Origin: Saccharothrix sp. HUAS TT1
Lineage (GTDB): Bacteria > Actinomycetota > Actinomycetes > Mycobacteriales > Pseudonocardiaceae
Assembly: GCF_040744945.1 (NCBI RefSeq)
Contig: NZ_CP160453.1
Location: forward strand, 8,184,001 to 8,248,000
Direction: 5' to 3'
Length of the DNA stretch: 64,000 bases
Shown here piece after piece: positions 1-64,000 of this stretch. How positions within the stretch are numbered: position 1 is the stretch's first letter; each line of letters starts with the position of its first letter. Under the pieces are notes generated by a model. The model saw nothing but the letters and a program-made list of their open reading frames with translations. It did no database searches and was not told the origin of the DNA. Made by a program: the position numbers and the translations under genes.

Positions 1-369
1 CCAGATCACGCCCGCCAGCGGCCACCTGACCAGGATCGAGGCCAGGAACACGCCGCCGTAGACGAGGCTCTGCCAGATGCCGAACAGGAAGAAGCCCTTG
101 GCGTCGCCCGTCCGGTAGGCGATGAACGCGGCGATGCCGACGCCGAAGACCGCCGACACGGCCGGCTGCACGGACCCCTTGCGCATGGCCAGCACGATGC
201 CGATCACGACCGCCGACGCCAGCGCGCTCCAGATCGCGGGCATCAGCCCGGCGAACGCGTTGACCAGCACGAACACCACGACCGGCAGCGAGGAGAAGAC
301 CAGGCCGCTGACGCCGCCCATCTGCTCCAGCATGGTGGGCTGCTTCTCGGACTCGTTCTTCTGGGTCAT
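1..369 (-). CDS. DUF3159 membrane protein (3' part lies off the window)
   Basis: The reading frame starts at an ATG (complement of 367-369) and runs off the left edge, so 123 codons are visible. After a polar head (MTQKNESEKQPTMLEQMGG) come alternating hydrophobic helices, for example VFVLVNAFAGLMPAIWSAL and a later GFFLFGIWQSLVYGGVFLA, the pattern of the DUF3159 multi-pass family. Its start overlaps the stop of the OB-fold gene by four bases (ATGA), so the two are translationally coupled. In Mycobacterium the same pair (Rv2694c-Rv2693c, from memory) precedes the potassium regulators ceoB/ceoC. Molecular function is unknown. Confidence 0.85.
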   Translation of the reverse strand, partial: MTQKNESEKQPTMLEQMGGVSGLVFSSLPVVVFVLVNAFAGLMPAIWSALASAVVIGIVLAMRKGSVQPAVSAVFGVGIAAFIAYRTGDAKGFFLFGIWQSLVYGGVFLASILVRWPLAGVIW

Positions 370-743
370 GAAGCGTTCTGCAGCTCGTAGTAGGGGTTGT
401 AGAGCACCTTGCGCCCGTCGCGCACCGCGATCCGGCCCTTGGCCTTGATCGTGCGCCCCGGCTCGATGCCCGCGATCCGGCGACGTCCCAGCCAGACCAG
501 CGTCACGCCCTCGGTGCCGTCGTACAACTCCGCCTCCAACGTGGCGGCGGCGTCACGCGGGCACAGCTCGACGCTGCGCAGCCTGCCCAACACCGTCACC
601 TCCTGACCGGACTGACAGTCGCACGCGCGGACGGCCCCGACGGCCACGGCTTTTCGGGACAGGTCGTCGGCGTCCAACTCGCTCACGTCGGTGGTCAGCC
701 GACGCACGAGGCGGCGCCAGTAGCCACCCCCAGTACCAGTCAT
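366..743 (-). CDS. OB-fold nucleic-acid-binding-like protein
   Basis: A 125-residue protein starting at the ATG at 743 (MTGTGGGYWRRLVRRLT). The second half reads as an OB-fold beta barrel: QEVTVLGRLRSVELCP, then EAELYDGTEGVTLVWLGRR, then GRTIKAKGRIAVRDGRKVLY. It is the counterpart of mycobacterial Rv2694c. The fold suggests binding of nucleic acid or another oligomer, but no catalytic residues are visible. It overlaps the DUF3159 start by four bases. The long upstream extension of this frame is antisense to the hydrolase gene at 850-1539 and is not coding. Confidence 0.85.
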   Translation of the reverse strand: MTGTGGGYWRRLVRRLTTDVSELDADDLSRKAVAVGAVRACDCQSGQEVTVLGRLRSVELCPRDAAATLEAELYDGTEGVTLVWLGRRRIAGIEPGRTIKAKGRIAVRDGRKVLYNPYYELQNAS

Positions 744-849
744 CCCCGACTCCTGGAAATGCGTGGGGCCTCGACAGCGAAGCCCGTCCAACAGCCAGCG
801 TAACCGGGTGCACCCGGTCGGGTATCCGACTGGGGGAGGATCTGACGTC

Positions 850-1539
850 ATGGAGTCGTCACCCGCCGTTCTGCTGCCGGGCACCGCGTCCGACGAGGTC
901 TTCGTCTCCTCGGTGTTCGCCCGCCCGCTGGCCGGGGCCGGGTTCGACCTGGTGGCGCCCGCGTCCCGGGACGTGGCCGGGCACCTCGCCGCGCTGGACG
1001 CCGCCTGGACCGGGACACCGCTGGTCGTCGGCGGTGTCTCGCTGGGCGCGCAAGTGGCGGCGGCGTGGGCGGTCCGGCACCCCGAGCGGTGCGCGGGCCT
1101 GCTGGTGGCGCTGCCCGCGTGGCACGGCCCGGCGGACGGCGCGCCGGCGGCCCTGGCCGCGCTGGCCAGCGCGGCGGTGGTGGAGTCGGCGGGCGTCGAG
1201 GCCGCGCTGACCGGGGTCGACGGGTGGCTGGGCGATGAGCTGCGACGGGCGTGGCCCCGGTACGGGACGCGGTTGGCGCACGCGCTGCGGGAGGCCGCCG
1301 GGTCGGTGTCGCCGACGCCGGCCGAGCTGGCCGGGCTGGCGGCGCCGGTGGGGGTCGCGGCCTGCACCGACGACCCCATTCACCCGTTGGGTGTAGCCCG
1401 GACGTGGGTCGAGGCGTTGCCTCGTGCCGCTCTGCGCACGACGACGTTGGCGGCGTTGGGCGCGGACCGGGAGTCCCTGGGCCGCGCCGCGCTCACCGCC
1501 TACCTCGAAGCCTCCGGCTCGACGCCCCCAGCGGTCTAG
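850..1539 (+). CDS. Alpha/beta hydrolase-fold protein
   Basis: A 229-residue protein. The ATG at 850 is preceded by GGGGGAGGA about nine bases upstream, which decides the start. The nucleophile elbow is GGVSLGAQVAAAWA (GxSxG with Ser), placed after the strand LVVGG as in alpha/beta hydrolases. CTDDPIHPLGVARTWVEALP near the C-terminus supplies an Asp and a His in the positions expected for the triad. Substrate is unknown. It is the counterpart of mycobacterial Rv2695 and converges on the DUF3710 gene with a four-base overlap of stop codons. Confidence 0.85.
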   Translation: MESSPAVLLPGTASDEVFVSSVFARPLAGAGFDLVAPASRDVAGHLAALDAAWTGTPLVVGGVSLGAQVAAAWAVRHPERCAGLLVALPAWHGPADGAPAALAALASAAVVESAGVEAALTGVDGWLGDELRRAWPRYGTRLAHALREAAGSVSPTPAELAGLAAPVGVAACTDDPIHPLGVARTWVEALPRAALRTTTLAALGADRESLGRAALTAYLEASGSTPPAV

Positions 1540-2165
1540 CCCTGCTGCTGCTGGGCCTGGATGTGCCGGGCGATCGCCTCCGGCAGCTCGATCGGCAGCG
1601 CGGTGCGCACCGGCATCGCCTGCTCGCCGCGCACCACGACCGTGTCCCGCAGCAACGCGTACAGGGCGTCGGTCGCCTTGGCGCTCAGCTCCTCCGTCGG
1701 CGCCGCCGCGATGCCGCGCAGCATCCACCGAGGGCCGTCCACGCCGACCACGCGCAGGTGCACCTCGTTGTTGCGGGCGGTGATCTCCTCGCCCCACTCG
1801 CCGTTCTCCCGCAGGATGCGGAAGCCGTCGGACTTGAACTGGGCGATCATCTCGCCGCTGACCTCCGGCCACAGCCGGTCGGACTTCGGCGCCGCGAACG
1901 CGCTGACGGTGAGCTGGCCGACGGTCGTGAGCAGGTGCACCGCCCGGACCGCGCCCGCCGGGTCCATCTCGACCTGCAGCTGCGCGCCCTCGGGCACGGG
2001 CAGCCGGATCGAACCGAGGTCCAGCCGGTTCAGGCCGTCGGCGGGGGCCTGGGTGGAGTCGAACGGCCCGTCCTCGGCCTCCCCGGCGCCGCCGAACTCG
2101 ACCTCGGGTTGCGCCGTCCCCCGGTTCGCGGAGTGCCTACCGCGCTTGCGGCGCTTTCCGAACAT
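1536..2165 (-). CDS. DUF3710 family protein
   Basis: A 209-residue soluble protein. The ATG at 2165 has GGAGG upstream at good spacing; a GTG at 2174 is too close to that site. The basic head MFGKRRKRGRHS and the later LDLGSIRLPVPEGAQLQVEM are typical of DUF3710. The sequence ends in an AQQQQG tail. It lies five bases after the dut stop, in one transcription unit with dut, as in mycobacteria (Rv2696c beside dut). Biochemical function is unknown. Confidence 0.88.
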   Translation of the reverse strand: MFGKRRKRGRHSANRGTAQPEVEFGGAGEAEDGPFDSTQAPADGLNRLDLGSIRLPVPEGAQLQVEMDPAGAVRAVHLLTTVGQLTVSAFAAPKSDRLWPEVSGEMIAQFKSDGFRILRENGEWGEEITARNNEVHLRVVGVDGPRWMLRGIAAAPTEELSAKATDALYALLRDTVVVRGEQAMPVRTALPIELPEAIARHIQAQQQQG

Positions 2166-2170
2166 CGCCT

Positions 2171-2638
2171 TCACCCCTCCGTCCGGGCGAGCACGTCGTG
2201 CCCGCCTGTAGAGCCGTAGCCGCCCGCGCCCCGCACGGAGTCGGGCAGCTCGTCGACTTCGCGGAACACCGCGTGCTCCACCTTCTGCACCACGAGCTGG
2301 GCGATCCGGTCACCGCGCGACAGCACCACGGGCTCGCGCAGGTCGTGGTTCACCAGGCACACCCTGATCTCGCCCCGGTAGCCCGCGTCGATCGTGCCCG
2401 GCGTGTTGACCACGCTCAGGCCCACGCGCGCGGCGAGGCCGGAACGCGGGTGCACGAACCCCGCGTACCCCTCGGGCAGCGCGATGGCGACGCCCGTCCC
2501 GACCACGGCGCGCTCCCCCGGTTCGATCACCACGTCGGTGGTCGTCACCAGGTCCGCGCCGGCATCACCCGGACGGGCGTAGGCCGGGGGTGGGACGGCA
2601 GGATCGAGCCGGGACAGCAGGACCTCGACGCTGGGCAC
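2171..2638 (-). CDS. dut: Deoxyuridine 5'-triphosphate nucleotidohydrolase (dUTPase)
   Basis: A 155-residue trimeric-type dUTPase, which hydrolyses dUTP to dUMP and pyrophosphate, keeping uracil out of DNA and supplying thymidylate synthesis. All five family motifs are present: [45 protein letters not shown], and the C-terminal ATP-loop-like [13 protein letters not shown]. The start is the GTG at 2638 ([13 protein letters not shown]); the length matches mycobacterial Dut. It is divergent from the DUF3093 gene with only 24 bases between the start codons, so their promoters overlap. Confidence 0.97.
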
Positions 2639-2662
2639 GGCGCGCGAGACTACCCTGGTGGC

Positions 2663-3127
2663 GTGAGCGAGAGTGCTGTGACCGCCCCGACCGCGTTCCG
2701 CGAGCGGTTGTACGTGCCCTGGTGGGGTTGGCCGCTGCCGCTGGCCGCGGCCGCGCTGCTGGCCGCCGAGATCCACATGGGCTTCCCCGGCGTGCGGTCG
2801 TGGCTGCCGTACCTCATCACGGTGCCGCTGGCGGCGCTGCTGCTGGTCCGGCTGGGTTCGGTGAAGGTCGAGGTGTCCGGCGGCGAGCTGCGGGTCGGCG
2901 CGGCGCACGTGCCGCTGGACCTGCTCGGCGAGGTCGAGGTGTTCGACGCGAAGTCCAAGCGCAAGGCGATGGGGCCGGACCTGGACCCGATGGCGTACGT
3001 CGCGCACCGGGGCTGGGTCGGGCCGATGGTCCGGGTGCAGCTGCGGGACCCCGCCGACCCGACGCCCTACTGGCTGTTCAGCGTGCGGTCGGCGGAGGAG
3101 CTGGCGGAGCTGCTGCGCGCGCGGTGA
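2663..3127 (+). CDS. DUF3093 membrane protein
   Basis: A 154-residue protein from the GTG at 2663. Two adjacent hydrophobic helices follow the RLYVPWWGW motif ([17 protein letters not shown] and [15 protein letters not shown]). A soluble part then contains [20 protein letters not shown] and ends in [17 protein letters not shown]. This layout is DUF3093 (Rv2698 in M. tuberculosis). It is likely an inner-membrane protein facing the cytoplasm; function unknown. It ends at a terminator shared with the convergent DUF4193 gene. Confidence 0.9.
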
Positions 3128-3180
3128 ATCACCTCATCAGGTGAATCGCGCCGTCCTGGGCGGGGACCGGTCAACGGCGA

Positions 3181-3215
3181 CTGGGCGCCACCCCGGCGGT
3201 GGGGTGAGCGCCCAG
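3181..3215. terminator. Bidirectional hairpin terminator
   Basis: CTGGGCGC at 3181-3188 pairs perfectly with GCGCCCAG at 3208-3215, and an inner CCCC/GGGG extends the stem. It lies between the convergent DUF3093 and DUF4193 genes. A smaller hairpin (TCACCT-CATC-AGGTGA, 3129-3144) directly follows the DUF3093 stop. Neither has a strong T tract. Confidence 0.6.
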
Positions 3216-3273
3216 GTCTGGTCGTAGGTGTGGTCGGTGGATCGGTGTCGGGTCGGCTCGTGCCGGTCGTGCC

Positions 3274-3573
3274 TCAGGCGCAGTCGCGGCAGATGTACTG
3301 GCCGTTGACTTCCTCGGCCAGCCTGCTGCGGTGGTGCACCAGGAAGCACTTGGAGCACGTGAACTCGTCCGCCTGCTTCGGCAGGACCTTGAACGTCAGC
3401 TCCTCACCGGACAGGTCGGCGCCCGGCAGCTCGAAGTTCTCGGCGGTCGCGTCCTCGTCGATGTCGACGACCCCGGACTGCGTTTCATTGCGCCGCGCCT
3501 TCAGCTCCTCGAGGGAGTCCTCAGCGAGTTCGTCCGCCTCGCTGCGACGCGGTGCGTCGTAGTCGGTCGCCAT
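3274..3573 (-). CDS. DUF4193 zinc-ribbon-like protein
   Basis: A 99-residue acidic protein that begins MATDYDAPRRSEADEL. It ends in a four-cysteine zinc ribbon: CSKC at about residues 75-78 and CRDC at the C-terminus, with HH between them. This is the DUF4193 family, near-universal in Actinobacteria (Rv2699c). The ATG at 3573 is preceded by an AAAGAAG ribosome site. Presumably it binds zinc and acts as a regulatory or adaptor protein, but no function is established that I know of. Confidence 0.92.
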   Translation of the reverse strand: MATDYDAPRRSEADELAEDSLEELKARRNETQSGVVDIDEDATAENFELPGADLSGEELTFKVLPKQADEFTCSKCFLVHHRSRLAEEVNGQYICRDCA

Positions 3574-4003
3574 ACTTCTTTCACCCCTGCGGTCAACGGA
3601 GACTGTTCGTGTCGCTGGTTAACGCACCAGCGCCCCTTTTTGTGCCCCCCGTCCCCAGTGACGGAGGTCTCGCTCGTGCTGCCGGGCGCCAACCCCCTGT
3701 TCGTCGACGCTTTCAGGTGTCCGGCGGTGCGCGGAGCGCCGAGAGGGTAGCTCATTGATCGGGGGGTCGTGCAGCGGGTTCCCCCTAATTGAGCAGACGG
3801 GTGACAGGCCCTCCGCACGCTGGCCCGATAGGCTGGGACACGCGTCACCCACCCGGTGCTCCCGTGCTGCGCTGCCCGACCAGGGCGTTGACCGTCCGCG
3901 ACCGGGTGATTGCGGCCCGCTACGCCCCGGCCCGGGGCGCGGGGCCGCGGGACGCGGAATAGCCTGATCACTGTCAGCACTGGGCCAGGGGAGGTCGACG
4001 GAC
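3574..4003. other. Divergent intergenic region (DUF4193 / cei)
   Basis: A 430-base gap between divergent genes. No frame here resembles a protein. It must hold the promoters of DUF4193 and cei. A run CCCCTTTTTGTGCCCCCC at about 3641 is conspicuous, but I see no clear hairpin with it and no RNA gene. Confidence 0.5.
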
Positions 4004-4723
4004 GTGGGACCCGGTACGGGGAGCAGCGGGTCGTCGCGGTACCGGAAGCGGCGGCCGTGGCCGGCGCTCGTGCTGTTCCTGGTGCTCGCCGCGACAGCGG
4101 TGGTGGTCTGGAACCGCGTGTTGTCGGACGAGGGCGACGTGGACGCGGCGATCAGGTGCAACGCGCCCGGCGGGGTGCCGTTGCCCTCGGCGGGCGCTCC
4201 GGTGGCGCCGGCGGCCGAGCCGCAGCCGCGGCTGGGGTCGGTGCTGGGGCACGACGCGCTGGACCGGACCGACCCGGTGCCCGTCGCCCAGGTGCAGTTC
4301 CGCGTGTTCAACGCGAGCACCCAGCGCAACCAGGCGCGGTTCGTCGCGACGACGCTGGAAGAGCTGGGCATGAAGCAGGCCGCGGAGCCGGACAACGACC
4401 CGGTGTACCCGGCGCAGGACATGGGCTGCCGCGGCCAGATCCGGTTCGGCGCGCCCGGCGCCGGCGCGGCGCGGACGTTGAGCCTGGTGGAGCCGTGCCT
4501 GGAGCTGGTGCGCGACGAGCGCCAGGACGCGACGGTGGACGTGGCGATCGGGCAGAAGTTCAGCGAGGTGAAGCCGAACAGCGACGCCCGCAAGGTGCTC
4601 GACCAGCTGGCGGAGTGGGCGGCGCAGCAGCCCGAGCAGCAGGGCGGTCAGGCGGCGGAGGGCTCGACGGCGCTGTCGCTGAACGCCGACCACCTCAAGG
4701 CCGCCCGCGACGTCCGCTGCTGA
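4004..4723 (+). CDS. cei: Envelope integrity protein Cei
   Basis: A 239-residue protein from the GTG at 4004, preceded by GGGGAGG. A basic head (RYRKRRPW) leads into one transmembrane helix at about residues 20-37 (PALVLFLVLAATAVVVW). The rest is extracytoplasmic and includes VQFRVFNASTQRNQARFVAT and an NDPVYPAQDMGCRGQIRFG segment, the LytR_C-like region of Cei. Mycobacterial Cei (Rv2700) is reported to support envelope integrity. The neighbours DUF4193 and suhB are the same as in mycobacteria. The gene ends in a strong nested inverted repeat. Confidence 0.9.
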   Translation: MGPGTGSSGSSRYRKRRPWPALVLFLVLAATAVVVWNRVLSDEGDVDAAIRCNAPGGVPLPSAGAPVAPAAEPQPRLGSVLGHDALDRTDPVPVAQVQFRVFNASTQRNQARFVATTLEELGMKQAAEPDNDPVYPAQDMGCRGQIRFGAPGAGAARTLSLVEPCLELVRDERQDATVDVAIGQKFSEVKPNSDARKVLDQLAEWAAQQPEQQGGQAAEGSTALSLNADHLKAARDVRC

Positions 4724-4730
4724 CCCCCGC

Positions 4731-4859
4731 ACCCGCGCGAGTCGAACGCCCGGCACCCGCGAGTCGAACGCTCAGGACCCCCGAGTTCGTCATTCGGAAT
4801 GACGAACTCGGGGGTCCTGGAGGTTCGACACGCGGGACGCGAACGTTCGACTCGCGGGT
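4731..4859. repeat. Nested inverted-repeat element / terminator between cei and suhB
   Basis: The core is a perfect 22-bp stem, 4773-4794 with 4798-4819, around a 3-base loop, which would form an extremely stable hairpin. Outside it, ACCCGCGAGTCGAACG (4755-4770) is repeated in inverse at 4844-4859. A further diverged copy at about 4731-4749 (CGCGCGAGTCGAACG) matches an inverse at 4822-4835. The element fills the gap between two convergent genes and abuts the suhB stop. It probably acts as a bidirectional terminator. A related but not identical element lies at 31974-32120. Confidence 0.85.
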
Positions 4860-5677
4860 CAGACCTTGGCGAAGCCGCAGTCGACCAGGGCGGTGAAGAG
4901 GGCGTCGGCGATGCCCGGGGCGGCGGCGAAGGTGGCGTCGGCGCCCAGCTCCGGGGCTTCACCCGGCAGGTGGACGACGGCGCCCGCCTCACGGGCCAGC
5001 AGCGCGCCCGCCGCCCAGTCCCACCGGCCCAGGGTGTGCTCGGCGTAGGCGTCCAACCGCCCGGCCGCCACGGCGCACAGGTCCAGCGAGGCCGCACCGG
5101 CCCGCCGCATGTCCCGAACCCTCGTCGCGAGCCCCGCCCACGCCTCCGCCTGGCGCTGCCGGCGCTCCGGTCGGTAGGCGAAGCCGTAACCCAGGAGGGA
5201 CAGGTCCAACCGGGTGGCGTTCGACACCGCGAGCCGCCGGCCGTCCAGCCACGCCCCGCCGCCGCGCGCCGCCGTCCACACCCGGCCGCTCACCGGCTCC
5301 ACCACGGCGCCCGCCACGGACTCGCCGTCGACCTGCGCGGCGACCGAGACGGCGTAGTGCGGGATGTCGTAGAGGTAGTTCACGGTGCCGTCGATCGGGT
5401 CGACGACCCAGGTCAGGCCCTCGACGGCGGCGCTGCCGCCCTCCTCCTCCCCGATCACCGGCTCGCCCGGCCGCAGCTCGGCGAGCCGCCGCCGGACCAG
5501 CTGCTCGGACGCGCGGTCGGCCGCGGTCACCACGTCGGTGGCGCTGCTCTTGGTGTCCACATCGGTCACGGCGGCCGCGCGGGTGGCCACGGCCAGCTCA
5601 CCGGCCTCGCGGGCCACGAGCACGGCGACTTCGACCAATGAGCGGGGATCGAAACGCAACTGTTCCTCCTGCGTCAC
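4859..5677 (-). CDS. suhB: Inositol monophosphatase family protein
   Basis: About 272 residues; a Mg-dependent phosphatase of the inositol monophosphatase fold that hydrolyses myo-inositol phosphate and similar sugar phosphates. The metal-site motifs are all visible: IGEEEGG, WVVDPIDGTVNY, and the C-terminal WDWAAGALLAREAGA. The start is uncertain: GTG at 5677 (VTQEEQLRFDP), a TTG fifteen bases further in with GGAGGA before it, or the upstream GTG at 5722. The position between cei and ppgK is the mycobacterial suhB (Rv2701c) arrangement. It is divergent from ppgK. Confidence 0.92.
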   Translation of the reverse strand: MTQEEQLRFDPRSLVEVAVLVAREAGELAVATRAAAVTDVDTKSSATDVVTAADRASEQLVRRRLAELRPGEPVIGEEEGGSAAVEGLTWVVDPIDGTVNYLYDIPHYAVSVAAQVDGESVAGAVVEPVSGRVWTAARGGGAWLDGRRLAVSNATRLDLSLLGYGFAYRPERRQRQAEAWAGLATRVRDMRRAGAASLDLCAVAAGRLDAYAEHTLGRWDWAAGALLAREAGAVVHLPGEAPELGADATFAAAPGIADALFTALVDCGFAKV

Positions 5678-5754
5678 TCTCACGGGACTATCGGAGAACT
5701 GCAGGCTAATGTCTGCGGCCACGGTTACTGAATCGAGTAGGAAGGGCCACGGGG

Positions 5755-6516
5755 ATGGGCATGACCCGCGGGTTCGGCGTGGACATCGGCGGTTCCGGCA
5801 TCAAGGGCGGGCTCGTGGACCTCGAAGCGGGGGCGCTGGACGGTGAGCGGCTGCGCATCACCACACCCCAGCCGTCGACCCCGGACGCGGTCGCCGACGT
5901 GGTCGCCGAGATCGTCGAGAAGTTCAACTGGGAGGGCCCCGTCGGCGTCACGCTGCCGTGCGTGATCAAGCACGGCGTCTCGCTGTCCGCCGCCAACGTC
6001 GACAAGGCGTGGATCGGCACCGACGCCGCCCAGCTGTTCGCCGACCGCCTCGGCCGGCCCAAGGACCAGGTCGTCGTGCTGAACGACGCCGACGCGGCCG
6101 GGATCGCCGAGATGCGGTTCGGTTCCGGTGTCGACCGGGACGGCCTGGTGGTGCTGCTGACGTTCGGCACCGGCATCGGCAGCGCCCTGTTCCTGGACGG
6201 CAAGCTCGTCCCGAACACCGAGTTCGGCCACCTGGAGGTCGACGGCCACGACGCGGAGAAGCGCGCGGCGGCCTCGGTGAAGGAGGACAAGGGCCTGAGC
6301 TGGGCCGAGTGGACGCCCCGCGTCTCCAGGTACATCTCCGTGCTGGAGAACCTGATCTGGCCCGACCTGGTGATCGCGGGCGGCGGTGTCAGCAAGAAGG
6401 CCGAGAAGTGGCTGCCGCTGCTGGAGGTGCGCACCGAGGTGGTGGCCGCCGCGCTGAAGAACGACGCGGGCATCGTCGGGGCCGCGGTCGCCGCCGCGCA
6501 GGGCCTCCAGCACTGA
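5755..6516 (+). CDS. ppgK: Polyphosphate glucokinase
   Basis: A 253-residue ROK-fold kinase that phosphorylates glucose to glucose-6-phosphate using polyphosphate or ATP. The phosphate-binding [14 protein letters not shown] is near the N-terminus. [11 protein letters not shown] carries the catalytic Asp, [13 protein letters not shown] follows, and [19 protein letters not shown] is the characteristic PpgK segment. It starts at ATG 5755 (or 5761, which has GGGGA just upstream). The sequence closely follows mycobacterial PpgK (Rv2702), and the gene sits directly before sigA as there. Confidence 0.96.
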
Positions 6517-6713
6517 TTTGCGCAGCGTTCCACCTGCGAGAACGCGTGCCGGACCACCTCGGATGACGCCGGGGCGCAACGGCACGCGATTCTCGTCGTT
6601 ACAATGGAACGGTGCCCCGCTGACGAACGATCCGGCGGGGGATCCCCCGTACTCAGGCGACCGAGGTTCGCGCCCTTCGGTCGTCCTTGATCGACAGTCG
6701 CGAAAGGGCGTAC

Positions 6714-8015
<1,302 letters not shown>

Positions 8016-8040
8016 TACCCAGGCTGAAGATCACTCCAGG

Positions 8041-8083
8041 TCAGGGCCCCTCGGCTGAACAGCCGAGGGGCCCTGACTTTTTC
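8041..8083 (+). terminator. Rho-independent terminator of sigA
   Basis: A perfect 16-bp stem (8041-8056 with 8061-8076) around a GAAC loop, followed by CTTTTTC. This is the clearest intrinsic terminator in the window, 25 bases after the sigA stop. Confidence 0.92.
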
Positions 8084-8184
8084 ACCTGGTCAGGTGATGC
8101 CCTTCCTCACTCTCCGTGGTGTCCTGGTAGTGGCGCAGCCGCCGGGGGGCGGCACAGGGGACGCGCCGGCACAGGGGGAACACC

Positions 8185-9678
8185 ATGACTGGAAGCCGCA
8201 CTGAAGCACGCCGTTCGCGCCTGGACGCGCCGGACGCGGTGGACCGGCAGCCGTGGCCGGAGCACGCGAACAACGGCGAGGAGGGCGACTACCCGCACGT
8301 CGCCAACTACGGCAAGGGCCTCCCGCACGACGAGGTCGGCGAGGTCCGGCCGGAGGCGTACAACACGCTGCTGAGGGCGCTGTCCACCGGGCGGCCCGAG
8401 GACTTCGAACGGGTGCCGCTGGGCGGCGAGGTCAAGCTCGTCAACCCGCAGTCCGGGCTCGCGCGCGACGTCGAGGGCCCGCACCCGCGGTCGCTGACCA
8501 TCCCGCCCGCGCCGCGCCTGGACAGCCCGCGCAACTCGGCCGAGGCGGTCGAGCTGTACTGGATGGCGCTGACCAGGGACGTGCCGTTCACCGAGTACGA
8601 CGGGCACCCGCTGATCGCGCGGGCGGCGGCGGAGCTGTCGCGGTTGGGCGACTACCGGGCGCCGAAGGTCGACGGCCTGGTCACGCCGGCCACGATCTTC
8701 CGCGGCGACACCCGCGGCGACCTGCGCGGGCCGTTCCTGTCGCAGTTCCTGCTGCGGGACATCCAGTACGGCACGCTGCGGGTGCCCCAGCTGCACGACA
8801 CCGTGCGGCCGGACTGCGACTACCTGACCGACTTCGACGCGTGGCGCGCCGTGCAGGAGGGCGCCGCGGCGCCCGGCATCGAGCGGGACCACGACAACCG
8901 CCGCTACCCGCGCAACGCCCGCGACCTGACGAACTACGTGCACTTCGACGCGCTGTACGAGGCTTACCTCAACGCCGCGCTGATCCTGCTCGACCTGGGC
9001 GCGCCGTTCGACAACGGCAACCCGTACCGGCACTCGGCCAACCAGGTCGGCTTCGGCACGTACGGCGCGCCGCACCTGCTGTCCCTGGTGACGGAGGTGG
9101 CGACGCGGGCGTTGAAGGCGGCCTGGTTCCAGAAGTGGCACGTGCACCGCAGGTTGCGGCCGGAGGCGTTCGGCGGGCGGGTCCACGCGCACCTGTCCGG
9201 CCTGCGGGACTACGGCATGATCGACCGGGAGGTGCTGGACTCGGAGGCGGTCGAGCTGACCCACGAGCGGCACGGGTCCTACCTGCTGCCGCAGGCGTTC
9301 CCGGAGGGCTCGCCGACGCACCCGTCGTACGGCTCGGGTCACGCGACGGTGGCCGGCGCGTGCGTCACGGTGCTGAAGGCGTGGTTCGACGAGTCGTGGG
9401 TGCTGCCGGACCCGGTGGTGGTCAACGCCGACGGCACCGGCCTGGAGCCGTACGAGGGTGGCGACGTGCTCACCGTGGGTGGCGAGCTGGACAAGGTGGG
9501 CTCGAACATCCCGACCGCCCGGAACATGGCGGGCGTGCACTGGCGGAGCGACTTCACCGAGGCCGTGCTGCTCGGCGAGGCGGTCGGCATCGGGGTGCTG
9601 CGCGACCACGTCCGGGTCAACCACGAGGACGCGTCGTTCGGCCTGACCCGGTTCGACGGGCGGCGGGTCACCATCTGA
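8185..9678 (+). CDS. Vanadium-dependent haloperoxidase family protein
   Basis: A 497-residue protein of the PAP2/vanadium haloperoxidase superfamily; such enzymes use vanadate and H2O2 to oxidise halides. The vanadate-site residues fit: Lys317 and Arg325 in QKWHVHRRLRPE, Ser384-Gly385-His386 in HPSYGSGHAT, and Arg446 with catalytic-type His452 in ARNMAGVHWRSD (R-to-H spacing of six, as in fungal chloroperoxidase). QKWHVHRRLRPEAFGG and PEGSPTHPSYGSGHA look more like the algal bromoperoxidase branch. No signal peptide is visible. It is a single-gene unit after the sigA terminator, with no biosynthetic cluster around it. Halide choice cannot be read from sequence. Confidence 0.9.
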   Translation: MTGSRTEARRSRLDAPDAVDRQPWPEHANNGEEGDYPHVANYGKGLPHDEVGEVRPEAYNTLLRALSTGRPEDFERVPLGGEVKLVNPQSGLARDVEGPHPRSLTIPPAPRLDSPRNSAEAVELYWMALTRDVPFTEYDGHPLIARAAAELSRLGDYRAPKVDGLVTPATIFRGDTRGDLRGPFLSQFLLRDIQYGTLRVPQLHDTVRPDCDYLTDFDAWRAVQEGAAAPGIERDHDNRRYPRNARDLTNYVHFDALYEAYLNAALILLDLGAPFDNGNPYRHSANQVGFGTYGAPHLLSLVTEVATRALKAAWFQKWHVHRRLRPEAFGGRVHAHLSGLRDYGMIDREVLDSEAVELTHERHGSYLLPQAFPEGSPTHPSYGSGHATVAGACVTVLKAWFDESWVLPDPVVVNADGTGLEPYEGGDVLTVGGELDKVGSNIPTARNMAGVHWRSDFTEAVLLGEAVGIGVLRDHVRVNHEDASFGLTRFDGRRVTI

Positions 9679-10081
9679 ACGGGTGGTGAAGTGGACGGGT
9701 CACGTCCGGATCGTGGAATTCGGGTCCGTGTTCGCTCTGGGCTGACCAAAGTGTTACCGGTCACAGGACGGCCCGTCCGACACCCACCTTCTGGAGCAGT
9801 GATCGTGCGTCGAACGCCGTATCCGCAGGTCGGGAAACCGTTGCGGCGACAGCGGAACGTGAGCGGCCGCCGTTCGATCGGCTGGAAATCCCAGGTTCCG
9901 ACAACCCCGGCGCCGGGTAAATCAGGAGTGACGCGGGTCGCCACGGCCCAGGGAACACTGACTTACGCCCGTGCGTCTGCAAGAGTGGAAGCAGCGAACA
10001 CGGCGCACCCGCCAGATGCGAGGTGGTCGCAGCTAGGTGTGAGGGCACCGATCCCCGGTGCCGGGACGGAGGGAGATTTCC
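9679..10081. other. Intergenic region before the DUF7455 gene
   Basis: About 400 bases without a convincing gene; short frames here have no family features. Probably the long leader and promoter of the small zinc-ribbon gene. I see no hairpin with a T tract and no recognisable RNA. Confidence 0.4.
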
Positions 10082-10261
10082 ATGACTACGACGCTCACCC
10101 GCCCCGCGTTGACCGCTGCCGACCGCTGCGACCGCTGCGGGGCTGCTGCCCAGGTTCGCGCCGTGCTCCCCTCCGGGGGCGAGTTGCTGTTCTGCGGGCA
10201 CCACGCCCGTGAGCACAGCACCAAGCTGCGCGAACTCGCTGCCGAGCTGCAGCAGGGCTGA
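10082..10261 (+). CDS. Small zinc-ribbon protein (DUF7455-like)
   Basis: A 59-residue protein. ATG at 10082 follows GGGAGATTTCC. A CDRCG motif at about residues 16-20 and FCGHHAREH near residue 40 give a Cys/His zinc-binding set, the layout of the small actinobacterial DUF7455 family often encoded near principal sigma factor genes. The C-terminus is a charged helix. Function unknown; presumably it binds zinc. Confidence 0.8.
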   Translation: MTTTLTRPALTAADRCDRCGAAAQVRAVLPSGGELLFCGHHAREHSTKLRELAAELQQG

Positions 10262-10266
10262 ACACC

Positions 10267-10335
10267 ACGAGTCCCGGCGGGGACTCGTAGCACCCTAGCC
10301 GTCCGGGGCGGGGATCCGACGAGGATCCCCGCCCC
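10267..10335. terminator. Tandem hairpin terminators between convergent genes
   Basis: The first hairpin has ACGAGTCCC (10267-10275) pairing with GGGACTCGT (10280-10288) over a GGCG loop. The second is a perfect 13-bp stem, 10305-10317 with 10323-10335, over GACGA. They separate the small zinc-ribbon gene from the convergent sugar operon and probably stop transcription from both sides. Confidence 0.75.
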
Positions 10336-10406
10336 CCTCATCTTCCGGGGCAGTCGCACCGCTTCGACGGCGGCGCGGGGCTCGTCGGCGCGGGCTCGGC
10401 GCGGGG

Positions 10407-11579
10407 TCAGACCTCGCCCAGGACCGGCTCGAAGGCCAGTTCGGCGGCGCCCACGAGCTTGGCGTCCCGGCCGAGGGGCGACTTGACGATCCTGGTCCCG
10501 CCGACGGCCCGCGACACCAGCGACCGCCGCTGCACGGCGGCGCGCAGCTGGTCCACCAGCGTTTCCGGCAGCGCCGTGAACAGGTCCCCCAGCACCACCA
10601 GCTCCGGGCCGAGCATGTTCACCACGGTGATCAGCCCCATGGCCAGCCACTCGGTGAACTCGCCGAGCCGGTGCGCGACGCTGTCCGGCGACCCGGCCAG
10701 CGACCGCAGCTCCGCCACCACGGTGCCGCGCGGCGCGTCCTCGGGCAGGGCCAGGGCGCGGCACAGCGCCGCCTCCCCCACCTCGGTCTCCCAGCAGCCC
10801 TGGCAGCCGCAGTAGCAGCGCCGGCCGCCGGGGCGCACCACCATGTGCCCCAGCTCGCCGACGTAGCCGCCGGTGCCGCGCAGCGGCTGCCCGCTGGAGA
10901 TCACGCCGCCGCCGATGCCGACGTCGGCGGAGATGTAGACCATGTCGGACGAGTCGCGGGCCGCGCCGCGCACGTGCTCGGCCAGCGCGCCCAGCTCGGC
11001 GTCGTTGCCGACCTGGACGGGGACCTTGAGCACCGACGACAGCCGCTCGCCCAGCGCCACGTCGGTCCAGTGCAGGTTGGGCGCCTCGTGCACGAGGCCG
11101 TCGGCGCGGCGGACCACGCCGGGCACGGACACGCCGACACCGACCGCCCGCACGTCGAGCTCGTCGGCCAGCAGCTTGGCCGAGTCGGCGACGTGCGTGA
11201 TCACCTCGCCGGGGTCGCGGGACCGGTGGTGCAGGTTCCACGAGTCCCGGCCGAGGATGTCGCCGCCGAGGCCGACCATGGCCATCGCCACCTGCTCGAC
11301 GCGGATGTCGATGGCCATCACCACGGCCGCGTTCGGCTGCGGCAGCACCAGCAGGGACGGCCGGCCCGCGCCGGAGCGCTGCGCGGGCACCCGTTCGGCC
11401 ACCACGCCGGACTCGGCCAAGCCGTCCACCAGGGCCTTGATCGTGCTGCGGTTGAGGCCCAGCTCAGCCGCCAGCGACGCCCTGGTGGACGGTCCGTCCA
11501 CGTGCAACCGGCGCAGCAGCGCCGTCCGGTTGTGCCGGCGTACCTCGTCGGGTCGGGCTCCCGCGGTCGGTGTGCTCAC
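10407..11579 (-). CDS. ROK family transcriptional repressor (XylR/Rok7B7-like)
   Basis: A 390-residue regulator. The N-terminal winged helix is at about residues 15-70 (RASLAAELGLNRSTIKALVDGL). The sugar-kinase-like ROK domain has ADVGIGGGVI, GYVGELGHMVV and the zinc motif CYCGCQGCWE. Such proteins bind a sugar and release DNA. It is the last gene of the xylF-xylG-xylH operon, its GTG (11579) beginning one base before the permease stop codon, and so likely controls that operon through the palindromes at 15109-15171. In Streptomyces the ROK gene rok7B7 lies beside xylFGH (recalled), which supports the assignment. Confidence 0.88.
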   Translation of the reverse strand: MSTPTAGARPDEVRRHNRTALLRRLHVDGPSTRASLAAELGLNRSTIKALVDGLAESGVVAERVPAQRSGAGRPSLLVLPQPNAAVVMAIDIRVEQVAMAMVGLGGDILGRDSWNLHHRSRDPGEVITHVADSAKLLADELDVRAVGVGVSVPGVVRRADGLVHEAPNLHWTDVALGERLSSVLKVPVQVGNDAELGALAEHVRGAARDSSDMVYISADVGIGGGVISSGQPLRGTGGYVGELGHMVVRPGGRRCYCGCQGCWETEVGEAALCRALALPEDAPRGTVVAELRSLAGSPDSVAHRLGEFTEWLAMGLITVVNMLGPELVVLGDLFTALPETLVDQLRAAVQRRSLVSRAVGGTRIVKSPLGRDAKLVGAAELAFEPVLGEV

Positions 11580-11580
11580 G

Positions 11581-13008
11581 TCAGCGGGCGGCGGACGCCG
11601 CCCGGCGGCGGGACAGCGCGTCGACGCTCGCGGCCAGCAGCAGCACCAGGCCGGTCACGATGAACACGACCGCGGCGGGCTGGTTGAGCAGGCCCATGCC
11701 GTTCTGGATGGTCGCCAGCACCGCGCCACCGATGACCGCGTCGCGCAGCTTGCCCTTGCCGCCGAACAGCGACGTGCCACCGATGACGGCCGCGCCGACC
11801 GCCATGAGCAGCGTGTTGCCGCCACCGGCGTTCGGGTCGACCGAACCGACCTTCGACGAGTAGACGATCGCGCCGACGGCCGCCAGGGAGGAGGCGATCA
11901 CGAACACGCTCATCCGGATCTGCGCCACGTTGATGCCGGCGCGGCGGGCCGCTTCCTGGTTGCCGCCGACCGCGTAGACGTGCCTGCCGTAGCTGGTGCG
12001 CTCCAGCACGAACGTGCCGACGACCAGCAGCACCAGCACGATCGGCACCACGTACGGGACGCCGGTGATGACGACGAGGCTGCTCTGGGAGCGGTTGAGC
12101 GTCAACGCGTAGGTGGCCGCCGCGGCCAGCACCACGACCGCGCCGACCTTGATCAGCACCATCGGGGTCGGCGACGCGACCAGGCCGCGGCGCAGCCTGC
12201 TGAAGTGCCGGCCGAGCACGACGGCGGCGTACCCGCCGGCGGCCAGGGCGAAGAGGATCCACGAGCCCGCGGTGTCCAGGTTGCCGTTGGCGACGTTGAA
12301 CAGGACGTCGTCGCGCAGGCCGAGCGTGCCGCCCTCGCCGATGAACTGGAGGATCACGCCGCCCCAGGCCAGGAACAGCGCGAGGGTCACGACGAACGAC
12401 GGGATGCCGACGCGGGCGACGAGGAAGCCGGTGATGCAGCCGATCGCGGTGCCGACGCAGACGGCCAGCAGCATCTCGACCCACGGGTTGGCGGGCACGC
12501 CGATCAGCGCGATGGCTAGCGCGATCAGCGACATGGCGGCGCCGGCCCAGATGCGCATGAGCACGGCGAGCACGGCGGCCAGCGCCAGCAGGCCGCAGAA
12601 GAGGTAGAAGACGGTGTCGCCCATGCCGCCGAGCAGGTTGCCGCCCTTGATCAGGTGCAGCGCCATCACCGAGGCGGTGACGCCGGACGCGGTGCCGGCG
12701 GACAGGTCGATCTCACCCAGGAGCAGGACGAACACCAGGCCCATGGCGATGATGACGACGCTCGCGCCCTGCGCGAGCAGGTTGGCGATGTTGCCCAGCG
12801 TCAGGAAGCTGTCGGCGAGCGAGCTGAACACGATCAGCAGCACGACCAGGCCGAGCAGCGCGGGCAGGGAACCGAGTTCGCCGCCGCGCAACCGGGCGAC
12901 GTAGTCGCGGACCGCCTCGCCGGTGGACTGGGAGGTGGTGTCGATGCCGAAGTCGGAGATCGCGCCCTGGGGTGAGTCCGGGGTGGTCTCGCTGGTGGTG
13001 TTGGTCAT
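11581..13008 (-). CDS. xylH: Sugar (xylose-type) ABC transporter permease
   Basis: A 475-residue inner-membrane permease of the ribose/xylose family (BPD_transp_2). ATG at 13008 follows GAGGAACGC. A polar head of about 45 residues precedes roughly 10-12 membrane helices, for example LPALLGLVVLLIVFSSLAD. The family motif EIDLSAGTASGVTASVMA is clear, and GGNQEAARRAGINV marks the cytoplasmic EAA-like loop. The length fits XylH better than RbsC. It takes the sugar from XylF and uses XylG for energy. Confidence 0.9.
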   Translation of the reverse strand: MTNTTSETTPDSPQGAISDFGIDTTSQSTGEAVRDYVARLRGGELGSLPALLGLVVLLIVFSSLADSFLTLGNIANLLAQGASVVIIAMGLVFVLLLGEIDLSAGTASGVTASVMALHLIKGGNLLGGMGDTVFYLFCGLLALAAVLAVLMRIWAGAAMSLIALAIALIGVPANPWVEMLLAVCVGTAIGCITGFLVARVGIPSFVVTLALFLAWGGVILQFIGEGGTLGLRDDVLFNVANGNLDTAGSWILFALAAGGYAAVVLGRHFSRLRRGLVASPTPMVLIKVGAVVVLAAAATYALTLNRSQSSLVVITGVPYVVPIVLVLLVVGTFVLERTSYGRHVYAVGGNQEAARRAGINVAQIRMSVFVIASSLAAVGAIVYSSKVGSVDPNAGGGNTLLMAVGAAVIGGTSLFGGKGKLRDAVIGGAVLATIQNGMGLLNQPAAVVFIVTGLVLLLAASVDALSRRRAASAAR

Positions 13009-13043
13009 GCTGCGTTCCTCGTCGTGGGGAGCTTGGCGCGGCA

Positions 13044-13817
13044 TCAGATGGTCGCGGATTCGGGGCGGGCGATGCCCAGGTCGCCGGAGCGGCCCGCGGT
13101 GATCAGCTCGACCACCTGGCCGTGGGTGACGTCCTTGGTGTTGACCTCGGCGGCCATCCGACCCAGGTAGAGGCACGCGATGCGGTCCGCGACCTCGAAC
13201 ACGTCGTTCATGTTGTGGCTGATCAGCACCACGCCCAGGCCCTGCTCGGCCAACCGGCGCACCAGGTCGAGGACCTGGCGGGTCTGCGCGACGCCCAGCG
13301 CCGCGGTCGGCTCGTCCAGCAGCACGACCTTGCTGTTCCACAGCACGGCCTTGGCGATCGCCACGGTCTGCCGCTGGCCGCCGGACAGCGACGCGACCTG
13401 CGTGCGCACCGACTTGACCGTGCGGACCGACAGCGAGGTCAGCGTCTTGCGGGCGGCCTGCTCCATGTCCGCCTCGTCGAGCATGCCCAGCTTGCCGCGC
13501 TCGCGGCCCAGGAACATGTTCTGCACGATGTCGAGGTTGTCGCACAGCGCGAGGTCCTGGTAGACGACCTCGATGCCGAGGTGCGCGGCGTCGCGCGGCC
13601 CGTGGATGTTCACCTCCCGGCCGTCGAACACCACCTGGCCGGAGTCGGTCGGGTGGATGCCCGCGATGCACTTGACCAGCGTCGACTTGCCCGCGCCGTT
13701 GTCGCCGACGAGGGCGGTGACCTGGCCGGGGTGAACGGCGAAGTCGATGTCGTGCAGGACGTGCACGGGACCGAAACTCTTGTTGATGCCGCGCAGCTCG
13801 AGGATCGGCTCGCTCAC
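13044..13817 (-). CDS. xylG: Sugar (xylose-type) ABC transporter ATP-binding protein
   Basis: A 257-residue single-domain ATPase. GTG at 13817 has GGAGGA eight bases upstream. Walker A is GDNGAGKST, the signature LSGGQRQTV, Walker B VVLLDEPTAALG, and the switch His lies in ISHNMNDV. Enteric XylG has two such domains in one chain; this half-length form is usual for actinobacterial xylose systems and probably works as a homodimer. It is preceded by strong hairpins after xylF. Confidence 0.9.
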   Translation of the reverse strand: MSEPILELRGINKSFGPVHVLHDIDFAVHPGQVTALVGDNGAGKSTLVKCIAGIHPTDSGQVVFDGREVNIHGPRDAAHLGIEVVYQDLALCDNLDIVQNMFLGRERGKLGMLDEADMEQAARKTLTSLSVRTVKSVRTQVASLSGGQRQTVAIAKAVLWNSKVVLLDEPTAALGVAQTRQVLDLVRRLAEQGLGVVLISHNMNDVFEVADRIACLYLGRMAAEVNTKDVTHGQVVELITAGRSGDLGIARPESATI

Positions 13818-13866
13818 TGGAATTCCTCCGTCTAACCCGTCTGAGGGGTCTAACCCTGGCTCAGGT

Positions 13867-13926
13867 GCCCACCCGGCGGTGGGCGCGCCGAGGCGGGGTG
13901 CGTCTCCCACACCCCGCCCCGGCGCG
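13867..13926 (-). terminator. Intercistronic hairpins between xylF and xylG
   Basis: Just after the xylF stop, 13884-13890/13920-13926 and 13892-13900/13910-13918 form a 16-bp stem with one mismatch. Then GCCCACC (13867-13873) pairs with GGTGGGC (13878-13884). There is no T tract. They are placed to stabilise the 3' end of xylF mRNA and weaken read-through, giving more binding protein than transporter. Confidence 0.7.
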
Positions 13927-13935
13927 AGCCTGTGA

Positions 13936-15078
13936 CTACTTGATGCCGAGCTCGGTGCAGACCGCGGCCAGGTCGCCGCCGCAGATCTCCGTCGCCTTGA
14001 CGAAGCCCGCGTCCACGACCGTCTTGACCTTGTCCTTGGTGATCAGCTGCGCGGGCAGCAGGACCGACTTGACGTCGCGGTTGCCCTTGGTGTCCTTGGT
14101 GACACCGGTGGCCAGCGCGTCGGCGGCGGCCGTGTCGTTCTTGGCCAGCGCCGCGGCCAGCTTGGCGGTCGCGTCCGCCTGCTCGTTGATCGGCTTGAAC
14201 ACGGTCATGAACTGGTCGCCGCGCAGGATGGCCTGCAGGCCCTCCGGGGTGGCGTCCTGGCCGGTGACCGGGACCTTGCCGTTGAGGCCGTACTTCTTCA
14301 GCACGGTGATGACCGCGCCGGCGAGGCCGTCGTTGGCGGCGACGACGCCGTCCACCTTCTGGCCGTTGCCGGTGAGGATCTGCTCGAAGGTGGTGCCGCC
14401 CTTCTGGTTGTCCCAGTTGTCGATCGGCTGGGACTGGACCAGCTTGAAGTCGCCCGCCTCGTACTTCGGCTTCAGCACCTTCTGCTGGCCGTTGTAGAAC
14501 AGGGTGGCGTTGTTGTCGGTCGGGGCGCCCTCGATCTCGATGACCTCGGCGGGCTTCTTGTCCGGCGCCAGCGCGGCCAGGCCCTGGACCAGGCCCTGGC
14601 CCTGGAGCTCGCCGACCTTCTCGTTGTCGAACGAGACGTAGTACTTCGAGCTGCCGCCCAGGTTCAGCCGGTCGTAGTCGATGACCGGGATGCCCTGCGC
14701 CTCGGCCTTCTTGGCCACGGTCGCGCCGATCTCGCTGTTCGGCGTGGCGATGATCAGCACCTTGACGCCGGCGTTGATCATGCCGTCGGCGAGCGTGGAG
14801 AACTTCTGCACGTCGCCCTGGGCGTTCTGGATGTCCGCCTGGAGGCCCTCGGCCTCCAGCGCCTTCTTCAGGAGCGGCTTGTCGAAGCCCTCCCAGCGCG
14901 CGGAGCTGGCGGTCTCGGGGAGGATGACGCCGACCTTCGCGCCGCCCGAGCCGCTGTTCGTGTTGGTGTCCGAGGCGCCGGTGTCGGTGCCACCGCCGGA
15001 CGTGTTGGCGCCACATGCCGTCATGGCAACGGCGAGGCCGGTGCCAAGGGCGATGAGAGCGAGGCTCTTGCTGCGCAT
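13936..15078 (-). CDS. xylF: Sugar (xylose-type) ABC substrate-binding lipoprotein
   Basis: A 380-residue lipoprotein. The signal peptide ends in the lipobox AVAMTACG (Cys at about residue 22), followed by a Gly/Thr/Ser-rich linker. The binding domain resembles XylF: KVGVILPETASSARWEGFDK, KVLIIATPNSEIGATVAKKA, VIDYDRLNLGGSSKYYVSFD and GVVAANDGLAGAVITVLKKY. It captures the sugar outside the membrane for XylH. As first gene of the operon it has two operator-like palindromes upstream. The exact sugar is inferred from similarity and from the ROK partner. Confidence 0.9.
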   Translation of the reverse strand: MRSKSLALIALGTGLAVAMTACGANTSGGGTDTGASDTNTNSGSGGAKVGVILPETASSARWEGFDKPLLKKALEAEGLQADIQNAQGDVQKFSTLADGMINAGVKVLIIATPNSEIGATVAKKAEAQGIPVIDYDRLNLGGSSKYYVSFDNEKVGELQGQGLVQGLAALAPDKKPAEVIEIEGAPTDNNATLFYNGQQKVLKPKYEAGDFKLVQSQPIDNWDNQKGGTTFEQILTGNGQKVDGVVAANDGLAGAVITVLKKYGLNGKVPVTGQDATPEGLQAILRGDQFMTVFKPINEQADATAKLAAALAKNDTAAADALATGVTKDTKGNRDVKSVLLPAQLITKDKVKTVVDAGFVKATEICGGDLAAVCTELGIK

Positions 15079-15108
15079 CCGCCATCCCTTTCACGCAGGA
15101 GCGTAAAT

Positions 15109-15123
15109 GTTGTGGCGCACAAC
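15109..15123. promoter_or_regulatory. Operator candidate 1 upstream of xylF
   Basis: GTTGTG-GCG-CACAAC is a perfect 6-bp inverted repeat with a 3-base spacer, about 30 bases before the xylF start codon. The position, over the likely promoter or transcript start, suits a repressor such as the ROK protein encoded at the operon end. The binding protein is inferred. Confidence 0.55.
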
Positions 15124-15153
15124 GTATGCCGTGACATGCGGTGACCGGAAGCA

Positions 15154-15171
15154 CACTTGACCGGTCAAGTG
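15154..15171. promoter_or_regulatory. Operator candidate 2 upstream of xylF
   Basis: CACTTGACCGGTCAAGTG is a perfect 18-bp palindrome. It lies about 45 bases upstream of candidate 1 in the gap between the helicase gene and xylF. It has no loop or T tract, so a protein site is more likely than a terminator. It differs in sequence from candidate 1, so a second regulator is possible. Confidence 0.55.
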
Positions 15172-15257
15172 AACACGATGCGCTAACGAGGAGGTAACCG
15201 AACGGACATCTGACTACGTCCAATGCAGTAGCCGGCTACTTCCGGTCACAACGAACG

Positions 15258-16970
15258 TCACCAGGAGCGCAGGGTGGCGATCCGCTCTTCGAGCTGTTCG
15301 ATGCTGGCCATCGCCGTCGGCGGGCCGCCGCAGTACTCGCGCAGCTGGTTGTGGATCTTGCCGTGCGGCTTCTTGGTGCGGTGGTGGTGCATGGCCACCA
15401 GGGTGTTGAGCTCCTTGCGCAACTGGGCCAGCCGCTCCTGCACGCCGGCGGCGCGCACGGGCGCGGGCGGCGGCGGCGCGGCGACCTGGCGCTTGCTGGC
15501 CTCGACCAGCTGCTTCTCCTGCCGCTGCCGCAGCAGCGCGCGCACCTGGTCCGGCTCCAGCAGGCCGGGCAGCCCCAGGTACTCCTGCTCCTCGTCGCTG
15601 CCCGCGAACGCGGCCGTGCCGAACGACGAGCCGTCGTAGATCACCTGGTCGAGCTCGGCCGACGCGCCGAGGGCGGTGAACGCCCGCTCCTCCTCGCCCG
15701 GCTCGTCCTTGACCTGGTTGGCCTGGGACAGCAGCTCGTCGTCCCAGCCGTCCTTCTCCCGGTGCGGCTTGCCGAGCACGTGGTCGCGCTGCTGCTCCAG
15801 CTCGCTGGCCAGCCCGAGCAGGACCGGCACGCTGGGCAGGAACACGCTGGCCGTCTCGCCCTTGGCCCGGGCCCGCACGAACCGGCCGACGGCCTGGGCG
15901 AAGAACAGGGGCGTCGAGGCGCTGGTGGCGTACACGCCGACGGCCAGCCGGGGCACGTCGACGCCCTCGGACACCATCCGGACCGCGATCATCCACCGCT
16001 CCGTCGTCGCGGCGAACTCGGCGATCCGGCCGGACGCCTTCGGGTCGTCGGAGAGCACCAGGGTCGCGTCGTGGCCCGTGTGCCGCTTCAGGATCTCCGC
16101 GTACGCCTTGGCCACGGTCTGGTCGGTCGCGATCACCAGGCCGCCCGCGTCCGGGATGCCGCCCTGGCGCAGCTGGGTCAGGCGCATGTCGGCGGCCTTG
16201 AGCACCGACGGCATCCACTCCCCCGTCGGGTCGAGCGCCACGCGCCACGCCCGCGCCGTCTGCTCCTGGGTCAGCGGCTCGCCGAGCCGGGCGGAGAACT
16301 CCTCGCCGGCGCTCGTGCGCCACTGCGCCTCGCCCGAGTAGGCCAGGAAGATCACCGGGCGGACCACGCCGTCGCGCAGCGCGTCGGAGTAGCCGTAGGA
16401 GTGGTCGGAGCGGCTGCGCTGCACGCCGTCCGGGCCCGGCTCGTAGCTGACGAACGGGATCGGCGAGTCGTCCGAGCGGAACGGCGTCCCGGTCAGGCAC
16501 AGCCGGCGCACGGCGGGCGTGAACGCCTCGCGGATCGCGTCGCCCCACGACTTGGCGTCGCCGCCGTGGTGGATCTCGTCGAGCAGGACCAGCGTCTTGC
16601 GGTTCTCCGTGCGGACCCGGTGCAGCATCGGGTGCGCGGCCACCTGGGCGTAGGTCAGGGCGACGCCGTGGTAGTCGCGGGAGGTGACCGCCATGGTGTT
16701 GCGGAAGTTCGAGTCGATCGCGATGCCCGCCTCGGCCGCCGCCTTCGCCCACTGGTGCTTCAGGTGCTCGGTCGGCGTGACGATGGTGACGGCCTCGATC
16801 GTGCGGTCGGCCAGCAGCTCGGCCGCGACCCGCAGGCCGAACGTCGTCTTGCCCGCGCCGGGCGTGGCGACGGCCAGGAAGTCCTTGGGCTTCGCGGCCA
16901 GGTACTTGGTCAGCGCGCGGCGCTGCCAGGCGCGGAGGGGACGGGTCGCGACAGCCTGCGGTTGCGACAA
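15258..16970 (-). CDS. Superfamily 2 DEAH-type helicase
   Basis: A 570-residue ATP-dependent DNA/RNA helicase of the actinobacterial DEAD/DEAH (RapA/UvrB-like) group. The TTG at 16970 (LSQPQAVATRPLRAWQ) is preceded by AGGAGGG at seven bases and matches the usual N-terminus. Motif I is ATPGAGKTT, motif II LLDEIHHGG, motif III LTGTPFRSDD, motif V SEGVDVPRLAVGVY, and motif VI QAVGRFVRAR. The C-terminal quarter is charged and helical and ends in HHHRTKKPHGKIHNQLREYC-type sequence. The cellular task is not known. Confidence 0.9.
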   Translation of the reverse strand: MSQPQAVATRPLRAWQRRALTKYLAAKPKDFLAVATPGAGKTTFGLRVAAELLADRTIEAVTIVTPTEHLKHQWAKAAAEAGIAIDSNFRNTMAVTSRDYHGVALTYAQVAAHPMLHRVRTENRKTLVLLDEIHHGGDAKSWGDAIREAFTPAVRRLCLTGTPFRSDDSPIPFVSYEPGPDGVQRSRSDHSYGYSDALRDGVVRPVIFLAYSGEAQWRTSAGEEFSARLGEPLTQEQTARAWRVALDPTGEWMPSVLKAADMRLTQLRQGGIPDAGGLVIATDQTVAKAYAEILKRHTGHDATLVLSDDPKASGRIAEFAATTERWMIAVRMVSEGVDVPRLAVGVYATSASTPLFFAQAVGRFVRARAKGETASVFLPSVPVLLGLASELEQQRDHVLGKPHREKDGWDDELLSQANQVKDEPGEEERAFTALGASAELDQVIYDGSSFGTAAFAGSDEEQEYLGLPGLLEPDQVRALLRQRQEKQLVEASKRQVAAPPPPAPVRAAGVQERLAQLRKELNTLVAMHHHRTKKPHGKIHNQLREYCGGPPTAMASIEQLEERIATLRSW

Positions 16971-17158
16971 CCTCGAACCCTCCTGCGCTGGTCGGCGGCG
17001 GCGCCACGGCCGCGCGGCGGTGGTGCTGCGGCGGTGGACACGCAAATGCCCTCGGTGCGGTTGACCGTCGAGGGCATCGACAGCCTACCCGCTGCGCTCG
17101 CGGCCCACGGGCTCCGATGCCGCGAAATCACCCGCGATGCACCATGCTTGATGTTGCG

Positions 17159-18307
17159 ATGGGTTCGCCGACGGACGACACAGCACGCAGGCCGGGTCGC
17201 AAGCGACCGCTGCGGCTGTTGGCGCGCACGCTGTCGAAGGCGTGGGACGGCAGCATCTTCTCCGAGGCGGCCGAGGCGGCGTTCTGGCAGGTCCTGTCGT
17301 TCCCGCCGCTGCTGCTGGGGCTGCTGGGCAGCCTCGGCTACCTGGGCGACTGGTTCGGGCCGGAGGTCGTCAGCGCGGTCAAGGACCGGATCATCTCGAC
17401 CTGCCGGACCATCTTCAGCCAGGACGTGGTCAACGGCGTGATCGTGCCCACCGTCGACCAGATCCTGACCACCGGCAAGGGCGAGATCGTCTCGGTCGGC
17501 TTCCTGATCTCGCTGTGGGCCGGCTCGTCGGCGATGTCGTCGTTCGTGGACGCGATCACCGCCGCGCACGACCAGTACGGGGTGCGCAACGAGGTGTGGC
17601 AGCGGATCTTCGCGCTGCTGCTGTACATGGCCAGCCTGGTGCTGCTGATCATCGGCCTGCCGGTCCTGGCGCTGGGCCCCGACCTGCTGCCGCGGCTGTT
17701 CCCGGTGTCGTGGCGGGAGACGATCGAGTCCTGGCTGAGCGGGTTCTACTACCCGGGCATCGCGGTGCTGCTGGTGGTGGCGCTGGCGACGCTGTACAAG
17801 CTGTCGCTGCCGAACAAGCTGCCGTGGCACCGGCTGGTGCCGGGGGCCGTGCTGGCGATGGCGGTGTTCCTGCTGTCGTCCATCGGGCTGCGGCTCTACA
17901 TCCAGTGGATCACCACCACCGGGTACACCTACGGCGCGCTGGCGACGCCGATCGCGTTCCTGCTGTTCGCCTACCTGATCGGGCTGGCGATCACGCTCGG
18001 CGCGTACTTCAACAGCGCGATGCAGGAGATGTGGCCGGCGCGGATGACCCGGCGGCAGCGGCGGCGGTGGCAGCGGCTGGAGATCGAGCGGGCGGCCGAG
18101 CGGATCAGGTCCGACGAGGACCGCCGCGCCCCGGCGAACGGGGGCCGGGCCGCGCCGCCGCCCACCGGCGACCGGCCCGCGACCGGCGAGCACTCCGCGC
18201 CGTCGCCGGCGGACACCAACCACACCGTGCCGCTGCCGGTCGAGCGGAAGGGCCCGCTGCCGGAGGAGCCCCCGCACGCGCGGCACGGCCGGGGACTGCC
18301 CGGCTGA
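17159..18307 (+). CDS. YihY/BrkB family membrane protein
   Basis: About 382 residues. The ATG at 17159 (MGSPTDDTARR) is the likely start, but ATG 17147 and ATG 17117 are in frame and I see no ribosome site. The family signature WDGSIFSEAAEAAFWQVLSF is followed by six membrane helices, including VSVGFLISLWAGSSAMSS and AFLLFAYLIGLAITLGAYFN. The tail of about 90 residues is polar and Pro-rich. Once called RNase BN, this family is now treated as membrane proteins of unknown role. It corresponds to mycobacterial Rv2707 in a conserved neighbourhood before DUF3039. Confidence 0.9.
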   Translation: MGSPTDDTARRPGRKRPLRLLARTLSKAWDGSIFSEAAEAAFWQVLSFPPLLLGLLGSLGYLGDWFGPEVVSAVKDRIISTCRTIFSQDVVNGVIVPTVDQILTTGKGEIVSVGFLISLWAGSSAMSSFVDAITAAHDQYGVRNEVWQRIFALLLYMASLVLLIIGLPVLALGPDLLPRLFPVSWRETIESWLSGFYYPGIAVLLVVALATLYKLSLPNKLPWHRLVPGAVLAMAVFLLSSIGLRLYIQWITTTGYTYGALATPIAFLLFAYLIGLAITLGAYFNSAMQEMWPARMTRRQRRRWQRLEIERAAERIRSDEDRRAPANGGRAAPPPTGDRPATGEHSAPSPADTNHTVPLPVERKGPLPEEPPHARHGRGLPG

Positions 18308-18373
18308 CCGGGGCGGGGCAGCGGTGAACCCCGGCGCGGGGTGCGCGCCGGGGTGCTCGGGTCGGGCCCGGAC

Positions 18374-18622
18374 CTACTCGCCGCCGCCCTTGGGCAGGCC
18401 GTCGTAGATCTTCTTGCAGTCCGGGCAGACGGGGGACCCCGGCTTGGGCGACTTCGTCACCGGGAAGACCTCGCCGCACAGCGCCACCACGTGCGTGCCC
18501 ATCACCGCGCTCTCCGCGATCTTGGACTTGCGCACGTAGTGGAACATCTTCGGGGTGTCGTCCCCGGTGTGGTCCGTGCCTTCCGGCCGGGTCTCCACCT
18601 CGGGCAGAGTCTGCGTGCTCAC
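18374..18622 (-). CDS. DUF3039 zinc-ribbon protein
   Basis: An 82-residue protein from GTG 18622 (VSTQTLPEVETRPEG). It contains the DUF3039 core: FHYVRKSKIAESAVMGTHVV, then ALCGEVFPV and CPDCKKIYDGLP, giving Cys pairs for one metal. It is the counterpart of Rv2708c, encoded next to YihY and DUF3099 in actinobacteria. Function unknown. It is divergent from psuG with only 31 bases between starts. Confidence 0.9.
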   Translation of the reverse strand: MSTQTLPEVETRPEGTDHTGDDTPKMFHYVRKSKIAESAVMGTHVVALCGEVFPVTKSPKPGSPVCPDCKKIYDGLPKGGGE

Positions 18623-18653
18623 GCGCCCAGCGTACCTGGGATGATGGCACCTC

Positions 18654-19562
18654 GTGAGCAAGCCGAGCGTCACCGACGAGGTCCGATCCGCCCTGGCCGA
18701 GAACCGGCCGGTGGTCGCGTTGGAGAGCACGATCCTGTCCCACGGGCTACCGCCCGGCCGCAACCGCGAGGTCGCCGAACGGCTCGAAGGCGTGGTGCGC
18801 GCCGCGGGCGCCGTGCCCGCCACGATCGCCGTGCTGGGCGGCGTGCCCAGGGTCGGGTTGACCCCCGCCGAGCTGGACCACGTCTGCGACCCGGCGAACG
18901 ACCTGGTCAAGCTGTCGCGGCGGGACCTGGGCGCGGCGTACGCGCTGAAGCGCGACGGCGCGACGACGGTCGCGAGCACGGCGGCCCTGGCGCACGCGGC
19001 CGGGATCGGGGTGTTCGCCACCGGCGGCCTCGGCGGCGTGCACCGGGGCGCGCGGGAGACCTGGGACGTGTCCGCCGACCTGGACGTGCTGGCCACGACG
19101 CCGGTGCTGGTGGTCTGCTCGGGCGTGAAGTCGATCCTCGACGTGGGCGCGACGCTGGAGCTGCTGGAGACCAGGTCGGTGCCGGTGCTCGGGTTCGGCA
19201 CGGACCGCTTCCCCGCGTTCTACCGGCGCGAGTCGGAGTTCGGCGTGCCGTGGCGGGTCGACTCGGCGCGGGACGCGGCGGCGGTCGTGGCGGCGCACCG
19301 CGGGGTGCCCGGTTCGGCGGGCGTGCTGCTGGCCAACCCGATCCCGGCCGACTTCGAGATGGCCGCCGACCTGCACGAACGGCTGCTGGCGGAGGGCCTG
19401 GAGCTGCTGCGGGAGCGGGGCGTGCAGGGCAAGGAGGTCACGCCGGTGCTGCTGGAGCACTTCCACACCGCCAGCGGCGGGGTGAGCCTGGACGCGAACG
19501 AGGAGCTGGTGGTGTCGAACGCCGCCCTGGCCGCGGCGGTGGCCGTGGAGCTGGCGGCGTGA
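18654..19562 (+). CDS. psuG: Pseudouridine-5'-phosphate glycosidase
   Basis: A 302-residue enzyme that splits pseudouridine 5'-phosphate into uracil and ribose 5-phosphate (reversible). Family residues are in place: Glu24 in VALESTILSHG, Asp142 in SADLDV and Lys159 in CSGVKSILDVG; the D-to-K spacing of 17 equals that of E. coli PsuG (D149, K166). FATGGLGGVHRGA and LLANPIPADFEM are family motifs. GTG 18654 has no ribosome site and may be leaderless. It overlaps psuK by four bases, so the pair catabolises pseudouridine from RNA turnover. Confidence 0.96.
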   Translation: MSKPSVTDEVRSALAENRPVVALESTILSHGLPPGRNREVAERLEGVVRAAGAVPATIAVLGGVPRVGLTPAELDHVCDPANDLVKLSRRDLGAAYALKRDGATTVASTAALAHAAGIGVFATGGLGGVHRGARETWDVSADLDVLATTPVLVVCSGVKSILDVGATLELLETRSVPVLGFGTDRFPAFYRRESEFGVPWRVDSARDAAAVVAAHRGVPGSAGVLLANPIPADFEMAADLHERLLAEGLELLRERGVQGKEVTPVLLEHFHTASGGVSLDANEELVVSNAALAAAVAVELAA

Positions 19563-20464
19563 CGGGGATCGTGGTCGTCGGCGACGCCGGGCTGGACGTG
19601 GTGGCCCGGCACGCCGGGCCGATCGTGCACGGCGGCGACTCGCGCGCGGCGGTGACCATCGAGCCGGGCGGCGCGGGCGCGAACACGGCGGTGTGGCTGG
19701 CCGCGTGCGGCGCGTCGCCGGTGTTGGTGGCGCGGGTCGGCGCGGACTCGGCGGGGCGGCAGGTGCACGCCGAGCTGACGTCGGCGGGCGTGCGGTGCGC
19801 GTTCGCCGTCGACACCGGGGCGGCGACGTGCTGCGTGGTGGTGCTGGTGGACGAGACCGGCCAGCGGTCGATGCTGCCCGACCGGGGCGCGAACGCCCGG
19901 TTCTCCCCCGACGACCTGGACCCCGGTTTGTTGCGGGACGCAACGCACCTGCACCTGTCCGGTTACGTGCTGCTGGACGCGTCGTCGCGGCCGGCCGGGC
20001 TGGCGGTGCTGCGGGCGGCCCGGGAGGCGGGCCTGACCACGTCGGTCGACCCGCAGTCGGCGGCGTTGATCTACGACGGGTTCCTGGACGACGTGCGCGG
20101 GGTCGACCTGCTGCTGCCCAACACCGAGGAGCTGGTGGCGCTCACCGGGTCGGCCGAGCCCGCGTCGGCGGCCGCGCTGCTGGACGTGGTCGGCGCGGTG
20201 GCGCTGACGTCCGGCGCGGACGGCGCGAGCTGGGTGGACCGGGACGGCGTGGTGTCCGTGCCCGCGGAGGACGTCGAGTGCGTCGACTCGACCGGCGCCG
20301 GTGACGCGTTCGACGCGGGGTTGCTGGCGGCGTGGCTGGCCGGCGCGTCACGGCGGGACGCGGTGCTCGGCGGCGTGCGCGCGGCGGCGCGGGCCGTGTC
20401 GGGGGTGGGCGCCCAGCCCGCCGCCGCTCAGCCCGCCGCCGTCGCTCAGCCTTCGATGATGTGA
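19559..20464 (+). CDS. psuK: PfkB-family carbohydrate kinase, probable pseudouridine kinase
   Basis: A 301-residue kinase from GTG 19559 (GTGA overlap with the psuG stop). The PfkB features are the N-terminal GGAGANTAVWLAACG and the C-terminal DSTGAGDAFDAGLLAAWL with the catalytic Asp in GAGD. Coupling to psuG makes pseudouridine the likely substrate, phosphorylated at C5'. The last 19 bases run antisense over the 3' end of the DUF3099 gene, and the Ala/Pro/Gln-rich C-terminal tail (AQPAAAQPAAVAQPSMM) seems to be a product of this overlap. Confidence 0.88.
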   Translation: MTGIVVVGDAGLDVVARHAGPIVHGGDSRAAVTIEPGGAGANTAVWLAACGASPVLVARVGADSAGRQVHAELTSAGVRCAFAVDTGAATCCVVVLVDETGQRSMLPDRGANARFSPDDLDPGLLRDATHLHLSGYVLLDASSRPAGLAVLRAAREAGLTTSVDPQSAALIYDGFLDDVRGVDLLLPNTEELVALTGSAEPASAAALLDVVGAVALTSGADGASWVDRDGVVSVPAEDVECVDSTGAGDAFDAGLLAAWLAGASRRDAVLGGVRAAARAVSGVGAQPAAAQPAAVAQPSMM

Positions 20465-20760
20465 TGCGGGCGGGCCTCGATGGCGCGGTGCTCCTTGGCG
20501 AACCGGCTGGCCTTCTCCGCCTTGCGGGGAGGCCGGTCGTTCGCGATCAGCACGGCCATCCACGGCAGCGGGACGGACAGGACGATCAGGGCCAGGGCCA
20601 GCCACCAGGTCTGGTAGAAGACCATCGCCAGGATGAGGCAGGGGATGCGGGCGCCCATGATGATCGCGTACTTGCGCTTGCGCGCGGCGTGCTGCTCCTC
20701 GTAGGAGGGAGCCGCCTCGGTGATGAGCACCGGTGTGCCGTCGCGCTCGGGACTGACCAT
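20446..20760 (-). CDS. DUF3099 membrane protein
   Basis: A 104-residue protein from ATG 20760. It has a polar head with LITEAAPSYEEQHAARKRKY, two membrane helices (IPCLILAMVFYQTWW and LALIVLSVPLPWMAVLIA), and a basic tail PPRKAEKASRFAKEHRAI. This is DUF3099; it accompanies DUF3039 and sigB in actinobacteria. Function unknown. Its 3' end overlaps convergent psuK by 19 bases. Confidence 0.9.
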   Translation of the reverse strand: MVSPERDGTPVLITEAAPSYEEQHAARKRKYAIIMGARIPCLILAMVFYQTWWLALALIVLSVPLPWMAVLIANDRPPRKAEKASRFAKEHRAIEARPHHIIEG

Positions 20761-20856
20761 GCCCCCATCGTCCCACCACCTGGGCGGAATCCACACCTTC
20801 CCGTCCGCCAATTCACACCGGCCGCGCGCCGGCCGCGCTGACCGTACGATCCCGCT

Positions 20857-22350
20857 GTGGTCGCCCTTGATCGCCTGGTGGACGTGCTCGGCAGCCTCGG
20901 CACGCACCTGAGCTGCGCGCCACGCGGGCGGGACGTGGAGTTGCGCGGGGTCGCGCTGCACGACTCGGCGGAGCACACCGCGGCCGCGCCGGACGACGTG
21001 CTGCTGGGCCTCGGCGTGCCGACGCCCGCCGCGGCGGCGCGGTTGGTCGGGTCGACGGCGGCGGCGGCCGTGGTGCTGCACGGGTCTCCGCCGCTGGACG
21101 AGCGGGTGGCCGCGGCGGCGAAGCGGTCCGGGGCGGCGGTGCTGCTGGTGGACCCCTCGGTGCCGTGGGGGCAGCTGGCGAACGTCGCCCAGACGCTGGT
21201 GCTGGGCGGGCAGGGCGCCGGTGACCTGTTCGCCGTCGCGGACGCGATCGCGGCGGTGGTCGGCGGGCCGGTGACGATCGAGGACCAGCAGTCGCGGGTG
21301 CTGGCCTACTCCTACCGGCAGCAGGGCGTCGACCCGGTGCGGGTGCAGACGATCCTGGGCCGGCGGGTGCCGGAGGAGGCGTGGCAGGCGCTGGACTCCT
21401 ACGGCGTCTTCACCCACCTGGCCCGGTCGGACGAGGCGTTGTTCGTGCCGAAGCTGACCGACCAGCTGGGCGGGCGGCTGGTGGCGGCGGTGCGGGCCGG
21501 GCGCGAGCTGCTGGGCTCGGTCTGGGTCGAGGTGGACGACCCGGTCGACGCGGTGCGCGCGGCGGCGCTGGTGGACGGCGCCCGGACGGCCGCGCTGCAC
21601 CTGCTGCGGGCGCGGGCGTCGGCCGACCTGGAGCGGCAGGCCGAGGCGGACCTGGTGATCGAGGCGCTGGACTCCGGCCTGCCCGCGAACCTCGCCCGGC
21701 TGGGGCTGCCGTCGACCGACCTGCGGGTGATCGCCGTGCAGGCGCACGTCGGCGAGGGCGAGCACGGTGCGGCGCTGCTGGCGTTCTCCCGGGCCACGGC
21801 GGGTTTCGGCTGGTCGCGGCCGGGGCGCTCGGCGTTGTTCGGCAACGTGCTCTACACCGTGCTGCCGTGCGGCGAGGACCCGGCGGCGGCGGTGGAGTGG
21901 GTGCGGGCGCTGGGGCGCGAGCTGCCGGCGGAGGCCGTGGTGCTGGCCGGCGTCGGCGGGCGGGCGGACGCGACGTCGCTGCCCGCGTCCCGCGGCGAGG
22001 CCGACGAGTGCCTGGCGCTGGCCGGTGACGAGCCCGTGGTGTACGACGGGGCGTGGGCGCGGGTGCTGCTGCGCCGGTTGGCGGCGGTCGCGGAGGCCGG
22101 GCGGTTGCCGCTGCGCGGGCCGGTCGCGGACCTGGTGCGGCACGACGCCGAGCACGGCACCCAGTACGCGATGACGTTGCGCGCGTGGCTGGCCGCGCAG
22201 GGGGACGCGCGAGAGGCGGCCCGGGTGCTGTCGGTGCACCCGAACACGCTGCGGTACCGGTTGCAGCGGATGGCCGCGGTGACGTCGCTGCCGCTGGACG
22301 ACCCGGAGCAGCGGCTGGCCATGGCGATCGCGCTGGCGATCACGCCCTGA
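20857..22350 (+). CDS. PucR/CdaR-type transcriptional regulator
   Basis: A 497-residue activator-type protein. The N-terminus resembles the PucR ligand domain (VELRGVALHDSAEHTAAAPD), a GGDEF-like spacer domain follows, and the C-terminal HTH_30 is DAREAARVLSVHPNTLRYRL at about residues 450-470. Such regulators often control purine or amino-acid catabolism. The GTG at 20857 has TACGAT ending nine bases before it and no ribosome site, suggesting a leaderless transcript. No obvious target operon adjoins it; nearby psuGK is only a guess. Confidence 0.88.
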   Translation: MVALDRLVDVLGSLGTHLSCAPRGRDVELRGVALHDSAEHTAAAPDDVLLGLGVPTPAAAARLVGSTAAAAVVLHGSPPLDERVAAAAKRSGAAVLLVDPSVPWGQLANVAQTLVLGGQGAGDLFAVADAIAAVVGGPVTIEDQQSRVLAYSYRQQGVDPVRVQTILGRRVPEEAWQALDSYGVFTHLARSDEALFVPKLTDQLGGRLVAAVRAGRELLGSVWVEVDDPVDAVRAAALVDGARTAALHLLRARASADLERQAEADLVIEALDSGLPANLARLGLPSTDLRVIAVQAHVGEGEHGAALLAFSRATAGFGWSRPGRSALFGNVLYTVLPCGEDPAAAVEWVRALGRELPAEAVVLAGVGGRADATSLPASRGEADECLALAGDEPVVYDGAWARVLLRRLAAVAEAGRLPLRGPVADLVRHDAEHGTQYAMTLRAWLAAQGDAREAARVLSVHPNTLRYRLQRMAAVTSLPLDDPEQRLAMAIALAITP

Positions 22351-22502
22351 GGGTCGCCGCGCCGCCGGTGACCCGGCTGCCCGGCAGACCGGCCCCTCGC
22401 CCGGTCGACCCGTCCGCGCCGCCGTGGTGACCGGATGCGCCACCGCCGTCGTCCGGTGGGGCTGGTCCGGCGCGCGCCGACCCGCCGCGAGACGATGGCG
22501 CC

Positions 22503-23990
22503 GTGCTACCCGATCTCTCTGCCGACCTGACCTCCCGGCTGCGCGAGGCGTTCCGCGCCGCCGACTACGACGCGGACGGGGTCGTCGACGTGCTCGGGCC
22601 GCGGGCCCACGCCGCCCTGGGCCGGGGCGAGCCCGAGGCCGCCCGCCGGGCCACCCGGGACGCCGGCGCGCTGGGCACCCTGGTCCGGCTGTTCCTGCTC
22701 GGCGACACCGAACCCGAGGCCGCCGTCCGGGCCGCGCTGCCGGACGTCGACCTCGACACCGCGGTGAAGGCCGAGGTGCTGCGCGGCGCCGGCGACGGGC
22801 TGCGGGCGGGCCTGGACATCCGGCCCTACGGCGACGACGAGGGCTCCTGGTGGGTGATCGCCGACCAGGACGCCGACCAGCGCGGCGGCCCGGTGCCGTC
22901 CGACCACGTCCTGGGCGTCGGCCACGCGTCCATCAGCCTGGCCCGCGCCACCTCGCGCCGCCGGGTGGGCACGCTGCTCGACCTGGGCACCGGCTGCGGC
23001 GTCCAGGCGCTGCACGCGAGCAGGCACGCGGACCGGATCACCGCCACCGACCTGTCCGAACGCGCGCTGGCCCTGGCCGCGGGCACGTTCCGGCTCAACG
23101 AGGTCGACGTGGAGCTGCGCCAGGGCGAGTGGTTCGGCCCGTTGCGCGGCCGGCGGTTCGACCAGGTCGTGTGCAACCCGCCCTTCGTGGTCGGCCCGCC
23201 CCGGGTCGACTACGTCTACCGCGACTCCGGCCTGGCCGGTGACGACGCCAGCGCCCTGGTCGTCCGGCAGCTGCCGGCGTTCCTCAGTGAGGGCGGCGTC
23301 GGCCAGCTGCTGGCCTCCTGGCTGCACCGCCGCGGCGAGGACTGGGCCGACCGGGTGTCGGCGTGGCTGCCGCGCGGCGGCGTGGACGCGTGGTTCGTGC
23401 AGCGCGACGTCGCCGACCCCGCCCTGTACGTCGGCACGTGGCTGCGCGACGCGGGCGTCGACCCGCGCGGCGACGAGGGCCGGGCCAAGGCGTCCGCCTG
23501 GCTGGACTGGTTCGCCGAGAACGACGTCGAGGGCGTCGGGTTCGGCTTCGTCACGCTCCGCCGCACGGACGCCGCGCACGCCGAGGTGGTGTGCGAAGAC
23601 CTGCGCCACGCCTACGACGACCCGCTGGGCCCGGAGTCCGCCGCCTGGCTCGACCGGGTCGACTGGCTGCGCGCCACCGACAACGACCGGCTGCTGGCCA
23701 CCCGCTTCACCGTGCCGGAGACCGTCGTGCTGGAGGAGGTCTCCGCGCCGACCGACGAGGGCTGGGAGGCCGTCGTCCGCCGGCTGCACCGCACCGACGG
23801 CCCCGGCTGGCAGCACGAGCTGGACGAGGTCGCGGCCAGGCTGCTCGCGGGCTTCCGGGGCGCGCTGCCGCTGTCCGACCTGGTGGCGCTGCTGGCCTAC
23901 GCCAACGACCTGGACGCCGACGCGCTCGCCGCCGCCGCGCTGCCGGTGGTCCGCGAGCTGGTCCGGCACGGGATGGTGACGCCGGCGTGA
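22503..23990 (+). CDS. Class I SAM-dependent methyltransferase (RNA/protein type with NPPF motif)
   Basis: A 495-residue protein from GTG 22503. The central Rossmann methyltransferase has motif I TLLDLGTGCGVQALHAS at about residues 160-175 and the N6-adenine/glutamine-type motif VVCNPPFVVGPP near residue 222, as in HemK/RsmC-like enzymes. It is flanked by an N-terminal helical domain (residues 1-150) and a C-terminal alpha/beta domain, the actinobacterial arrangement I recall as DUF7059 and DUF7782. Substrate is unknown but is probably a nucleic-acid base or a protein Gln. It overlaps dtd by four bases. Confidence 0.88.
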   Translation: MLPDLSADLTSRLREAFRAADYDADGVVDVLGPRAHAALGRGEPEAARRATRDAGALGTLVRLFLLGDTEPEAAVRAALPDVDLDTAVKAEVLRGAGDGLRAGLDIRPYGDDEGSWWVIADQDADQRGGPVPSDHVLGVGHASISLARATSRRRVGTLLDLGTGCGVQALHASRHADRITATDLSERALALAAGTFRLNEVDVELRQGEWFGPLRGRRFDQVVCNPPFVVGPPRVDYVYRDSGLAGDDASALVVRQLPAFLSEGGVGQLLASWLHRRGEDWADRVSAWLPRGGVDAWFVQRDVADPALYVGTWLRDAGVDPRGDEGRAKASAWLDWFAENDVEGVGFGFVTLRRTDAAHAEVVCEDLRHAYDDPLGPESAAWLDRVDWLRATDNDRLLATRFTVPETVVLEEVSAPTDEGWEAVVRRLHRTDGPGWQHELDEVAARLLAGFRGALPLSDLVALLAYANDLDADALAAAALPVVRELVRHGMVTPA

Positions 23991-24412
23991 GGGCGGTCGT
24001 GGCGCGCGTCACCGAGGCGTCGGTCACCGTGGACGACGAGGTCGTCGGCGCGATCGGGGAGCCGGGGCTGCTGGTGCTGCTGGGCATCCACGTGGACGAC
24101 GACGTCGCCAAGGCGCACGTGATGGCCCGCAAGCTGCACGAGCTGCGCGTCCTGCGCGACGAGGAGTCGTGCGCCACGACCGGCGCGCCCCTGTTGGTTG
24201 TGAGTCAGTTCACACTCTACGGGGAGACGCGGAAGGGGCGGCGGCCGTCCTGGACCGCCGCCGCCCGCCCCGAGCACGCCGAGCCGTTGGTCCACGAGGT
24301 GTGCGCGGAACTGCGCCGAAGAGGCGCCCGAGTGCAAACGGGACGGTTCGGCGCGATGATGTCGGTGCGGAGTGCGAACGACGGCCCGTTCACCGTGTTG
24401 GTGGAACTCTAG
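23987..24412 (+). CDS. dtd: D-aminoacyl-tRNA deacylase
   Basis: A 141-residue enzyme that removes D-amino acids (and glycine mischarged on tRNA-Ala) from tRNA. The start VRAVVARVTEASVTVDDEVV is characteristic. The active-site motif SQFTLYGETRKGRRP and the Gly-cisPro segment NDGPFTVLVE are both present. GTG 23987 overlaps the methyltransferase stop (GTGA), so the two genes are co-translated. Confidence 0.96.
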   Translation: MRAVVARVTEASVTVDDEVVGAIGEPGLLVLLGIHVDDDVAKAHVMARKLHELRVLRDEESCATTGAPLLVVSQFTLYGETRKGRRPSWTAAARPEHAEPLVHEVCAELRRRGARVQTGRFGAMMSVRSANDGPFTVLVEL

Positions 24413-24487
24413 GTCCTTCTCAGGCAATCCTCAGGATTCGCGGCGCAACCGCTGTGACGGCAGTGACGTCTTCAGGTCGTGGGAAGC

Positions 24488-24515
24488 GGGAACCATTTCG
24501 ACCCGGTTCGCGTTT
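24488..24515 (+). promoter_or_regulatory. SigE/SigH-type (ECF) promoter of sigB
   Basis: GGGAACC (24488-24494), a 16-base spacer, then CGTTT (24511-24515). This matches the ECF consensus of mycobacterial SigE/SigH promoters (GGAAC, N15-17, CGTT), and mycobacterial sigB is known to be transcribed from such a site. It lies about 100 bases before the sigB start, making sigB a likely envelope or oxidative stress target. Confidence 0.7.
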
Positions 24516-24613
24516 CCCCCAGTGTCAGACACCGAAAGGTGGCCGCGCAACGCAGCGCGGGGTGCGCGACACGACCGCACTGCCAGCCCGCGACACAAGG
24601 GGGAGGGAGCTCC

Positions 24614-25606
24614 ATGACCGTCCCGAAGCTCCTCGACCGTCAGGTCGGGAACGAGACGACCAGCACGAGCGCCGAGTTGGACCTCGACGCCCAGGGACCG
24701 GCCGCAGACCTGGTCCGGGTGTACCTGAACGGCATCGGCAAGACAGCGCTGCTGACCGCGGCCGACGAAGTGGAACTCGCCAAGCGGATCGAGGCGGGCG
24801 TCTTCGCGCAGCACAAGCTGGAGACGCACCCGGAGCTGCCGGATGAGCGCCAGCGCGAACTGCGGGCGTTGATCCGCGATGGCCACGTGGCAAAGAACCA
24901 CCTTCTCGAAGCGAATCTGCGCTTGGTCGTTTCCCTCGCGAAGCGATACACCGGGCGGGGAATGCCGCTGCTGGATCTCATCCAGGAAGGCAACCTGGGC
25001 TTGATCCGCGCGGTCGAGAAGTTCGACTACACCAAGGGCTTCAAGTTCTCGACCTACGCGACCTGGTGGATCCGCCAGGCGATCACCAGGGGAATGGCGG
25101 ACCAGGGTCGCACGATCCGGCTCCCCGTCCACCTGGTCGAGCAGGTCAACAAGCTCGCCCGGATCAAGCGCGACCTGCACCAGCAGCTCGGCCGCGAGGC
25201 CACCAACGAGGAGCTGGCCAAGGAGTCGGGCCTGTCGCCGGAGAAGGTGGTCGACCTGCTCGACCACGCCCGCGACCCGGTGAGCCTGGACATGCCCGTC
25301 GGCACCGAGGAGGACGCCCCGCTGGGCGACTTCATCGAGGACTCCGACGCCACCGACGCGGAGAGCGCGGTCATCTCCGGCCTGCTGCAGGACGACCTGC
25401 GCCGGGTGCTGGCCACGCTGGACCAGCGCGAGCAGGCCGTGATCCGGCTGCGCTACGGCCTGGAGGACGGCCAGCCGCGCACGCTGGACCAGATCGGCAA
25501 GCAGTTCGGGCTGTCGCGGGAGCGGGTGCGGCAGATCGAGCGCGAGGTCATGTCGAAGCTGCGGCAGGGCGACCGGGCGGCCAAGTTGCGGGCCTACGCG
25601 AGCTGA
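24614..25606 (+). CDS. sigB: Group 2 (principal-like) sigma factor SigB
   Basis: A 330-residue sigma factor. ATG 24614 follows GGGAGGGAGCTCC. It lacks the long N-terminal arm of SigA but keeps region 1.2 ([20 protein letters not shown]), region 2 ([35 protein letters not shown]) and region 4.2 ([19 protein letters not shown]), close to SigA and so likely to share promoters with it. The conserved neighbourhood (YihY, DUF3039, DUF3099 upstream) and the ECF promoter support sigB. Confidence 0.94.
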
Positions 25607-25687
25607 TGCGATTCAGCGGCCGGTCACCGCTGTGCGGTATTGACTTGTGACGCCGGTCACGGCACGGTCGTGCGTTACACGAGCCAT

Positions 25688-25722
25688 GCGACACCTCCGC
25701 CCCATTGCGCGGAGGTCGTCGC
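25688..25722. terminator. Hairpin between sigB and the phosphotransferase gene
   Basis: ACCTCCGC (25693-25700) pairs with GCGGAGGT (25709-25716), extended by GCGAC/GTCGC with one bulged base. No T tract. It lies between convergent genes, so it is probably a bidirectional terminator. Confidence 0.5.
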
Positions 25723-25783
25723 ACGCCGAGGAAGGTCGGGGCGGTCGGGGGCCGGCCCGGCCTTCCGCGTTCTCCCGGTTCCC

Positions 25784-26716
25784 CTAGAGCCGCAGGTACT
25801 CCGCCAGCTTCCCGCGGAAGAACCGCACCAACTCCTCGTGCTCCGCGCCGGAATAACCGCGCGGCACGCCTTCGACGATCATGACCAGGCACAGGTACGC
25901 CCGGTACAGCGCGATCCGGGTCTCCTCGACCGCGGTGAACGCGTCCCGGCCGTACCCCGCCAGGAAGTCCTCGTCCGGCTCGGCGAACAACGCCACCGTC
26001 GCGATTTCCGCCAACGGGTCGCCGAAGAACGCCCGCTCCGGGTCGATGACGCCCTCGACGTGCCCGTCGAGCAGGAAGATGTTGGCCTCCCACAGGTCGA
26101 AGTGCACCAGCACCGGCGCGGTGACCTCGTCCAGCAGGTGCGCGTGGGCCGCGAAGGCCGGCCGCACGTCCGGCAGCTCCACGCCGAACCGGTCCGCGTC
26201 GGCCAGCACCGCGTCCACCATCCTCGTGAACGCCTCCCGCCACGTCGCCCCGTTCGGGCCCTGGGGGTAGCCGAACACGTCGCCCCCGATCGCGTGCAGC
26301 CCGCGGACGATCGCGCCCAGCTCACGACGCAGCGCGCCGTGCTCGGCGTCGGTCAGCCGCGGCTTGGCCGACGTCCACGGCTCACCGCGCAACGCCGTCA
26401 TCAGCAGCAGGCCGTCCTCGTGGTGCAGCAGTTCCGGCACCGGCAGCCCGTGCCGCCCCATCAGCCCGAACGCCAGCGCCTCGGTGCTCATCAGGTCGCG
26501 CTCGTAGGTGAGCAGCGGCACGTCCGGCGGCGGCGCGACCTTCAGCACGGACTCGCGGCCGTCCGCCGCCGTCAGCCGGTAGGCGGTGTTGAACATGCCC
26601 TCGGTCAGCTCGACGTGCGCGGCGAGCGGCACGCCGAGGACGCGGCGGAGGAGGGCGTCGAGTTCGGCTTCGGGGAGCCGGCGCTTCGTGAGGCTGTCGA
26701 CCACGACGCGAATCAC
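25784..26716 (-). CDS. Aminoglycoside/choline-type phosphotransferase family protein
   Basis: A 310-residue protein-kinase-like enzyme (APH family). Its N-lobe has [20 protein letters not shown] with the ATP-anchoring Lys. The catalytic loop is [15 protein letters not shown] (H-x-D-x4-N) and the metal Asp lies in [15 protein letters not shown]. The start is probably GTG 26716; the frame stays open further up, over the fumarase start. Such proteins phosphorylate small alcohols or antibiotics, and substrate and resistance role cannot be inferred. It is divergent from the fumarase gene. Confidence 0.82.
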
Positions 26717-26792
26717 ACCACGCCGTGCGGACGGTGACGGCGGTATCGGTATAGGTTCGGCGGAACCCGAAGCGCGCAAGGGAGCCCGCGAC

Positions 26793-28466
26793 GTGACCCC
26801 GCCGAACCTCCTGGCACCGACGTTCCAGTACACCGACGTCCTCCCGCTGGCCAAGGACAACCACACCGACTACCGGCTCGTGACGCCGGACGGGGTGTCG
26901 GTCGTCGAGGCGGCCGGCCGGACGTTCCTCCAGGTCGAGCCCGCGGCGCTGACGCTGCTGGCCAAGGAGGCGATCCGGGACATCCAGCACCTGCTGCGGC
27001 CCTCGCACCTGGCCCAGCTGCGCGCGATCGTGGACGACCCCGAGGCCAGCGGCAACGACCGGTTCGTCGCGATGGACCTGCTGCGCAACGCGTGCATCTC
27101 CGCCGGCGGCGTGCTGCCGATGTGCCAGGACACCGGCACCGCGATCGTGATGGGCAAGCGCACCGAGTCCGTGCTCACCGGCGGGACCGACGAGGAAGCC
27201 CTGTCGCGCGGCATCTTCGAGGCGTACCAGGAGCTGAACCTGCGGTACTCGCAGATGGCCCCGGTCACCTTCTGGGACGAGAAGAACACCGGCACCAACC
27301 TGCCCGCGCAGATCGAGCTGTTCACCGCGCCGGGCGTGGAGCCGAAGTACGAGTTCCTGTTCATGGCCAAGGGCGGCGGCTCGGCCAACAAGACGTTCCT
27401 CTACCAGGAGACCAAGGCGCTGCTGAACCCCACGCGGCTGGCCAGGTTCCTGGACGAGAAGCTGCGCTCGCTCGGCACCGCCGCCTGCCCGCCGTACCAC
27501 CTCGCCGTGGTCGTCGGCGGCCTGTCGGCCGAGCAGAACCTGAAGGTCGCCAAGCTCGCCTCCGCCCGCTACCTCGACGGCCTGCCCACCGAGGGCTCGG
27601 CCGCCGGGCACGCGTTCCGGGACGTCGACCTGGAGCAGCAGGTGCTGGAGCTGACCCGGAACTTCGGCATCGGCGCCCAGTTCGGCGGCAAGTACTTCTG
27701 CCACGACGTGCGGGTGATCCGGCTCCCCCGGCACGGCGCGTCCTGCCCGGTCGGCATCGCGGTGTCGTGCTCGGCGGACCGGCAGGCCAAGGCGAAGATC
27801 ACCCCCGAGGGCATCTTCCTGGAGCAGCTGGAGCGCGACCCGGCGCACTTCCTGCCCGAGGTCACCGGCGAGGACCTGTCCGACGAGGTCGTGAACATCG
27901 ACCTGACCCGGCCGATGGCCGAGATCCGGGCGACGCTGTCGGCGTTGCCGGTGAAGACGCGGGTGTCGCTGACCGGACCGCTCGTGGTGGCGCGCGACAT
28001 CGCGCACGCCAAGATCAAGGAACGCCTCGACGCGGGCGAGCCGATGCCGCAGTACCTCAAGGACCACCCGGTGTACTACGCCGGGCCGGCCAAGACGCCC
28101 GAGGGTTACGCGTCCGGGTCGTTCGGCCCGACGACGGCCGGGCGGATGGACTCCTACGTCGAGCAGTTCCAGGCCGCCGGCGGGTCGCTGGTGATGCTGG
28201 CCAAGGGCAACCGGTCCAAGCAGGTGACGGCCGCGTGCTCGGCGCACGGCGGGTTCTACCTGGGTTCGATCGGCGGCCCGGCGGCGCGGCTGGCCCAGGA
28301 CTGCATCCGCAAGGTCGAGGTGCTGGAGTACCCCGAGCTGGGCATGGAGGCGGTCTGGAAGATCGAGGTGGAGGACTTCCCGGCGTTCGTCGTGGTGGAC
28401 GACAAGGGCAACGACTTCTTCGCCGAGACCTCCGCCCCGACCCTCCAGATCTCGTTCCGCAAGTAG
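26793..28466 (+). CDS. fum: Class I (iron-sulfur) fumarate hydratase
   Basis: A 557-residue [4Fe-4S] enzyme for fumarate to L-malate in the TCA cycle. The alpha part is N-terminal and the beta part C-terminal in one chain. The cluster cysteines fit E. coli FumA (C105, C224, C318): Cys111 in MCQDTGTA, Cys232 in AACPPYHLA and Cys318 in ASCPVGIAV. Other motifs are [15 protein letters not shown] and [20 protein letters not shown] 26793 follows AAGGGAG. The stop abuts the convergent DUF397 stop with no gap. Confidence 0.96.
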
Positions 28467-28658
28467 CTACCCGAGGTCGAACACACCGAGCTTCGCGCCG
28501 CGCGTGAAGAAGTCCCACTCGCTGTAGGTGAAGCGCTGTGGGGCTTCTTCCGGCCGGTTGCTGTTGCGGACGAGCACTTCGTCGGCCGTGCGCATGACCT
28601 CGACGCAGTTGTCGCCGCCACCGCTGAACTTGGTCCACTCGCCGAACTGCAGGCTCAT
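28467..28658 (-). CDS. DUF397 protein (partner of the XRE regulator)
   Basis: A 63-residue protein. It holds the DUF397 pattern W-x-K-F-S-x4-N-C-V-E-V (WTKFSGGGDNCVEV), then VLVRNSNRPEEAP and a C-terminal FTYSEWDFFTRGAKLGVFD. ATG 28658 overlaps the XRE stop by four bases, so the two are co-translated. In Streptomyces-type genomes such pairs regulate development (BldB/WhiJ-like) and have been likened to toxin-antitoxin pairs; the role here is inferred. Confidence 0.9.
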   Translation of the reverse strand: MSLQFGEWTKFSGGGDNCVEVMRTADEVLVRNSNRPEEAPQRFTYSEWDFFTRGAKLGVFDLG

Positions 28659-29503
28659 CTGGTCTCCTCCGTGATCCGGGTCAGGAGTTCGCGGCTCTCC
28701 TCGACTCCCAACGCCTTCGCACGGGTGTGGTCGAACCACCGGCCGGTCCTCTCCAGTTGGTCGACCCCGTCCGCGAACTGGGCGCCGTACGGGGTGTCGA
28801 CGCTGACCAGCGACGGCAGCTTGTCGGGCAGCCGGAACAAGGTCAGCGTAGTGCCGGTCAACGCGTGCGCCCCGGCGTCTCGCGGCATGACCTGCACCAC
28901 GACGTTCTCCAGCTCGGTCAAGCCCAGCACGTGCTTGAGCTGGTCGCGCATGACCTCCGGGCCGCCGACGTTCGCCCGCAGCGCCGGCTCCCCGATCACC
29001 GCCCACAGCCGCAGCGGCGGTTCGCGGTCGGTCAGCAGCGCTCGTCGTTCCATGCGCAGCTGGAGATTCTTCTCCAGCACCTCGCCGCCGAGGCCGATGC
29101 CCGTCATCAGCGTGCGGGCGTACTGCTCGGTCTGGAGCACCGCCGGGAGCAGCTCGAACGACGAGTAGAGGGCTTCGGTGGCGATGGCCTCGACGTCGAG
29201 GATGCGGCGCAGCCAGGGCTGGATCGTGCCGCCGATCTTGCCCTTCGGCCGGCGCCGGTGCGCCTCGGAGTTGAGCGCCAGCAGGTCCTCGCGGGTCGCC
29301 TCGTCGGCCTGGTAGAGGTCGAGCAGCTTCTCCAGCTCCGCCTGCTTGACGCCGCTGATCGCGTTCTCGATGTTGCTGATCTTGGTCATCGTGCAGTGCA
29401 GCACCTCGCCCACCCGTTCGCGAGGCACGCCCGCCTCTTCGCGCATGCGGCGCAGCGTGGTGCCGATCTGGATGCGGGCGGCACTGCGGTGTGGGCTGGT
29501 CAT
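28655..29503 (-). CDS. XRE helix-turn-helix regulator with DUF5753 domain
   Basis: A 282-residue regulator. The N-terminal HTH (residues ~12-65) includes LRRMREEAGVPRERVGEVL and ISNIENAISGVK. The DUF5753 ligand-like domain follows, with IQPWLRRILDVEAIATE, LPAVLQTEQYARTLM and GPEVMRDQLKHVLGL. ATG 29503 follows GAGGAGAGCC. It is paired with DUF397 downstream and divergent from a small unknown gene. Confidence 0.92.
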   Translation of the reverse strand: MTSPHRSAARIQIGTTLRRMREEAGVPRERVGEVLHCTMTKISNIENAISGVKQAELEKLLDLYQADEATREDLLALNSEAHRRRPKGKIGGTIQPWLRRILDVEAIATEALYSSFELLPAVLQTEQYARTLMTGIGLGGEVLEKNLQLRMERRALLTDREPPLRLWAVIGEPALRANVGGPEVMRDQLKHVLGLTELENVVVQVMPRDAGAHALTGTTLTLFRLPDKLPSLVSVDTPYGAQFADGVDQLERTGRWFDHTRAKALGVEESRELLTRITEETR

Positions 29504-29610
29504 GGCTCTCCTCGATCATCACCCGATCCGGGACTTGCCATCATCTTGTACATACGAGATGGTGATCGCAAGTTCGGAGAGTATACGACAGTGACCGGGG
29601 AGTGATTGCC
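29504..29610. promoter_or_regulatory. Divergent promoter region of the XRE gene and a small unknown gene
   Basis: A locally AT-rich stretch in otherwise GC-rich DNA. TTGTACATACGA (29547-29558) and TATACGA (29582-29588) are plausible -10 elements for the minus and plus genes, and the shared TACGA core may be a repressor half-site. Exact promoters cannot be fixed by eye. Confidence 0.35.
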
Positions 29611-29865
29611 GTGGGGTCCCGCTTTCACCAAGTGAGCCTGATCGAGACGAGCGGAAGCGGGGTGTACTTCAGGCAGATCACGCGGGCGCCCGTCGCCGAC
29701 GGGGAAGACCTGCACGGGTGGATGGTGCGGATGCTGGCGGCGCACCGGTGCAACCTGGGGCTGTACGTGGCCGAGACGGGCACCATCGTCGCCGACGAGG
29801 ACCAGATCGACGACGACCTGTGGCTGGCGTGGGACGGGGTGGCCACCTTCTCCACCACCGGGTAA
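29611..29865 (+). CDS. Small unknown protein divergent from the XRE regulator
   Basis: An 84-residue protein if started at GTG 29611, which has GGGGAG eight bases upstream; GTG 29602 is also in frame. I do not recognise the family. The sequence is soluble and mixed alpha/beta: VSLIETSGSGVYFRQITRA, then WMVRMLAAHRCNLGLYVAET and an acidic DEDQIDDDLWLAWDGV. Codon use is like the neighbours, and the divergent position beside XRE/DUF397 suggests it is in the same regulatory circuit. Confidence 0.7.
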   Translation: MGSRFHQVSLIETSGSGVYFRQITRAPVADGEDLHGWMVRMLAAHRCNLGLYVAETGTIVADEDQIDDDLWLAWDGVATFSTTG

Positions 29866-29906
29866 TCATTGGCGCTCCTCGCGTTCCCCGAGGACCGTGG
29901 TGCGGC

Positions 29907-30653
29907 ATGACGTTCGACGAGTTGGTGGCCGAGGGCGCGGCCGTGCCGGTCGAGGGCTGGGACTTCTCCTGGTTCTCGGGTCGGGCGACCGAGGAGCGTC
30001 CGTCGTGGGGTTACTCGAAGCTGATGGCCGACCGGATGTCACGGGCCGAGGCGGCGCTCGACATCCAGACCGGTGGCGGTGAGGTGCTGGCGGAGATCCC
30101 GAAGCCGCCGGACCTCCTGATGGCGACCGAGGCGTGGAAGCCGAACCTGGGGATCGCTCGCCGCAACCTCGCCCACCTGGACGCGTGGGTGGTGCACGCC
30201 GAGGAGGACGGGCCGCTGCCGTTCCCCGACGGCACGTTCGACCTGGTGGTGAGCAGGCACCCGGTCGTCACCCGTTGGGATGAAGTCGGTCGGGTGCTGC
30301 GCGCCGGCGGCACCTACCTGTCGCAGCAGGTCGGCATGGGCACGCTGCGGGAGATCACGGACTTCATGACGGGTCCGCAGCCGGTCGGCGACGAGCGCAG
30401 CACCGAGCGGGCGGTGGCCGGGTTGGCGGCGGCCGGGCTGACCGTCGTCGACCTGCGGTCGGAGTCGATGCGGGTGGAGTTCTTCGACGTCGGCGCGGTC
30501 GTGCACTTCCTGCGCAAGGTGGTGTGGGCGGTGCCCGACTTCACCGTCGAGGGGTACCGGGACCGGCTGGTCGCGATGCACGAGCACATCGGCCGTGAGG
30601 GCGCGTTCGTCACGACCTCCGAGCGGTTCCTCGTGGAGGCGCGCAAGAACTGA
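29907..30653 (+). CDS. SAM-dependent methyltransferase-like protein
   Basis: A 248-residue protein from ATG 29907. It begins TFDELVAEGAAVPVEGWDFS, typical of a set of actinobacterial methyltransferases. Motif I is weak (ALDIQTGGGEVLAEI, where E/D-x-G-x-G-x-G is expected). LPFPDGTFDLVVSRHPVV and VGRVLRAGGTYLSQQVG match motifs post-II and post-III of class I enzymes. Substrate unknown. Confidence 0.82.
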   Translation: MTFDELVAEGAAVPVEGWDFSWFSGRATEERPSWGYSKLMADRMSRAEAALDIQTGGGEVLAEIPKPPDLLMATEAWKPNLGIARRNLAHLDAWVVHAEEDGPLPFPDGTFDLVVSRHPVVTRWDEVGRVLRAGGTYLSQQVGMGTLREITDFMTGPQPVGDERSTERAVAGLAAAGLTVVDLRSESMRVEFFDVGAVVHFLRKVVWAVPDFTVEGYRDRLVAMHEHIGREGAFVTTSERFLVEARKN

Positions 30654-30801
30654 CCGGCCCGACGTTCTCCACGTCCGAGCCGCACCAGCGGTGGCCGTTC
30701 GGGTCACGTTCGGCCCATCCCCAGGGCACGTGCGCGACCAGGGCGTCCCACCCCCCTGGCCTCGGCCGCCGAACGAGGGGCTTTGCGCCCGCAGGTGAAG
30801 A

Positions 30802-31338
30802 TCAAGCGGTGTCCTCGCGAGCCTCCAGCACCACCCGGCGATCACCGAGGGGCGCGTCGAGCGTGACGTTGATCGGCACCTCGCGCAGCTCCTGCGTGCA
30901 CACTCCCCCACCGGCCGGCGGGTAGTAGGTGGTCACGAGGGTGATCAGCACCTGGTCGCCGGACTGGGCCGTGACCTCGGCGCTCGCGGTCTTGCAGCCG
31001 CCCGTGAGGCCGACCACCTGCACCGTGCGGCCGTCCGCCGACGTCAGCACCTTCTGCTCGTAGGTGTCCGGCAACGTGGCGGCGTCGACCCGGGCCGTCG
31101 GGACCTCCGTCGACCCGCCTTCCAGCGGCGCGGCGCTGGCCGGTTGGGACGGCGGCACCGGCAGCGGGGTCTCGCTGATCGACCCACCGGGCGATGACAA
31201 CGTTGTCGGAGCCGACGACGAGGCGGTCGTGGATGTGACCGCAGGGTTGGACGACGAGCCGAGCGGCGCGTTGTCGCCGGTGCTGCACCCGGCGAGGGCG
31301 AGCAGGGCAAGGGCGACGGCGACCTTGACGTTCCTCAT
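30802..31338 (-). CDS. Lipoprotein, paralogue of the next gene
   Basis: A 178-residue secreted lipoprotein. The signal peptide MRNVKVAVALALLALAGC ends in a lipobox (LALAGC, Cys18). A Ser/Thr/Pro linker of about 60 residues follows, then a compact domain with two cysteines (GGCKTASAEV and GGVCTQELREV), likely a disulfide, ending in LDAPLGDRRVVLEARED. The domain closely resembles that of the gene at 31430-31906, so this is a tandem duplication. Function unknown. Confidence 0.85.
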   Translation of the reverse strand: MRNVKVAVALALLALAGCSTGDNAPLGSSSNPAVTSTTASSSAPTTLSSPGGSISETPLPVPPSQPASAAPLEGGSTEVPTARVDAATLPDTYEQKVLTSADGRTVQVVGLTGGCKTASAEVTAQSGDQVLITLVTTYYPPAGGGVCTQELREVPINVTLDAPLGDRRVVLEAREDTA

Positions 31339-31429
31339 AGTTGGAGGACGGTACTCGGGGCCGTGGGGTTGCAGGAGCGGATGCCCGGTCGACCGGGGCA
31401 GGCCGACCGGGCATCCGCGGGTGGGCGGT

Positions 31430-31906
31430 CTACTTCTGGTCCTGCCGGGAGGTGAGGACGACCTGGCGGTCGCCGAGCGGCGCGTCGAGCTTCGCCGTCA
31501 ACGGCGGGTAGCGGATGTCCATCGTGCAGACCGGCTGGTCGGCGGGCAGGGTCTCGACCAGCACGAGTTCCACCACCTCGGCGTTCTGCTCGGCGACCTC
31601 GACGCTCGCCTTGCCGCAGCCCGCTTCCTGCGCGATGACGCCGAGCACGCTCCCGTCACCCTCGGTCCAGGTGGTCGTCGGGTTGCCCTCGGGCAGCGCA
31701 CTGGCGTCGACCCGGTCCTTCGGCACTTCCGCGCCACCCGGCGGCACCGGGCTGTCGAACTCCGGCTCCTCGACGCTGGAGCTGGACGTGGGCGCCGTGG
31801 TCAGCGTCGGCCCACCAGCAGCCGGACCGACGGGCGTGGACGTTGCGCAGGCGGCGAGCACGACCAGCAGCACACCCGCGCCGACAGCGGTTCCAAGGCT
31901 TCTCAT
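31430..31906 (-). CDS. Lipoprotein, paralogue of the previous gene
   Basis: A 158-residue lipoprotein from ATG 31906 (MRSLGTAVGAG). The lipobox is VVLAACA. It has a Thr/Ser-rich linker, then a two-cysteine domain (AGCGKASVEVAEQNAEV, QPVCTMDIRYPPL) ending LDAPLGDRQVVLTSRQD, which aligns with the neighbour's LDAPLGDRRVVLEARED. It is transcribed before 30802-31338 with a 91-base gap, probably as one operon. Presumably anchored on the outer face of the membrane. Confidence 0.85.
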   Translation of the reverse strand: MRSLGTAVGAGVLLVVLAACATSTPVGPAAGGPTLTTAPTSSSSVEEPEFDSPVPPGGAEVPKDRVDASALPEGNPTTTWTEGDGSVLGVIAQEAGCGKASVEVAEQNAEVVELVLVETLPADQPVCTMDIRYPPLTAKLDAPLGDRQVVLTSRQDQK

Positions 31907-31973
31907 ACCCCCAGGACGGACCAACCTCCCTCCCGGGTTGCCCCCACCTCTTCACAATTACCCGTACCCCCAC

Positions 31974-32120
31974 CGCGAGAGTCCAACGTCCAAGCCGCGA
32001 GAGTCCAACGTTCAGACACCCCGAATTCAACGCTCAGCCCTGGTCGCCCGTGTGCTGAGCGTTGAACTCAGGTGTCGTGAACGTAGGACTCTCGACGGCT
32101 GAGCGTTGGACTCTCGCGGG
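31974..32120. repeat. Modular inverted-repeat element
   Basis: Three direct modules, 31974-31993, 31996-32015 (CGCGAGAGTCCAACGTTCAG) and 32018-32037, are followed by three inverse modules at 32055-32075, about 32076-32098 and 32099-32120 (CTGAGCGTTGGACTCTCGCG). The whole can fold into nested stems. It abuts the stop codon of the gene at 32121. The module resembles that at 4755-4770 (CGCGAGTCGAACG), so the two belong to one family. Here it lies between the end of one minus-strand gene and the start of the next lipoprotein gene. Confidence 0.85.
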
Positions 32121-33254
32121 TTAGGGGGTGAGGGAGGTGAGGGCTTGGCGGAGGGCGGAGAGGCGGGAGGGGGAGGCCAGGCCGGCGTGGTAGAGGTGAA
32201 GCTCCTCGACGCCGGCGTCGGTGTAGGCCAGCCACTCCCGGAGGAGCGCGTCGCCGTCGGCCGGTTTCGGGGGGAGGGCGAGGACGTAGGCGGCGGTGCG
32301 GGTGCCCGGGGCTTCCGCGCGCAGGGCGCGGATGGCGGGCAGCGAGGCTTCCACGCCGGGCCAGCACGTCAGGGTCAGGACGTCGACATCGGCGTCGACG
32401 CCCCCGGCGACCGTGGCGAACGGTCCGGTGCCCCACGGGTCGGCTGTCGCGTGCAGGGCCACGCGGGTGGCCGGCGCCGTCGAACGGACCAGACCGACCA
32501 GTTCACGCCGCAGCGAGCGGGAGATGCCGGTGCGGACGTCGCGCACCGAGGCGGCCCGGTCGCCCAGGGCCTCCTCGACGCTGGTCGCCCCACCGTCGAC
32601 CCCCGCGCGCACCAGCGCGCGCAGCCCGTCCACGTCCTCGTAACGCCCCGAGCAGGCCGAGCAGAAGCACAGCGACAGCAGCTTCTGCTGCACCGCCGAC
32701 CAGTCCGCGCCGTCGGTCTTCTCGTGGTGGCCGCCGTGGAAGAACCCGAGCGGCCCGCACGCCTCCAGCACGACCCCGTCCGGCCGCCCCAGCTCCAGCA
32801 CCTCGGACACCAGCGTCCGCGCGTACTCGACCACGTCATCGTGGGACGGGCACAGCGCGTACGGATAGGCGTCCCCGAAAGCGTTGCGCACCACTACGTC
32901 GGGGTGAGCATCGCCCAATCGGCTGCTGTGCGTCAGCACGGTCCACGCGTACACCGGCAGCCCGGCCGCCCGCAACGCGTCGGAAGCCTCGCCGTAGGAG
33001 TCGGGGCTGTCCATCCAGGACGGCTCGGCGGGCGCCAGCCGCTTGTCCCGCCACACCGCCTCCCGCACCGGCAGGTAGAACGCGGCGTGCCGCGCGTCCA
33101 CCATCCGCCGCGACGGGTGGAATGGCGTCGCGGCCCGCACGGTGTGGTACGACGCGGCCAACGCCACCGCGTCCACACCCAGCGAAGCGACCCGTTCGAC
33201 AGCGGACGGGTCGCCTACGACATCCCAGGGGTACAAATGCGCAACGGTGGTCAC
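32121..33254 (-). CDS. Unrecognised TIM-barrel-like protein in the uronate cluster
   Basis: A 377-residue soluble protein, not assigned to a named family. GTG 33254 (or 33257) lies within the stop of glucarate dehydratase, so the two are coupled. The pattern of alternating strands and helices, from TTVAHLYPWDVVGD through DGVVLEACGPLGFFHGGHHE to VDVLTLTCWPG, resembles a glycosidase-like beta/alpha barrel. A CFCSAC motif (CxCxxC) before SGRYEDVDGLRALV suggests a metal or disulfide site. Its place in the operon suggests work on a uronate, its lactone or a glycoside; that is inference. Confidence 0.75.
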   Translation of the reverse strand: MTTVAHLYPWDVVGDPSAVERVASLGVDAVALAASYHTVRAATPFHPSRRMVDARHAAFYLPVREAVWRDKRLAPAEPSWMDSPDSYGEASDALRAAGLPVYAWTVLTHSSRLGDAHPDVVVRNAFGDAYPYALCPSHDDVVEYARTLVSEVLELGRPDGVVLEACGPLGFFHGGHHEKTDGADWSAVQQKLLSLCFCSACSGRYEDVDGLRALVRAGVDGGATSVEEALGDRAASVRDVRTGISRSLRRELVGLVRSTAPATRVALHATADPWGTGPFATVAGGVDADVDVLTLTCWPGVEASLPAIRALRAEAPGTRTAAYVLALPPKPADGDALLREWLAYTDAGVEELHLYHAGLASPSRLSALRQALTSLTP

Positions 33255-34507
33255 CACCGGGGGCGCTTCCTCTCGTAGGACGGGTCGTGCTCCTGCATGT
33301 AACCGGTGTCGTCGCGCTGCACGATGCCGCACGTCCGGTAGTTCTCCGCGAGCCGCGCCAGCGCGTCCCGGTCCAGCTCGACACCCAGCCCCGGCGTGGT
33401 CGGCACCGGCACCGCGCCGTCGACGAACGTGAACGGCTGCGTGATCACGTCGTCGGCGGAGTTCCACGGGTAGTGGGTGTCGCACGCGTAGTTCAGGTTC
33501 GGCGTGGCGGCGGCCAGGTGCGTCATCGCGGCGAGGCTGATGCCGAGGTGCGAGTTCGAGTGCATGGACAGCCCGATGCCGAACGCCCGGCAGATCCCGG
33601 CCAGCTCCTTGGACCGGGACAGCCCGCCCCAGTAGTGGTGGTCGGACAGGACGACCTGCACCGCGTCCACCTCCACCGACGGCGCGATGTGGTCGAACGC
33701 GATGACGCACATGTTCGTCGCCAGCGGCATCGGCGCGCGTTCCGCCACCTCCGACATCCCGTTGATGCCCGGCGCCGGGTCCTCCAGGTACTCGACCACG
33801 CCGTCCAGCGCCTCGGCGACCTTCAACGACGTCTCCGGCGTCCACGCCGCGTTCGGGTCGAGCCGCAGCGGGTAGTCCGGGAAGGCCTCGCGCAGCGCGT
33901 GGATCGCCTCGACCTCCTGCTCCGGCGGGAACACACCGCCCTTGAGCTTGATCGAGCCGAACCCGTGCCGGTCGATGAGCAGCCGGGCCTGCGCCACGAT
34001 GCCGGCCGGGTCCAGCGCCTCGCCGAACTCGTCCGGCTCGGCGCCGGGGTGCCCGGCCCACTTGTAGAACAGGTAGGCGCTGTAGGGCACGGCGGAGCGC
34101 ACCGCGCCGCCGAGCAGGTCGCTCACCGGGCGGCCGAGGGCCTTGCCGCGGATGTCCCACGTCGGCACCTCGAACGCCGAGAACACGCGGTCCACGGTGG
34201 ACTCGACGGTCAGCGGCCCGGTGAGCCCGTGCCGGTCGGACCCGGCCTCGCCGCCCAGCGCCGTCGTGATCCGAGCGTGCATCTCGTTCAGCTCGTGCAC
34301 GTCCAGCCCGACCAGGGTGGGCGCGGCCGTGCGCATCCGGGTGAGGTGGCCGATGTCGCCGTAGCTCTCACCGAGCCCCGAGATTCCCTCGTCGGTGTGA
34401 ACCTCCACGATCGTGCGCAACGCCCACGGCTCGTGCACCCCCACCGAGTTCAACAGCGGCGGGTCGCGGAACGCGACGGGGGTGATGGTGATGTCGGTGA
34501 TCCTCAT
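33251..34507 (-). CDS. Glucarate dehydratase family enzyme
   Basis: A 418-residue enolase-superfamily enzyme predicted to dehydrate D-glucarate (or galactarate) to 5-dehydro-4-deoxyglucarate. The catalytic Lys-x-Lys is K187-L-K189 in SIKLKGGVF. RLDPNAAWTPE and VEYLEDPAPG carry metal ligands, and the catalytic His lies in SMHSNSHLGISLAAMTHLAA. N-terminal ITDITITPVAFRDPPLLN is typical of glucarate dehydratase. It overlaps kdgD by four bases (ATGA). The product is the substrate of the kdgD enzyme. Confidence 0.93.
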   Translation of the reverse strand: MRITDITITPVAFRDPPLLNSVGVHEPWALRTIVEVHTDEGISGLGESYGDIGHLTRMRTAAPTLVGLDVHELNEMHARITTALGGEAGSDRHGLTGPLTVESTVDRVFSAFEVPTWDIRGKALGRPVSDLLGGAVRSAVPYSAYLFYKWAGHPGAEPDEFGEALDPAGIVAQARLLIDRHGFGSIKLKGGVFPPEQEVEAIHALREAFPDYPLRLDPNAAWTPETSLKVAEALDGVVEYLEDPAPGINGMSEVAERAPMPLATNMCVIAFDHIAPSVEVDAVQVVLSDHHYWGGLSRSKELAGICRAFGIGLSMHSNSHLGISLAAMTHLAAATPNLNYACDTHYPWNSADDVITQPFTFVDGAVPVPTTPGLGVELDRDALARLAENYRTCGIVQRDDTGYMQEHDPSYERKRPRW

Positions 34508-35406
34508 CCGGCCAGGCTCCGTCCGGCGGCGACGACCTTCTCCAACTCCGCCACGTGCTCGGGCGTCGGGTCGAGCAGCGGCGGCCGGACGCCGCCGACG
34601 TCGAGCCCGGTGCTCCGGACCGCCGCCTTGACCAGCGACACCGCGTAGCCGGGCACCTTGTCGCGCAACTCGACCAGGGGCTTGTAGAACTCCAACAGGT
34701 ACCGGGTGACCAACGCCTGGTCACCGCTGTGCACGGCGCGGTAGAAGCCGAGCGAGATCTCCGGCGCGAAGCAGAACACCGCCGACGAGTACAGGTCGAC
34801 GCCGATGCCCCGGTACGCGGGCACGGTCAGCTCCGCGGTCGGCAGGCCGTTGAAGAACTGGAACGGCTTGTCGACCGCCGAGCGCACCGCGAGCACGATG
34901 CGGTTGAGCAGGTCGATGTCGCCGAGCCCGTCCTTGAACCCGACCACGTTGGGCAGCGACGCGACCTCCACCGCCGTCTCCGGCGTGAACACCGCGTTGT
35001 TGCGCTGGTAGACGATCAGCGGCAGGTCGGACGCGCCCGCGACCTCCGTCACGTAGCGGACCAGCCCCTTGGCCGGGTTGGTCACCAGGTACGGCGGCAG
35101 CAGCAGCAAGCCGTCCGCGCCCGCCCGCGCGGCGTCCCGGGCGATCCGCTTGGCCGTCGGCAGCGCACCGCCGACGCCCGCGAACACCGGCGCCCGACCG
35201 GCGGTCACCCGGACCGCGACGGACACCGCGCACTCGACCTCCGACGGCTCCAGCGCGTGGAACTCGCCCGTGCCGCAGGCGACGAACACACCGCCGGCGC
35301 CCGCCGCCACCCCGCGCTCGACGTGCTCGGCCAGCACGTCCTCGGCGAGCCGACCGTCCGCGTCGAACGGCGTCACCGGGAAGAACAGCACCCCATCCAG
35401 TTGCAT
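34504..35406 (-). CDS. kdgD: 5-dehydro-4-deoxyglucarate dehydratase
   Basis: A 300-residue DHDPS/NAL-family aldolase-fold enzyme that decarboxylates and dehydrates 5-dehydro-4-deoxyglucarate to 2-oxoglutarate semialdehyde. The N-terminus GVLFFPVTPFDADGRLAED and GTGEFHALEPSE are typical. Lys158 in VVGFKDGLGD is the Schiff-base residue, and YQRNNAVFTPET holds the family Tyr. ATG 35406 follows GAAGG. Directly upstream lies the tail of a lost ABC permease. Confidence 0.95.
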   Translation of the reverse strand: MQLDGVLFFPVTPFDADGRLAEDVLAEHVERGVAAGAGGVFVACGTGEFHALEPSEVECAVSVAVRVTAGRAPVFAGVGGALPTAKRIARDAARAGADGLLLLPPYLVTNPAKGLVRYVTEVAGASDLPLIVYQRNNAVFTPETAVEVASLPNVVGFKDGLGDIDLLNRIVLAVRSAVDKPFQFFNGLPTAELTVPAYRGIGVDLYSSAVFCFAPEISLGFYRAVHSGDQALVTRYLLEFYKPLVELRDKVPGYAVSLVKAAVRSTGLDVGGVRPPLLDPTPEHVAELEKVVAAGRSLAG

Positions 35407-35416
35407 ACCCAGACCT

Positions 35417-36007
35417 TCATCCCTTGATCGCTCCGGTGGTGATCCCACGCAGGAAGGACTTGTGCGGCGACCGGCGCGCGAGCGGACTCGGCGCCGGCGC
35501 GGCGGTCGACGTGCGGTCCGTCGAGCGCGGGCCGGCACAGGGGACCGCGGATCCGGGGGAAGATCCTCGGGCTCCCCGCGCCTGCCGCGGTCGCCGCCCC
35601 GCCCCGACCCGCGGGGCGCGGGCGGTGGTCCGACCGCGGATTTTCCTCGTGCGGCAGCGCACAGGCGGCGAGCACGCTGACGACGAGGTGGAGCAGCAGG
35701 GCGCCATCGGCGCTGATGGGCGAGTCCCCGCCGACGTGGTGCGGGTGGCGGCGCCGGTTCCCGTGGAGCGGCCCTCTTCGGGCCGCCCCACGAGGTGGGG
35801 AGCGACGGCACCGCCGCCACTGGCCGGCGCCCCCACGTTCCGGGCGGTGCGCACCGCTGTCACCGGGCAACCTTGGGTGACCCGGCGGTCCAAGTCCAGG
35901 AGTTGCGCAACCGGCGGCGGTCGGAGCGGTTCACCGTTGCGGGTGGTGAAGTGGTCCGGGCGGGCGGCTCGGTGTGGACCTCGGGCGCACCGCCGGAAGG
36001 GTGTCAT
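35417..36007 (-). pseudogene. Remnant of a sugar ABC transporter operon (permease tail)
   Basis: The frame ending at 35417 closes with HKSFLRGITTGAIKG, the standard C-terminus of MalG-type sugar permeases, ten bases before kdgD. Nothing further upstream resembles a permease: no membrane helices and no EAA loop in any frame. The frame stays open back to an ATG at 36007 that has AGGAG nine bases before it, but those residues (MTPFRRCARG, then Arg/Pro/Ala-rich) look non-protein. I read this as the deletion scar of a transporter operon that once lay between the divergent IclR promoter and kdgD. About 540 bases of it hold nothing I recognise. Confidence 0.65.
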
Positions 36008-36037
36008 CTTCGGTGACTCCTGTTCACCACCGTGTTG

Positions 36038-36051
36038 TTCATATATGTGAA
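36038..36051. promoter_or_regulatory. Operator/promoter candidate between iclR and the uronate operon
   Basis: TTCATATATGTGAA is a near-palindrome (12 of 14 symmetric) in a short AT-rich island between divergent units. A related half-site, TTGTGAACG, follows at about 36064. It could be the IclR operator and includes -10-like TATAT on both strands. Confidence 0.45.
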
Positions 36052-36148
36052 GTGCGGTCGTACTTGTGAACGTGTTGGGCGGACTGTAAGAATCGGCGCA
36101 GCGACGTGTCAAGTGCGTGTTGCCGGAACGTTTCCCGTGGAGGACTTG

Positions 36149-36931
36149 GTGACTGGACCCGCGTCACCCGCTCGGCCGAACGCGGTCAAGTCGGCCGATC
36201 GGACTGTGGAACTGCTCGAAGTGCTGTCAGCCTCGGACCGCCCGCTGACGCTGACCGAACTGCACCGCGAGCTGAGCTACCCGAAGTCGAGCCTCTACAT
36301 GCTCCTGCAGACGCTCGTCGCCCGCGGGTGGGTGGAACTGGACCCGACCCGCGGCACGTACGGCATCGGCGTGCGCGCCCTGCTCGTCGGCACGTCGTAC
36401 CTCGACCACGACCCGGTGGTGCAGGTCGCCATCCGGGTGATGGAGCAGGTGCGCCGGGAGATCAACGAGACGGTCCACCTGGCCCGCCTCGACGGCGGCG
36501 ACGTCGTGTACCTGGCCAGCCGCGAGTCCGAGCACCACCTGCGCGTGGTGTCCCGCGTCGGCCGCCGGCTGCCCGCGCACTCCACGTCGCTGGGCAAGGC
36601 GCTGCTGGCCGCCCGCACGCCCGCCGAGGTCGACGCGGTGCTGCCCGCCCGGCTGACGCCGTTGACGCCGAACACCATCGTGGAACGGCCGGCGCTGCAC
36701 GCGCAGCTGGCCGGGTTCCGCGCCATCGGGTACGCGCACGAGCGCGAGGAGAACACGCCCGGCCTGGGCTGCTTCGCCGTCGCCCTGCCGTACCGCAACC
36801 CGGTGCTGGACGCGATGAGCTGCTCGGTGCCGCTCGGCCGGCTCGACCCCGACCACGAGCGGCAGGTCGTCGAGGCGCTGCTGCACGCCGCCCGCACCAT
36901 CACCGAGCTGCTGCGCCAGTTCGGCCGCTGA
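36149..36931 (+). CDS. IclR family transcriptional regulator of uronate catabolism
   Basis: A 260-residue regulator. GTG 36149 follows GGAGG at five bases. The N-terminal winged helix is VKSADRTVELLEVLS with LTELHRELSYPKSSLYMLLQ. The C-terminal IclR effector domain has INETVHLARLDGGDVVYLAS, LPAHSTSLGKALLA and GYAHEREENTPGLGCFAVAL. The next genes downstream are udh and the aldehyde dehydrogenase, and the minus-strand dehydratase operon is divergent, so it probably responds to a uronate or glucarate. Confidence 0.9.
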   Translation: MTGPASPARPNAVKSADRTVELLEVLSASDRPLTLTELHRELSYPKSSLYMLLQTLVARGWVELDPTRGTYGIGVRALLVGTSYLDHDPVVQVAIRVMEQVRREINETVHLARLDGGDVVYLASRESEHHLRVVSRVGRRLPAHSTSLGKALLAARTPAEVDAVLPARLTPLTPNTIVERPALHAQLAGFRAIGYAHEREENTPGLGCFAVALPYRNPVLDAMSCSVPLGRLDPDHERQVVEALLHAARTITELLRQFGR

Positions 36932-36959
36932 TCCGCGTCTTGATCCGAAAGGGCTCACC

Positions 36960-37781
36960 GTGACCGCACGCATCCTCATCACCGGCGCCGCCGGCATAGT
37001 CGGCACGCTCATGCGCACCCGACTGGCCGCGCCGGACCGGACCCTGCGCCTGCTCGACATCGCGACGCCGCCGCCGGCCGCCGACGGTGAGCGGGTCGAG
37101 CTGGTCACGGCGTCGGTCACCGACCAGGCCGCGATGGACGAGGCGTGCGCGGGCGTCGACGCGGTGATCCACCTCGGCGGGCACAGCCTGGAGCGGCCGT
37201 GGGCGGAGATCCTGGACGTCAACATCAACGGCACGCACGTGGTGCTGGAGGCGGCGCGCCGGGCCGGTGTGCCGCGGGTGGTGCTGGCCAGCTCCAACCA
37301 CGCGGTCGGGTACTACGAGCGGGCGACCGGTGAGGCGGGCGACTACCTGTTCCCCCAGCCCGACACGTACTACGGCGTGAGCAAGGTGGCGCTGGAGGCG
37401 TTGGGGAGCCTGTACGCGTCGCGGTACGGCATGGACGTCATCGCGGTGCGGATCGGGTCGTGCTTCGAGAAGCCCCGGGACGCGCGGATGCTGTCGACGT
37501 GGCTGTCGCCGGACGACGGCGCGCGGCTGTTCGAGGCGTGCCTCGCGGCGCCGTCGCCCGGTTTCCGGGTCGTCTGGGGCGTTTCGGACAACACGCGGCG
37601 CTGGTTCTCGCTGACCGAGGCGGAGGAGTTGGGCTACAAGTCGGAGGACGACTCCGAGGTGTACGCGGAGGAGGTCCTGGCGGCGGGCCCGCCCGCGCCG
37701 GACTCGCCCGCGATGGTGTACCTGGGCGGCGTGTGGTGCACGCCCGAGTTCGACACCGCGGTGAAGGAGGCCGGCCGGTGA
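36960..37781 (+). CDS. udh: Uronate dehydrogenase
   Basis: A 273-residue short-chain dehydrogenase predicted to oxidise D-glucuronate or D-galacturonate to the aldaro-lactone with NAD+. The nucleotide loop is ILITGAAGIVG. VDAVIHLGGHSLERPW, VLASSNHAVGYYER, the catalytic Tyr138-x3-Lys142 (YYGVSK), and VRIGSCFEKPRDARMLSTWL match Agrobacterium Udh segment by segment. GTG 36960 follows AAGGGCTC. It overlaps the aldehyde dehydrogenase by four bases. First step of the oxidative uronate pathway. Confidence 0.93.
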   Translation: MTARILITGAAGIVGTLMRTRLAAPDRTLRLLDIATPPPAADGERVELVTASVTDQAAMDEACAGVDAVIHLGGHSLERPWAEILDVNINGTHVVLEAARRAGVPRVVLASSNHAVGYYERATGEAGDYLFPQPDTYYGVSKVALEALGSLYASRYGMDVIAVRIGSCFEKPRDARMLSTWLSPDDGARLFEACLAAPSPGFRVVWGVSDNTRRWFSLTEAEELGYKSEDDSEVYAEEVLAAGPPAPDSPAMVYLGGVWCTPEFDTAVKEAGR

Positions 37782-39271
37782 GCGGCGTGCAGGGGTTCAA
37801 CCCGCGGACCGGCGAACCGGTCGGCGAGGCGGTGCCGGAGACGTCCGACCGCGAGGTCGACGTGCTGGCGCGCGCCGGTGAGGCGGCGTTCCCGGCGTGG
37901 GCCGCGCGACCGGCGGCGGAGCGGGCCGACGTGCTCGACGCCGTGGCGGACGCGCTGGACGCGGCCTCCGGGTCGCTGGTCGCGATCGCGGACGCGGAGA
38001 CGGCGCTGGGCGTGCCGCGGTTGACGACCGAGCTGAAGCGGACCACGAACCAGCTGCGGCTGTTCGGCGAGGTGCTGCGCGAGGGCAGCTACGTCGAGGC
38101 GACGCTGGACTCCGCGAACCCGGACATCGTCCCACCGCGGCCGGTGCTGCGGCGGATGCTCCGTCCGATCGGGACGGTCGGCGTGTTCTCGGCGTCCAAC
38201 TTCCCGTTCGCGTTCTCGGTGGCGGGCGGCGACACGGCGTCCGCGCTGGCCGCGGGCTGCCCGGTGGTGGTGAAGGCGCACCCGTCGCACCCCGGCACGT
38301 CGGAGGCGACGGCGCGGGTCGTGGAGTCGGTCGTGCCCGCCGGTGTCTTCGGCGTGGTGCACGGCCAGCAGGCGGGCGTGGCGCTCGTGCGGCACCCGTC
38401 GATCAAGGCGGTGGGCTTCACGGGGTCGACGGTGGGCGGCCGGGCCCTGTTCGACCTGGCCAACTCCCGCCCCGACCCGATCCCGTTCTACGGCGAGCTG
38501 GGCAGCGTCAACCCGACCGTGGTGCTGCCCGACGCCGCCGCGGCGCGCTCCGAGGGGTTCGCGGCGGAGTTCGTCGGCTCCCTCACCCTCGGCGTCGGCC
38601 AGTTCTGCACCAACCCCGGTCTGCTGTTCGCGCCGGAACCGCTGGTCCCGGCGCTGGCGGACGCCGTGAAGGCGGCCGTGGGCGGCCCGATGCTGAACGA
38701 GCGGATGTGCGACTCGTACCGCTCCGGCACCGACGACCTGGCCGCCTCCGGCCTGGCCGCGCTGGTCGCCGAGGGCACCGCGCCGACCGAGGGCTGGACC
38801 GTCGAGCCCCGGCTGTTCCAGGTGTCGCTGGACAAGTTCGCGGACAACCTTGAAAAGCTCACCGAGGAGCACTTCGGCCCGGCGGCGGTCGTGGTCACCT
38901 ACAGCGACCCGGCCGACCTGGAGGCCGTCCTCCCCCGCCTGCCCGGCACCCTCACCGGCAGCGTGCACGCCGCCGACACCGAGCACGAGCACGCGGGCCG
39001 GGTCGCCGAGGCGCTGCGGCCGGTGGTGGGTCGGCTGATCTTCAACGGCTGGCCGACCGGTGTCGCGGTGGCGTGGGGCATGCACCACGGCGGCCCCTGG
39101 CCGTCCACCACGAACCCGCTGCACACGTCCGTCGGCACCACCTCGATCCGGCGCTGGCTGGCGCCGGTGAGCTACCAGTCCTGGCCGGACGACCTCCTGC
39201 CCGCCGAGCTGCGCGAGTCCAACCCGCTGGGCATCCCCCGCCGGGTGGACGGGGTGCTCGACGCCCGCTGA
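37778..39271 (+). CDS. 2-oxoglutarate semialdehyde (NADP) dehydrogenase
   Basis: A 497-residue aldehyde dehydrogenase of the KGSADH branch. It oxidises 2-oxoglutarate semialdehyde to 2-oxoglutarate, the last step of the pathway. Catalytic Cys277 lies in GVGQFCTNPG, Glu240 in PFYGELGSVNP, and the N-terminal PIGTVGVFSASNFPFAFS is characteristic of this branch rather than of betaine or succinate semialdehyde enzymes. GTG 37778 overlaps the udh stop (GTGA). A strong terminator follows. Confidence 0.93.
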   Translation: MSGVQGFNPRTGEPVGEAVPETSDREVDVLARAGEAAFPAWAARPAAERADVLDAVADALDAASGSLVAIADAETALGVPRLTTELKRTTNQLRLFGEVLREGSYVEATLDSANPDIVPPRPVLRRMLRPIGTVGVFSASNFPFAFSVAGGDTASALAAGCPVVVKAHPSHPGTSEATARVVESVVPAGVFGVVHGQQAGVALVRHPSIKAVGFTGSTVGGRALFDLANSRPDPIPFYGELGSVNPTVVLPDAAAARSEGFAAEFVGSLTLGVGQFCTNPGLLFAPEPLVPALADAVKAAVGGPMLNERMCDSYRSGTDDLAASGLAALVAEGTAPTEGWTVEPRLFQVSLDKFADNLEKLTEEHFGPAAVVVTYSDPADLEAVLPRLPGTLTGSVHAADTEHEHAGRVAEALRPVVGRLIFNGWPTGVAVAWGMHHGGPWPSTTNPLHTSVGTTSIRRWLAPVSYQSWPDDLLPAELRESNPLGIPRRVDGVLDAR

Positions 39272-39282
39272 GCACGACCTCC

Positions 39283-39323
39283 GCGCCACACCCGTCGACC
39301 CCGGTCGGCGGGTGTGGCGCTTT
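39283..39323 (+). terminator. Terminator of the iclR-udh-aldehyde dehydrogenase unit
   Basis: GCGCCACACCCG (39283-39294) pairs perfectly with CGGGTGTGGCGC (39309-39320), and TTT follows. It lies 12 bases after the aldehyde dehydrogenase stop and isolates the CHAT gene downstream. Confidence 0.85.
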
Positions 39324-39401
39324 CGCGTCCCGCGGGGCGGTTCGGCGTAACGGTGCGCCACCACCCGTCGAACAGGGACTTGGAAGGGGCTCTGGTGCGC
39401 G

Positions 39402-42400
39402 GTGGCGGACAGGTTGCTGGTCGACGTCGGCGGTGACGGGCGGGTGTCGGTGACGGCCTGGTTGGACGGCGAGTTGCCGACGCCCGCGGGACCGGCCGTC
39501 GAGCTGGGCCGGCCCCTGGGCGAGGAGGAGTTGGACGAGCTCCGGTGGTACCTGGAGGACTACCTGCGGGCGCCGTTCGGGGTGTACGAGTCTCGGGGAC
39601 CGGAGGTCGCGGGTCGCCTGCCCGGGTGGGGTGAGGCGATGTTCGCGGCGGTGTTCGGCGCGGGGGCGGCGCGGGACGCCTACGTCGCGGTGCGGTCCCG
39701 GATGCGCGGTCCGGCGGAGATCGTGGTGCGCTCGGCGGCGCCGGGCGTGCTGGGGCTGCCGTGGGAGCTGATGCGCGACCCGGCGGTGGCCGCGCCGCTG
39801 GTGCTGGACGGGTTCGAGCTGAGCCGCAGCGTGCCGTCGGCGGCGCCGGGGACGACGTTCGAGGTCGGCGGCGACCGGCTGCGGGTGCTGATGGTCATCT
39901 CGCGGCCGGCCGGGGCGTCGGACGTCGGGTACCGGATGATCGCGCGGCCGTTGGTCCGCACGCTGGAGGTCGTGCGGGGTCGGGTGGAGCTGGTGGTGCT
40001 GCGACCGCCGACGCTGGCCGCGCTGGAACGGGCGCTGGCCGAGGCGGAGGACGCCGGGCGGCCGTTCCAGGTGGTGCACTTCGACGGGCACGGCGTGCTG
40101 ACCGGGGCCCGCGCGGCGGGGGCGGGGGCGCCGTGGAGCTTCGCCGCCGACGGCGAGGGCGTGCTGGCGTTCGAGAGGGACGACGGCGGCGGCGCCGACC
40201 ACGTGCCCGCGGAGCGGATCGGCCAGGTGCTGGCCTGCGCCAGGGTGCCGCTGGTGGTGCTCAACGCGTGCCAGTCCGGAGCGGTCGGCCGGCAGCTGGA
40301 GGCGGCGGTGGCGACCCGGCTGCTGGCCGGCGGCGCGTCCGCCGTGGTGGCCATGGCCTACAGCGTGTACGCGGTGGCCGCGGCGGAGTTCATGACCGCG
40401 TTCTACGAGCGGCTGTTCGTCGGCGACTCGGTCTCGCAGGCGGTGCGGGTGGGTCGGGCGCGGATGGCGCAGCGGCCCGAGCGGCCGAGCCTCAGGGGCC
40501 CGCTGCCGCTGGCGGACTGGGTCGTTCCGGTGCACTACCTGCGTCGTGACGTGCGGTTCCCGGAGCTGCGGAGCACGCCGGGCGCGCGTGGCGGGTTGCA
40601 GCTCGGCGAGGCGCTGGACCGCGTCCACGGCGGGGACCGCGGTGACGGGGTCGGTGACCGGCTCGCGCCCACCGGGGAGTTCGTCGGCCGGGACGGGTTG
40701 TTCCACGCGTTGGAAGTCGCCGCGCGCACGCACCGGGCGGTGGTGCTGCACGGGACCGGCGGGACCGGCAAGACCGAGCTGGCCAAGGCGTTCGGCCGGT
40801 GGTGGCGGGACACCGGGGCGGTGCGGCGGCCGGAGTGGGTGGTCTGGCACTCGTTCGAACCGGGGGTGGCGTCCTTCGGCCTGGACGGCGTGCTCGCCAC
40901 GATCGGCCTGGCCCTGTTCGGCGCCGAGTTCAGCCGCCTGGACCGCGCGCAGCGCGTGCGAGCGGTGCTCACCGCGTTGGCGAACGAGCGCATCCTCGTC
41001 ATCTGGGACAACTTCGAGTCCGTGGCCACCATGCCCGACCCCACCTCCGCCACCCCCGCCCTCAGCCGGGCGGCGCGGGAGGAGCTGCGGGACTTCCTGC
41101 GCCGGCTGACCGGGTCGGGTCTCGTGCTGATCACCAGTCGCACGGCCGAGGACTGGCTGGGCGAGGTGCGCCGCATCCGGGTCGACGGGCTGGGCCACGA
41201 CGAGGCCGTGCAGTACGCCGACCAGCTCCTGGCCCCGTACCCGACCGCCGCGGCGCGGCGCGGCGGTCGCGAGTTCGCCGACCTGCTGCACTGGCTGAAC
41301 GGTCATCCGCTGAGCATGCGGGTGATCCTCCCCCACCTGGCCGAGCACGATCCCGGGGTCGTCCTCGCCGGGCTGCGCGGGACCGCCGCGCTGCCCCGGG
41401 GCCACGGCGCCGGGCGCACGGGGTCGCTGACCGAGAGCATCGACTACTCGCTGGCCCACCTCGACCCCGGCACGCGGCGGGCCCTGCACGTGGTCTGCCT
41501 GTTCCACGGCGTGGTCGACCTCAACGTCCTCGGCGCCTTCTCCCGCACGCCGGACGCGCCGGCGCACCTGCGGGAACTGGACGCCTTCGGGTGGCAGGCG
41601 GTGCTCGACCGGGCCGCCGAGGTCGGGTTGCTGACCGCCTTGGGCGGTGTGTACGCCATCCACCCCGCGCTGCCGACCCACCTCGCCGAGGACTGGCGCA
41701 CCTCGGACCCCGACCACCACGACGACCACCGCGCCGCCGCGGAGGTCGCCCTGCTGCACGCGCACGCGACCTTCGCCCGGTGGCTGCGGCAGCAGCTCAT
41801 GAGCGGTGAGGCCGGCGTGGCGCACGCGTTGCTCGACCTGCAACGACAAACCCTGGGGCACTTCCTCGGCCTGGCGCTGGCCAACGGCCTGTGGCCGGCG
41901 GCCCAGGCGATGGCCGAGGCCCTGGACGAGTACTGGGAACTGACCGGCCAGACCGAGGAAGCCCGTGCCTGGGTCGACCGGGGCCGGCACTTCGTGGAGG
42001 ACGACGACGGCACGCCGCCGCCACTCGACACACCGGCGGGAGGGCTCTGGCTGTACCTCGTGAGCGCGCAGGCCGACAGGCACCGACGAGCGGGCGCCGT
42101 GGACGCCGCGCACACCACCTACACCGAGATCGCCGCCGTGCTGGACACGCACCCCGACACCGGGTGGAAGCGCCTCGTCACCGCGATCACCCACCACCAG
42201 CTCGGCAAGGTCGCCCACACCCGCGGACGGCTCGACGACGCGGAGCGCCTGCACCGACTGGCCATCAGCGCTTTCGAACAACTCGGCCACCAGCCAGGCC
42301 TGGCCCACTCGTACCACCAGCTCGGCATGGTCGCCCACACCCGCGGCGACCTCGACAGCGCCGGGCGCCGGTACCGCCAAGCCCTCGCCACCTCCGAACG

Positions 42401-43055
42401 AATCGGCGACCGGCCGAACACGGCCGCCTCCTTCCACCAGCTCGGGTTGGTCGCCGAACTCCGCGGGCAGCTGGACGACGCCGAGCGGTGGCACCGCCAA
42501 GCCCTCGCGATCTTCGAACAGCTCGGTGACCGGCCGAACACGGCCGCCTCCTACCACCACCTCGGGATAGTCGCCCAACTCCGCCGACTGCCCGACGACG
42601 CCGAGCAGTGGTTCCGGCAATCCCTCGTGATCTTCGAGCGGATCGGCGACCGGCACCACACGGCCGCGTCGTACCACCAGCTCGGGATGGTCGCCGAACT
42701 CCGCGAGCGGTTGGACGACGCCGAGCACTGGTACCGGCGATCCACCGCCATCAAGGAAGCGCTCGGCGACCGGCCCGGCGTCGCCCGCACCTACGCGCAG
42801 CTCGGACTGCTCGCCGAGCGGCGCGGTGACGACCGCCAAGCGCTGGACTGGGCGTTGCGCTGCATCGCGTTGTTCCCCGAGTTCCCCCATCCCTACGCCG
42901 GGACCGCGCCCCGCCAGGTGGCACGCTTGGCGGACAGGCTCGGCGAGCCCGTCCTGGAAAGCCGCTGGGTCGAACTGACCGGCGATCCGCTCCCCGACCA
43001 CATCCGCACCTACGTCCGCGACCCCGATCCCGAGAACGGCGGCGACAGCGAATGA
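39402..43055 (+). CDS. CHAT protease - STAND ATPase - TPR protein
   Basis: A 1217-residue three-part protein. The N-terminal CHAT (caspase-like) domain, about residues 130-390, has catalytic His230 in VVHFDGHGVL and Cys290 in LNACQSGAVG. A STAND/NB-ARC-like ATPase follows: Walker A LHGTGGTGKTELAK with Lys457, Walker B ILVIWDNFES with Asp536, and sensor ITSRTAEDW. The C-terminus carries six 40-residue TPR units (about residues 927-1166). GTG 39402 is preceded by GGAAGGGG at loose spacing. The plan is that of nucleotide-gated immune receptors, with TPR sensing and CHAT cleaving a target. It overlaps the next small membrane-protein gene by four bases (ATGA), so that protein is the likely partner or substrate. 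Confidence 0.92.
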   Translation: MADRLLVDVGGDGRVSVTAWLDGELPTPAGPAVELGRPLGEEELDELRWYLEDYLRAPFGVYESRGPEVAGRLPGWGEAMFAAVFGAGAARDAYVAVRSRMRGPAEIVVRSAAPGVLGLPWELMRDPAVAAPLVLDGFELSRSVPSAAPGTTFEVGGDRLRVLMVISRPAGASDVGYRMIARPLVRTLEVVRGRVELVVLRPPTLAALERALAEAEDAGRPFQVVHFDGHGVLTGARAAGAGAPWSFAADGEGVLAFERDDGGGADHVPAERIGQVLACARVPLVVLNACQSGAVGRQLEAAVATRLLAGGASAVVAMAYSVYAVAAAEFMTAFYERLFVGDSVSQAVRVGRARMAQRPERPSLRGPLPLADWVVPVHYLRRDVRFPELRSTPGARGGLQLGEALDRVHGGDRGDGVGDRLAPTGEFVGRDGLFHALEVAARTHRAVVLHGTGGTGKTELAKAFGRWWRDTGAVRRPEWVVWHSFEPGVASFGLDGVLATIGLALFGAEFSRLDRAQRVRAVLTALANERILVIWDNFESVATMPDPTSATPALSRAAREELRDFLRRLTGSGLVLITSRTAEDWLGEVRRIRVDGLGHDEAVQYADQLLAPYPTAAARRGGREFADLLHWLNGHPLSMRVILPHLAEHDPGVVLAGLRGTAALPRGHGAGRTGSLTESIDYSLAHLDPGTRRALHVVCLFHGVVDLNVLGAFSRTPDAPAHLRELDAFGWQAVLDRAAEVGLLTALGGVYAIHPALPTHLAEDWRTSDPDHHDDHRAAAEVALLHAHATFARWLRQQLMSGEAGVAHALLDLQRQTLGHFLGLALANGLWPAAQAMAEALDEYWELTGQTEEARAWVDRGRHFVEDDDGTPPPLDTPAGGLWLYLVSAQADRHRRAGAVDAAHTTYTEIAAVLDTHPDTGWKRLVTAITHHQLGKVAHTRGRLDDAERLHRLAISAFEQLGHQPGLAHSYHQLGMVAHTRGDLDSAGRRYRQALATSERIGDRPNTAASFHQLGLVAELRGQLDDAERWHRQALAIFEQLGDRPNTAASYHHLGIVAQLRRLPDDAEQWFRQSLVIFERIGDRHHTAASYHQLGMVAELRERLDDAEHWYRRSTAIKEALGDRPGVARTYAQLGLLAERRGDDRQALDWALRCIALFPEFPHPYAGTAPRQVARLADRLGEPVLESRWVELTGDPLPDHIRTYVRDPDPENGGDSE
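42181..42900 (+). repeat. Six tandem 120-bp coding repeats (TPR units)
   Basis: The segment CACCAGCTCGG recurs at exactly 120-base steps (42195, 42315, 42435, then 42555 and 42675 with small changes, and a diverged sixth at 42795). Each unit encodes one 40-residue TPR with the core YHQLGMVAHTRGDLDSA. The near identity of the middle units at DNA level implies recent duplication or gene conversion. Confidence 0.9.
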
Positions 43056-43405
43056 CCGAGAACACCGCGCCCCACCCCACCGTCGAGAGAGCGGCCCTCG
43101 CCGCCGCCGACCGCCTCGCGCCCGGCCACGGTCCCCGGCTGCGCGCCGACGTCCTCGCCGCGCTCCACGCGCCCGACCGCGCGCCGGACCGGTACCTCGA
43201 CCCGATCGCCCTGGCGTCCCTGATCGTCAGCGCCGCCACCCTCGCCTGGACGGTCTTCCAGGACCTGCGCGCCAAGACGCCGGACCCGAAGCCGGAGGTC
43301 GTCGCCCGGCGCGTCCGCCTCGAACTGACCGCCGACGACGTCAGCCCGCAGCAGCGCGACGAGGTCATCGAGATCGTCGTGGAGGAGATCACCGACGACG
43401 ACTGA
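43052..43405 (+). CDS. Small single-helix membrane protein coupled to the CHAT protein
   Basis: A 117-residue protein from ATG 43052 (ATGA overlap). It has a helical N-terminus, then one hydrophobic segment at residues 50-69 (ALASLIVSAATLAWTVF), then a basic stretch KTPDPKPEVVARRVRLEL and an acidic C-terminus ending EEITDDD. I do not know a named family. A single-pass protein fused by translation to a CHAT-STAND gene suggests a membrane effector or a protease substrate released on activation; that is inference from context. Confidence 0.82.
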   Translation: MTENTAPHPTVERAALAAADRLAPGHGPRLRADVLAALHAPDRAPDRYLDPIALASLIVSAATLAWTVFQDLRAKTPDPKPEVVARRVRLELTADDVSPQQRDEVIEIVVEEITDDD

Positions 43406-43436
43406 CGCGTGGCGCGAACCGTGTGACGATGGCCCG

Positions 43437-46373
43437 GTGCGCGTGGTGGCCGTGGTGCTGGTGCTGCTCGGGATCGGCGGGCTCGTCGCCTGGCAGGTGG
43501 GCGACGCGCTGGGGTTGGACGTGCGGCCGGCCGACGTCCCGGTCGAGCGCCCGGTGGCCGCCGCCCCGCGCCCGCTCGCCCCGCCGCCGGAGATCACCTC
43601 GATCGGCGTGCCCGACGAACCGCGGCTGCGGCTCGCCGCCACCGCCGTCGCCGACGCGCTGGCCGAACGCGGTCGTCCCCGACCGGACGTCCTGGTCGAG
43701 CGCGACCGACCGGGGCCGGGCGTCGGGGCCACCGGTCGGCTCCAGGTCCGGCTGGAAGCCGGGCTGACCGACGAGGCGTACCGGGTCGACCCGGGGCCGA
43801 CCGTCGTCGGCAGCACCCCGAACGGCGCCGCGAACGGCCTGTACGCCGTCGCCGACCGGGTCCGCGCCGGGGCCGAGGTGGTCGCCGACGGCCGGGTGGT
43901 CGCGCCCCGGCTCGGGTTGCGGATGACCGACCTGGGCGCGGTCGGCCTGCCCGCCGACCCGGCGGCGTTCACCGGCGACGACTACTCGCTGAACTCCGAC
44001 GTGGTGGGCGCGGCGATCCTGCCCGAGGCGCCCTACGTCGACCTCGCCGTGGTCGAGGAGGTCTCCCGGCAGTTCCGGGCGCTGGTGCACCACGCCCTGG
44101 CCGACGGGTACAACGCCGTGGTCGTGCCCGGTTTCCTGGAGTACGTCACGTTCGACGGTCTCGGCGTCCACCCGCCCGGCGACCCGCGGTCGGAACGCGC
44201 CGAGGCGATGGTGGCGGCGTTCGGCCCGGTCTGGGGCTACGCGCACGAGCTGGGCGTGAAGGTCTTCCTGTCCACCGACATGCTCGCCCTCTCCCCGCCG
44301 CTGCGGGCGTTCCTGGAGCGCGAGGCGGGCGGGTTGGACACCGAGGACGAACGGCTGTGGCGGGTCTACCGGGCGGGTCTGGCGGAGGTCTTCGAACGGC
44401 TGCCGCACGTGGCCGGGATGATGATCCGGATCGGCGAGGGCGGCGCGGCCTACCGGTTCGCCGGGTGGGACTTCACCTCGGAGATCGCGGTCACCACGCC
44501 GGAAGCGGTGCGGGCGATGCTGCGGGCGTTCCTCGCCGTCGCGGCCGAGCACGACAGGGAGATCGTCTTCCGCACGTGGAGCGTCGGCATCGGCGAGGTC
44601 GGCGACCTGCACACCAGCCGTGACGCCTACGCCGAGGTGCTCGGCGAGCTGCGCGACGACCGGCTGGTCGTGTCCACCAAGTACACCCTGGGCGACTTCT
44701 ACAGCCACCTGCCGCTCAACGACACCCTGCTGGTCGGCGACCACCGGCGGATCGTGGAGTTCCAGTCCCGCCGGGAGTTCGAGGGCTCCGGCGCGCTGCC
44801 GAACGACCTCGGCGAGCTGCACCGGCAGGCGCTGCGCGCGTTCCTGGCGAACCCCCGCGTGGAGGGGGTGTGGACGTGGCGGCAGGGCGGCGGCCCGCTG
44901 CTCGCCGGACCGCGGGCGCTGGACCTGCGGGCCGGTTTCTGGCAGCTCTACGACCTGAACTCCTACGTCACCGGCAGGTTGGCGTGGGACCCGGACCAGG
45001 ACCCGGCGCGGGCCACCGCGGACTGGGTGCGCCGCACGTTCTCGCACGACCCCGGTGTCGTGCACGCGGTGTGCGGCGCGCTGGCCCTGTCCCGCGAGGC
45101 GATCACCACCGGCCTGTACGTCGGCCCGTACGCGCGGCACCGGGTGCGGGCGCTCGGGCTGGAGCCGCCGCCGATGATGTGGATCTTCGAGTGGGACATC
45201 CCGACCGGTGACAGCGCCACCCTGGGCACGGTCTACGCGGTGGGGCGCGACCGGGTGGACGAGGCGGTCGCGGAGGGCGCGGCGGCGATCGGCACGGCGC
45301 GCCGGATGCGCGACCTGGTCGGCGCGACCGACCCGGCGGGCTGGCGGGACCCGGCGCTGCGCGAGCGGTTCGTCGCCGCGCTCGACTACCAGGTGGACCT
45401 GTTCGGGGTGCTGGCCGCCTACCGGACCTCCGCGCTGCGGCACGTCCAGTGGCTCGACACCGGCGATCCCCGCGCCCGTGAGGCGGCACGGGCGGCAGCG
45501 GCCGAGTACCGGACTGCGCGCGCGGAACACCTGCGCCGCTACGGGGACGACCTGGCGCTGCCCGCCTACAACCTCACCGCCGCCGACATCGGCCAGGCCA
45601 GGGCGGCGCGCGACGAGCCGATGGCGTGGACGGCGCGCGGCGTGCTGCTGGGGCTGGTGCTCCTGTTCGCTCTGGGGTGGCGCAAACCGTGGGCGCGGGC
45701 GTTGACCAGGCCGTGGCGCCGGGTCGAGGCGTCACGCGCGGACCGGGTGCTGGTGTGGGCCGTGCCCGCGGTCGCGGTCGTGCTGAGCCGGGCGGTGCTC
45801 ACGTGGTTCGCCGCACCGGCCCACCTGCTGCCGGTGCTGGGCGCGTGGGCGCTGTTCGCCGCCGTGCTGTGGCCGGCCCGGTCGAGGGCGCCGCGGTTGG
45901 CTGCGGCGGTGGGCGCGGTCGTGTTGGTGCGCTCGGTGCTGCTGCTGGGCGTGCTGGCGGTGCGCGGGCCCGGTTACTACTGGTTCGAGTTCTGGACCGA
46001 CCCGGCGGCGCGGGCGGTGTACGTGGCGGTGGCCTTCGCGGCGTTCGCCGGGACGTTCGTGGCGGCTTACGCGGCGCTGCGCGACGGCCTGGGCCGTGCG
46101 GCTGCCGCCGGACGTGTGCTGGCGGCGGTCGGTGCGCCGCTGGCCGCGTTGGGCGCACTGGTGACCGCGCTCGGCCTGGACCGCGCGCTGACGGCGTGGA
46201 ACGACCAGCTGGCCCTGCTGCCGTGGGGCTTGTCGCGCATCCTCGGCATCAGCGCCCACCTGGGCATCCCGACCGCGCTGCCGGTGTACGCGCTGGTCGC
46301 GGGTGCCGTGGCGGTGTCGGTCGGCGCCGTGCTCATGCTCAGCCGAGTTCGGCCAACTTCTCCCTCGTCTTGA
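43437..46373 (+). CDS. Large membrane protein with a glycosidase-like (GH67/GH20-type) domain
   Basis: A 978-residue protein from GTG 43437, 31 bases after the previous stop; the preceding TGACGAT suggests its own, perhaps leaderless, promoter. A signal-anchor helix (residues 2-20) is followed by an N-terminal domain with GSTPNGAANGLYAVADRV, the pattern of GH20b/GH67N domains. A barrel-like catalytic region has GFLEYVTFDGLG, MIRIGEGGAAYRFAGWD, IVFRTWSVGIGEVGD and MMWIFEWDIPTGD. From about residue 730 there are six to seven membrane helices. Glycosidase assignment is tentative; a glucuronidase role would suit the uronate cluster nearby. It overlaps the convergent STAND gene by 35 bases. Confidence 0.78.
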   Translation: MRVVAVVLVLLGIGGLVAWQVGDALGLDVRPADVPVERPVAAAPRPLAPPPEITSIGVPDEPRLRLAATAVADALAERGRPRPDVLVERDRPGPGVGATGRLQVRLEAGLTDEAYRVDPGPTVVGSTPNGAANGLYAVADRVRAGAEVVADGRVVAPRLGLRMTDLGAVGLPADPAAFTGDDYSLNSDVVGAAILPEAPYVDLAVVEEVSRQFRALVHHALADGYNAVVVPGFLEYVTFDGLGVHPPGDPRSERAEAMVAAFGPVWGYAHELGVKVFLSTDMLALSPPLRAFLEREAGGLDTEDERLWRVYRAGLAEVFERLPHVAGMMIRIGEGGAAYRFAGWDFTSEIAVTTPEAVRAMLRAFLAVAAEHDREIVFRTWSVGIGEVGDLHTSRDAYAEVLGELRDDRLVVSTKYTLGDFYSHLPLNDTLLVGDHRRIVEFQSRREFEGSGALPNDLGELHRQALRAFLANPRVEGVWTWRQGGGPLLAGPRALDLRAGFWQLYDLNSYVTGRLAWDPDQDPARATADWVRRTFSHDPGVVHAVCGALALSREAITTGLYVGPYARHRVRALGLEPPPMMWIFEWDIPTGDSATLGTVYAVGRDRVDEAVAEGAAAIGTARRMRDLVGATDPAGWRDPALRERFVAALDYQVDLFGVLAAYRTSALRHVQWLDTGDPRAREAARAAAAEYRTARAEHLRRYGDDLALPAYNLTAADIGQARAARDEPMAWTARGVLLGLVLLFALGWRKPWARALTRPWRRVEASRADRVLVWAVPAVAVVLSRAVLTWFAAPAHLLPVLGAWALFAAVLWPARSRAPRLAAAVGAVVLVRSVLLLGVLAVRGPGYYWFEFWTDPAARAVYVAVAFAAFAGTFVAAYAALRDGLGRAAAAGRVLAAVGAPLAALGALVTALGLDRALTAWNDQLALLPWGLSRILGISAHLGIPTALPVYALVAGAVAVSVGAVLMLSRVRPTSPSS

Positions 46374-49095
46374 CCGTGTTCGGGTGATCCGCGCCCAACG
46401 TCCGCGCCTCCACCTCCAGCACCGCCCGGTACTCCGCCTCCGCCTCGTCCCGCCGGTCGAGGTCGGCCAGCACGCCGGCCAGGTTGTAGCGAGTCGCGAG
46501 GGTGCGGTGGTGCTCCGCGCCGAGCACCTGGGTCCGCAGCGCGATCGTCGTCCGGTACTCGGCCTCGGCTTCATCGTGCCGTCCCTGGTCGTACAGCAGG
46601 CCGGCCAGGCAGTGCCTGCTGACCAGGGTATCCGGGTGCAGCGGCCCCAGCACCCGCTCCTCGGCGGCGATCACCTCCCGGTGGTCTCGCTCCGCCGCTT
46701 CGACGTCACCGCGACCCGCGCGGGCGTGGGCCAACCGGTGCCGGATCGCCAGCAGCACGGCATGTTCCGCGCCCAGCAGGCGCTCGTACACGGGCAGCAG
46801 GGCCAGGTAGCCGGCTTCCGCCTCTTCGAAGCGCCGCTGCTTGCTGTGGATCTGCGCCAGGCACGACCGGGTATTCAGCGTGTTCGGGTGCGTCGGGCCG
46901 AGCACGCGCTCCTGCGCCTCGATCACCCGGCGGTGCTCTTCCTCGGCGGCCTCCAGGTCGTCCTGGTATTCGAGCAGGTGCCCCAACTCGTGCCGGATGC
47001 TCAAGGTGATCGGGTGCTCCAAGCCGAAGATCCGGGAGCTGTCCATGACTGCCGCCCGCGACTCTGCCACCGCCTCGGCCAACCGACCCCGCAGCCGCAT
47101 CACCTCCGCCAGCAGGCGCCTCGCGCCCAGCGGCGGCGTGCGGTCGCCCGTGCTCCGACTCGCGATCACCGCCAGCACGTCGCGGACCTCCGCTTCGGCG
47201 TCGTCCAATCGCCCCAGCTCCTTGAGGGTGTCGGCGAGGCAGGTGCGAACGTTCGTGACCTGAACGTGCTCCGGCCCGAGCTGCCGGGTCATGGCCGCGA
47301 CGACGTCGCGGTGCTCCGACTCCGACTCGGCCAGCCCACCGCGAGCCTCCACCAGGTCGGCGAGGTCGTGCCTGATCCGCAGGGTGCTGATGTCCGTCTC
47401 ACCCTGCGCACGCGTCCTCCCGGCGAGCACACCGCGGAACTCGGCCTCGGCCTCGTCCCACCGCCCCTGTTCGCGCAGGACGCCGGCGAGGCACTTGCGG
47501 CTGTCGAGCGTGTCGGAGTCGTCCGCGCCCAGCACCCTCGTCTGGTCCGCGACCAGGGTCCGGTGCTCGGCCTCCGCGCCCGCCAGGTCGCCCTTGCCCT
47601 GGAGGAGGTGGCCCAGGGCGTGCCGCGCCGCGAACGTCTCCCGGTGGTCCGCGCCCACCGCCCCGGTGCTCAGGTCGATGGCACGGCGGTACAGGGCCTC
47701 GGCCACCTGGTGGGAGCCGATCTCACCGGTGAAACCGGCACCGTAGTAGAGCAGCGTCGCGGTCTCCAGGTCCAGGTCGGAATCGTCGTGCGGACCGAGG
47801 TCGGCCAGGTGCGGCAGCACCGATCGCCAGCGCGGCCAGGTGGCGGGGTCGCTGTGGTCGAGGTCCTTCGTGGCCGCGCGGAGCAGCCGGGCGACCAGTG
47901 CCCGGTACGCCTGCCGGTTCTGCTCGTAGTCCGGTTGGTGGCGGTTGGCGTCGCGGACCACCGGGTGGACCACGACGCTCGACCCCAGCACGTCGAGCAG
48001 GCCGACCTCCTGGAGCGCCTTCAGCAGCACCGACAGCTGGACCGCGGTGACGTCCCGGAGCAGGTCCGAGGTCGCCATCACGGTGGCGTCGAGGACGAAC
48101 GCGGGCACCGGGGCCTCGGCGAAGGTCGAGACCAGGCGCAGCAGTTGCCGCGTCTGCGGTTGCCCCCGCTCGGCGAGCAGGTCCATCGACATCTCCCACG
48201 TGCGGCTCAGGGACTCCCTCGGGGAGGCGGACTCGCCCTCGGTGAGCTCGGTGAACCGCTCGTCCCAGCGCTCCTGGTACGCCTTGAACGTGGTCGGCGG
48301 TTCCAGGCCCGGCAGGGCGAGGGCGTCCTTGGCCACGGCCAGGTAGCGGCCGGCCAGGCGCAGGGCCAGCGGTAGGCCGCCGAGGCGCCGGGCGAGTGCG
48401 GCGGCGTCCTCCGGTGAGCCCGCGTCGGCCAGGTCGAGCAGCACCTGCGCGCCGTCCTCGGGGTCGAGCTGGCGCACGTGGTGCACCCGCGCGGCCGGTG
48501 GCCAGCCGGCGCCGGCCCGGCTGGTGACCAGGACCGACCCCGTCGACCTCGGCAGCCGCAGCCAGCCGTTGCCGTCACCCACCCGGCGGCCCGACGCGGC
48601 CAGCACGTCCGGCTCGTCGGCGTTGTCGAAGACCAGCACCCACGGCTCGGCCTGGCGGTCGAGGTTGCGCCACAGCAGCTCGATCGCCGACCCGGCCCGC
48701 CCCGCCCACGCCTCCCCCACCTCGTGCGAGTCGGCCCCCGCTTGCAAGGCCACCTCCGCCAGGCCCGCCACCAGGCTGTCGCGGGAGGAGGCGTCCACCC
48801 ACCAGACCTTCGGCAGGTTCCGGACCGCCTCCAGGGCGACCGTCGTCTTGCCGAAACCACCGCCGGCGGCCAGGACGGCGATCGAGCCGCCCAGGTCGTC
48901 GGTCACCTCGGCCACCAGCTCGGACCTGCCGCGCACCCGGTGGTTGAGCCGGCCGAGCGGCGGGGCCACCGACGTGCCCGAGGCGATCGGCGGCCGTCGT
49001 TCGGCGTAGTAGTGGTTGGTCGTATGGTTGATGTCGCGCAGGGCCTGCTCGGCGACACCGCCGAACGCCGCTTCAGCCCGCTGGGTGCCGTCCAC
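46339..49095 (-). CDS. STAND (NB-ARC-type) ATPase with kinesin-light-chain-like TPRs
   Basis: A 918-residue protein from GTG 49095. A short N-terminus of about 50 residues (DINHTTNHYYAERRPP) precedes the ATPase: Walker A LAAGGGFGKTTVAL with Lys83, Walker B WVLVFDNADEPDV, sensor VLVTSRAGAGW and GLPLALRLAGRYLA. A winged-helix region follows, then about ten 42-residue TPR units (for example LGPTHPNTLNTRSCLAQIHS). No catalytic effector domain is visible in the N-terminus, so it may act through a partner or by oligomerising. Such proteins are common signalling or immunity ATPases in actinomycetes. Confidence 0.88.
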   Translation of the reverse strand: MDGTQRAEAAFGGVAEQALRDINHTTNHYYAERRPPIASGTSVAPPLGRLNHRVRGRSELVAEVTDDLGGSIAVLAAGGGFGKTTVALEAVRNLPKVWWVDASSRDSLVAGLAEVALQAGADSHEVGEAWAGRAGSAIELLWRNLDRQAEPWVLVFDNADEPDVLAASGRRVGDGNGWLRLPRSTGSVLVTSRAGAGWPPAARVHHVRQLDPEDGAQVLLDLADAGSPEDAAALARRLGGLPLALRLAGRYLAVAKDALALPGLEPPTTFKAYQERWDERFTELTEGESASPRESLSRTWEMSMDLLAERGQPQTRQLLRLVSTFAEAPVPAFVLDATVMATSDLLRDVTAVQLSVLLKALQEVGLLDVLGSSVVVHPVVRDANRHQPDYEQNRQAYRALVARLLRAATKDLDHSDPATWPRWRSVLPHLADLGPHDDSDLDLETATLLYYGAGFTGEIGSHQVAEALYRRAIDLSTGAVGADHRETFAARHALGHLLQGKGDLAGAEAEHRTLVADQTRVLGADDSDTLDSRKCLAGVLREQGRWDEAEAEFRGVLAGRTRAQGETDISTLRIRHDLADLVEARGGLAESESEHRDVVAAMTRQLGPEHVQVTNVRTCLADTLKELGRLDDAEAEVRDVLAVIASRSTGDRTPPLGARRLLAEVMRLRGRLAEAVAESRAAVMDSSRIFGLEHPITLSIRHELGHLLEYQDDLEAAEEEHRRVIEAQERVLGPTHPNTLNTRSCLAQIHSKQRRFEEAEAGYLALLPVYERLLGAEHAVLLAIRHRLAHARAGRGDVEAAERDHREVIAAEERVLGPLHPDTLVSRHCLAGLLYDQGRHDEAEAEYRTTIALRTQVLGAEHHRTLATRYNLAGVLADLDRRDEAEAEYRAVLEVEARTLGADHPNTVKTREKLAELG

Positions 49096-49161
49096 AGTCG
49101 AGCTATATCACCACCTTTCCCGGGTGGAGCCCGCTTTTTGCGGAGTCACCACCCGCTCGGA

Positions 49162-50355
49162 TCACCGGGTGGCCAGCGCCTCGGTGGGCGGCAGCCGGCC
49201 CGCTCTGACCGCCGGGTAGAGGCCGGCCACCGCGCCGATCACGGTCGTCGCCACCACCCCGCCGAGGGTCGACCACGCCGGCACCACCGAGGGCCAGCCC
49301 TGGTAGGTGGCGTACGCCGCGGTGACGAGCACGCCCAGCAGCGCACCGGACGCGCCGCCCAACGCGGACAGGAGCAGGGATTCGGTCAGGAACTGGGTGC
49401 GGATCTGGGCCCTGGTCGCGCCGAGCGATCTTCGGAGACCGATCTCGGCCCGGCGTTCCAGCACCGAGACGACCATGGTGTTGGCCACGCCCACACCACC
49501 GACCAGGAGCGCCACCGCGCCCAGGCCGAGGAGCAGGGCGTTCAGGGTCTCGTCGGTCGCCTGCTTGGCCGCGAGCGCGTCCGAGGGTCGGGACACTTCC
49601 ACTTCGTCCGGGTGTTCGGGTTTGGCGGTCGCGGCCAGGCGGGCTTGGACGCTGTGCACGGCGTCCTCCCGCGACCTGGCGTAGACGGTGGTCGGGTAGC
49701 CGTCGAAACCCAGTTCCGCGCGGGCCACCGGCCAGCCGATCAGGGCGGCGGTGTCGAGCTCCGGCGCGAGCGGCGTCGGGTGCAGGACACCCACCACGGT
49801 GAACCACCGGCCGCCCAGGTGGACGGGTTCGCCGGTGGTGGCGACGCCCAGGCGTTCGGCGGCCTCGTGGCCCAGCACCACGGCCGGGTAGCGGGCGGTG
49901 GCGTCGTTGAGGAAGGCGCCCTTGGCGACGGCGCCGCCGACGGTGGCCAGGAGGTCGGGCCCCGCCGCCAGCACCGCGATGCCGCCCGACTGGGTCTCCG
50001 GAATGCGGTCGTTGCGGTAGACCTTCACGTCCACCACGACGCCGGTCGCGGTGGCGGACAGGACCGGCTCCATCCGGCCGATCATGCCCACCGCCTCGGC
50101 GGGCAGGTGGGTCCGCTCGCCGAACAGGGTCTGACCCGGACCTGCGGTCAGCAGGTTCGTGCCCAGCGCGGCCAGCCGTCGGTCCAGGTCGGCGCGGCTG
50201 GATGTGGAGATGCCCACCACCGAGACCATCGCCGCGATGCCGATCGCGATGCCCAACGCCGACAGCACCACCCGCGTCGGTCTGGCCCGCAGGCCTGCTC
50301 CGCCCACCCGCAGCACGTCGGCGGGTGAGAGGCGGGCCGGTCGCAGGTCAGCCAT
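49162..50355 (-). CDS. ABC transporter permease, MacB/FtsX type
   Basis: A 397-residue protein from ATG 50355. There is one helix near the N-terminus (RPTRVVLSALGIAIGIAAMV), a large extracytoplasmic MacB_PCD domain (about residues 45-255), and three C-terminal helices with the FtsX motif VANTMVVSVLERRAEIGLRR and SLGATRAQIRTQFLTESLLL. It overlaps the ATPase gene by eight bases. With the ATPase and adaptor it forms a mechanotransmission-type exporter for a peptide or lipid-like substrate; substrate unknown. Confidence 0.93.
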   Translation of the reverse strand: MADLRPARLSPADVLRVGGAGLRARPTRVVLSALGIAIGIAAMVSVVGISTSSRADLDRRLAALGTNLLTAGPGQTLFGERTHLPAEAVGMIGRMEPVLSATATGVVVDVKVYRNDRIPETQSGGIAVLAAGPDLLATVGGAVAKGAFLNDATARYPAVVLGHEAAERLGVATTGEPVHLGGRWFTVVGVLHPTPLAPELDTAALIGWPVARAELGFDGYPTTVYARSREDAVHSVQARLAATAKPEHPDEVEVSRPSDALAAKQATDETLNALLLGLGAVALLVGGVGVANTMVVSVLERRAEIGLRRSLGATRAQIRTQFLTESLLLSALGGASGALLGVLVTAAYATYQGWPSVVPAWSTLGGVVATTVIGAVAGLYPAVRAGRLPPTEALATR

Positions 50356-51013
50356 CGCCCACCACCCGACCGTCGCGCACGTCCACCCGGCGCGGCAGGG
50401 CCCCGGCCACGCCCTGGTCGTGCGTGATCACCAGGACCGTGGCGCCCGCGTCGTTCAGCTCGCGCAGCAGGCGCAGCACGCCCTCGCCCGACGTCGAGTC
50501 CAGGTTGCCCGTCGGCTCGTCGGCGAGCAGCAGGGTCGGGCGGCCGACCACGGCGCGGGCGATCGCCACGCGCTGCCGCTCGCCGCCGGACAGCTCGTGC
50601 GGCCGGTGGGTGAGCCGGTGGCCGAGGCCGACGGTGTCCAGTGCCTCCGCGGCACGCCGTCGGCGTTCTCGCAGGCCCGCTCCGGTGTAGAGGAGGCCGT
50701 CAGCGACGTTGTCCACTGTGGACACACCGGTGGACAGGTGGAACTGCTGGAACACGAAGCCGATCGCGTTGGCGCGCAACGCGGAGAGGGCCCGGTCCGA
50801 CAGCTCGCGGACGGCGTGGCCGTCGATCAGCACCTCGCCCCGGGTGGGGCGGTCCAGGGTGCCGATCAGGTTGAGCATGGTCGACTTGCCCGATCCCGAC
50901 GGGCCGACGATGCCCACCAGCTCACCCCGTTCGACGGTGAGCGAGACGTCCCGCAGGGCGACCACCCCGTGGTAGTCGCGGCCCACGCCCCGCAGCTCCA
51001 CCACCGGCGTCAC
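50348..51013 (-). CDS. ABC transporter ATP-binding protein, MacB/LolD type
   Basis: A 221-residue ATPase from GTG 51013. Walker A is GPSGSGKSTML, signature ELSGGERQRVAIARA, Walker B LLLADEPTGNLDS, switch VITHDQGV. The LolD-type signature GNLDS fits the FtsX-type permease next to it. It overlaps the adaptor gene by four bases and the permease by eight, so the three are tightly coupled. Confidence 0.95.
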   Translation of the reverse strand: MTPVVELRGVGRDYHGVVALRDVSLTVERGELVGIVGPSGSGKSTMLNLIGTLDRPTRGEVLIDGHAVRELSDRALSALRANAIGFVFQQFHLSTGVSTVDNVADGLLYTGAGLRERRRRAAEALDTVGLGHRLTHRPHELSGGERQRVAIARAVVGRPTLLLADEPTGNLDSTSGEGVLRLLRELNDAGATVLVITHDQGVAGALPRRVDVRDGRVVGDG

Positions 51014-52065
51014 CGGGGCACCCCCACTTCGACGCCCTCGGCGATGGCGTCGCCGGCGACCTCGACCCGACCGGCGGCGAACAGGCCGGTCTCCACCGGC
51101 ACGTAGCGCATCGCGCCGCCTTCGACCAGCTGGACGCCGTACTCGCCCTCGTCGAGGGCGACCAGGGCGCCGATCGGCACGGCCAGCACGCCCTCCTTGC
51201 GCTCGGACACGAGCACGACGTCCACCGGGGCCGAGTCGAGCCGGCCGAGCGCGGCCTGGTCGGCCACCGAGACCACCACGTCGACCGTGGTCGCGGCAGG
51301 GGCGCCCGGTTCGGCGGCGGCGCTGGTGGCGGCCGTGCCGACCGACTCGACCCGGCCGTCGACCGACCTGCCGTCCGGCAGGACGACGGTCGCCGGCACG
51401 CCCTCGGCCACCAGGTGCTGCTTACCGACGTCCAGCGGGACGACCACGACCCGCGTGGTGCCGGTGTAGGTGAGGACCGGCCCGGTGGCGCGGCTGCCCG
51501 GTGGGACCTTCCACTCGGCCACCCGCACCTCGCCCCCGGCCACCACGACGTCCGACTGCTGCACCACCCCCGTTTCCGGCAGGCCGGACGCCACCTGCCA
51601 CGCGCGCACGGCGGCGGCCGTGCCGGAGGTGTAGGTGTCGTCCACGGTGAAGCCGCCGTGGCCGAGGGCGGACAGGTTCTCCTCCAGCTGGCGGACGTCC
51701 CGGCCCGTGGCGCCGGCGGACAGCGACCGGTAGGCCGGTGTCGCGCCGAACAGCAGCGGCACGGGCCTGCCGTCCACCTCGTACAGCGCTTGACCGCGGG
51801 TGATGACGGCGCCGGGTGCGGGCAGCCAGGTGACGGTGCCCTGAGCGCCGACGGGGGTCGGGGTGGCCGTGCCGTGGCTCAGGGCGCCGGTGACCCGTTC
51901 GGCGCGGGTGAGCGTCGTCGCCTCCACCTTCGCCGTGGCGGGTGGCAGGTCGGCCGCGTTCGCGGTCGTCGGCTCCGCACCGCCGAATCCGACGGCGGCG
52001 GCACTTCCCGCTCCGAGCAGGACCAGGACGCCCGCTCCCCAGGCGATCCGGGCTCGTTTGGTCAT
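51010..52065 (-). CDS. Periplasmic-adaptor-like (HlyD/MacA) protein with peptidoglycan-binding domain
   Basis: A 351-residue membrane-anchored protein from ATG 52065. It has an N-terminal helix (IAWGAGVLVLLGAGSAAAVG), then an RND/HlyD-like barrel split by a PG_binding_1 domain (ATGRDVRQLEENLSALGHGG with VRAWQVASGLPETGVV). The adaptor part continues in VVVVPLDVGKQHLVAEG and VLAVPIGALVALDEGEYGVQ. This adaptor type is standard beside MacB-like exporters in Gram-positive actinobacteria and probably contacts the cell wall. Confidence 0.92.
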   Translation of the reverse strand: MTKRARIAWGAGVLVLLGAGSAAAVGFGGAEPTTANAADLPPATAKVEATTLTRAERVTGALSHGTATPTPVGAQGTVTWLPAPGAVITRGQALYEVDGRPVPLLFGATPAYRSLSAGATGRDVRQLEENLSALGHGGFTVDDTYTSGTAAAVRAWQVASGLPETGVVQQSDVVVAGGEVRVAEWKVPPGSRATGPVLTYTGTTRVVVVPLDVGKQHLVAEGVPATVVLPDGRSVDGRVESVGTAATSAAAEPGAPAATTVDVVVSVADQAALGRLDSAPVDVVLVSERKEGVLAVPIGALVALDEGEYGVQLVEGGAMRYVPVETGLFAAGRVEVAGDAIAEGVEVGVPR

Positions 52066-52256
52066 GGGGCCACCTCCGCGGGGTCGCCTCGGAACGTTCT
52101 CCGCATCGCCGGGACGACGCCGTCAGGACTGATCACCGGTACACCTCTCGACTCGGACATGGCCGACGCGCCCGCCTCCTTTCCCGTCCCTTCGCGGTGA
52201 CTCACCGGCGGTGGGAAGGGCGATGTGAAGCGGGTGGTGGGGTTGTGGGGGGCAGG

Positions 52257-52727
52257 TCATCGGGAGAGGGCCGGGAGCTGGTCCTGGCACGCCTCCAGCG
52301 CGGACTTGAAGGTCGGGCTCTCGCGATCGATCCCGCCGAGGCCCGCCCGGTTGCCGCCGTTCGGGTCCGGGTCGGGCAGGTCGATCCCGTTGTCCCGCAT
52401 GCACCGCGTGAAGTGGCGCAACCGGTCCAGCACCGCCGGGTCCAGCTTGGACAGGTCGCCGCCGCCGGGGAGCAGGCTCCGGCACGCCTCGCGGGCGCGG
52501 TCGAAGTCCGGGTCGGTCCGGTCGAGCTCGCCCAGGCCGCCGAACCCGCCACCCGGGTCGGGGTCGGGCACGTCGACGCCGTTGTCGCGCATGCACCGGG
52601 CGAACTGCTGCGACCGCTCCTCCTGGCTCAGGTCCGCGCTCGACGGCGATGCCGCCCGCTCCGCCCCACTGGCTCCGCACGCTGCCAGGACCAGTGCCAG
52701 TGCTGCCGTCGCGATGATCTGCTTCAT
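52257..52727 (-). CDS. Lipoprotein with an internal duplication
   Basis: A 156-residue lipoprotein. The signal peptide ends in LVLAACG (Cys17); ATG 52727 follows AAGGAGGGG. Two repeats of about 60 residues follow: FARCMRDNGVDVPDPDPGGG then FTRCMRDNGIDLPDPDPNGG, each with a later Cys (EACRSLL, EACQDQL), so each unit probably forms one disulfide. The DPDP runs could bind calcium. It is the first gene upstream of the exporter and divergent from the two-component system, so it is likely the exporter's sensor or substrate-handling part. Confidence 0.87.
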   Translation of the reverse strand: MKQIIATAALALVLAACGASGAERAASPSSADLSQEERSQQFARCMRDNGVDVPDPDPGGGFGGLGELDRTDPDFDRAREACRSLLPGGGDLSKLDPAVLDRLRHFTRCMRDNGIDLPDPDPNGGNRAGLGGIDRESPTFKSALEACQDQLPALSR

Positions 52728-52767
52728 GTCCCCTCCTTGGCCTGGGGACAGTCGAGCAGGAGGGCTA

Positions 52768-52807
52768 TAACCAGCGCGTAACCCGAACTGCTTATGCGGA
52801 GGTTATG
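52768..52807. promoter_or_regulatory. Response-regulator boxes between the exporter operon and the two-component genes
   Basis: TAACC at 52768 and 52779, and TTATG at 52792 and 52803, are two direct-repeat pairs of exactly 11-bp period. They are roughly mirror images (GGTTA is the complement of TAACC). OmpR/PhoB-type regulators bind such repeats. The site lies in the 102-base divergent gap, so the regulator could control both operons. Confidence 0.55.
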
Positions 52808-52829
52808 GACCCCGGCGGACGATGGACCC

Positions 52830-53486
52830 ATGCGCATCCTGGTGGTCGAGGACGAACCGACGCTGGCGGCGGCGATCGGCGAGTGGTTGCGCCGTGAGGC
52901 GTTCGCCGTGGACGTGGTGCACGACGGCGACTCGGCGCTGGAACGCCTCTCCGTCAACGCCTACGACGTGCTCGTCCTCGACCGCGACATCCCGCGCGTG
53001 CACGGCGACGTCGTGTGCCGCCGGGTGGCCGACTCCGGCTCCGAGACCCGCATCCTGATGCTCACCGCCGCCGCCGCGGTGCGCGACCGGGTCGAGGGGC
53101 TGGCCCTCGGCGCGGACGACTACCTGCCCAAGCCGTTCGCATTCGTCGAGCTGTCCGCGCGCGTCCACGCGCTGCTGCGCCGGGTCGGGCCGCCGAGCCC
53201 GCCGGTCCTCGAACGGGCCGACCTCCGGGTCGATCCGGCCCGGCGAAAAGTCACCCGAGCGGGTGAGTCGATTCCCTTGGCCAACAAGGAGTTCGCGCTC
53301 CTGACCGAGCTGGTCCGCGCGCAGGGCGCGGTGGTGACCTCCGAACACCTCCTGGAGAAGGTGTGGGACGAGCACATCGACCCGTTCACCAACGCCGTCC
53401 GGGTGACCATGGTGAAGCTGCGCCGCAAGCTGGGCGACCCACCGCTGATCGAGACCGTGCCCGGCGTGGGGTACCGGCTCCCGTGA
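52830..53486 (+). CDS. OmpR/PhoB-type response regulator
   Basis: A 218-residue regulator from ATG 52830. The receiver domain begins MRILVVEDEPTLAAAIGEWL; the phosphoacceptor Asp is in VLVLDRDIPRVHGD, the switch Thr in LMLTAAAAV, and the Lys in LPKPFAF. The C-terminal winged helix has LANKEFALLTELVRAQG and RVTMVKLRRKLGDPPLIET. It overlaps the kinase gene by four bases. Confidence 0.95.
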   Translation: MRILVVEDEPTLAAAIGEWLRREAFAVDVVHDGDSALERLSVNAYDVLVLDRDIPRVHGDVVCRRVADSGSETRILMLTAAAAVRDRVEGLALGADDYLPKPFAFVELSARVHALLRRVGPPSPPVLERADLRVDPARRKVTRAGESIPLANKEFALLTELVRAQGAVVTSEHLLEKVWDEHIDPFTNAVRVTMVKLRRKLGDPPLIETVPGVGYRLP

Positions 53487-54616
53487 TCGGCCGGTGGAGC
53501 ATCCGCGGGCGGTTGACCGCGCTCTACGGTGGACTGTTCGTGCTCGCCGGGGCCGTCCTGCTGGTGGTCACCTACCTGCTCGCCTGGCAGAGCCTCAACA
53601 CCCGGCTCCAGCCGCTCGCCGACCTGGACAGCCTGCGCGACCTGCGCACCGCCTCGCCGGACGAGTTGGTCGAAGCGCTTCGCTCCGCGCAGTCCCGCTA
53701 CCGCGACGAGGTGCTGGAGTCACTGCTCGCCCGAGGGAGTCTCGCGTTGCTGTGCGTGGCCCTGGTCGCGGTGGCGTTCGGGTGGCTCCTGGCGCGCAGC
53801 GCCCTGCAACCGCTGCACCGCATCACCGAGGCCGCGCGGCGGATCGCGGCGGGTCACGGCCTGCACGAGCGGATTCCGCCGACGGGGCCGCGGGACGAGG
53901 TCGCCGAACTCGCTGAAACGTTCAACGCCATGCTGGACCGGTTGGACCGCGCGTTCGACGGGCAGCGCCGGTTCGTCGCCGACGCCTCGCACGAAATGCG
54001 CACACCGCTGGCCGTAAAACGGGCGCTCATCGAGGTTTCCATCACCCGACCGGGTGCATCTGCGGATGCCAAGCAATTGGGATACGAGCTGTTGGAGGTC
54101 AACGCCAGACACGAACGGCTCATCGACGGCCTCCTGACGTTGGCCGACAGCGAGAACGAACTCACCGAGCGCACCCGGACCTCCGTCTCCGACATCGCCG
54201 AGCACGTGCTGCTCCAGTCGAAGCGCACCGCCGCGGAGGCCGGCGTGGAGCTGCACCACGAGATGTCGCCGTGCGAGGTGGTCGGCGACCCGGTCCTGCT
54301 GGAACGCCTGGTGCGCAACCTGGTCGACAACGCGATCAGGCACAACCACCGCGGCGGGTTCGTGGACGTGTCCGCGGAACCGGGCTCCCTGGTGGTGGCC
54401 AACACCGGCCCGAAGATCGAGCCGTACGAGGTGGAGGGGCTGTTCCGGCCGTTCCGCAGGCTGGACCGGGACGCCACCGCCACCGGCGAGCGCGGGCTCG
54501 GCCTGGGGTTGTCGATCGTCCGCGCCATCGCCGCCGCCCACGGTGCGACGGTGACCGCGACACCGGGGGCGGACGGCGGGTTGGCGGTTGCGGTCAGGTT
54601 TGCCGAAGAGATGTGA
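53483..54616 (+). CDS. Sensor histidine kinase
   Basis: A 377-residue kinase from GTG 53483. Two membrane helices (about residues 13-36 and 88-106) enclose a short 50-residue outer loop. HAMP follows (LQPLHRITEAARRIAAG), then the H box FVADASHEMRTPLAV, N box NLVDNAIRHNH and G box GLGLGLSIVRAIAAAHG. It pairs with the response regulator, presumably sensing envelope stress or a compound exported by the neighbouring pump. Its last 23 bases overlap the convergent DUF397 gene. Confidence 0.94.
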   Translation: MIGRWSIRGRLTALYGGLFVLAGAVLLVVTYLLAWQSLNTRLQPLADLDSLRDLRTASPDELVEALRSAQSRYRDEVLESLLARGSLALLCVALVAVAFGWLLARSALQPLHRITEAARRIAAGHGLHERIPPTGPRDEVAELAETFNAMLDRLDRAFDGQRRFVADASHEMRTPLAVKRALIEVSITRPGASADAKQLGYELLEVNARHERLIDGLLTLADSENELTERTRTSVSDIAEHVLLQSKRTAAEAGVELHHEMSPCEVVGDPVLLERLVRNLVDNAIRHNHRGGFVDVSAEPGSLVVANTGPKIEPYEVEGLFRPFRRLDRDATATGERGLGLGLSIVRAIAAAHGATVTATPGADGGLAVAVRFAEEM

Positions 54617-54770
54617 GGAACGCCCGGAATGGACGGTCCCCAAAGGTCAATCTGGGTCCTGGTCGTTTGCTGTCCCTGATGCCGATCGTGGTCGGTCCCA
54701 CGGCCAGCTCGACGCAGTTGTTGCCCGCGCCGGAGTAGGTGCTCTTGCGCCACGTCCTGTTGTTGTTCAT
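54594..54770 (-). CDS. DUF397 protein (second copy)
   Basis: A 58-residue protein from ATG 54770. The DUF397 pattern is textbook: TWRKSTYSGAGNNCVELAV, then IGIRDSKRPGPRLTF and a C-terminal FRAFLTSLR. It overlaps the XRE stop by four bases and the 3' end of the histidine kinase gene by 23 bases on the opposite strand. Confidence 0.92.
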   Translation of the reverse strand: MNNNRTWRKSTYSGAGNNCVELAVGPTTIGIRDSKRPGPRLTFGDRPFRAFLTSLRQT

Positions 54771-55621
54771 GTGTCCTTCAGTGCGGTTGCCAGTTTCCTG
54801 ATCAGCGAAGCCGACTCCTTGGCGGACAGGGCGACCTCGCTCACCATTTCGTCGAAGTGCAGCAGGTACTTCTGCACGTCGGCGCGATTGTCCACCCACT
54901 TACCACCACCTGCGTACTCCAGGTACACGGCAGAAGGATCACTGTCCTCGAAGCGGAGAGCGGTCGCGCCACCACCCGACATGGTTCCGTGAGCACCGGC
55001 GCCGAACGGAACCACTTGGATGGTGATGTTGTCCTGCTTCCCCTTCTCGAGCAAATGCGACAACTGCTCGCGCATGACGTCGGGACCGCCGACGGTCCGG
55101 TGCAGCGCGGCTTCGTCGATGACCGCGTGCAGCCGTAAACCGGGCAGCCTGCGCTGCCGGTTCGCCAACGCCGCGGCGACCTGTTCCACCGAGACCGACG
55201 AGTCCATGAACCGTCGGCCGGCGAGCCTGATCGCGGTCGCGTAGGCGGGTGTTTGCAGCAAGCCGGGGATGACGATCATCTCGATGGTGCGCACCTCCGT
55301 GGCGTCCGCCTCCTGGCGGGCGTAGGTGCGTGCCTCCGGGGTGAACGCCGCGGCGTAGACCAGCCTCGTCCCATCCTGCTTCGCGTCCTCCCACAACGCT
55401 TCCGCCTCACGCCGTTCGGCATCGGTCGCCCCGTAGAGCCCGAGCAGCGCGCTCAGTTCGGTCCAACTCGGACTGATGTAGCCGTTCTCCATCCGCGACA
55501 GCGTCGACTGCGTCTTCCGCGTCAGCGCGTGGTAGTCGGTCTCGGTCTTGCCCGCTCGCTTGCGCAGAGCGTTGAGGAACTGCCCCAGCTTGCGCTTGCG
55601 TCGGGTTTGGACGGCTGCCAT
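54767..55621 (-). CDS. XRE helix-turn-helix regulator with DUF5753 domain (second copy)
   Basis: A 284-residue regulator from ATG 55621 with GAGGAGAG upstream; the open frame further up is not used. The HTH (residues ~10-62) contains LRKRAGKTETDYHALTRKTQ and LSRMENGYISPSW. The DUF5753 part has IEMIVIPGLLQTPAYATAI, GPDVMREQLSHLLEKG and a C-terminal KESASLIRKLATALKDT. It is a diverged paralogue of the gene at 28655-29503, with its own DUF397 partner. Confidence 0.93.
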   Translation of the reverse strand: MAAVQTRRKRKLGQFLNALRKRAGKTETDYHALTRKTQSTLSRMENGYISPSWTELSALLGLYGATDAERREAEALWEDAKQDGTRLVYAAAFTPEARTYARQEADATEVRTIEMIVIPGLLQTPAYATAIRLAGRRFMDSSVSVEQVAAALANRQRRLPGLRLHAVIDEAALHRTVGGPDVMREQLSHLLEKGKQDNITIQVVPFGAGAHGTMSGGGATALRFEDSDPSAVYLEYAGGGKWVDNRADVQKYLLHFDEMVSEVALSAKESASLIRKLATALKDT

Positions 55622-56180
55622 GCGGATCTCTCCTCGCTGGAAAAGAACTGCGAACACCCTAGTGCTGTTCCGCGTTCCGCCCAGTTTCACTCGATCGAGC
55701 GCTTACAAGGTGCATATACGCCCAAACGGCATGACCCCGACGACCCTCGCCCCGGCACGGTGACCGCCGGTCGGCTCGCCGACCGCCGTCGGTGGTACCG
55801 CCGGCGACGCCGGGCACGCCGTGCGACGTGACCGACGGGCTGGACGAGTGATCGGCGCGGGCCAAGGTCTGGCCACCTGTACATCTCGCAGGTCCGGCCG
55901 CGAGACGTCAAGGGGTTCCCGAGCGCCGGTGGAGCCGGTCGCGAGGCGCGCCGACCCCCGCCGAACGGCGGCCGCGCCGGCCTTCACCGTCCGTGCCAGG
56001 GAACTCGACCAGGCGGCCTCGTCCCCCGACCGGTCGGCACGACCCCGGAACGCCGCACCCGAGCAGCCGATGATCACCGGATCGGCCGGACGACTCTCCG
56101 CAAAAATCGGAGGCGACGATCCCACCGCCGTTGTCGACGGGTTGCGAGAACGCGGCGCGGAGCCGAACGGGGTCGGCGGC
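55622..56180. other. Intergenic region between XRE and MerR genes
   Basis: About 560 bases with no convincing gene; the open frames lack family motifs and start sites. It contains an AT-richer stretch at about 55670-55735 that probably carries the XRE promoter. No RNA or repeat recognised. Confidence 0.4.
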
Positions 56181-56208
56181 TTGACCTTGGAGCGCACTCC
56201 AAGGTTCA
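56181..56208 (+). promoter_or_regulatory. MerR-type operator-promoter
   Basis: TTGACC (56181-56186, a -35) runs into a 22-bp near-perfect palindrome at 56184-56205 whose core is TTGGAGCGCACTCCAA. This is the classical MerR layout with the operator filling the spacer. The start codon follows 13 bases later, so the transcript is leaderless or nearly so. Confidence 0.75.
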
Positions 56209-56218
56209 CCGTCGACGC

Positions 56219-56635
56219 ATGCGTGTTGCTGAACTGGCCGACGCGGTGGGGGTCCGACCGGACACCGTCCGGTACTACGAGCGCGCCGGGCTGCTGAACC
56301 CGCCGCCGCGCAACACCGCCGGGTACCGGGTGCACCAGGAGGACGCGGTCGAGCGGATGAGGTTCGTGCGGGGCTGTCAGCGCCTGGGGCTGAAGTTGCG
56401 CGAGATCGCCGACCTGCCGGCCGTGCGCGACACCGGCGTGTGCCCCTGCGAACCCGCCGAGGAACTGCTGCACCGCCACATCGCCGAGCTGGACGCCGAG
56501 GTCGCCCGGCTGTCGGCGCTGCGCGACGAGCTGACCGACATGGTGCGCGGCCTGCCCTCCGGGCACTGCCCGGACATCGAACCGGGCACGTGGCGCCCTC
56601 CGGGGCCGACGACCCCGACCGCGACGAAGGGGTGA
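56219..56635 (+). CDS. MerR family regulator, probably heavy-metal responsive
   Basis: A 138-residue regulator from ATG 56219. The HTH is VAELADAVGVRPDTVRYYER, with AGYRVHQEDAVERMRFVRGC following. In the effector region a VCPCEP motif (two Cys) and a later GHCPD supply thiols as in ZntR/CadR-type sensors, preceded by the dimerisation helix LLHRHIAELDAEVARLSALR. It likely activates its own promoter through the palindrome just upstream. The metal, and whether the DrrAB genes downstream are targets, are unknown. Confidence 0.88.
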   Translation: MRVAELADAVGVRPDTVRYYERAGLLNPPPRNTAGYRVHQEDAVERMRFVRGCQRLGLKLREIADLPAVRDTGVCPCEPAEELLHRHIAELDAEVARLSALRDELTDMVRGLPSGHCPDIEPGTWRPPGPTTPTATKG

Positions 56636-56777
56636 ACAGCGAGGGCTGCCGCCGGGGCGGCGGGGGGCGACGAGGTCCGAACCGTCCACTGTGGTTGCGC
56701 GAACATCCCTCGCATCAGCCACCGGTTCAAGCGCAGTCCGCTTAATCCACCTGAAATTGTCGGTCCCCGGGTCCATC

Positions 56778-57767
56778 ATGACCCGCATGGCAGACGCAAT
56801 CGTGGCCGAAGGACTGGTCAAGCGCTACGGGTCGGTGGTGGCCCTCGACGGCCTCGACCTCGTGGTGCCGGAGGGGACCGTCATGGGCCTGCTCGGCCCG
56901 AACGGCGCGGGCAAGACCACGACGGTGCGCGTGCTCACCACGTTGCTGGAGCACGACGAGGGCAGGGCGACCGTCACCGGGCTGGACGTCATCTCCGACG
57001 CCAAGGAGCTGCGCCGCCGGATCGGGCTCTCCGGCCAGTACGCGGCCGTCGACGAGAACCTGACCGGCTTCGAGAACCTGGACATGGTCGGCAGGCTGTA
57101 CCACCTCGGCAAGCAGCGCAGCCGGGAGCGGGCCCGCGAACTGCTCGCGCGGTTCGACCTGGTGGAGGCCGCCGACCGGCCGGTGAAGGGCTACTCGGGC
57201 GGCATGCGCCGCAGGCTCGACCTCGCGGGCGCGCTGGTGGCCGAGCCGAGGGTGCTGTTCCTGGACGAGCCGACCACGGGCCTGGACCCGCGCAGCAGGC
57301 TGGGGATGTGGGACGTCATCTCGGAACTGGTGGCGGGCGGCACCACGCTGCTGCTGACCACGCAGTACCTGGAGGAGGCCGACCGGCTCGCCGACAAGAT
57401 CGCGGTCATCGACCACGGCAAGGTGATCGCCCTGGGCACCGCGAACGAGTTGAAGGACCAGGTCGGCGGTGAACGGCTGGAGCTGACCGTCGGCTCCGCG
57501 CGGGACGCGGAGGTGGCGAAAACCGCCCTGGCGCCGCTGGCGATCGGGGAGATCGCGGTGGACGACCGCGGGCACCGGCTGACCGTGCCGGTCTCGGGCG
57601 GCGCGGACGTGCTGGTCGACGGGATCCGGCGGTTGGACGCCGAGGCGATCAAGGTGCTCGACGTCGGCCTGCGCAGGCCGACGCTGGACGACGTGTTCCT
57701 GACGCTGACCGGGCGGGCGACCGGCGGGAACGGCGCCGAGGACAAGCAGGGGGAAAAGGGAGAATGA
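56778..57767 (+). CDS. DrrA-type multidrug ABC transporter ATP-binding protein
   Basis: About 329 residues, the DrrA family length. ATG 56778 or 56787 (MADAIVAEGLVKRYG); no clear ribosome site. Walker A is GPNGAGKTTTVR, signature GYSGGMRRRLDLAGAL, Walker B VLFLDEPTTGLDPRS, switch TTQYLEEAD. The C-terminal third (PTLDDVFLTLTGR) is the DrrA-specific extension. The permease follows with a four-base overlap. The pair exports hydrophobic drugs or lipids in known examples; substrate here is open. Confidence 0.93.
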   Translation: MTRMADAIVAEGLVKRYGSVVALDGLDLVVPEGTVMGLLGPNGAGKTTTVRVLTTLLEHDEGRATVTGLDVISDAKELRRRIGLSGQYAAVDENLTGFENLDMVGRLYHLGKQRSRERARELLARFDLVEAADRPVKGYSGGMRRRLDLAGALVAEPRVLFLDEPTTGLDPRSRLGMWDVISELVAGGTTLLLTTQYLEEADRLADKIAVIDHGKVIALGTANELKDQVGGERLELTVGSARDAEVAKTALAPLAIGEIAVDDRGHRLTVPVSGGADVLVDGIRRLDAEAIKVLDVGLRRPTLDDVFLTLTGRATGGNGAEDKQGEKGE

Positions 57768-58567
57768 GCGCGTTCACACAGGCTCTGGGCGATGGCGCGG
57801 TCGTCGCCAAGCGCAACCTGATCAAGATCAAGCGGGTCCCGGACCTGATCGTGTTCTCGACGTTGTCGCCGATCATGTTCGTGCTGCTGTTCGCCTACGT
57901 GTTCGGCGGCTCGATCGCCATCCCGGGCATGGACTACCGCGAGTTCCTGATGGCGGGCATCTTCGCGCAGACCGTGGTGTTCGGCGCGACGATCACCGGC
58001 GCGGGGTTGGCCGAGGACATCCAGAAGGGCGTGATCGACCGGTTCCGGTCGTTGCCGATGGCGCGGTCGGCGGTGCTGATCGGGCGGACCACGAGCGACC
58101 TGGCGAACAACGTCATCGTCATCGTGGTGATGTCGGTGACGGGCCTGATCGTCGGCTGGCGGATCCACTCGTCGCCGCTGGAGGCGTTGGCCGGGTTCGC
58201 CCTGCTGCTGCTGTTCGCCTACGCGGTGTCGTGGGGCATGGCGATCGTCGGGTTGATGGTGCGCAGCCCCGAGGTGTTCAACAACGCCTCGTTCATCGCG
58301 ATCTTCCCGCTCACGTTCATCGCGAACACGTTCGTGCAGGAGAACAACCTGCCCGGACCGCTGAAGGCGTTCGCGGAGTGGAACCCGGTGTCGGCGGTGA
58401 CGGCCGCGGCCCGCAACCTGTTCGGCAACACCAACCCGCTGGCCCCGGCGCCGAGCGCGTGGCCGTTGCAGCACCCCGTGCTGATGACGCTGATCTGGGT
58501 CGTGGTGTTCCTGCTGATCTTCGTGCCGCTGGCGATCCGCCAGTACCGCAAGGCCGTGGCCCGCTAG
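57764..58567 (+). CDS. DrrB-type ABC transporter permease
   Basis: A 267-residue ABC-2 membrane protein from ATG 57764. It has six helices, for example LSPIMFVLLFAYVFGG and WVVVFLLIFVPLAIRQYRKA. The family segment GVIDRFRSLPMARSAVLIGR lies between helices two and three, and PLTFIANTFV with EWNPVSAVTAAARNLFG is in the last third. It forms the exporter with the ATPase upstream. Confidence 0.92.
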   Translation: MSAFTQALGDGAVVAKRNLIKIKRVPDLIVFSTLSPIMFVLLFAYVFGGSIAIPGMDYREFLMAGIFAQTVVFGATITGAGLAEDIQKGVIDRFRSLPMARSAVLIGRTTSDLANNVIVIVVMSVTGLIVGWRIHSSPLEALAGFALLLLFAYAVSWGMAIVGLMVRSPEVFNNASFIAIFPLTFIANTFVQENNLPGPLKAFAEWNPVSAVTAAARNLFGNTNPLAPAPSAWPLQHPVLMTLIWVVVFLLIFVPLAIRQYRKAVAR

Positions 58568-58661
58568 CGAGCGCGGCCGAACCCGCCGGCAAGAGGTGAG
58601 CAGGTTTCGAATCGGCCGCACGAAGGGTAGCCGGTGGGCATCAGAGCCCAAGGAGGCGCAG

Positions 58662-59210
58662 ATGTCCACCGGTGCCATCATCGGCGTTGTCGTCGCCGTG
58701 CTGGTCGTGCTGGCCGCGATCGCGGTGCTGGCGAAATTCCTCATGCAGCGCAAGAGGTTGCGCTCCAAGTTCGGCCCCGAGTACGAGCGCGCCTTGGAGC
58801 ACAACGGCAGCCGAATGGCGGCGGAACGCGAACTGGCGGAACGGGAGCGGGAGCACTCGAAGCTGGAGCTCCGCGCCCTCAACGCCGTCACGCGTGAGAG
58901 CTACGCCCGCAACTGGACCCGCGTCCAGGAGCAGTTCGTCGACGAGCCGAACGAGGCGGTGAGCCAGGCGGACCACTTGGTCACCGACCTGATGGCCGAG
59001 CGCGGTTACCCCACCGAGGGGTACGAGCACCAGGAGAAGCTGCTCTCCGTCGAGCACGCCCGCACGCTCGACCACTACCGCGAGGCGCACTCGATCGTCG
59101 AGCGCCAGGAGCGCGGCGAGGCGACGACGGAGGACCTGCGCAACGCGATGGTGCACTACCGCACCGTGTTCGAGGACCTGCTGGGTGACCGCCGGGAAGG
59201 GGCGCGGTAA
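58662..59210 (+). CDS. Membrane-anchored unknown protein, domain shared with the next gene
   Basis: A 182-residue protein from ATG 58662, with AAGGAGG at ideal spacing. One N-terminal helix (AIIGVVVAVLVVLAAIAVLA) is followed by a basic, then helical region with EREREHSKLELR. The C-terminal domain (QFVDEPNEAVSQADHLVTDL ... EDLRNAMVHYRTVFEDLLG) is repeated in the next protein. I do not know its function. The stop overlaps the next start (TAATGA), so the two are co-translated. Confidence 0.85.
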   Translation: MSTGAIIGVVVAVLVVLAAIAVLAKFLMQRKRLRSKFGPEYERALEHNGSRMAAERELAEREREHSKLELRALNAVTRESYARNWTRVQEQFVDEPNEAVSQADHLVTDLMAERGYPTEGYEHQEKLLSVEHARTLDHYREAHSIVERQERGEATTEDLRNAMVHYRTVFEDLLGDRREGAR

Positions 59211-59899
59211 TGACCGACCACCGTCAACACCTCACCACCGAGGACTTCGCCGAGCGCACGCCGGCCGACCGCGACACCGCCGACCGCCACACCGCCGACC
59301 GCGACGCCCTCGGCCACACGACCTTCGACCGCACGCCGCCCGACCACACGTCGACCGGTCACACATCGGCTGACCACACGTCGGCTGACCACACGTCGAC
59401 CGGTCACACGTCGACCGGCTACGACACCGCGGACGACCGGTCCGGAGACCGGACCCCCGACACGCGGTTCGACGAGCGCGAGCCGGTCGAGCAGACCCCG
59501 GCCGACCACGACGTCGCGGAGCCCGACCTGACCGACCAGGAGCGCTCCGACCGCGAGGCCGTGCCCCAGCAGGAACAGCCGCAGCACTCGCAGCCGACCG
59601 AGCTGTCCGAGGTCTCCACGACCGCCGGCGACGCGCCGCTGTTCACCGGGGACGACGCGGCCGACTACCAGGCCGAGTGGCGCGCGCTGCAGGCCGACTT
59701 CGTCGACGACCCGCGCGAGGCCGTGCAGCGGGCCGACGAACTGGTCGCCCAGGTGATGCAGAGCCTGGCCACGACGTTCAACCAGCACAAGCACGCCCTC
59801 GAAGAGCAGTGGCAGCGGGGCGACGAGGTGCAGACCGAGGAACTGCGACAGGCGCTCAAGCGCTACCGCTCGTTCTTCGACCGCCTGCTCTCGGTCTGA
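59210..59899 (+). CDS. Unknown protein with His/Asp/Thr pentapeptide repeats and a shared C-terminal domain
   Basis: A 229-residue acidic, soluble protein from ATG 59210. Residues 18-75 are a five-residue repeat (TADRD, TADRH, then DHTST, GHTSA, DHTSA and similar), rich in His, Asp and Thr and unlike the beta-helix pentapeptide family. A disordered acidic linker follows. The C-terminal 80 residues (DFVDDPREAVQRADELVAQV ... EELRQALKRYRSFFDRLL) mirror those of the preceding membrane protein. The two probably form a membrane-linked complex; the repeats might bind metal. Confidence 0.83.
   Translation: MTDHRQHLTTEDFAERTPADRDTADRHTADRDALGHTTFDRTPPDHTSTGHTSADHTSADHTSTGHTSTGYDTADDRSGDRTPDTRFDEREPVEQTPADHDVAEPDLTDQERSDREAVPQQEQPQHSQPTELSEVSTTAGDAPLFTGDDAADYQAEWRALQADFVDDPREAVQRADELVAQVMQSLATTFNQHKHALEEQWQRGDEVQTEELRQALKRYRSFFDRLLSV
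59342..59420 (+). repeat. 15-bp tandem repeats in the coding sequence
   Basis: Units such as GACCACACGTCGGCT and GGTCACACGTCGACC recur about five times without a break. Each encodes a pentapeptide D/G-H-T-S-A/T. DNA-level identity shows recent slippage or duplication, so copy number may vary between strains. Confidence 0.85.
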
Positions 59900-59967
59900 T
59901 AGCCACTGCGTGGAAACTCCCCGTTGTGCGTCTGGCGACCCAGGTGCACAACGGGTGTTTCACGTCT

Positions 59968-60294
59968 TCAGCCCGGCAGCTCCCGGATCTCCATCTCCAG
60001 CACGTCGATCTCGTCGCTGACCGCCTCGTCCAGCATCCGGTCGAGCAGTTCCGAGGGCTCCGACGACCCCACCCCGCACCGGGGCACCAGCTCCCACCAC
60101 ACCGCCGGGTTGTTCCAGAACGAGCCGGAGCCCTGGTCGACGCCGTCGAGGCAGCGCAGCCGCGGGTCGTCGTCGGGCAGTCGGCGGACGTGGTCGATGA
60201 ACCGGGCCAGCGCGTCCGGGTTGATCACCGGCACCGCGCCGTACCCGCGCAGGCAGTCTTCGAGTTCCGTCAGGAACTCCTCTTTGAACGTCAC
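59968..60294 (-). CDS. Unknown small protein
   Basis: A 108-residue soluble acidic protein; the likely start is GTG 60294 (VTFKEEFLTELEDCLRGYG), with only a weak ribosome site. It has no signal or membrane segment. NPDALARFIDHVRRLPDDDP and SGSFWNNPAVWWELVPRCG are distinctive but I cannot place them. It ends in SDEIDVLEMEIRELPG. A long upstream open frame has no coding character. A gap of about 200 bases to the GntR gene shows nothing else. Confidence 0.65.
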   Translation of the reverse strand: MTFKEEFLTELEDCLRGYGAVPVINPDALARFIDHVRRLPDDDPRLRCLDGVDQGSGSFWNNPAVWWELVPRCGVGSSEPSELLDRMLDEAVSDEIDVLEMEIRELPG

Positions 60295-60492
60295 GCCGCC
60301 ACCCCGCTTCCCCCGCGCCGTTGCGGGTGAGGAGGACTCACGTCCCGGAACACCAACGGTACCTCCGCCGAGGCGCGCTGAACTTACTGCCAATGGGCGG
60401 TTCCAGGGCAAGATTCGCTAACGGTCCGGTGACCGGGAAGCGACCTCGGGCTCCGGCGGTCCTCTGTGGACGACATCACCGGGTCGTGACCT

Positions 60493-61266
60493 TCACTCCG
60501 ACCGCAGCCTCGCCATGAAGCTGAACCGGTCGCCCCGGTACAGCGACCGGACCCGCTCGATCGGCTCGCCAACGTTGTCATGGGACACGCGGTGCAGCAG
60601 CAGCATCGGCAGCGCGGGGTTCGTGCCGATGAGCAACGCCTCGCGCGGCGTCGCCAGCACCGTCTCCACCCGCTCCTCGGCCTCGCTGAACACCACGCCC
60701 AGCCGCTCGGTCAGGCACGCGTACAGCGACGTGGTCGGGTCGAACACCTCCAGCAGCGTCGGGAACCGCGCGGCGGACAGGTAGGTCGACTCCAGGCCGA
60801 TCCGCTCGCCGTCGGCCAGCAGCACGCGTTCCAGGTGCACCACCGGCTCGCCGCGCCCGATCCGCAGGTCCGCCGACAGCACGTCGTCCGCGGGCAGGTG
60901 CTCGACGGTGATCACGCTGCGCGCCGCGTCCACGCCCTGGCGGCGCATCCCCTCGGTGTAGCTGACCAGCGTCAGCGGGTGGACGAGCTTGGGCGGCGCG
61001 ACGTAGGTGCCGCTGCCCTGGCGGCGTTGCAGCTTGCCCTCCAGCACCAGCTCGCCGACGGCCTGCCGCAACGTCACCCGCGACACCGAGAACCGCTCGG
61101 CCAGCTCCCGCTCCGACGGCAGCGCCGTGCCTTCGCCGAGCGCGTCGACGAGCCACAGCAGCTCGGTCTTCACCGCGTAGTAACGGGGGATGCGGCCGTG
61201 TTCGGGGATGCCGGCGCGGACCGGCCCGTCCGCGCGGTACTGGGGCACGTAATGCGAGGCATGCAC
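60493..61266 (-). CDS. GntR family regulator with UTRA domain (DasR-like)
   Basis: A 257-residue regulator. The winged helix is at about residues 30-95 (ALPSERELAERFSVSRVTLR with LQRRQGSGTYVAPPKLV). The UTRA ligand domain follows, with VSYTEGMRRQGVDAARSVIT, GLESTYLSAARFPTLL and VLATPREALLIGTNPALPML. It resembles Streptomyces DasR along its length, so an amino-sugar phosphate is a possible ligand. The neighbouring genes are not sugar genes, so targets may be elsewhere. ATG 61266 is the start used here. Confidence 0.88.
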   Translation of the reverse strand: MHASHYVPQYRADGPVRAGIPEHGRIPRYYAVKTELLWLVDALGEGTALPSERELAERFSVSRVTLRQAVGELVLEGKLQRRQGSGTYVAPPKLVHPLTLVSYTEGMRRQGVDAARSVITVEHLPADDVLSADLRIGRGEPVVHLERVLLADGERIGLESTYLSAARFPTLLEVFDPTTSLYACLTERLGVVFSEAEERVETVLATPREALLIGTNPALPMLLLHRVSHDNVGEPIERVRSLYRGDRFSFMARLRSE

Positions 61267-61324
61267 GCACCGAGCCTACGGGGCGGTTCCGGCCGGTCAG
61301 ACCGCTGACGGAGTGGGGCGCACG

Positions 61325-62158
61325 TCACGGGGCCAGGTCGGGCGGGTCCGGGATGGCGTAACCGGAGTCCCCCACGTTGGCCTCCAGCGACTTGCGCCAC
61401 TCGCCGGAGTCGATCATCTTCCGAACGGCGGCGGCGACCTCCGCCCTGCTGGTCGGGTCGTTCTTGCGCATCCCGATGCCGTACTCCTCCTTGCTGAAAG
61501 GTCTGTTGACGACCTTCAGCAGCTCGGGGTTCTGCGCGGCGTAACCGGCGAGGATCACGTCGTCGGTGGTCATGGCGTCCACCTGCTCGGCCAGCAGTGC
61601 GGTGACGCAATCGCTGAAGTTCGGGTATTCCACCAGTTGGACGGACTGCGCGAACTGGTCCTTCACGAACTGCGCCGACGTCGTGTTGGCGACCGAGCAG
61701 AGCTTCAGCCCGCCCGCGTTCAGCGATTCCGGCCCGGTGATCCGCTCGTCGGTCAACCGGACCAGCAGGTCCTGCCCGGCCACGAAGTAGGGCCCGACGA
61801 AGTCGATGACCTCCTTGCGCTTGTCGGTGATGGAGTAGCTGGACACGACCAGGTCGGCGGCGCCGGTGGTGAGCAGCTTCTCCCGTTCCGACGGCGTCGC
61901 CTCGGTGAACTTGATGCCGGATTCCTCGACACCCAGTTCCTTCGCCACGTAACGGGCCACGTCGACGTCGAAACCGCGGTAGGTGCCGTCCAAGCGGCGC
62001 ACGCCGAGACCTGGCTGGTCGTACGCCACGGCGATGGTCAGCTCGTTGGAGTTGTCCGCCTTGCCGGCGACGGTCGTGTCGTCACCGGTGGAGCACGACG
62101 AGAGGACGAGCGCGGCGGAACACGCCACAACGAGGGCGCGCAGCGGTGCCAGAGCCAT
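61325..62158 (-). CDS. Amino-acid ABC transporter substrate-binding lipoprotein (glutamate-type)
   Basis: A 277-residue lipoprotein from ATG 62158, preceded by AAAAGGGGAAGA. The lipobox is LVLSSCS (Cys22). The bilobed SBP_bac_3 domain has LTIAVAYDQPGLGVRRLDG, GFDVDVARYVAKELG, VVSSYSITDKRKEVIDFVGP and MTTDDVILAGYAAQNPELL, similar to GluB-type glutamate binders. No permease or ATPase gene adjoins it, so it is an orphan that must work with a transporter encoded elsewhere. Confidence 0.9.
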   Translation of the reverse strand: MALAPLRALVVACSAALVLSSCSTGDDTTVAGKADNSNELTIAVAYDQPGLGVRRLDGTYRGFDVDVARYVAKELGVEESGIKFTEATPSEREKLLTTGAADLVVSSYSITDKRKEVIDFVGPYFVAGQDLLVRLTDERITGPESLNAGGLKLCSVANTTSAQFVKDQFAQSVQLVEYPNFSDCVTALLAEQVDAMTTDDVILAGYAAQNPELLKVVNRPFSKEEYGIGMRKNDPTSRAEVAAAVRKMIDSGEWRKSLEANVGDSGYAIPDPPDLAP

Positions 62159-62294
62159 TCTTCCCCTTTTCGGGAGCTTCCTCGGGATGCCGGGAAACCT
62201 AAGCGGCTCAACGGACCTGGTCCAGAGGAAAGCGGAAGATGACCGCACATGATCGGTCAAGGGGCAACGGTTGCGCATCGACAACCCGGTCGCG

Positions 62295-64000
62295 CTAGCG
62301 CACACCGCCGGGCGAACGCATCCTCCTGGGGCCGCTGTCGGGCTTGGACGGTGGCGGGCCGAGCACCACCCTGGCGCTGCTGACGTACGCGCCGGCGGCG
62401 CTGGCCAGCACCGGTTCCAGCGACAGCTCCCGCACCTCGGGCAGGTCCTCGGCCAACGCCGCCAGCCGCAGCACCAGCTCCTGCAGCGCGGGCAGGTCGG
62501 CGGGCTCGTCACCCCGGTAGCCCGCCAGCAGCGGCGCGGCCTTGGGCGCGCGCACCAGCGCCGCCGCGTCCGCGTCGGTCAACGGCACCGCGCGGTACGC
62601 CCGGTCCCCCAGCAGGTCGCTGACCAGCCCGGACAGCCCGAACGACACCAGCGTGCCGAACGACGGGTCGTCCTGCAGGCCCAGCACGCACGAGATGCCC
62701 TTGGGCGCCATGCGCTGCACGTACACGTCCGGCCGGTCCGCCATCCCGGCGAGCATCGCGTACGCCGTGCGCACGGCCTCCTCGGCGGACAGGTCGAGCC
62801 GCACGCCGACCAGGTCGGTGCGGTGGCGCAACCGGTCGTCGGTCGACTTCACCGCCACCGGGTAGCCCAGCTCCTCCGCCGCGCGCACCGCTTCGTCCGC
62901 CGACGTCACCACCCGGAACGGCACGACCTCCACGCCGTAGCACGCGAGCAGCCGCACGGCGGTGTCGTCGTCCAACCGCCGTTCGCCGTCCAGCTCCTGG
63001 GCGTCCACGATGGCGTGCGCGGCGACCGGGTCGATGCCCTCGGGCCGCACGAACGCGCCTTGCGGCGCAGACCGCCAACGCGCGTAACGCGTCACCCGCG
63101 CCAACGCGAGCACAGCGCGCTCCGGACTGGGGTACGACGGCACGGAACCCCGTCCCGGCGCGCCACCGGGACCGGGCACGGCCAGCTCGGCCGGCACGCC
63201 CTCCACCGCCAGGAACGTCGACGCGATCGGCTTGTCCCGCCCGCCCTGCTCCACGACCTCGCGCAACGCGCGGGCGAACGACGCGCCCGGCACCGCCAGC
63301 GGCGGCACGAACACCACCACCAGGGCGTCCGCGCCCGGGTTCTCCAACGCCGCCTTCACCGCCGCCGCGAACGCCTCCGGCCCGGCCTGCGCGCCCACGT
63401 CCACCGGCTCGCCGGCCAGCTCCAGGCCCTGGGCCAGCGCGGTGTCGGCGGCCAGCAGCCCGATCGCGGTCGAGTTGCCCACCACGGCCACCCGCGGCCC
63501 GGTGGGCAGCGGCTGGTGCGCCAGCAGCAGCGCGGTGTCGAACAGCTGCGCCAGCGACTCCACCCGGATCACGCCCGCCTGCTCGAACAACGCCTGCACG
63601 CTCGACTCGTCCACCGGCACCGACGTCGCCGCGAGCGCGGGCGTCACCGCGTGCCGACCGGACTTCACCGCGACGATCGGCTTGCTGCGGCCGAGCCTGC
63701 GGGCCAGCCGGGCGAACTTGCGCGGGTTGCCGAACGACTCCAGGTACAGCAGCACCACGTCGGTGGCCGGGTCGGTCTCCCAGTACTGGAGCAGGTCGTT
63801 GCCCGAGACGTCGGACCGGTTGCCCGCCGAGACGAAGGTGGACAGGCCCAGGCCGCGTTCGGCGGCGGTGGCCAGGATCGCCGTGCCCAGCGCGCCGGAC
63901 TGGCAGAAGAAACCGGTGCGGCCGCGGGCCGGGAGCATCGGCGCGAGGGTGGCGTTGAGGCGCACGCCCGCGTCGGTGTTCAGCACGCCCAGCGCGTTCG
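62295..64000 (-). CDS. NDP-forming acyl-CoA synthetase family protein (5' part off the window)
   Basis: The frame runs off the right edge; about 568 codons are visible, the C-terminal part. It has the ligase core FFCQSGALGTAILATAAERG and SAGNRSDVSGNDLLQYW, then VAVVGNSTAIGLLAADTALA (second CoA-ligase domain), and a C-terminal ATP-grasp domain (VVPFRVVTSADEAVRAAEEL, GYPVAVKSTDDRLRHRTDLV, VYVQRMAPKGISCVLG). This matches the ADP-forming acetyl-CoA synthetase family. In actinobacteria such chains often carry an N-terminal GNAT domain (protein acetyltransferase PatA type), but that region is not visible. The C-terminal tail is Pro/Arg-rich. Confidence 0.88.
   Translation of the reverse strand, partial: NALGVLNTDAGVRLNATLAPMLPARGRTGFFCQSGALGTAILATAAERGLGLSTFVSAGNRSDVSGNDLLQYWETDPATDVVLLYLESFGNPRKFARLARRLGRSKPIVAVKSGRHAVTPALAATSVPVDESSVQALFEQAGVIRVESLAQLFDTALLLAHQPLPTGPRVAVVGNSTAIGLLAADTALAQGLELAGEPVDVGAQAGPEAFAAAVKAALENPGADALVVVFVPPLAVPGASFARALREVVEQGGRDKPIASTFLAVEGVPAELAVPGPGGAPGRGSVPSYPSPERAVLALARVTRYARWRSAPQGAFVRPEGIDPVAAHAIVDAQELDGERRLDDDTAVRLLACYGVEVVPFRVVTSADEAVRAAEELGYPVAVKSTDDRLRHRTDLVGVRLDLSAEEAVRTAYAMLAGMADRPDVYVQRMAPKGISCVLGLQDDPSFGTLVSFGLSGLVSDLLGDRAYRAVPLTDADAAALVRAPKAAPLLAGYRGDEPADLPALQELVLRLAALAEDLPEVRELSLEPVLASAAGAYVSSARVVLGPPPSKPDSGPRRMRSPGGVR

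Follow-up and report, generated by a model that had tools for sequence, protein, structure and literature searches.

The window, a stretch of 64,000 nucleotides from Saccharothrix sp. HUAS TT1, carries two overlapping genes, one encoding a large protein with CHAT, STAND and TPR domains and the other a small single-pass membrane protein. Their anatomy is best read as a membrane-linked CHAT-NLR module, which looks like an immune or cell-death switch. The genes, their domains, the invariant catalytic and NTPase residues, the linkage of the genes in either order and their congruent evolution are observed directly. With a probability of roughly 0.4, the small protein is an executioner on which the activated CHAT protease acts at the membrane. 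The architecture of the large protein resembles that of animal and plant immune receptors, with a caspase-type protease, and the pair occurs in many soil actinobacteria. What appears to be new is the family of small partners; in design the pair seems related to two-gene systems that have been described.

Anatomy of the two genes

The large protein combines the features of a CHAT protease (a CHAT profile match with a His/Cys dyad) with those of a STAND or NLR protein (a Walker A/B NTPase and, C-terminal to it, superstructure-forming repeats), as the earlier note had proposed (Table 1). In the Pfam scan the NACHT model (PF05729) scored 27.5 bits against a cut-off of 26.7, and TPR_12 matched with an E-value of 9.7e-55. 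H230, C290, K457 and D536 are invariant among the 120 homologs listed, the protein itself included. The claim of six TPRs is reasonable, as six 40-residue repeats are readable by eye, but the sixth is weak and a repeat model trained on the first five counts five. Across 100 full-length homologs our repeat model finds 3 to 11 TPRs. PADLOC returned generic TPR models and weak CHAT or other models for the large protein and nothing more, and the NCBIfam matches, to AfsR, HaaT and FxSxx TPR models, fell below cut-off. GC3 values for the two genes are 0.94 and 0.97 and each protein has many homologs, so neither open reading frame is due to chance.

Table 1. Features of the two-gene locus, in window positions.
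Feature	Position	Strand	Basis
CHAT-STAND-TPR gene, 1217 aa, GTG start	39402..43055	+	Homologs align from residue 1 onward
CHAT (caspase-like) domain, residues 112-361	39735..40484	+	Pfam PF12770, E 1.1e-20
Catalytic His230 codon, in HFDGHG	40089..40091	+	Sequence; H in 120/120 homologs listed, self included
Catalytic Cys290 codon, in NACQS	40269..40271	+	Sequence; C in 120/120 homologs listed, self included
STAND/NACHT NTPase, residues about 426-620	40677..41261	+	Pfam PF05729, E 3.2e-6 over 445-608
Walker A GTGGTGKT, residues 451-458, including K457	40752..40775	+	K457 in 120/120 homologs listed
Walker B strand ILVIWD, residues 531-536, ending at D536	40992..41009	+	D536 in 120/120 homologs listed
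TPR array, residues about 931-1160, 40-residue period	42192..42881	+	Pfam TPR_12 and sequence repeats
ATGA start/stop overlap between both genes	43052..43055	+	Sequence
Small single-pass membrane protein gene, 117 aa, ATG start	43052..43405	+	Open reading frame, homologs, predicted helix
Hydrophobic helix of small protein, residues 51-75	43202..43276	+	Hydropathy, structure prediction; most conserved segment

The ATGA overlap and the single membrane helix of the 117-residue protein were likewise borne out, the hydropathy of the latter peaking at 1.85 (19-residue window, residues 51-69) within the predicted helix. The fold is predicted to be all-helical, with a mean pLDDT of 81 for the structure model. 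One search gathered a family of 38 proteins, the window's own included, and a profile extended it to 944; no Pfam, NCBIfam or PADLOC model describes this family. Conservation within the protein is highest in the membrane helix (0.75, against 0.52-0.65 elsewhere) and lowest in the C-terminal part. The best 19-residue hydropathy of family members ranges from 1.07 to 2.09 (median 1.64) and is modest in some of them. A PDB fold search with the small protein gave no match at E ≤ 0.001, and hence no pore-former fold was seen. One of the 38 family members shows similarity to holins (PHROGs, E 9.6e-4; Pfam, E 0.027). No relative was found in the viral contigs searched.

Linkage, distribution and neighborhood

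The earlier note had staked its proposal on the small gene accompanying the CHAT gene in relatives, and it does so. In all 28 confident small-gene loci read, that of the window included, the small gene adjoins a CHAT-STAND-TPR gene or a piece of one on the same strand, lying 3' of it in 25 loci and 5' in three (L053, L066 and L086). Among large-gene homologs with readable flanks, the small gene is adjacent in 14 of 17 close ones and in none of seven divergent ones, the line between the two (E ≤ 1e-180) having been set once the results were known. Some of the divergent genes (L062, L087 and L088) adjoin other transmembrane proteins. Beyond the window and the earlier small-gene scan, 9 of 12 loci with close large genes have the small gene alongside. 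Two of the genomes of the three unpaired close genes yielded no small gene anywhere, though absence is weaker than presence in these genome searches because few first-look candidates were scored per genome. Distance matrices of the large and small proteins from 20 loci agree (r = 0.83, reached in 0 of 5000 permutations). These sequence comparisons support a genuine pairing of the two genes.

The distribution of the small gene is patchy, with 4 of 25 genus genomes carrying it, and resembles that of accessory conflict genes. Of 394 genomes sampled from the class, two have the small gene and two have a close large gene; they are the same two, and the window's own genome is among them. Two of the three genome surveys were centered on known carriers of the pair (G490 and G488). 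Distant homologs of the large protein lie near integrase genes on cyanobacterial plasmids typed as conjugative.

The junction between the genes varies. Candidate starts of the small gene overlap the large-gene stop by four bases in five loci (the window, L013, L054, L057 and L078); in L022 the overlap is a single base. AAGGAGG lies just 5' of the small gene in L054. At L131 an intact small gene sits next to a large-gene remnant, with another large gene elsewhere in that genome. The large open reading frame of L012 and L083 ends 795 and 546 bases, respectively, ahead of the small gene, and given these two cases part of the locus set may be decaying or misassembled. The large and small genes of L064 (from the same genome as L014) form a single open reading frame that resembles a gene fusion. 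The junction, however, retains a ribosome-binding site and a TTG start and differs by one base in length from that of its relative L054, so the joined frame may reflect an indel or assembly error and was given no weight; in a model of its TPR-plus-small piece the TPRs are well folded and the linker is of low confidence. The confident loci leave out seven weak hits to the small protein, four in the window's own genome (E 0.076-0.85) and three in relatives (E 0.002-0.008). None has a large gene within about 1.5 kb, and they are taken as chance or as too distant to judge.

A defence-island context, which the earlier note had suggested looking for, did not emerge when 95 neighbor proteins were scanned against PADLOC and the matches were taken as a raw count. 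These were a subset of 136 proteins listed from 21 loci by a simple GC3-based gene caller, some of them possibly in wrong frames. Nine PADLOC families were matched at E ≤ 1e-10, with one member each; seven of these trace to three neighbors (one helicase-like, one GlgB-like and one with TPRs), and the other two are PDC-S07 and mad2. Most neighbors are ordinary genes of metabolism and regulation, and they vary by locus. The next gene downstream (43437-46373) was rejected as a member of the module, as it has homologs in three genus mates without the pair alongside. These homologs start matching at 43407-43418, directly after the small gene.

Relation to described systems

The nearest described systems are EACC1-caspase, CHAT-NLR/gasdermin, BELL-NLR and Craspase. 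The substrate of Craspase is Csx30, and its Csx29 is, to our knowledge, without a STAND domain, in which it differs from the large protein here. The two proteins are alike in being CHAT cysteine proteases with TPRs under sensor control. Csx29, a TPR-CHAT protein, is described with gRAMP/Cas7-11 (PMC10028731); Craspase is activated by target RNA, whereas activation here would come from a ligand of the TPRs. The other three, all with two-gene loci, are close parallels beyond the gRAMP-Csx29 pair named in the earlier note.

EACC1-caspase is described as a two-gene system, prevalent in actinobacteria, of a small single-helix membrane protein and a caspase-superfamily protease (Kaur et al. 2020, PMC7159879), in which an nSTAND1 domain is sometimes present (PMC8195603). 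The window's pair shares this organization and this phylum, but its protease partner is a CHAT-STAND-TPR protein. EACC1, for which a role as membrane sensor was proposed, is encoded 5' of the caspase gene and has short alpha+beta extensions (PMC7159879), whereas the small gene here is 3' in the window and most other loci and its product is predicted to be all-alpha. Identity with EACC1 (PF19953) was rejected, with 0 of 38 family members matching at E ≤ 0.1; the profile-profile probability was 1.7% against 15 EACC1 proteins aligned for the purpose, and a search of the window's own genome found no EACC1 at E ≤ 0.01.

CHAT proteases are reported to act on neighboring pore-formers in fungi and to occur in gasdermin systems in bacteria (PMC10197012, PMC12881547). 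As in these clusters, a CHAT protease on an NLR/TPR receptor is here encoded beside a putative membrane-acting protein, but the partner has 117 residues, a single membrane helix and no gasdermin match in Pfam or, at E ≤ 0.001, in the PDB fold search. BELL-NLR bacterial amyloid signalosomes, described from multicellular bacteria with adjacent or overlapping genes (PMC7889193), likewise pair an NLR with a small, alpha-helical neighbor that bears a hydrophobic helix. Unlike them, the NLR here bears CHAT itself at its N-terminus. Sharing of a BELL/BASS motif was rejected, as own-pair alignments of small C-terminus with large N-terminus scored the same mean as shuffled ones (21.1 in both cases, 23 pairs), by simple local alignment without the published motif models.

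The role of the small protein

In the proposed mechanism the two genes would form one module whose large protein is an NLR-like receptor. The variable TPRs would sense a ligand, upon which the STAND NTPase would switch, probably oligomerizing on ATP, and turn on the CHAT cysteine protease at the N-terminus. Held by a single conserved helix that small helical domains flank on either side, the small protein would be the dedicated membrane-side partner that the protease cleaves, or recruits and remodels, at the membrane. The hydrophobic helix thus freed or clustered could damage the membrane and kill the infected or stressed hyphal compartment in defence. We favor this executioner role because of the linkage, the overlapping starts, the invariant residues, the variable TPR number, the congruent matrices, the conserved membrane helix, the patchiness and the analogy with CHAT proteases and pore-formers. 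It is weakened by the missing defence-island signal, by the failure to match the small protein to a PADLOC model or PDB fold, by the generic or weak PADLOC matches of the large one, by the want of a recognized cleavage site, by the modest helix hydropathy in part of the family, and by the unpaired 3 of 17 close genes, the L131 remnant and the gaps at L012 and L083.

If the CHAT-NLR does cut or trigger the small protein, the pair would be a compact path, widespread in multicellular actinobacteria, from receptor through protease to a non-gasdermin executioner. It would then link a sizeable set of CHAT receptors with one membrane protein family that is nameless in the libraries searched, as a two-protein system open to direct testing. 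It is somewhat doubtful that the small proteins go as far as to constitute a class of membrane executioner that is new and distinct from gasdermins, all-alpha and with one conserved helix, and that is released or clustered by the built-in protease of the NLR; this would imply a pyroptosis-like death pathway in mycelial actinobacteria and about a thousand unannotated partner proteins.

Alternatively, and quite possibly, the small protein acts as an anchor in the membrane or as a sensor of its state, positioning or triggering the protease, whose substrate lies elsewhere or is the protease itself. Conservation that is strongest in the helix and weakest in the C-terminal part would suit a helix that interacts or senses, EACC1 similarly has one membrane helix beside a caspase gene and a proposed sensor role (PMC7159879), and the other transmembrane neighbors at the divergent loci would fit interchangeable anchors; the lack of profile homology to EACC1 argues against it. 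The swapped gene orders are neutral for an anchor or sensor.

Two further alternatives are less likely. It is highly improbable that the large protein simply restrains a toxic small protein in the manner of a toxin-antitoxin pair, a role that would suit a small hydrophobic protein closely linked to a regulator by a start/stop overlap. Strict conservation of the protease and NTPase residues would be unneeded for simple restraint, and at L131 the small gene has stayed intact next to a deleted large one, albeit with another large gene in the genome. A membrane-tethered, regulated protease serving signalling or development, for example hyphal differentiation, is unlikely, though the mainly metabolic and regulatory neighbors, which differ among loci, and the scan's missing defence signal favor it, as do the sub-cut-off NCBIfam matches, since actinobacterial STAND-TPR proteins elsewhere are regulators or RiPP-system proteins. 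The scattered occurrence in the genus and class samples is unlike that of a core developmental gene; the variable number of TPRs and the plasmid-borne, integrase-associated distant homologs also speak against a regulator.

Linkage of the large and small genes

The CHAT-STAND-TPR gene (the large gene) and the small gene that follows it are a genuine two-gene module, conserved and of a known kind, and the partner family has no name. The two reading frames, their overlap, and the residues and domains named in the earlier note were all confirmed in the window (G000:C1:8184001-8248000 of an 8.7 Mb genome). The large protein has Pfam matches to CHAT, NACHT and TPR_12. Searches of Pfam, NCBIfam and PADLOC at E <= 0.1 and of PHROGs at E <= 0.01 gave no match for the small protein of the window, and no tRNA or Rfam genes were found across the window.

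That the small gene should co-occur with the CHAT gene in relatives, which the earlier note had proposed as a check, was borne out in 28 of 28 confident small-gene loci, where a large gene or a piece of one adjoins the small gene on the same strand. These 28 distinct loci comprise the window, the loci from a contig scan with the small protein, genus mates and loci reached otherwise, with L014/L064, L023/L058, L025/L132, L006/L053, L007/L054 and L013/L060 counted once each. In all 14 loci of the contig scan, the large protein, or the truncated end of it, matches directly upstream. The small gene is 3' of the large gene in 25 of the 28 loci and 5' in three (L053, L066 and L086), and four contigs (L017, L020, L056 and L132) carry no more of the large gene than its C-terminal part. 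The large ORF ends 795 bases (L012) or 546 bases (L083) ahead of the small gene in two loci; an 828-aa protein has been deposited for the L012 species. Seven weak small-protein matches (E 0.002-0.85), none with a large gene within about 1.5 kb, were left out of the count.

Surveys with the CHAT and STAND part alone as query covered 394 class genomes, 250 of the family of genome G490 and 394 of the family of G488. With a cut-off of E <= 1e-180 that was chosen after the results were known, these gave 18 close large-gene loci, one of which (G683) runs off the contig edge inside the gene. The small gene is adjacent in 14 of the 17 loci with readable flanks, counting G113, where a contig break interrupts the gene, and in 9 of 12 after removal of the already-known G000, G488, G490, G491 and G492:C374. 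The exceptions are G837 and G871, where the small gene was not found anywhere in the genome, and G876, in which it lies elsewhere beside a large-gene remnant (L131) and the whole large gene has no small neighbor. None of five divergent large genes (G944, G922, G134, G255 and G367) and neither of two paralogs of 36-37% identity in G485 has the small gene adjacent to it.

Distance matrices for the large and small proteins are correlated (r = 0.83 for 20 non-redundant pairs and 0.85 for all 23, none of 5000 permutations reaching so high a value in either case). The correlation, to which common descent by itself contributes, shows that the two genes are co-inherited. Between the large stop and the candidate small-gene start there is a four-base overlap in L013, L054, L057, L078 and the window itself and a one-base overlap in L022; in most remaining loci the start lies 2-38 bases past the stop.

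Coordinates of the gene pair and of other features in the window and in loci of other genomes (L-handles)
Location	Strand	Length	Feature
39402-43055	+	1217 aa	Large gene, CHAT-STAND-TPR
43052-43405	+	117 aa	Small gene, one hydrophobic helix
43437-46373	+	978 aa	Glycosyl hydrolase 67 C-terminal match, hydrophobic C-terminal stretches; begins 31 bases past small gene
46339-49095	-	918 aa	NTPase-TPR protein; NCBIfam FxSxx-COOH system TPR model, 343 bits against cut-off of 300
L012:4326-7998			Actinokineospora diospyrosa; large ORF broken after about residue 866, small gene intact
L131:8393-9347			Intact small gene adjoining large-gene remnant (residues 1-50 and 1048-1205 left, 51-1047 missing)
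L062:7798-8274	-	158 aa	ORF with one hydrophobic helix preceding divergent CHAT-STAND-TPR gene
L093:10612-11019, L094:10011-10457		135-148 aa	Look-alike proteins with hydrophobic stretches near CHAT/TPR genes on further cyanobacterial plasmids

The small protein as a family

The small protein represents a genuine family. A search with it returned 38 proteins at E <= 0.01, including itself, the closest named relatives being from Actinokineospora and Saccharothrix, and of 7996 candidates scored with a profile built from these 38 members, 944 matched at E <= 0.001. The best 120 of the 944 contain no Pfam domains, and those that carry a name at source are labeled hypothetical, with one doubtful exception. 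An AlphaFold2 model based on the family alignment (mean pLDDT 81) predicts five helices (residues 9-26, 29-39, 51-75, 81-91 and 99-115) and has no fold relatives in the PDB at E <= 0.001. Invariant positions fall chiefly within the hydrophobic helix, where mean column conservation is 0.75, compared with 0.63 for the N-terminal pair, 0.65 for the linker and 0.52 for the C-terminal part. Since the best 19-mer hydropathy varies from 1.07 to 2.09 across the 38 members, membrane insertion is not certain for every one. Lysine and arginine in the helix flanks average 3.1 on the C-terminal side versus 2.0 on the other, and a cytoplasmic C-terminus is weakly favored by this slightly more positive flank.

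Possible function and relation to known systems

By analogy with NLR biology, a ligand bound at the TPRs would cause the STAND NTPase to open, and oligomerization would then activate CHAT, an event that the membrane partner would convert into an outcome at the membrane. The small protein may be an executioner acted on by CHAT, which is the favored reading, or a membrane anchor or sensor, which follows closely behind. A purely structural role for the large protein is argued against by the strict conservation of its protease and NTPase residues: H226, D228, H230, N288, C290, G451, K457 and D536 are identical in the best 120 of 1082 large homologs (E <= 1e-60, self included). In 100 full-length homologs, a purpose-built repeat model counts between 3 and 11 TPRs.

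A putative immune function for the pair is plausible. The EACC1-caspase pair and systems related to it are the subject of published work (PMC7159879, PMC8195603), as are CHAT receptors beside gasdermins (PMC10197012, PMC12881547) and BELL-NLR pairs (PMC7889193), and diversified conflict systems are known to contain CHAT and NACHT domains (PMC10907252). The small protein was rejected as an EACC1 since it failed the tests for that family (profile comparison, predicted structure and Pfam), and neither the CHAT/gasdermin systems nor the BELL-NLR pairs fit as a family for this pair. The pair was not found described among the open-licence literature matches listed and may be described elsewhere.

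Distribution, neighbors and other partners

The pair is accessory, occurring in 4 of 25 genus genomes (its own included) and in 2 of 394 genomes of the class sample. Homology to three genus mates starts at 43407-43418, directly after the small gene, and excludes the pair. The glycosyl hydrolase-like gene downstream has homologs in 3 of 24 genus mates, where the pair is not adjacent.

From 21 loci, 136 proteins encoded no more than 4.5 kb from the pair made up the neighbor set, and 95 of these proteins were scanned. PADLOC returned nine families at E <= 1e-10 with one member each, as raw counts with no background rate, and seven of these trace to three neighbors (a helicase-like, a GlgB-like and a TPR protein), the other two being untraced. 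With so few families, mostly from three neighbors, the defence-island context raised in the earlier note gave no signal. Three of the 95 neighbors match a phage integrase; there is some contact with mobile elements, and the neighbors are otherwise mostly ordinary.

Some divergent large-gene loci have other short or transmembrane neighbor proteins in the small gene's stead, which suggests that partner proteins may be exchanged among CHAT-STAND-TPR genes. The 158-residue ORF of L062 has an EACC1-like look, yet Pfam gives no EACC1 match for it. In L087 and L088 the divergent large gene has a different transmembrane protein on its 5' side, the C-terminal domain of which is similar in the two loci. 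Large-protein homologs of about 36% identity occur on cyanobacterial plasmids typed as conjugative (L089 and L090), close to integrase genes. The 5' gene there (164-175 aa) is alike in the two plasmids and unlike the small gene, and has no convincing transmembrane helix. On a plasmid from Acidobacteria the homolog is divided into a CHAT gene and a TPR gene, after which comes a 150-aa gene encoding a hydrophobic segment.
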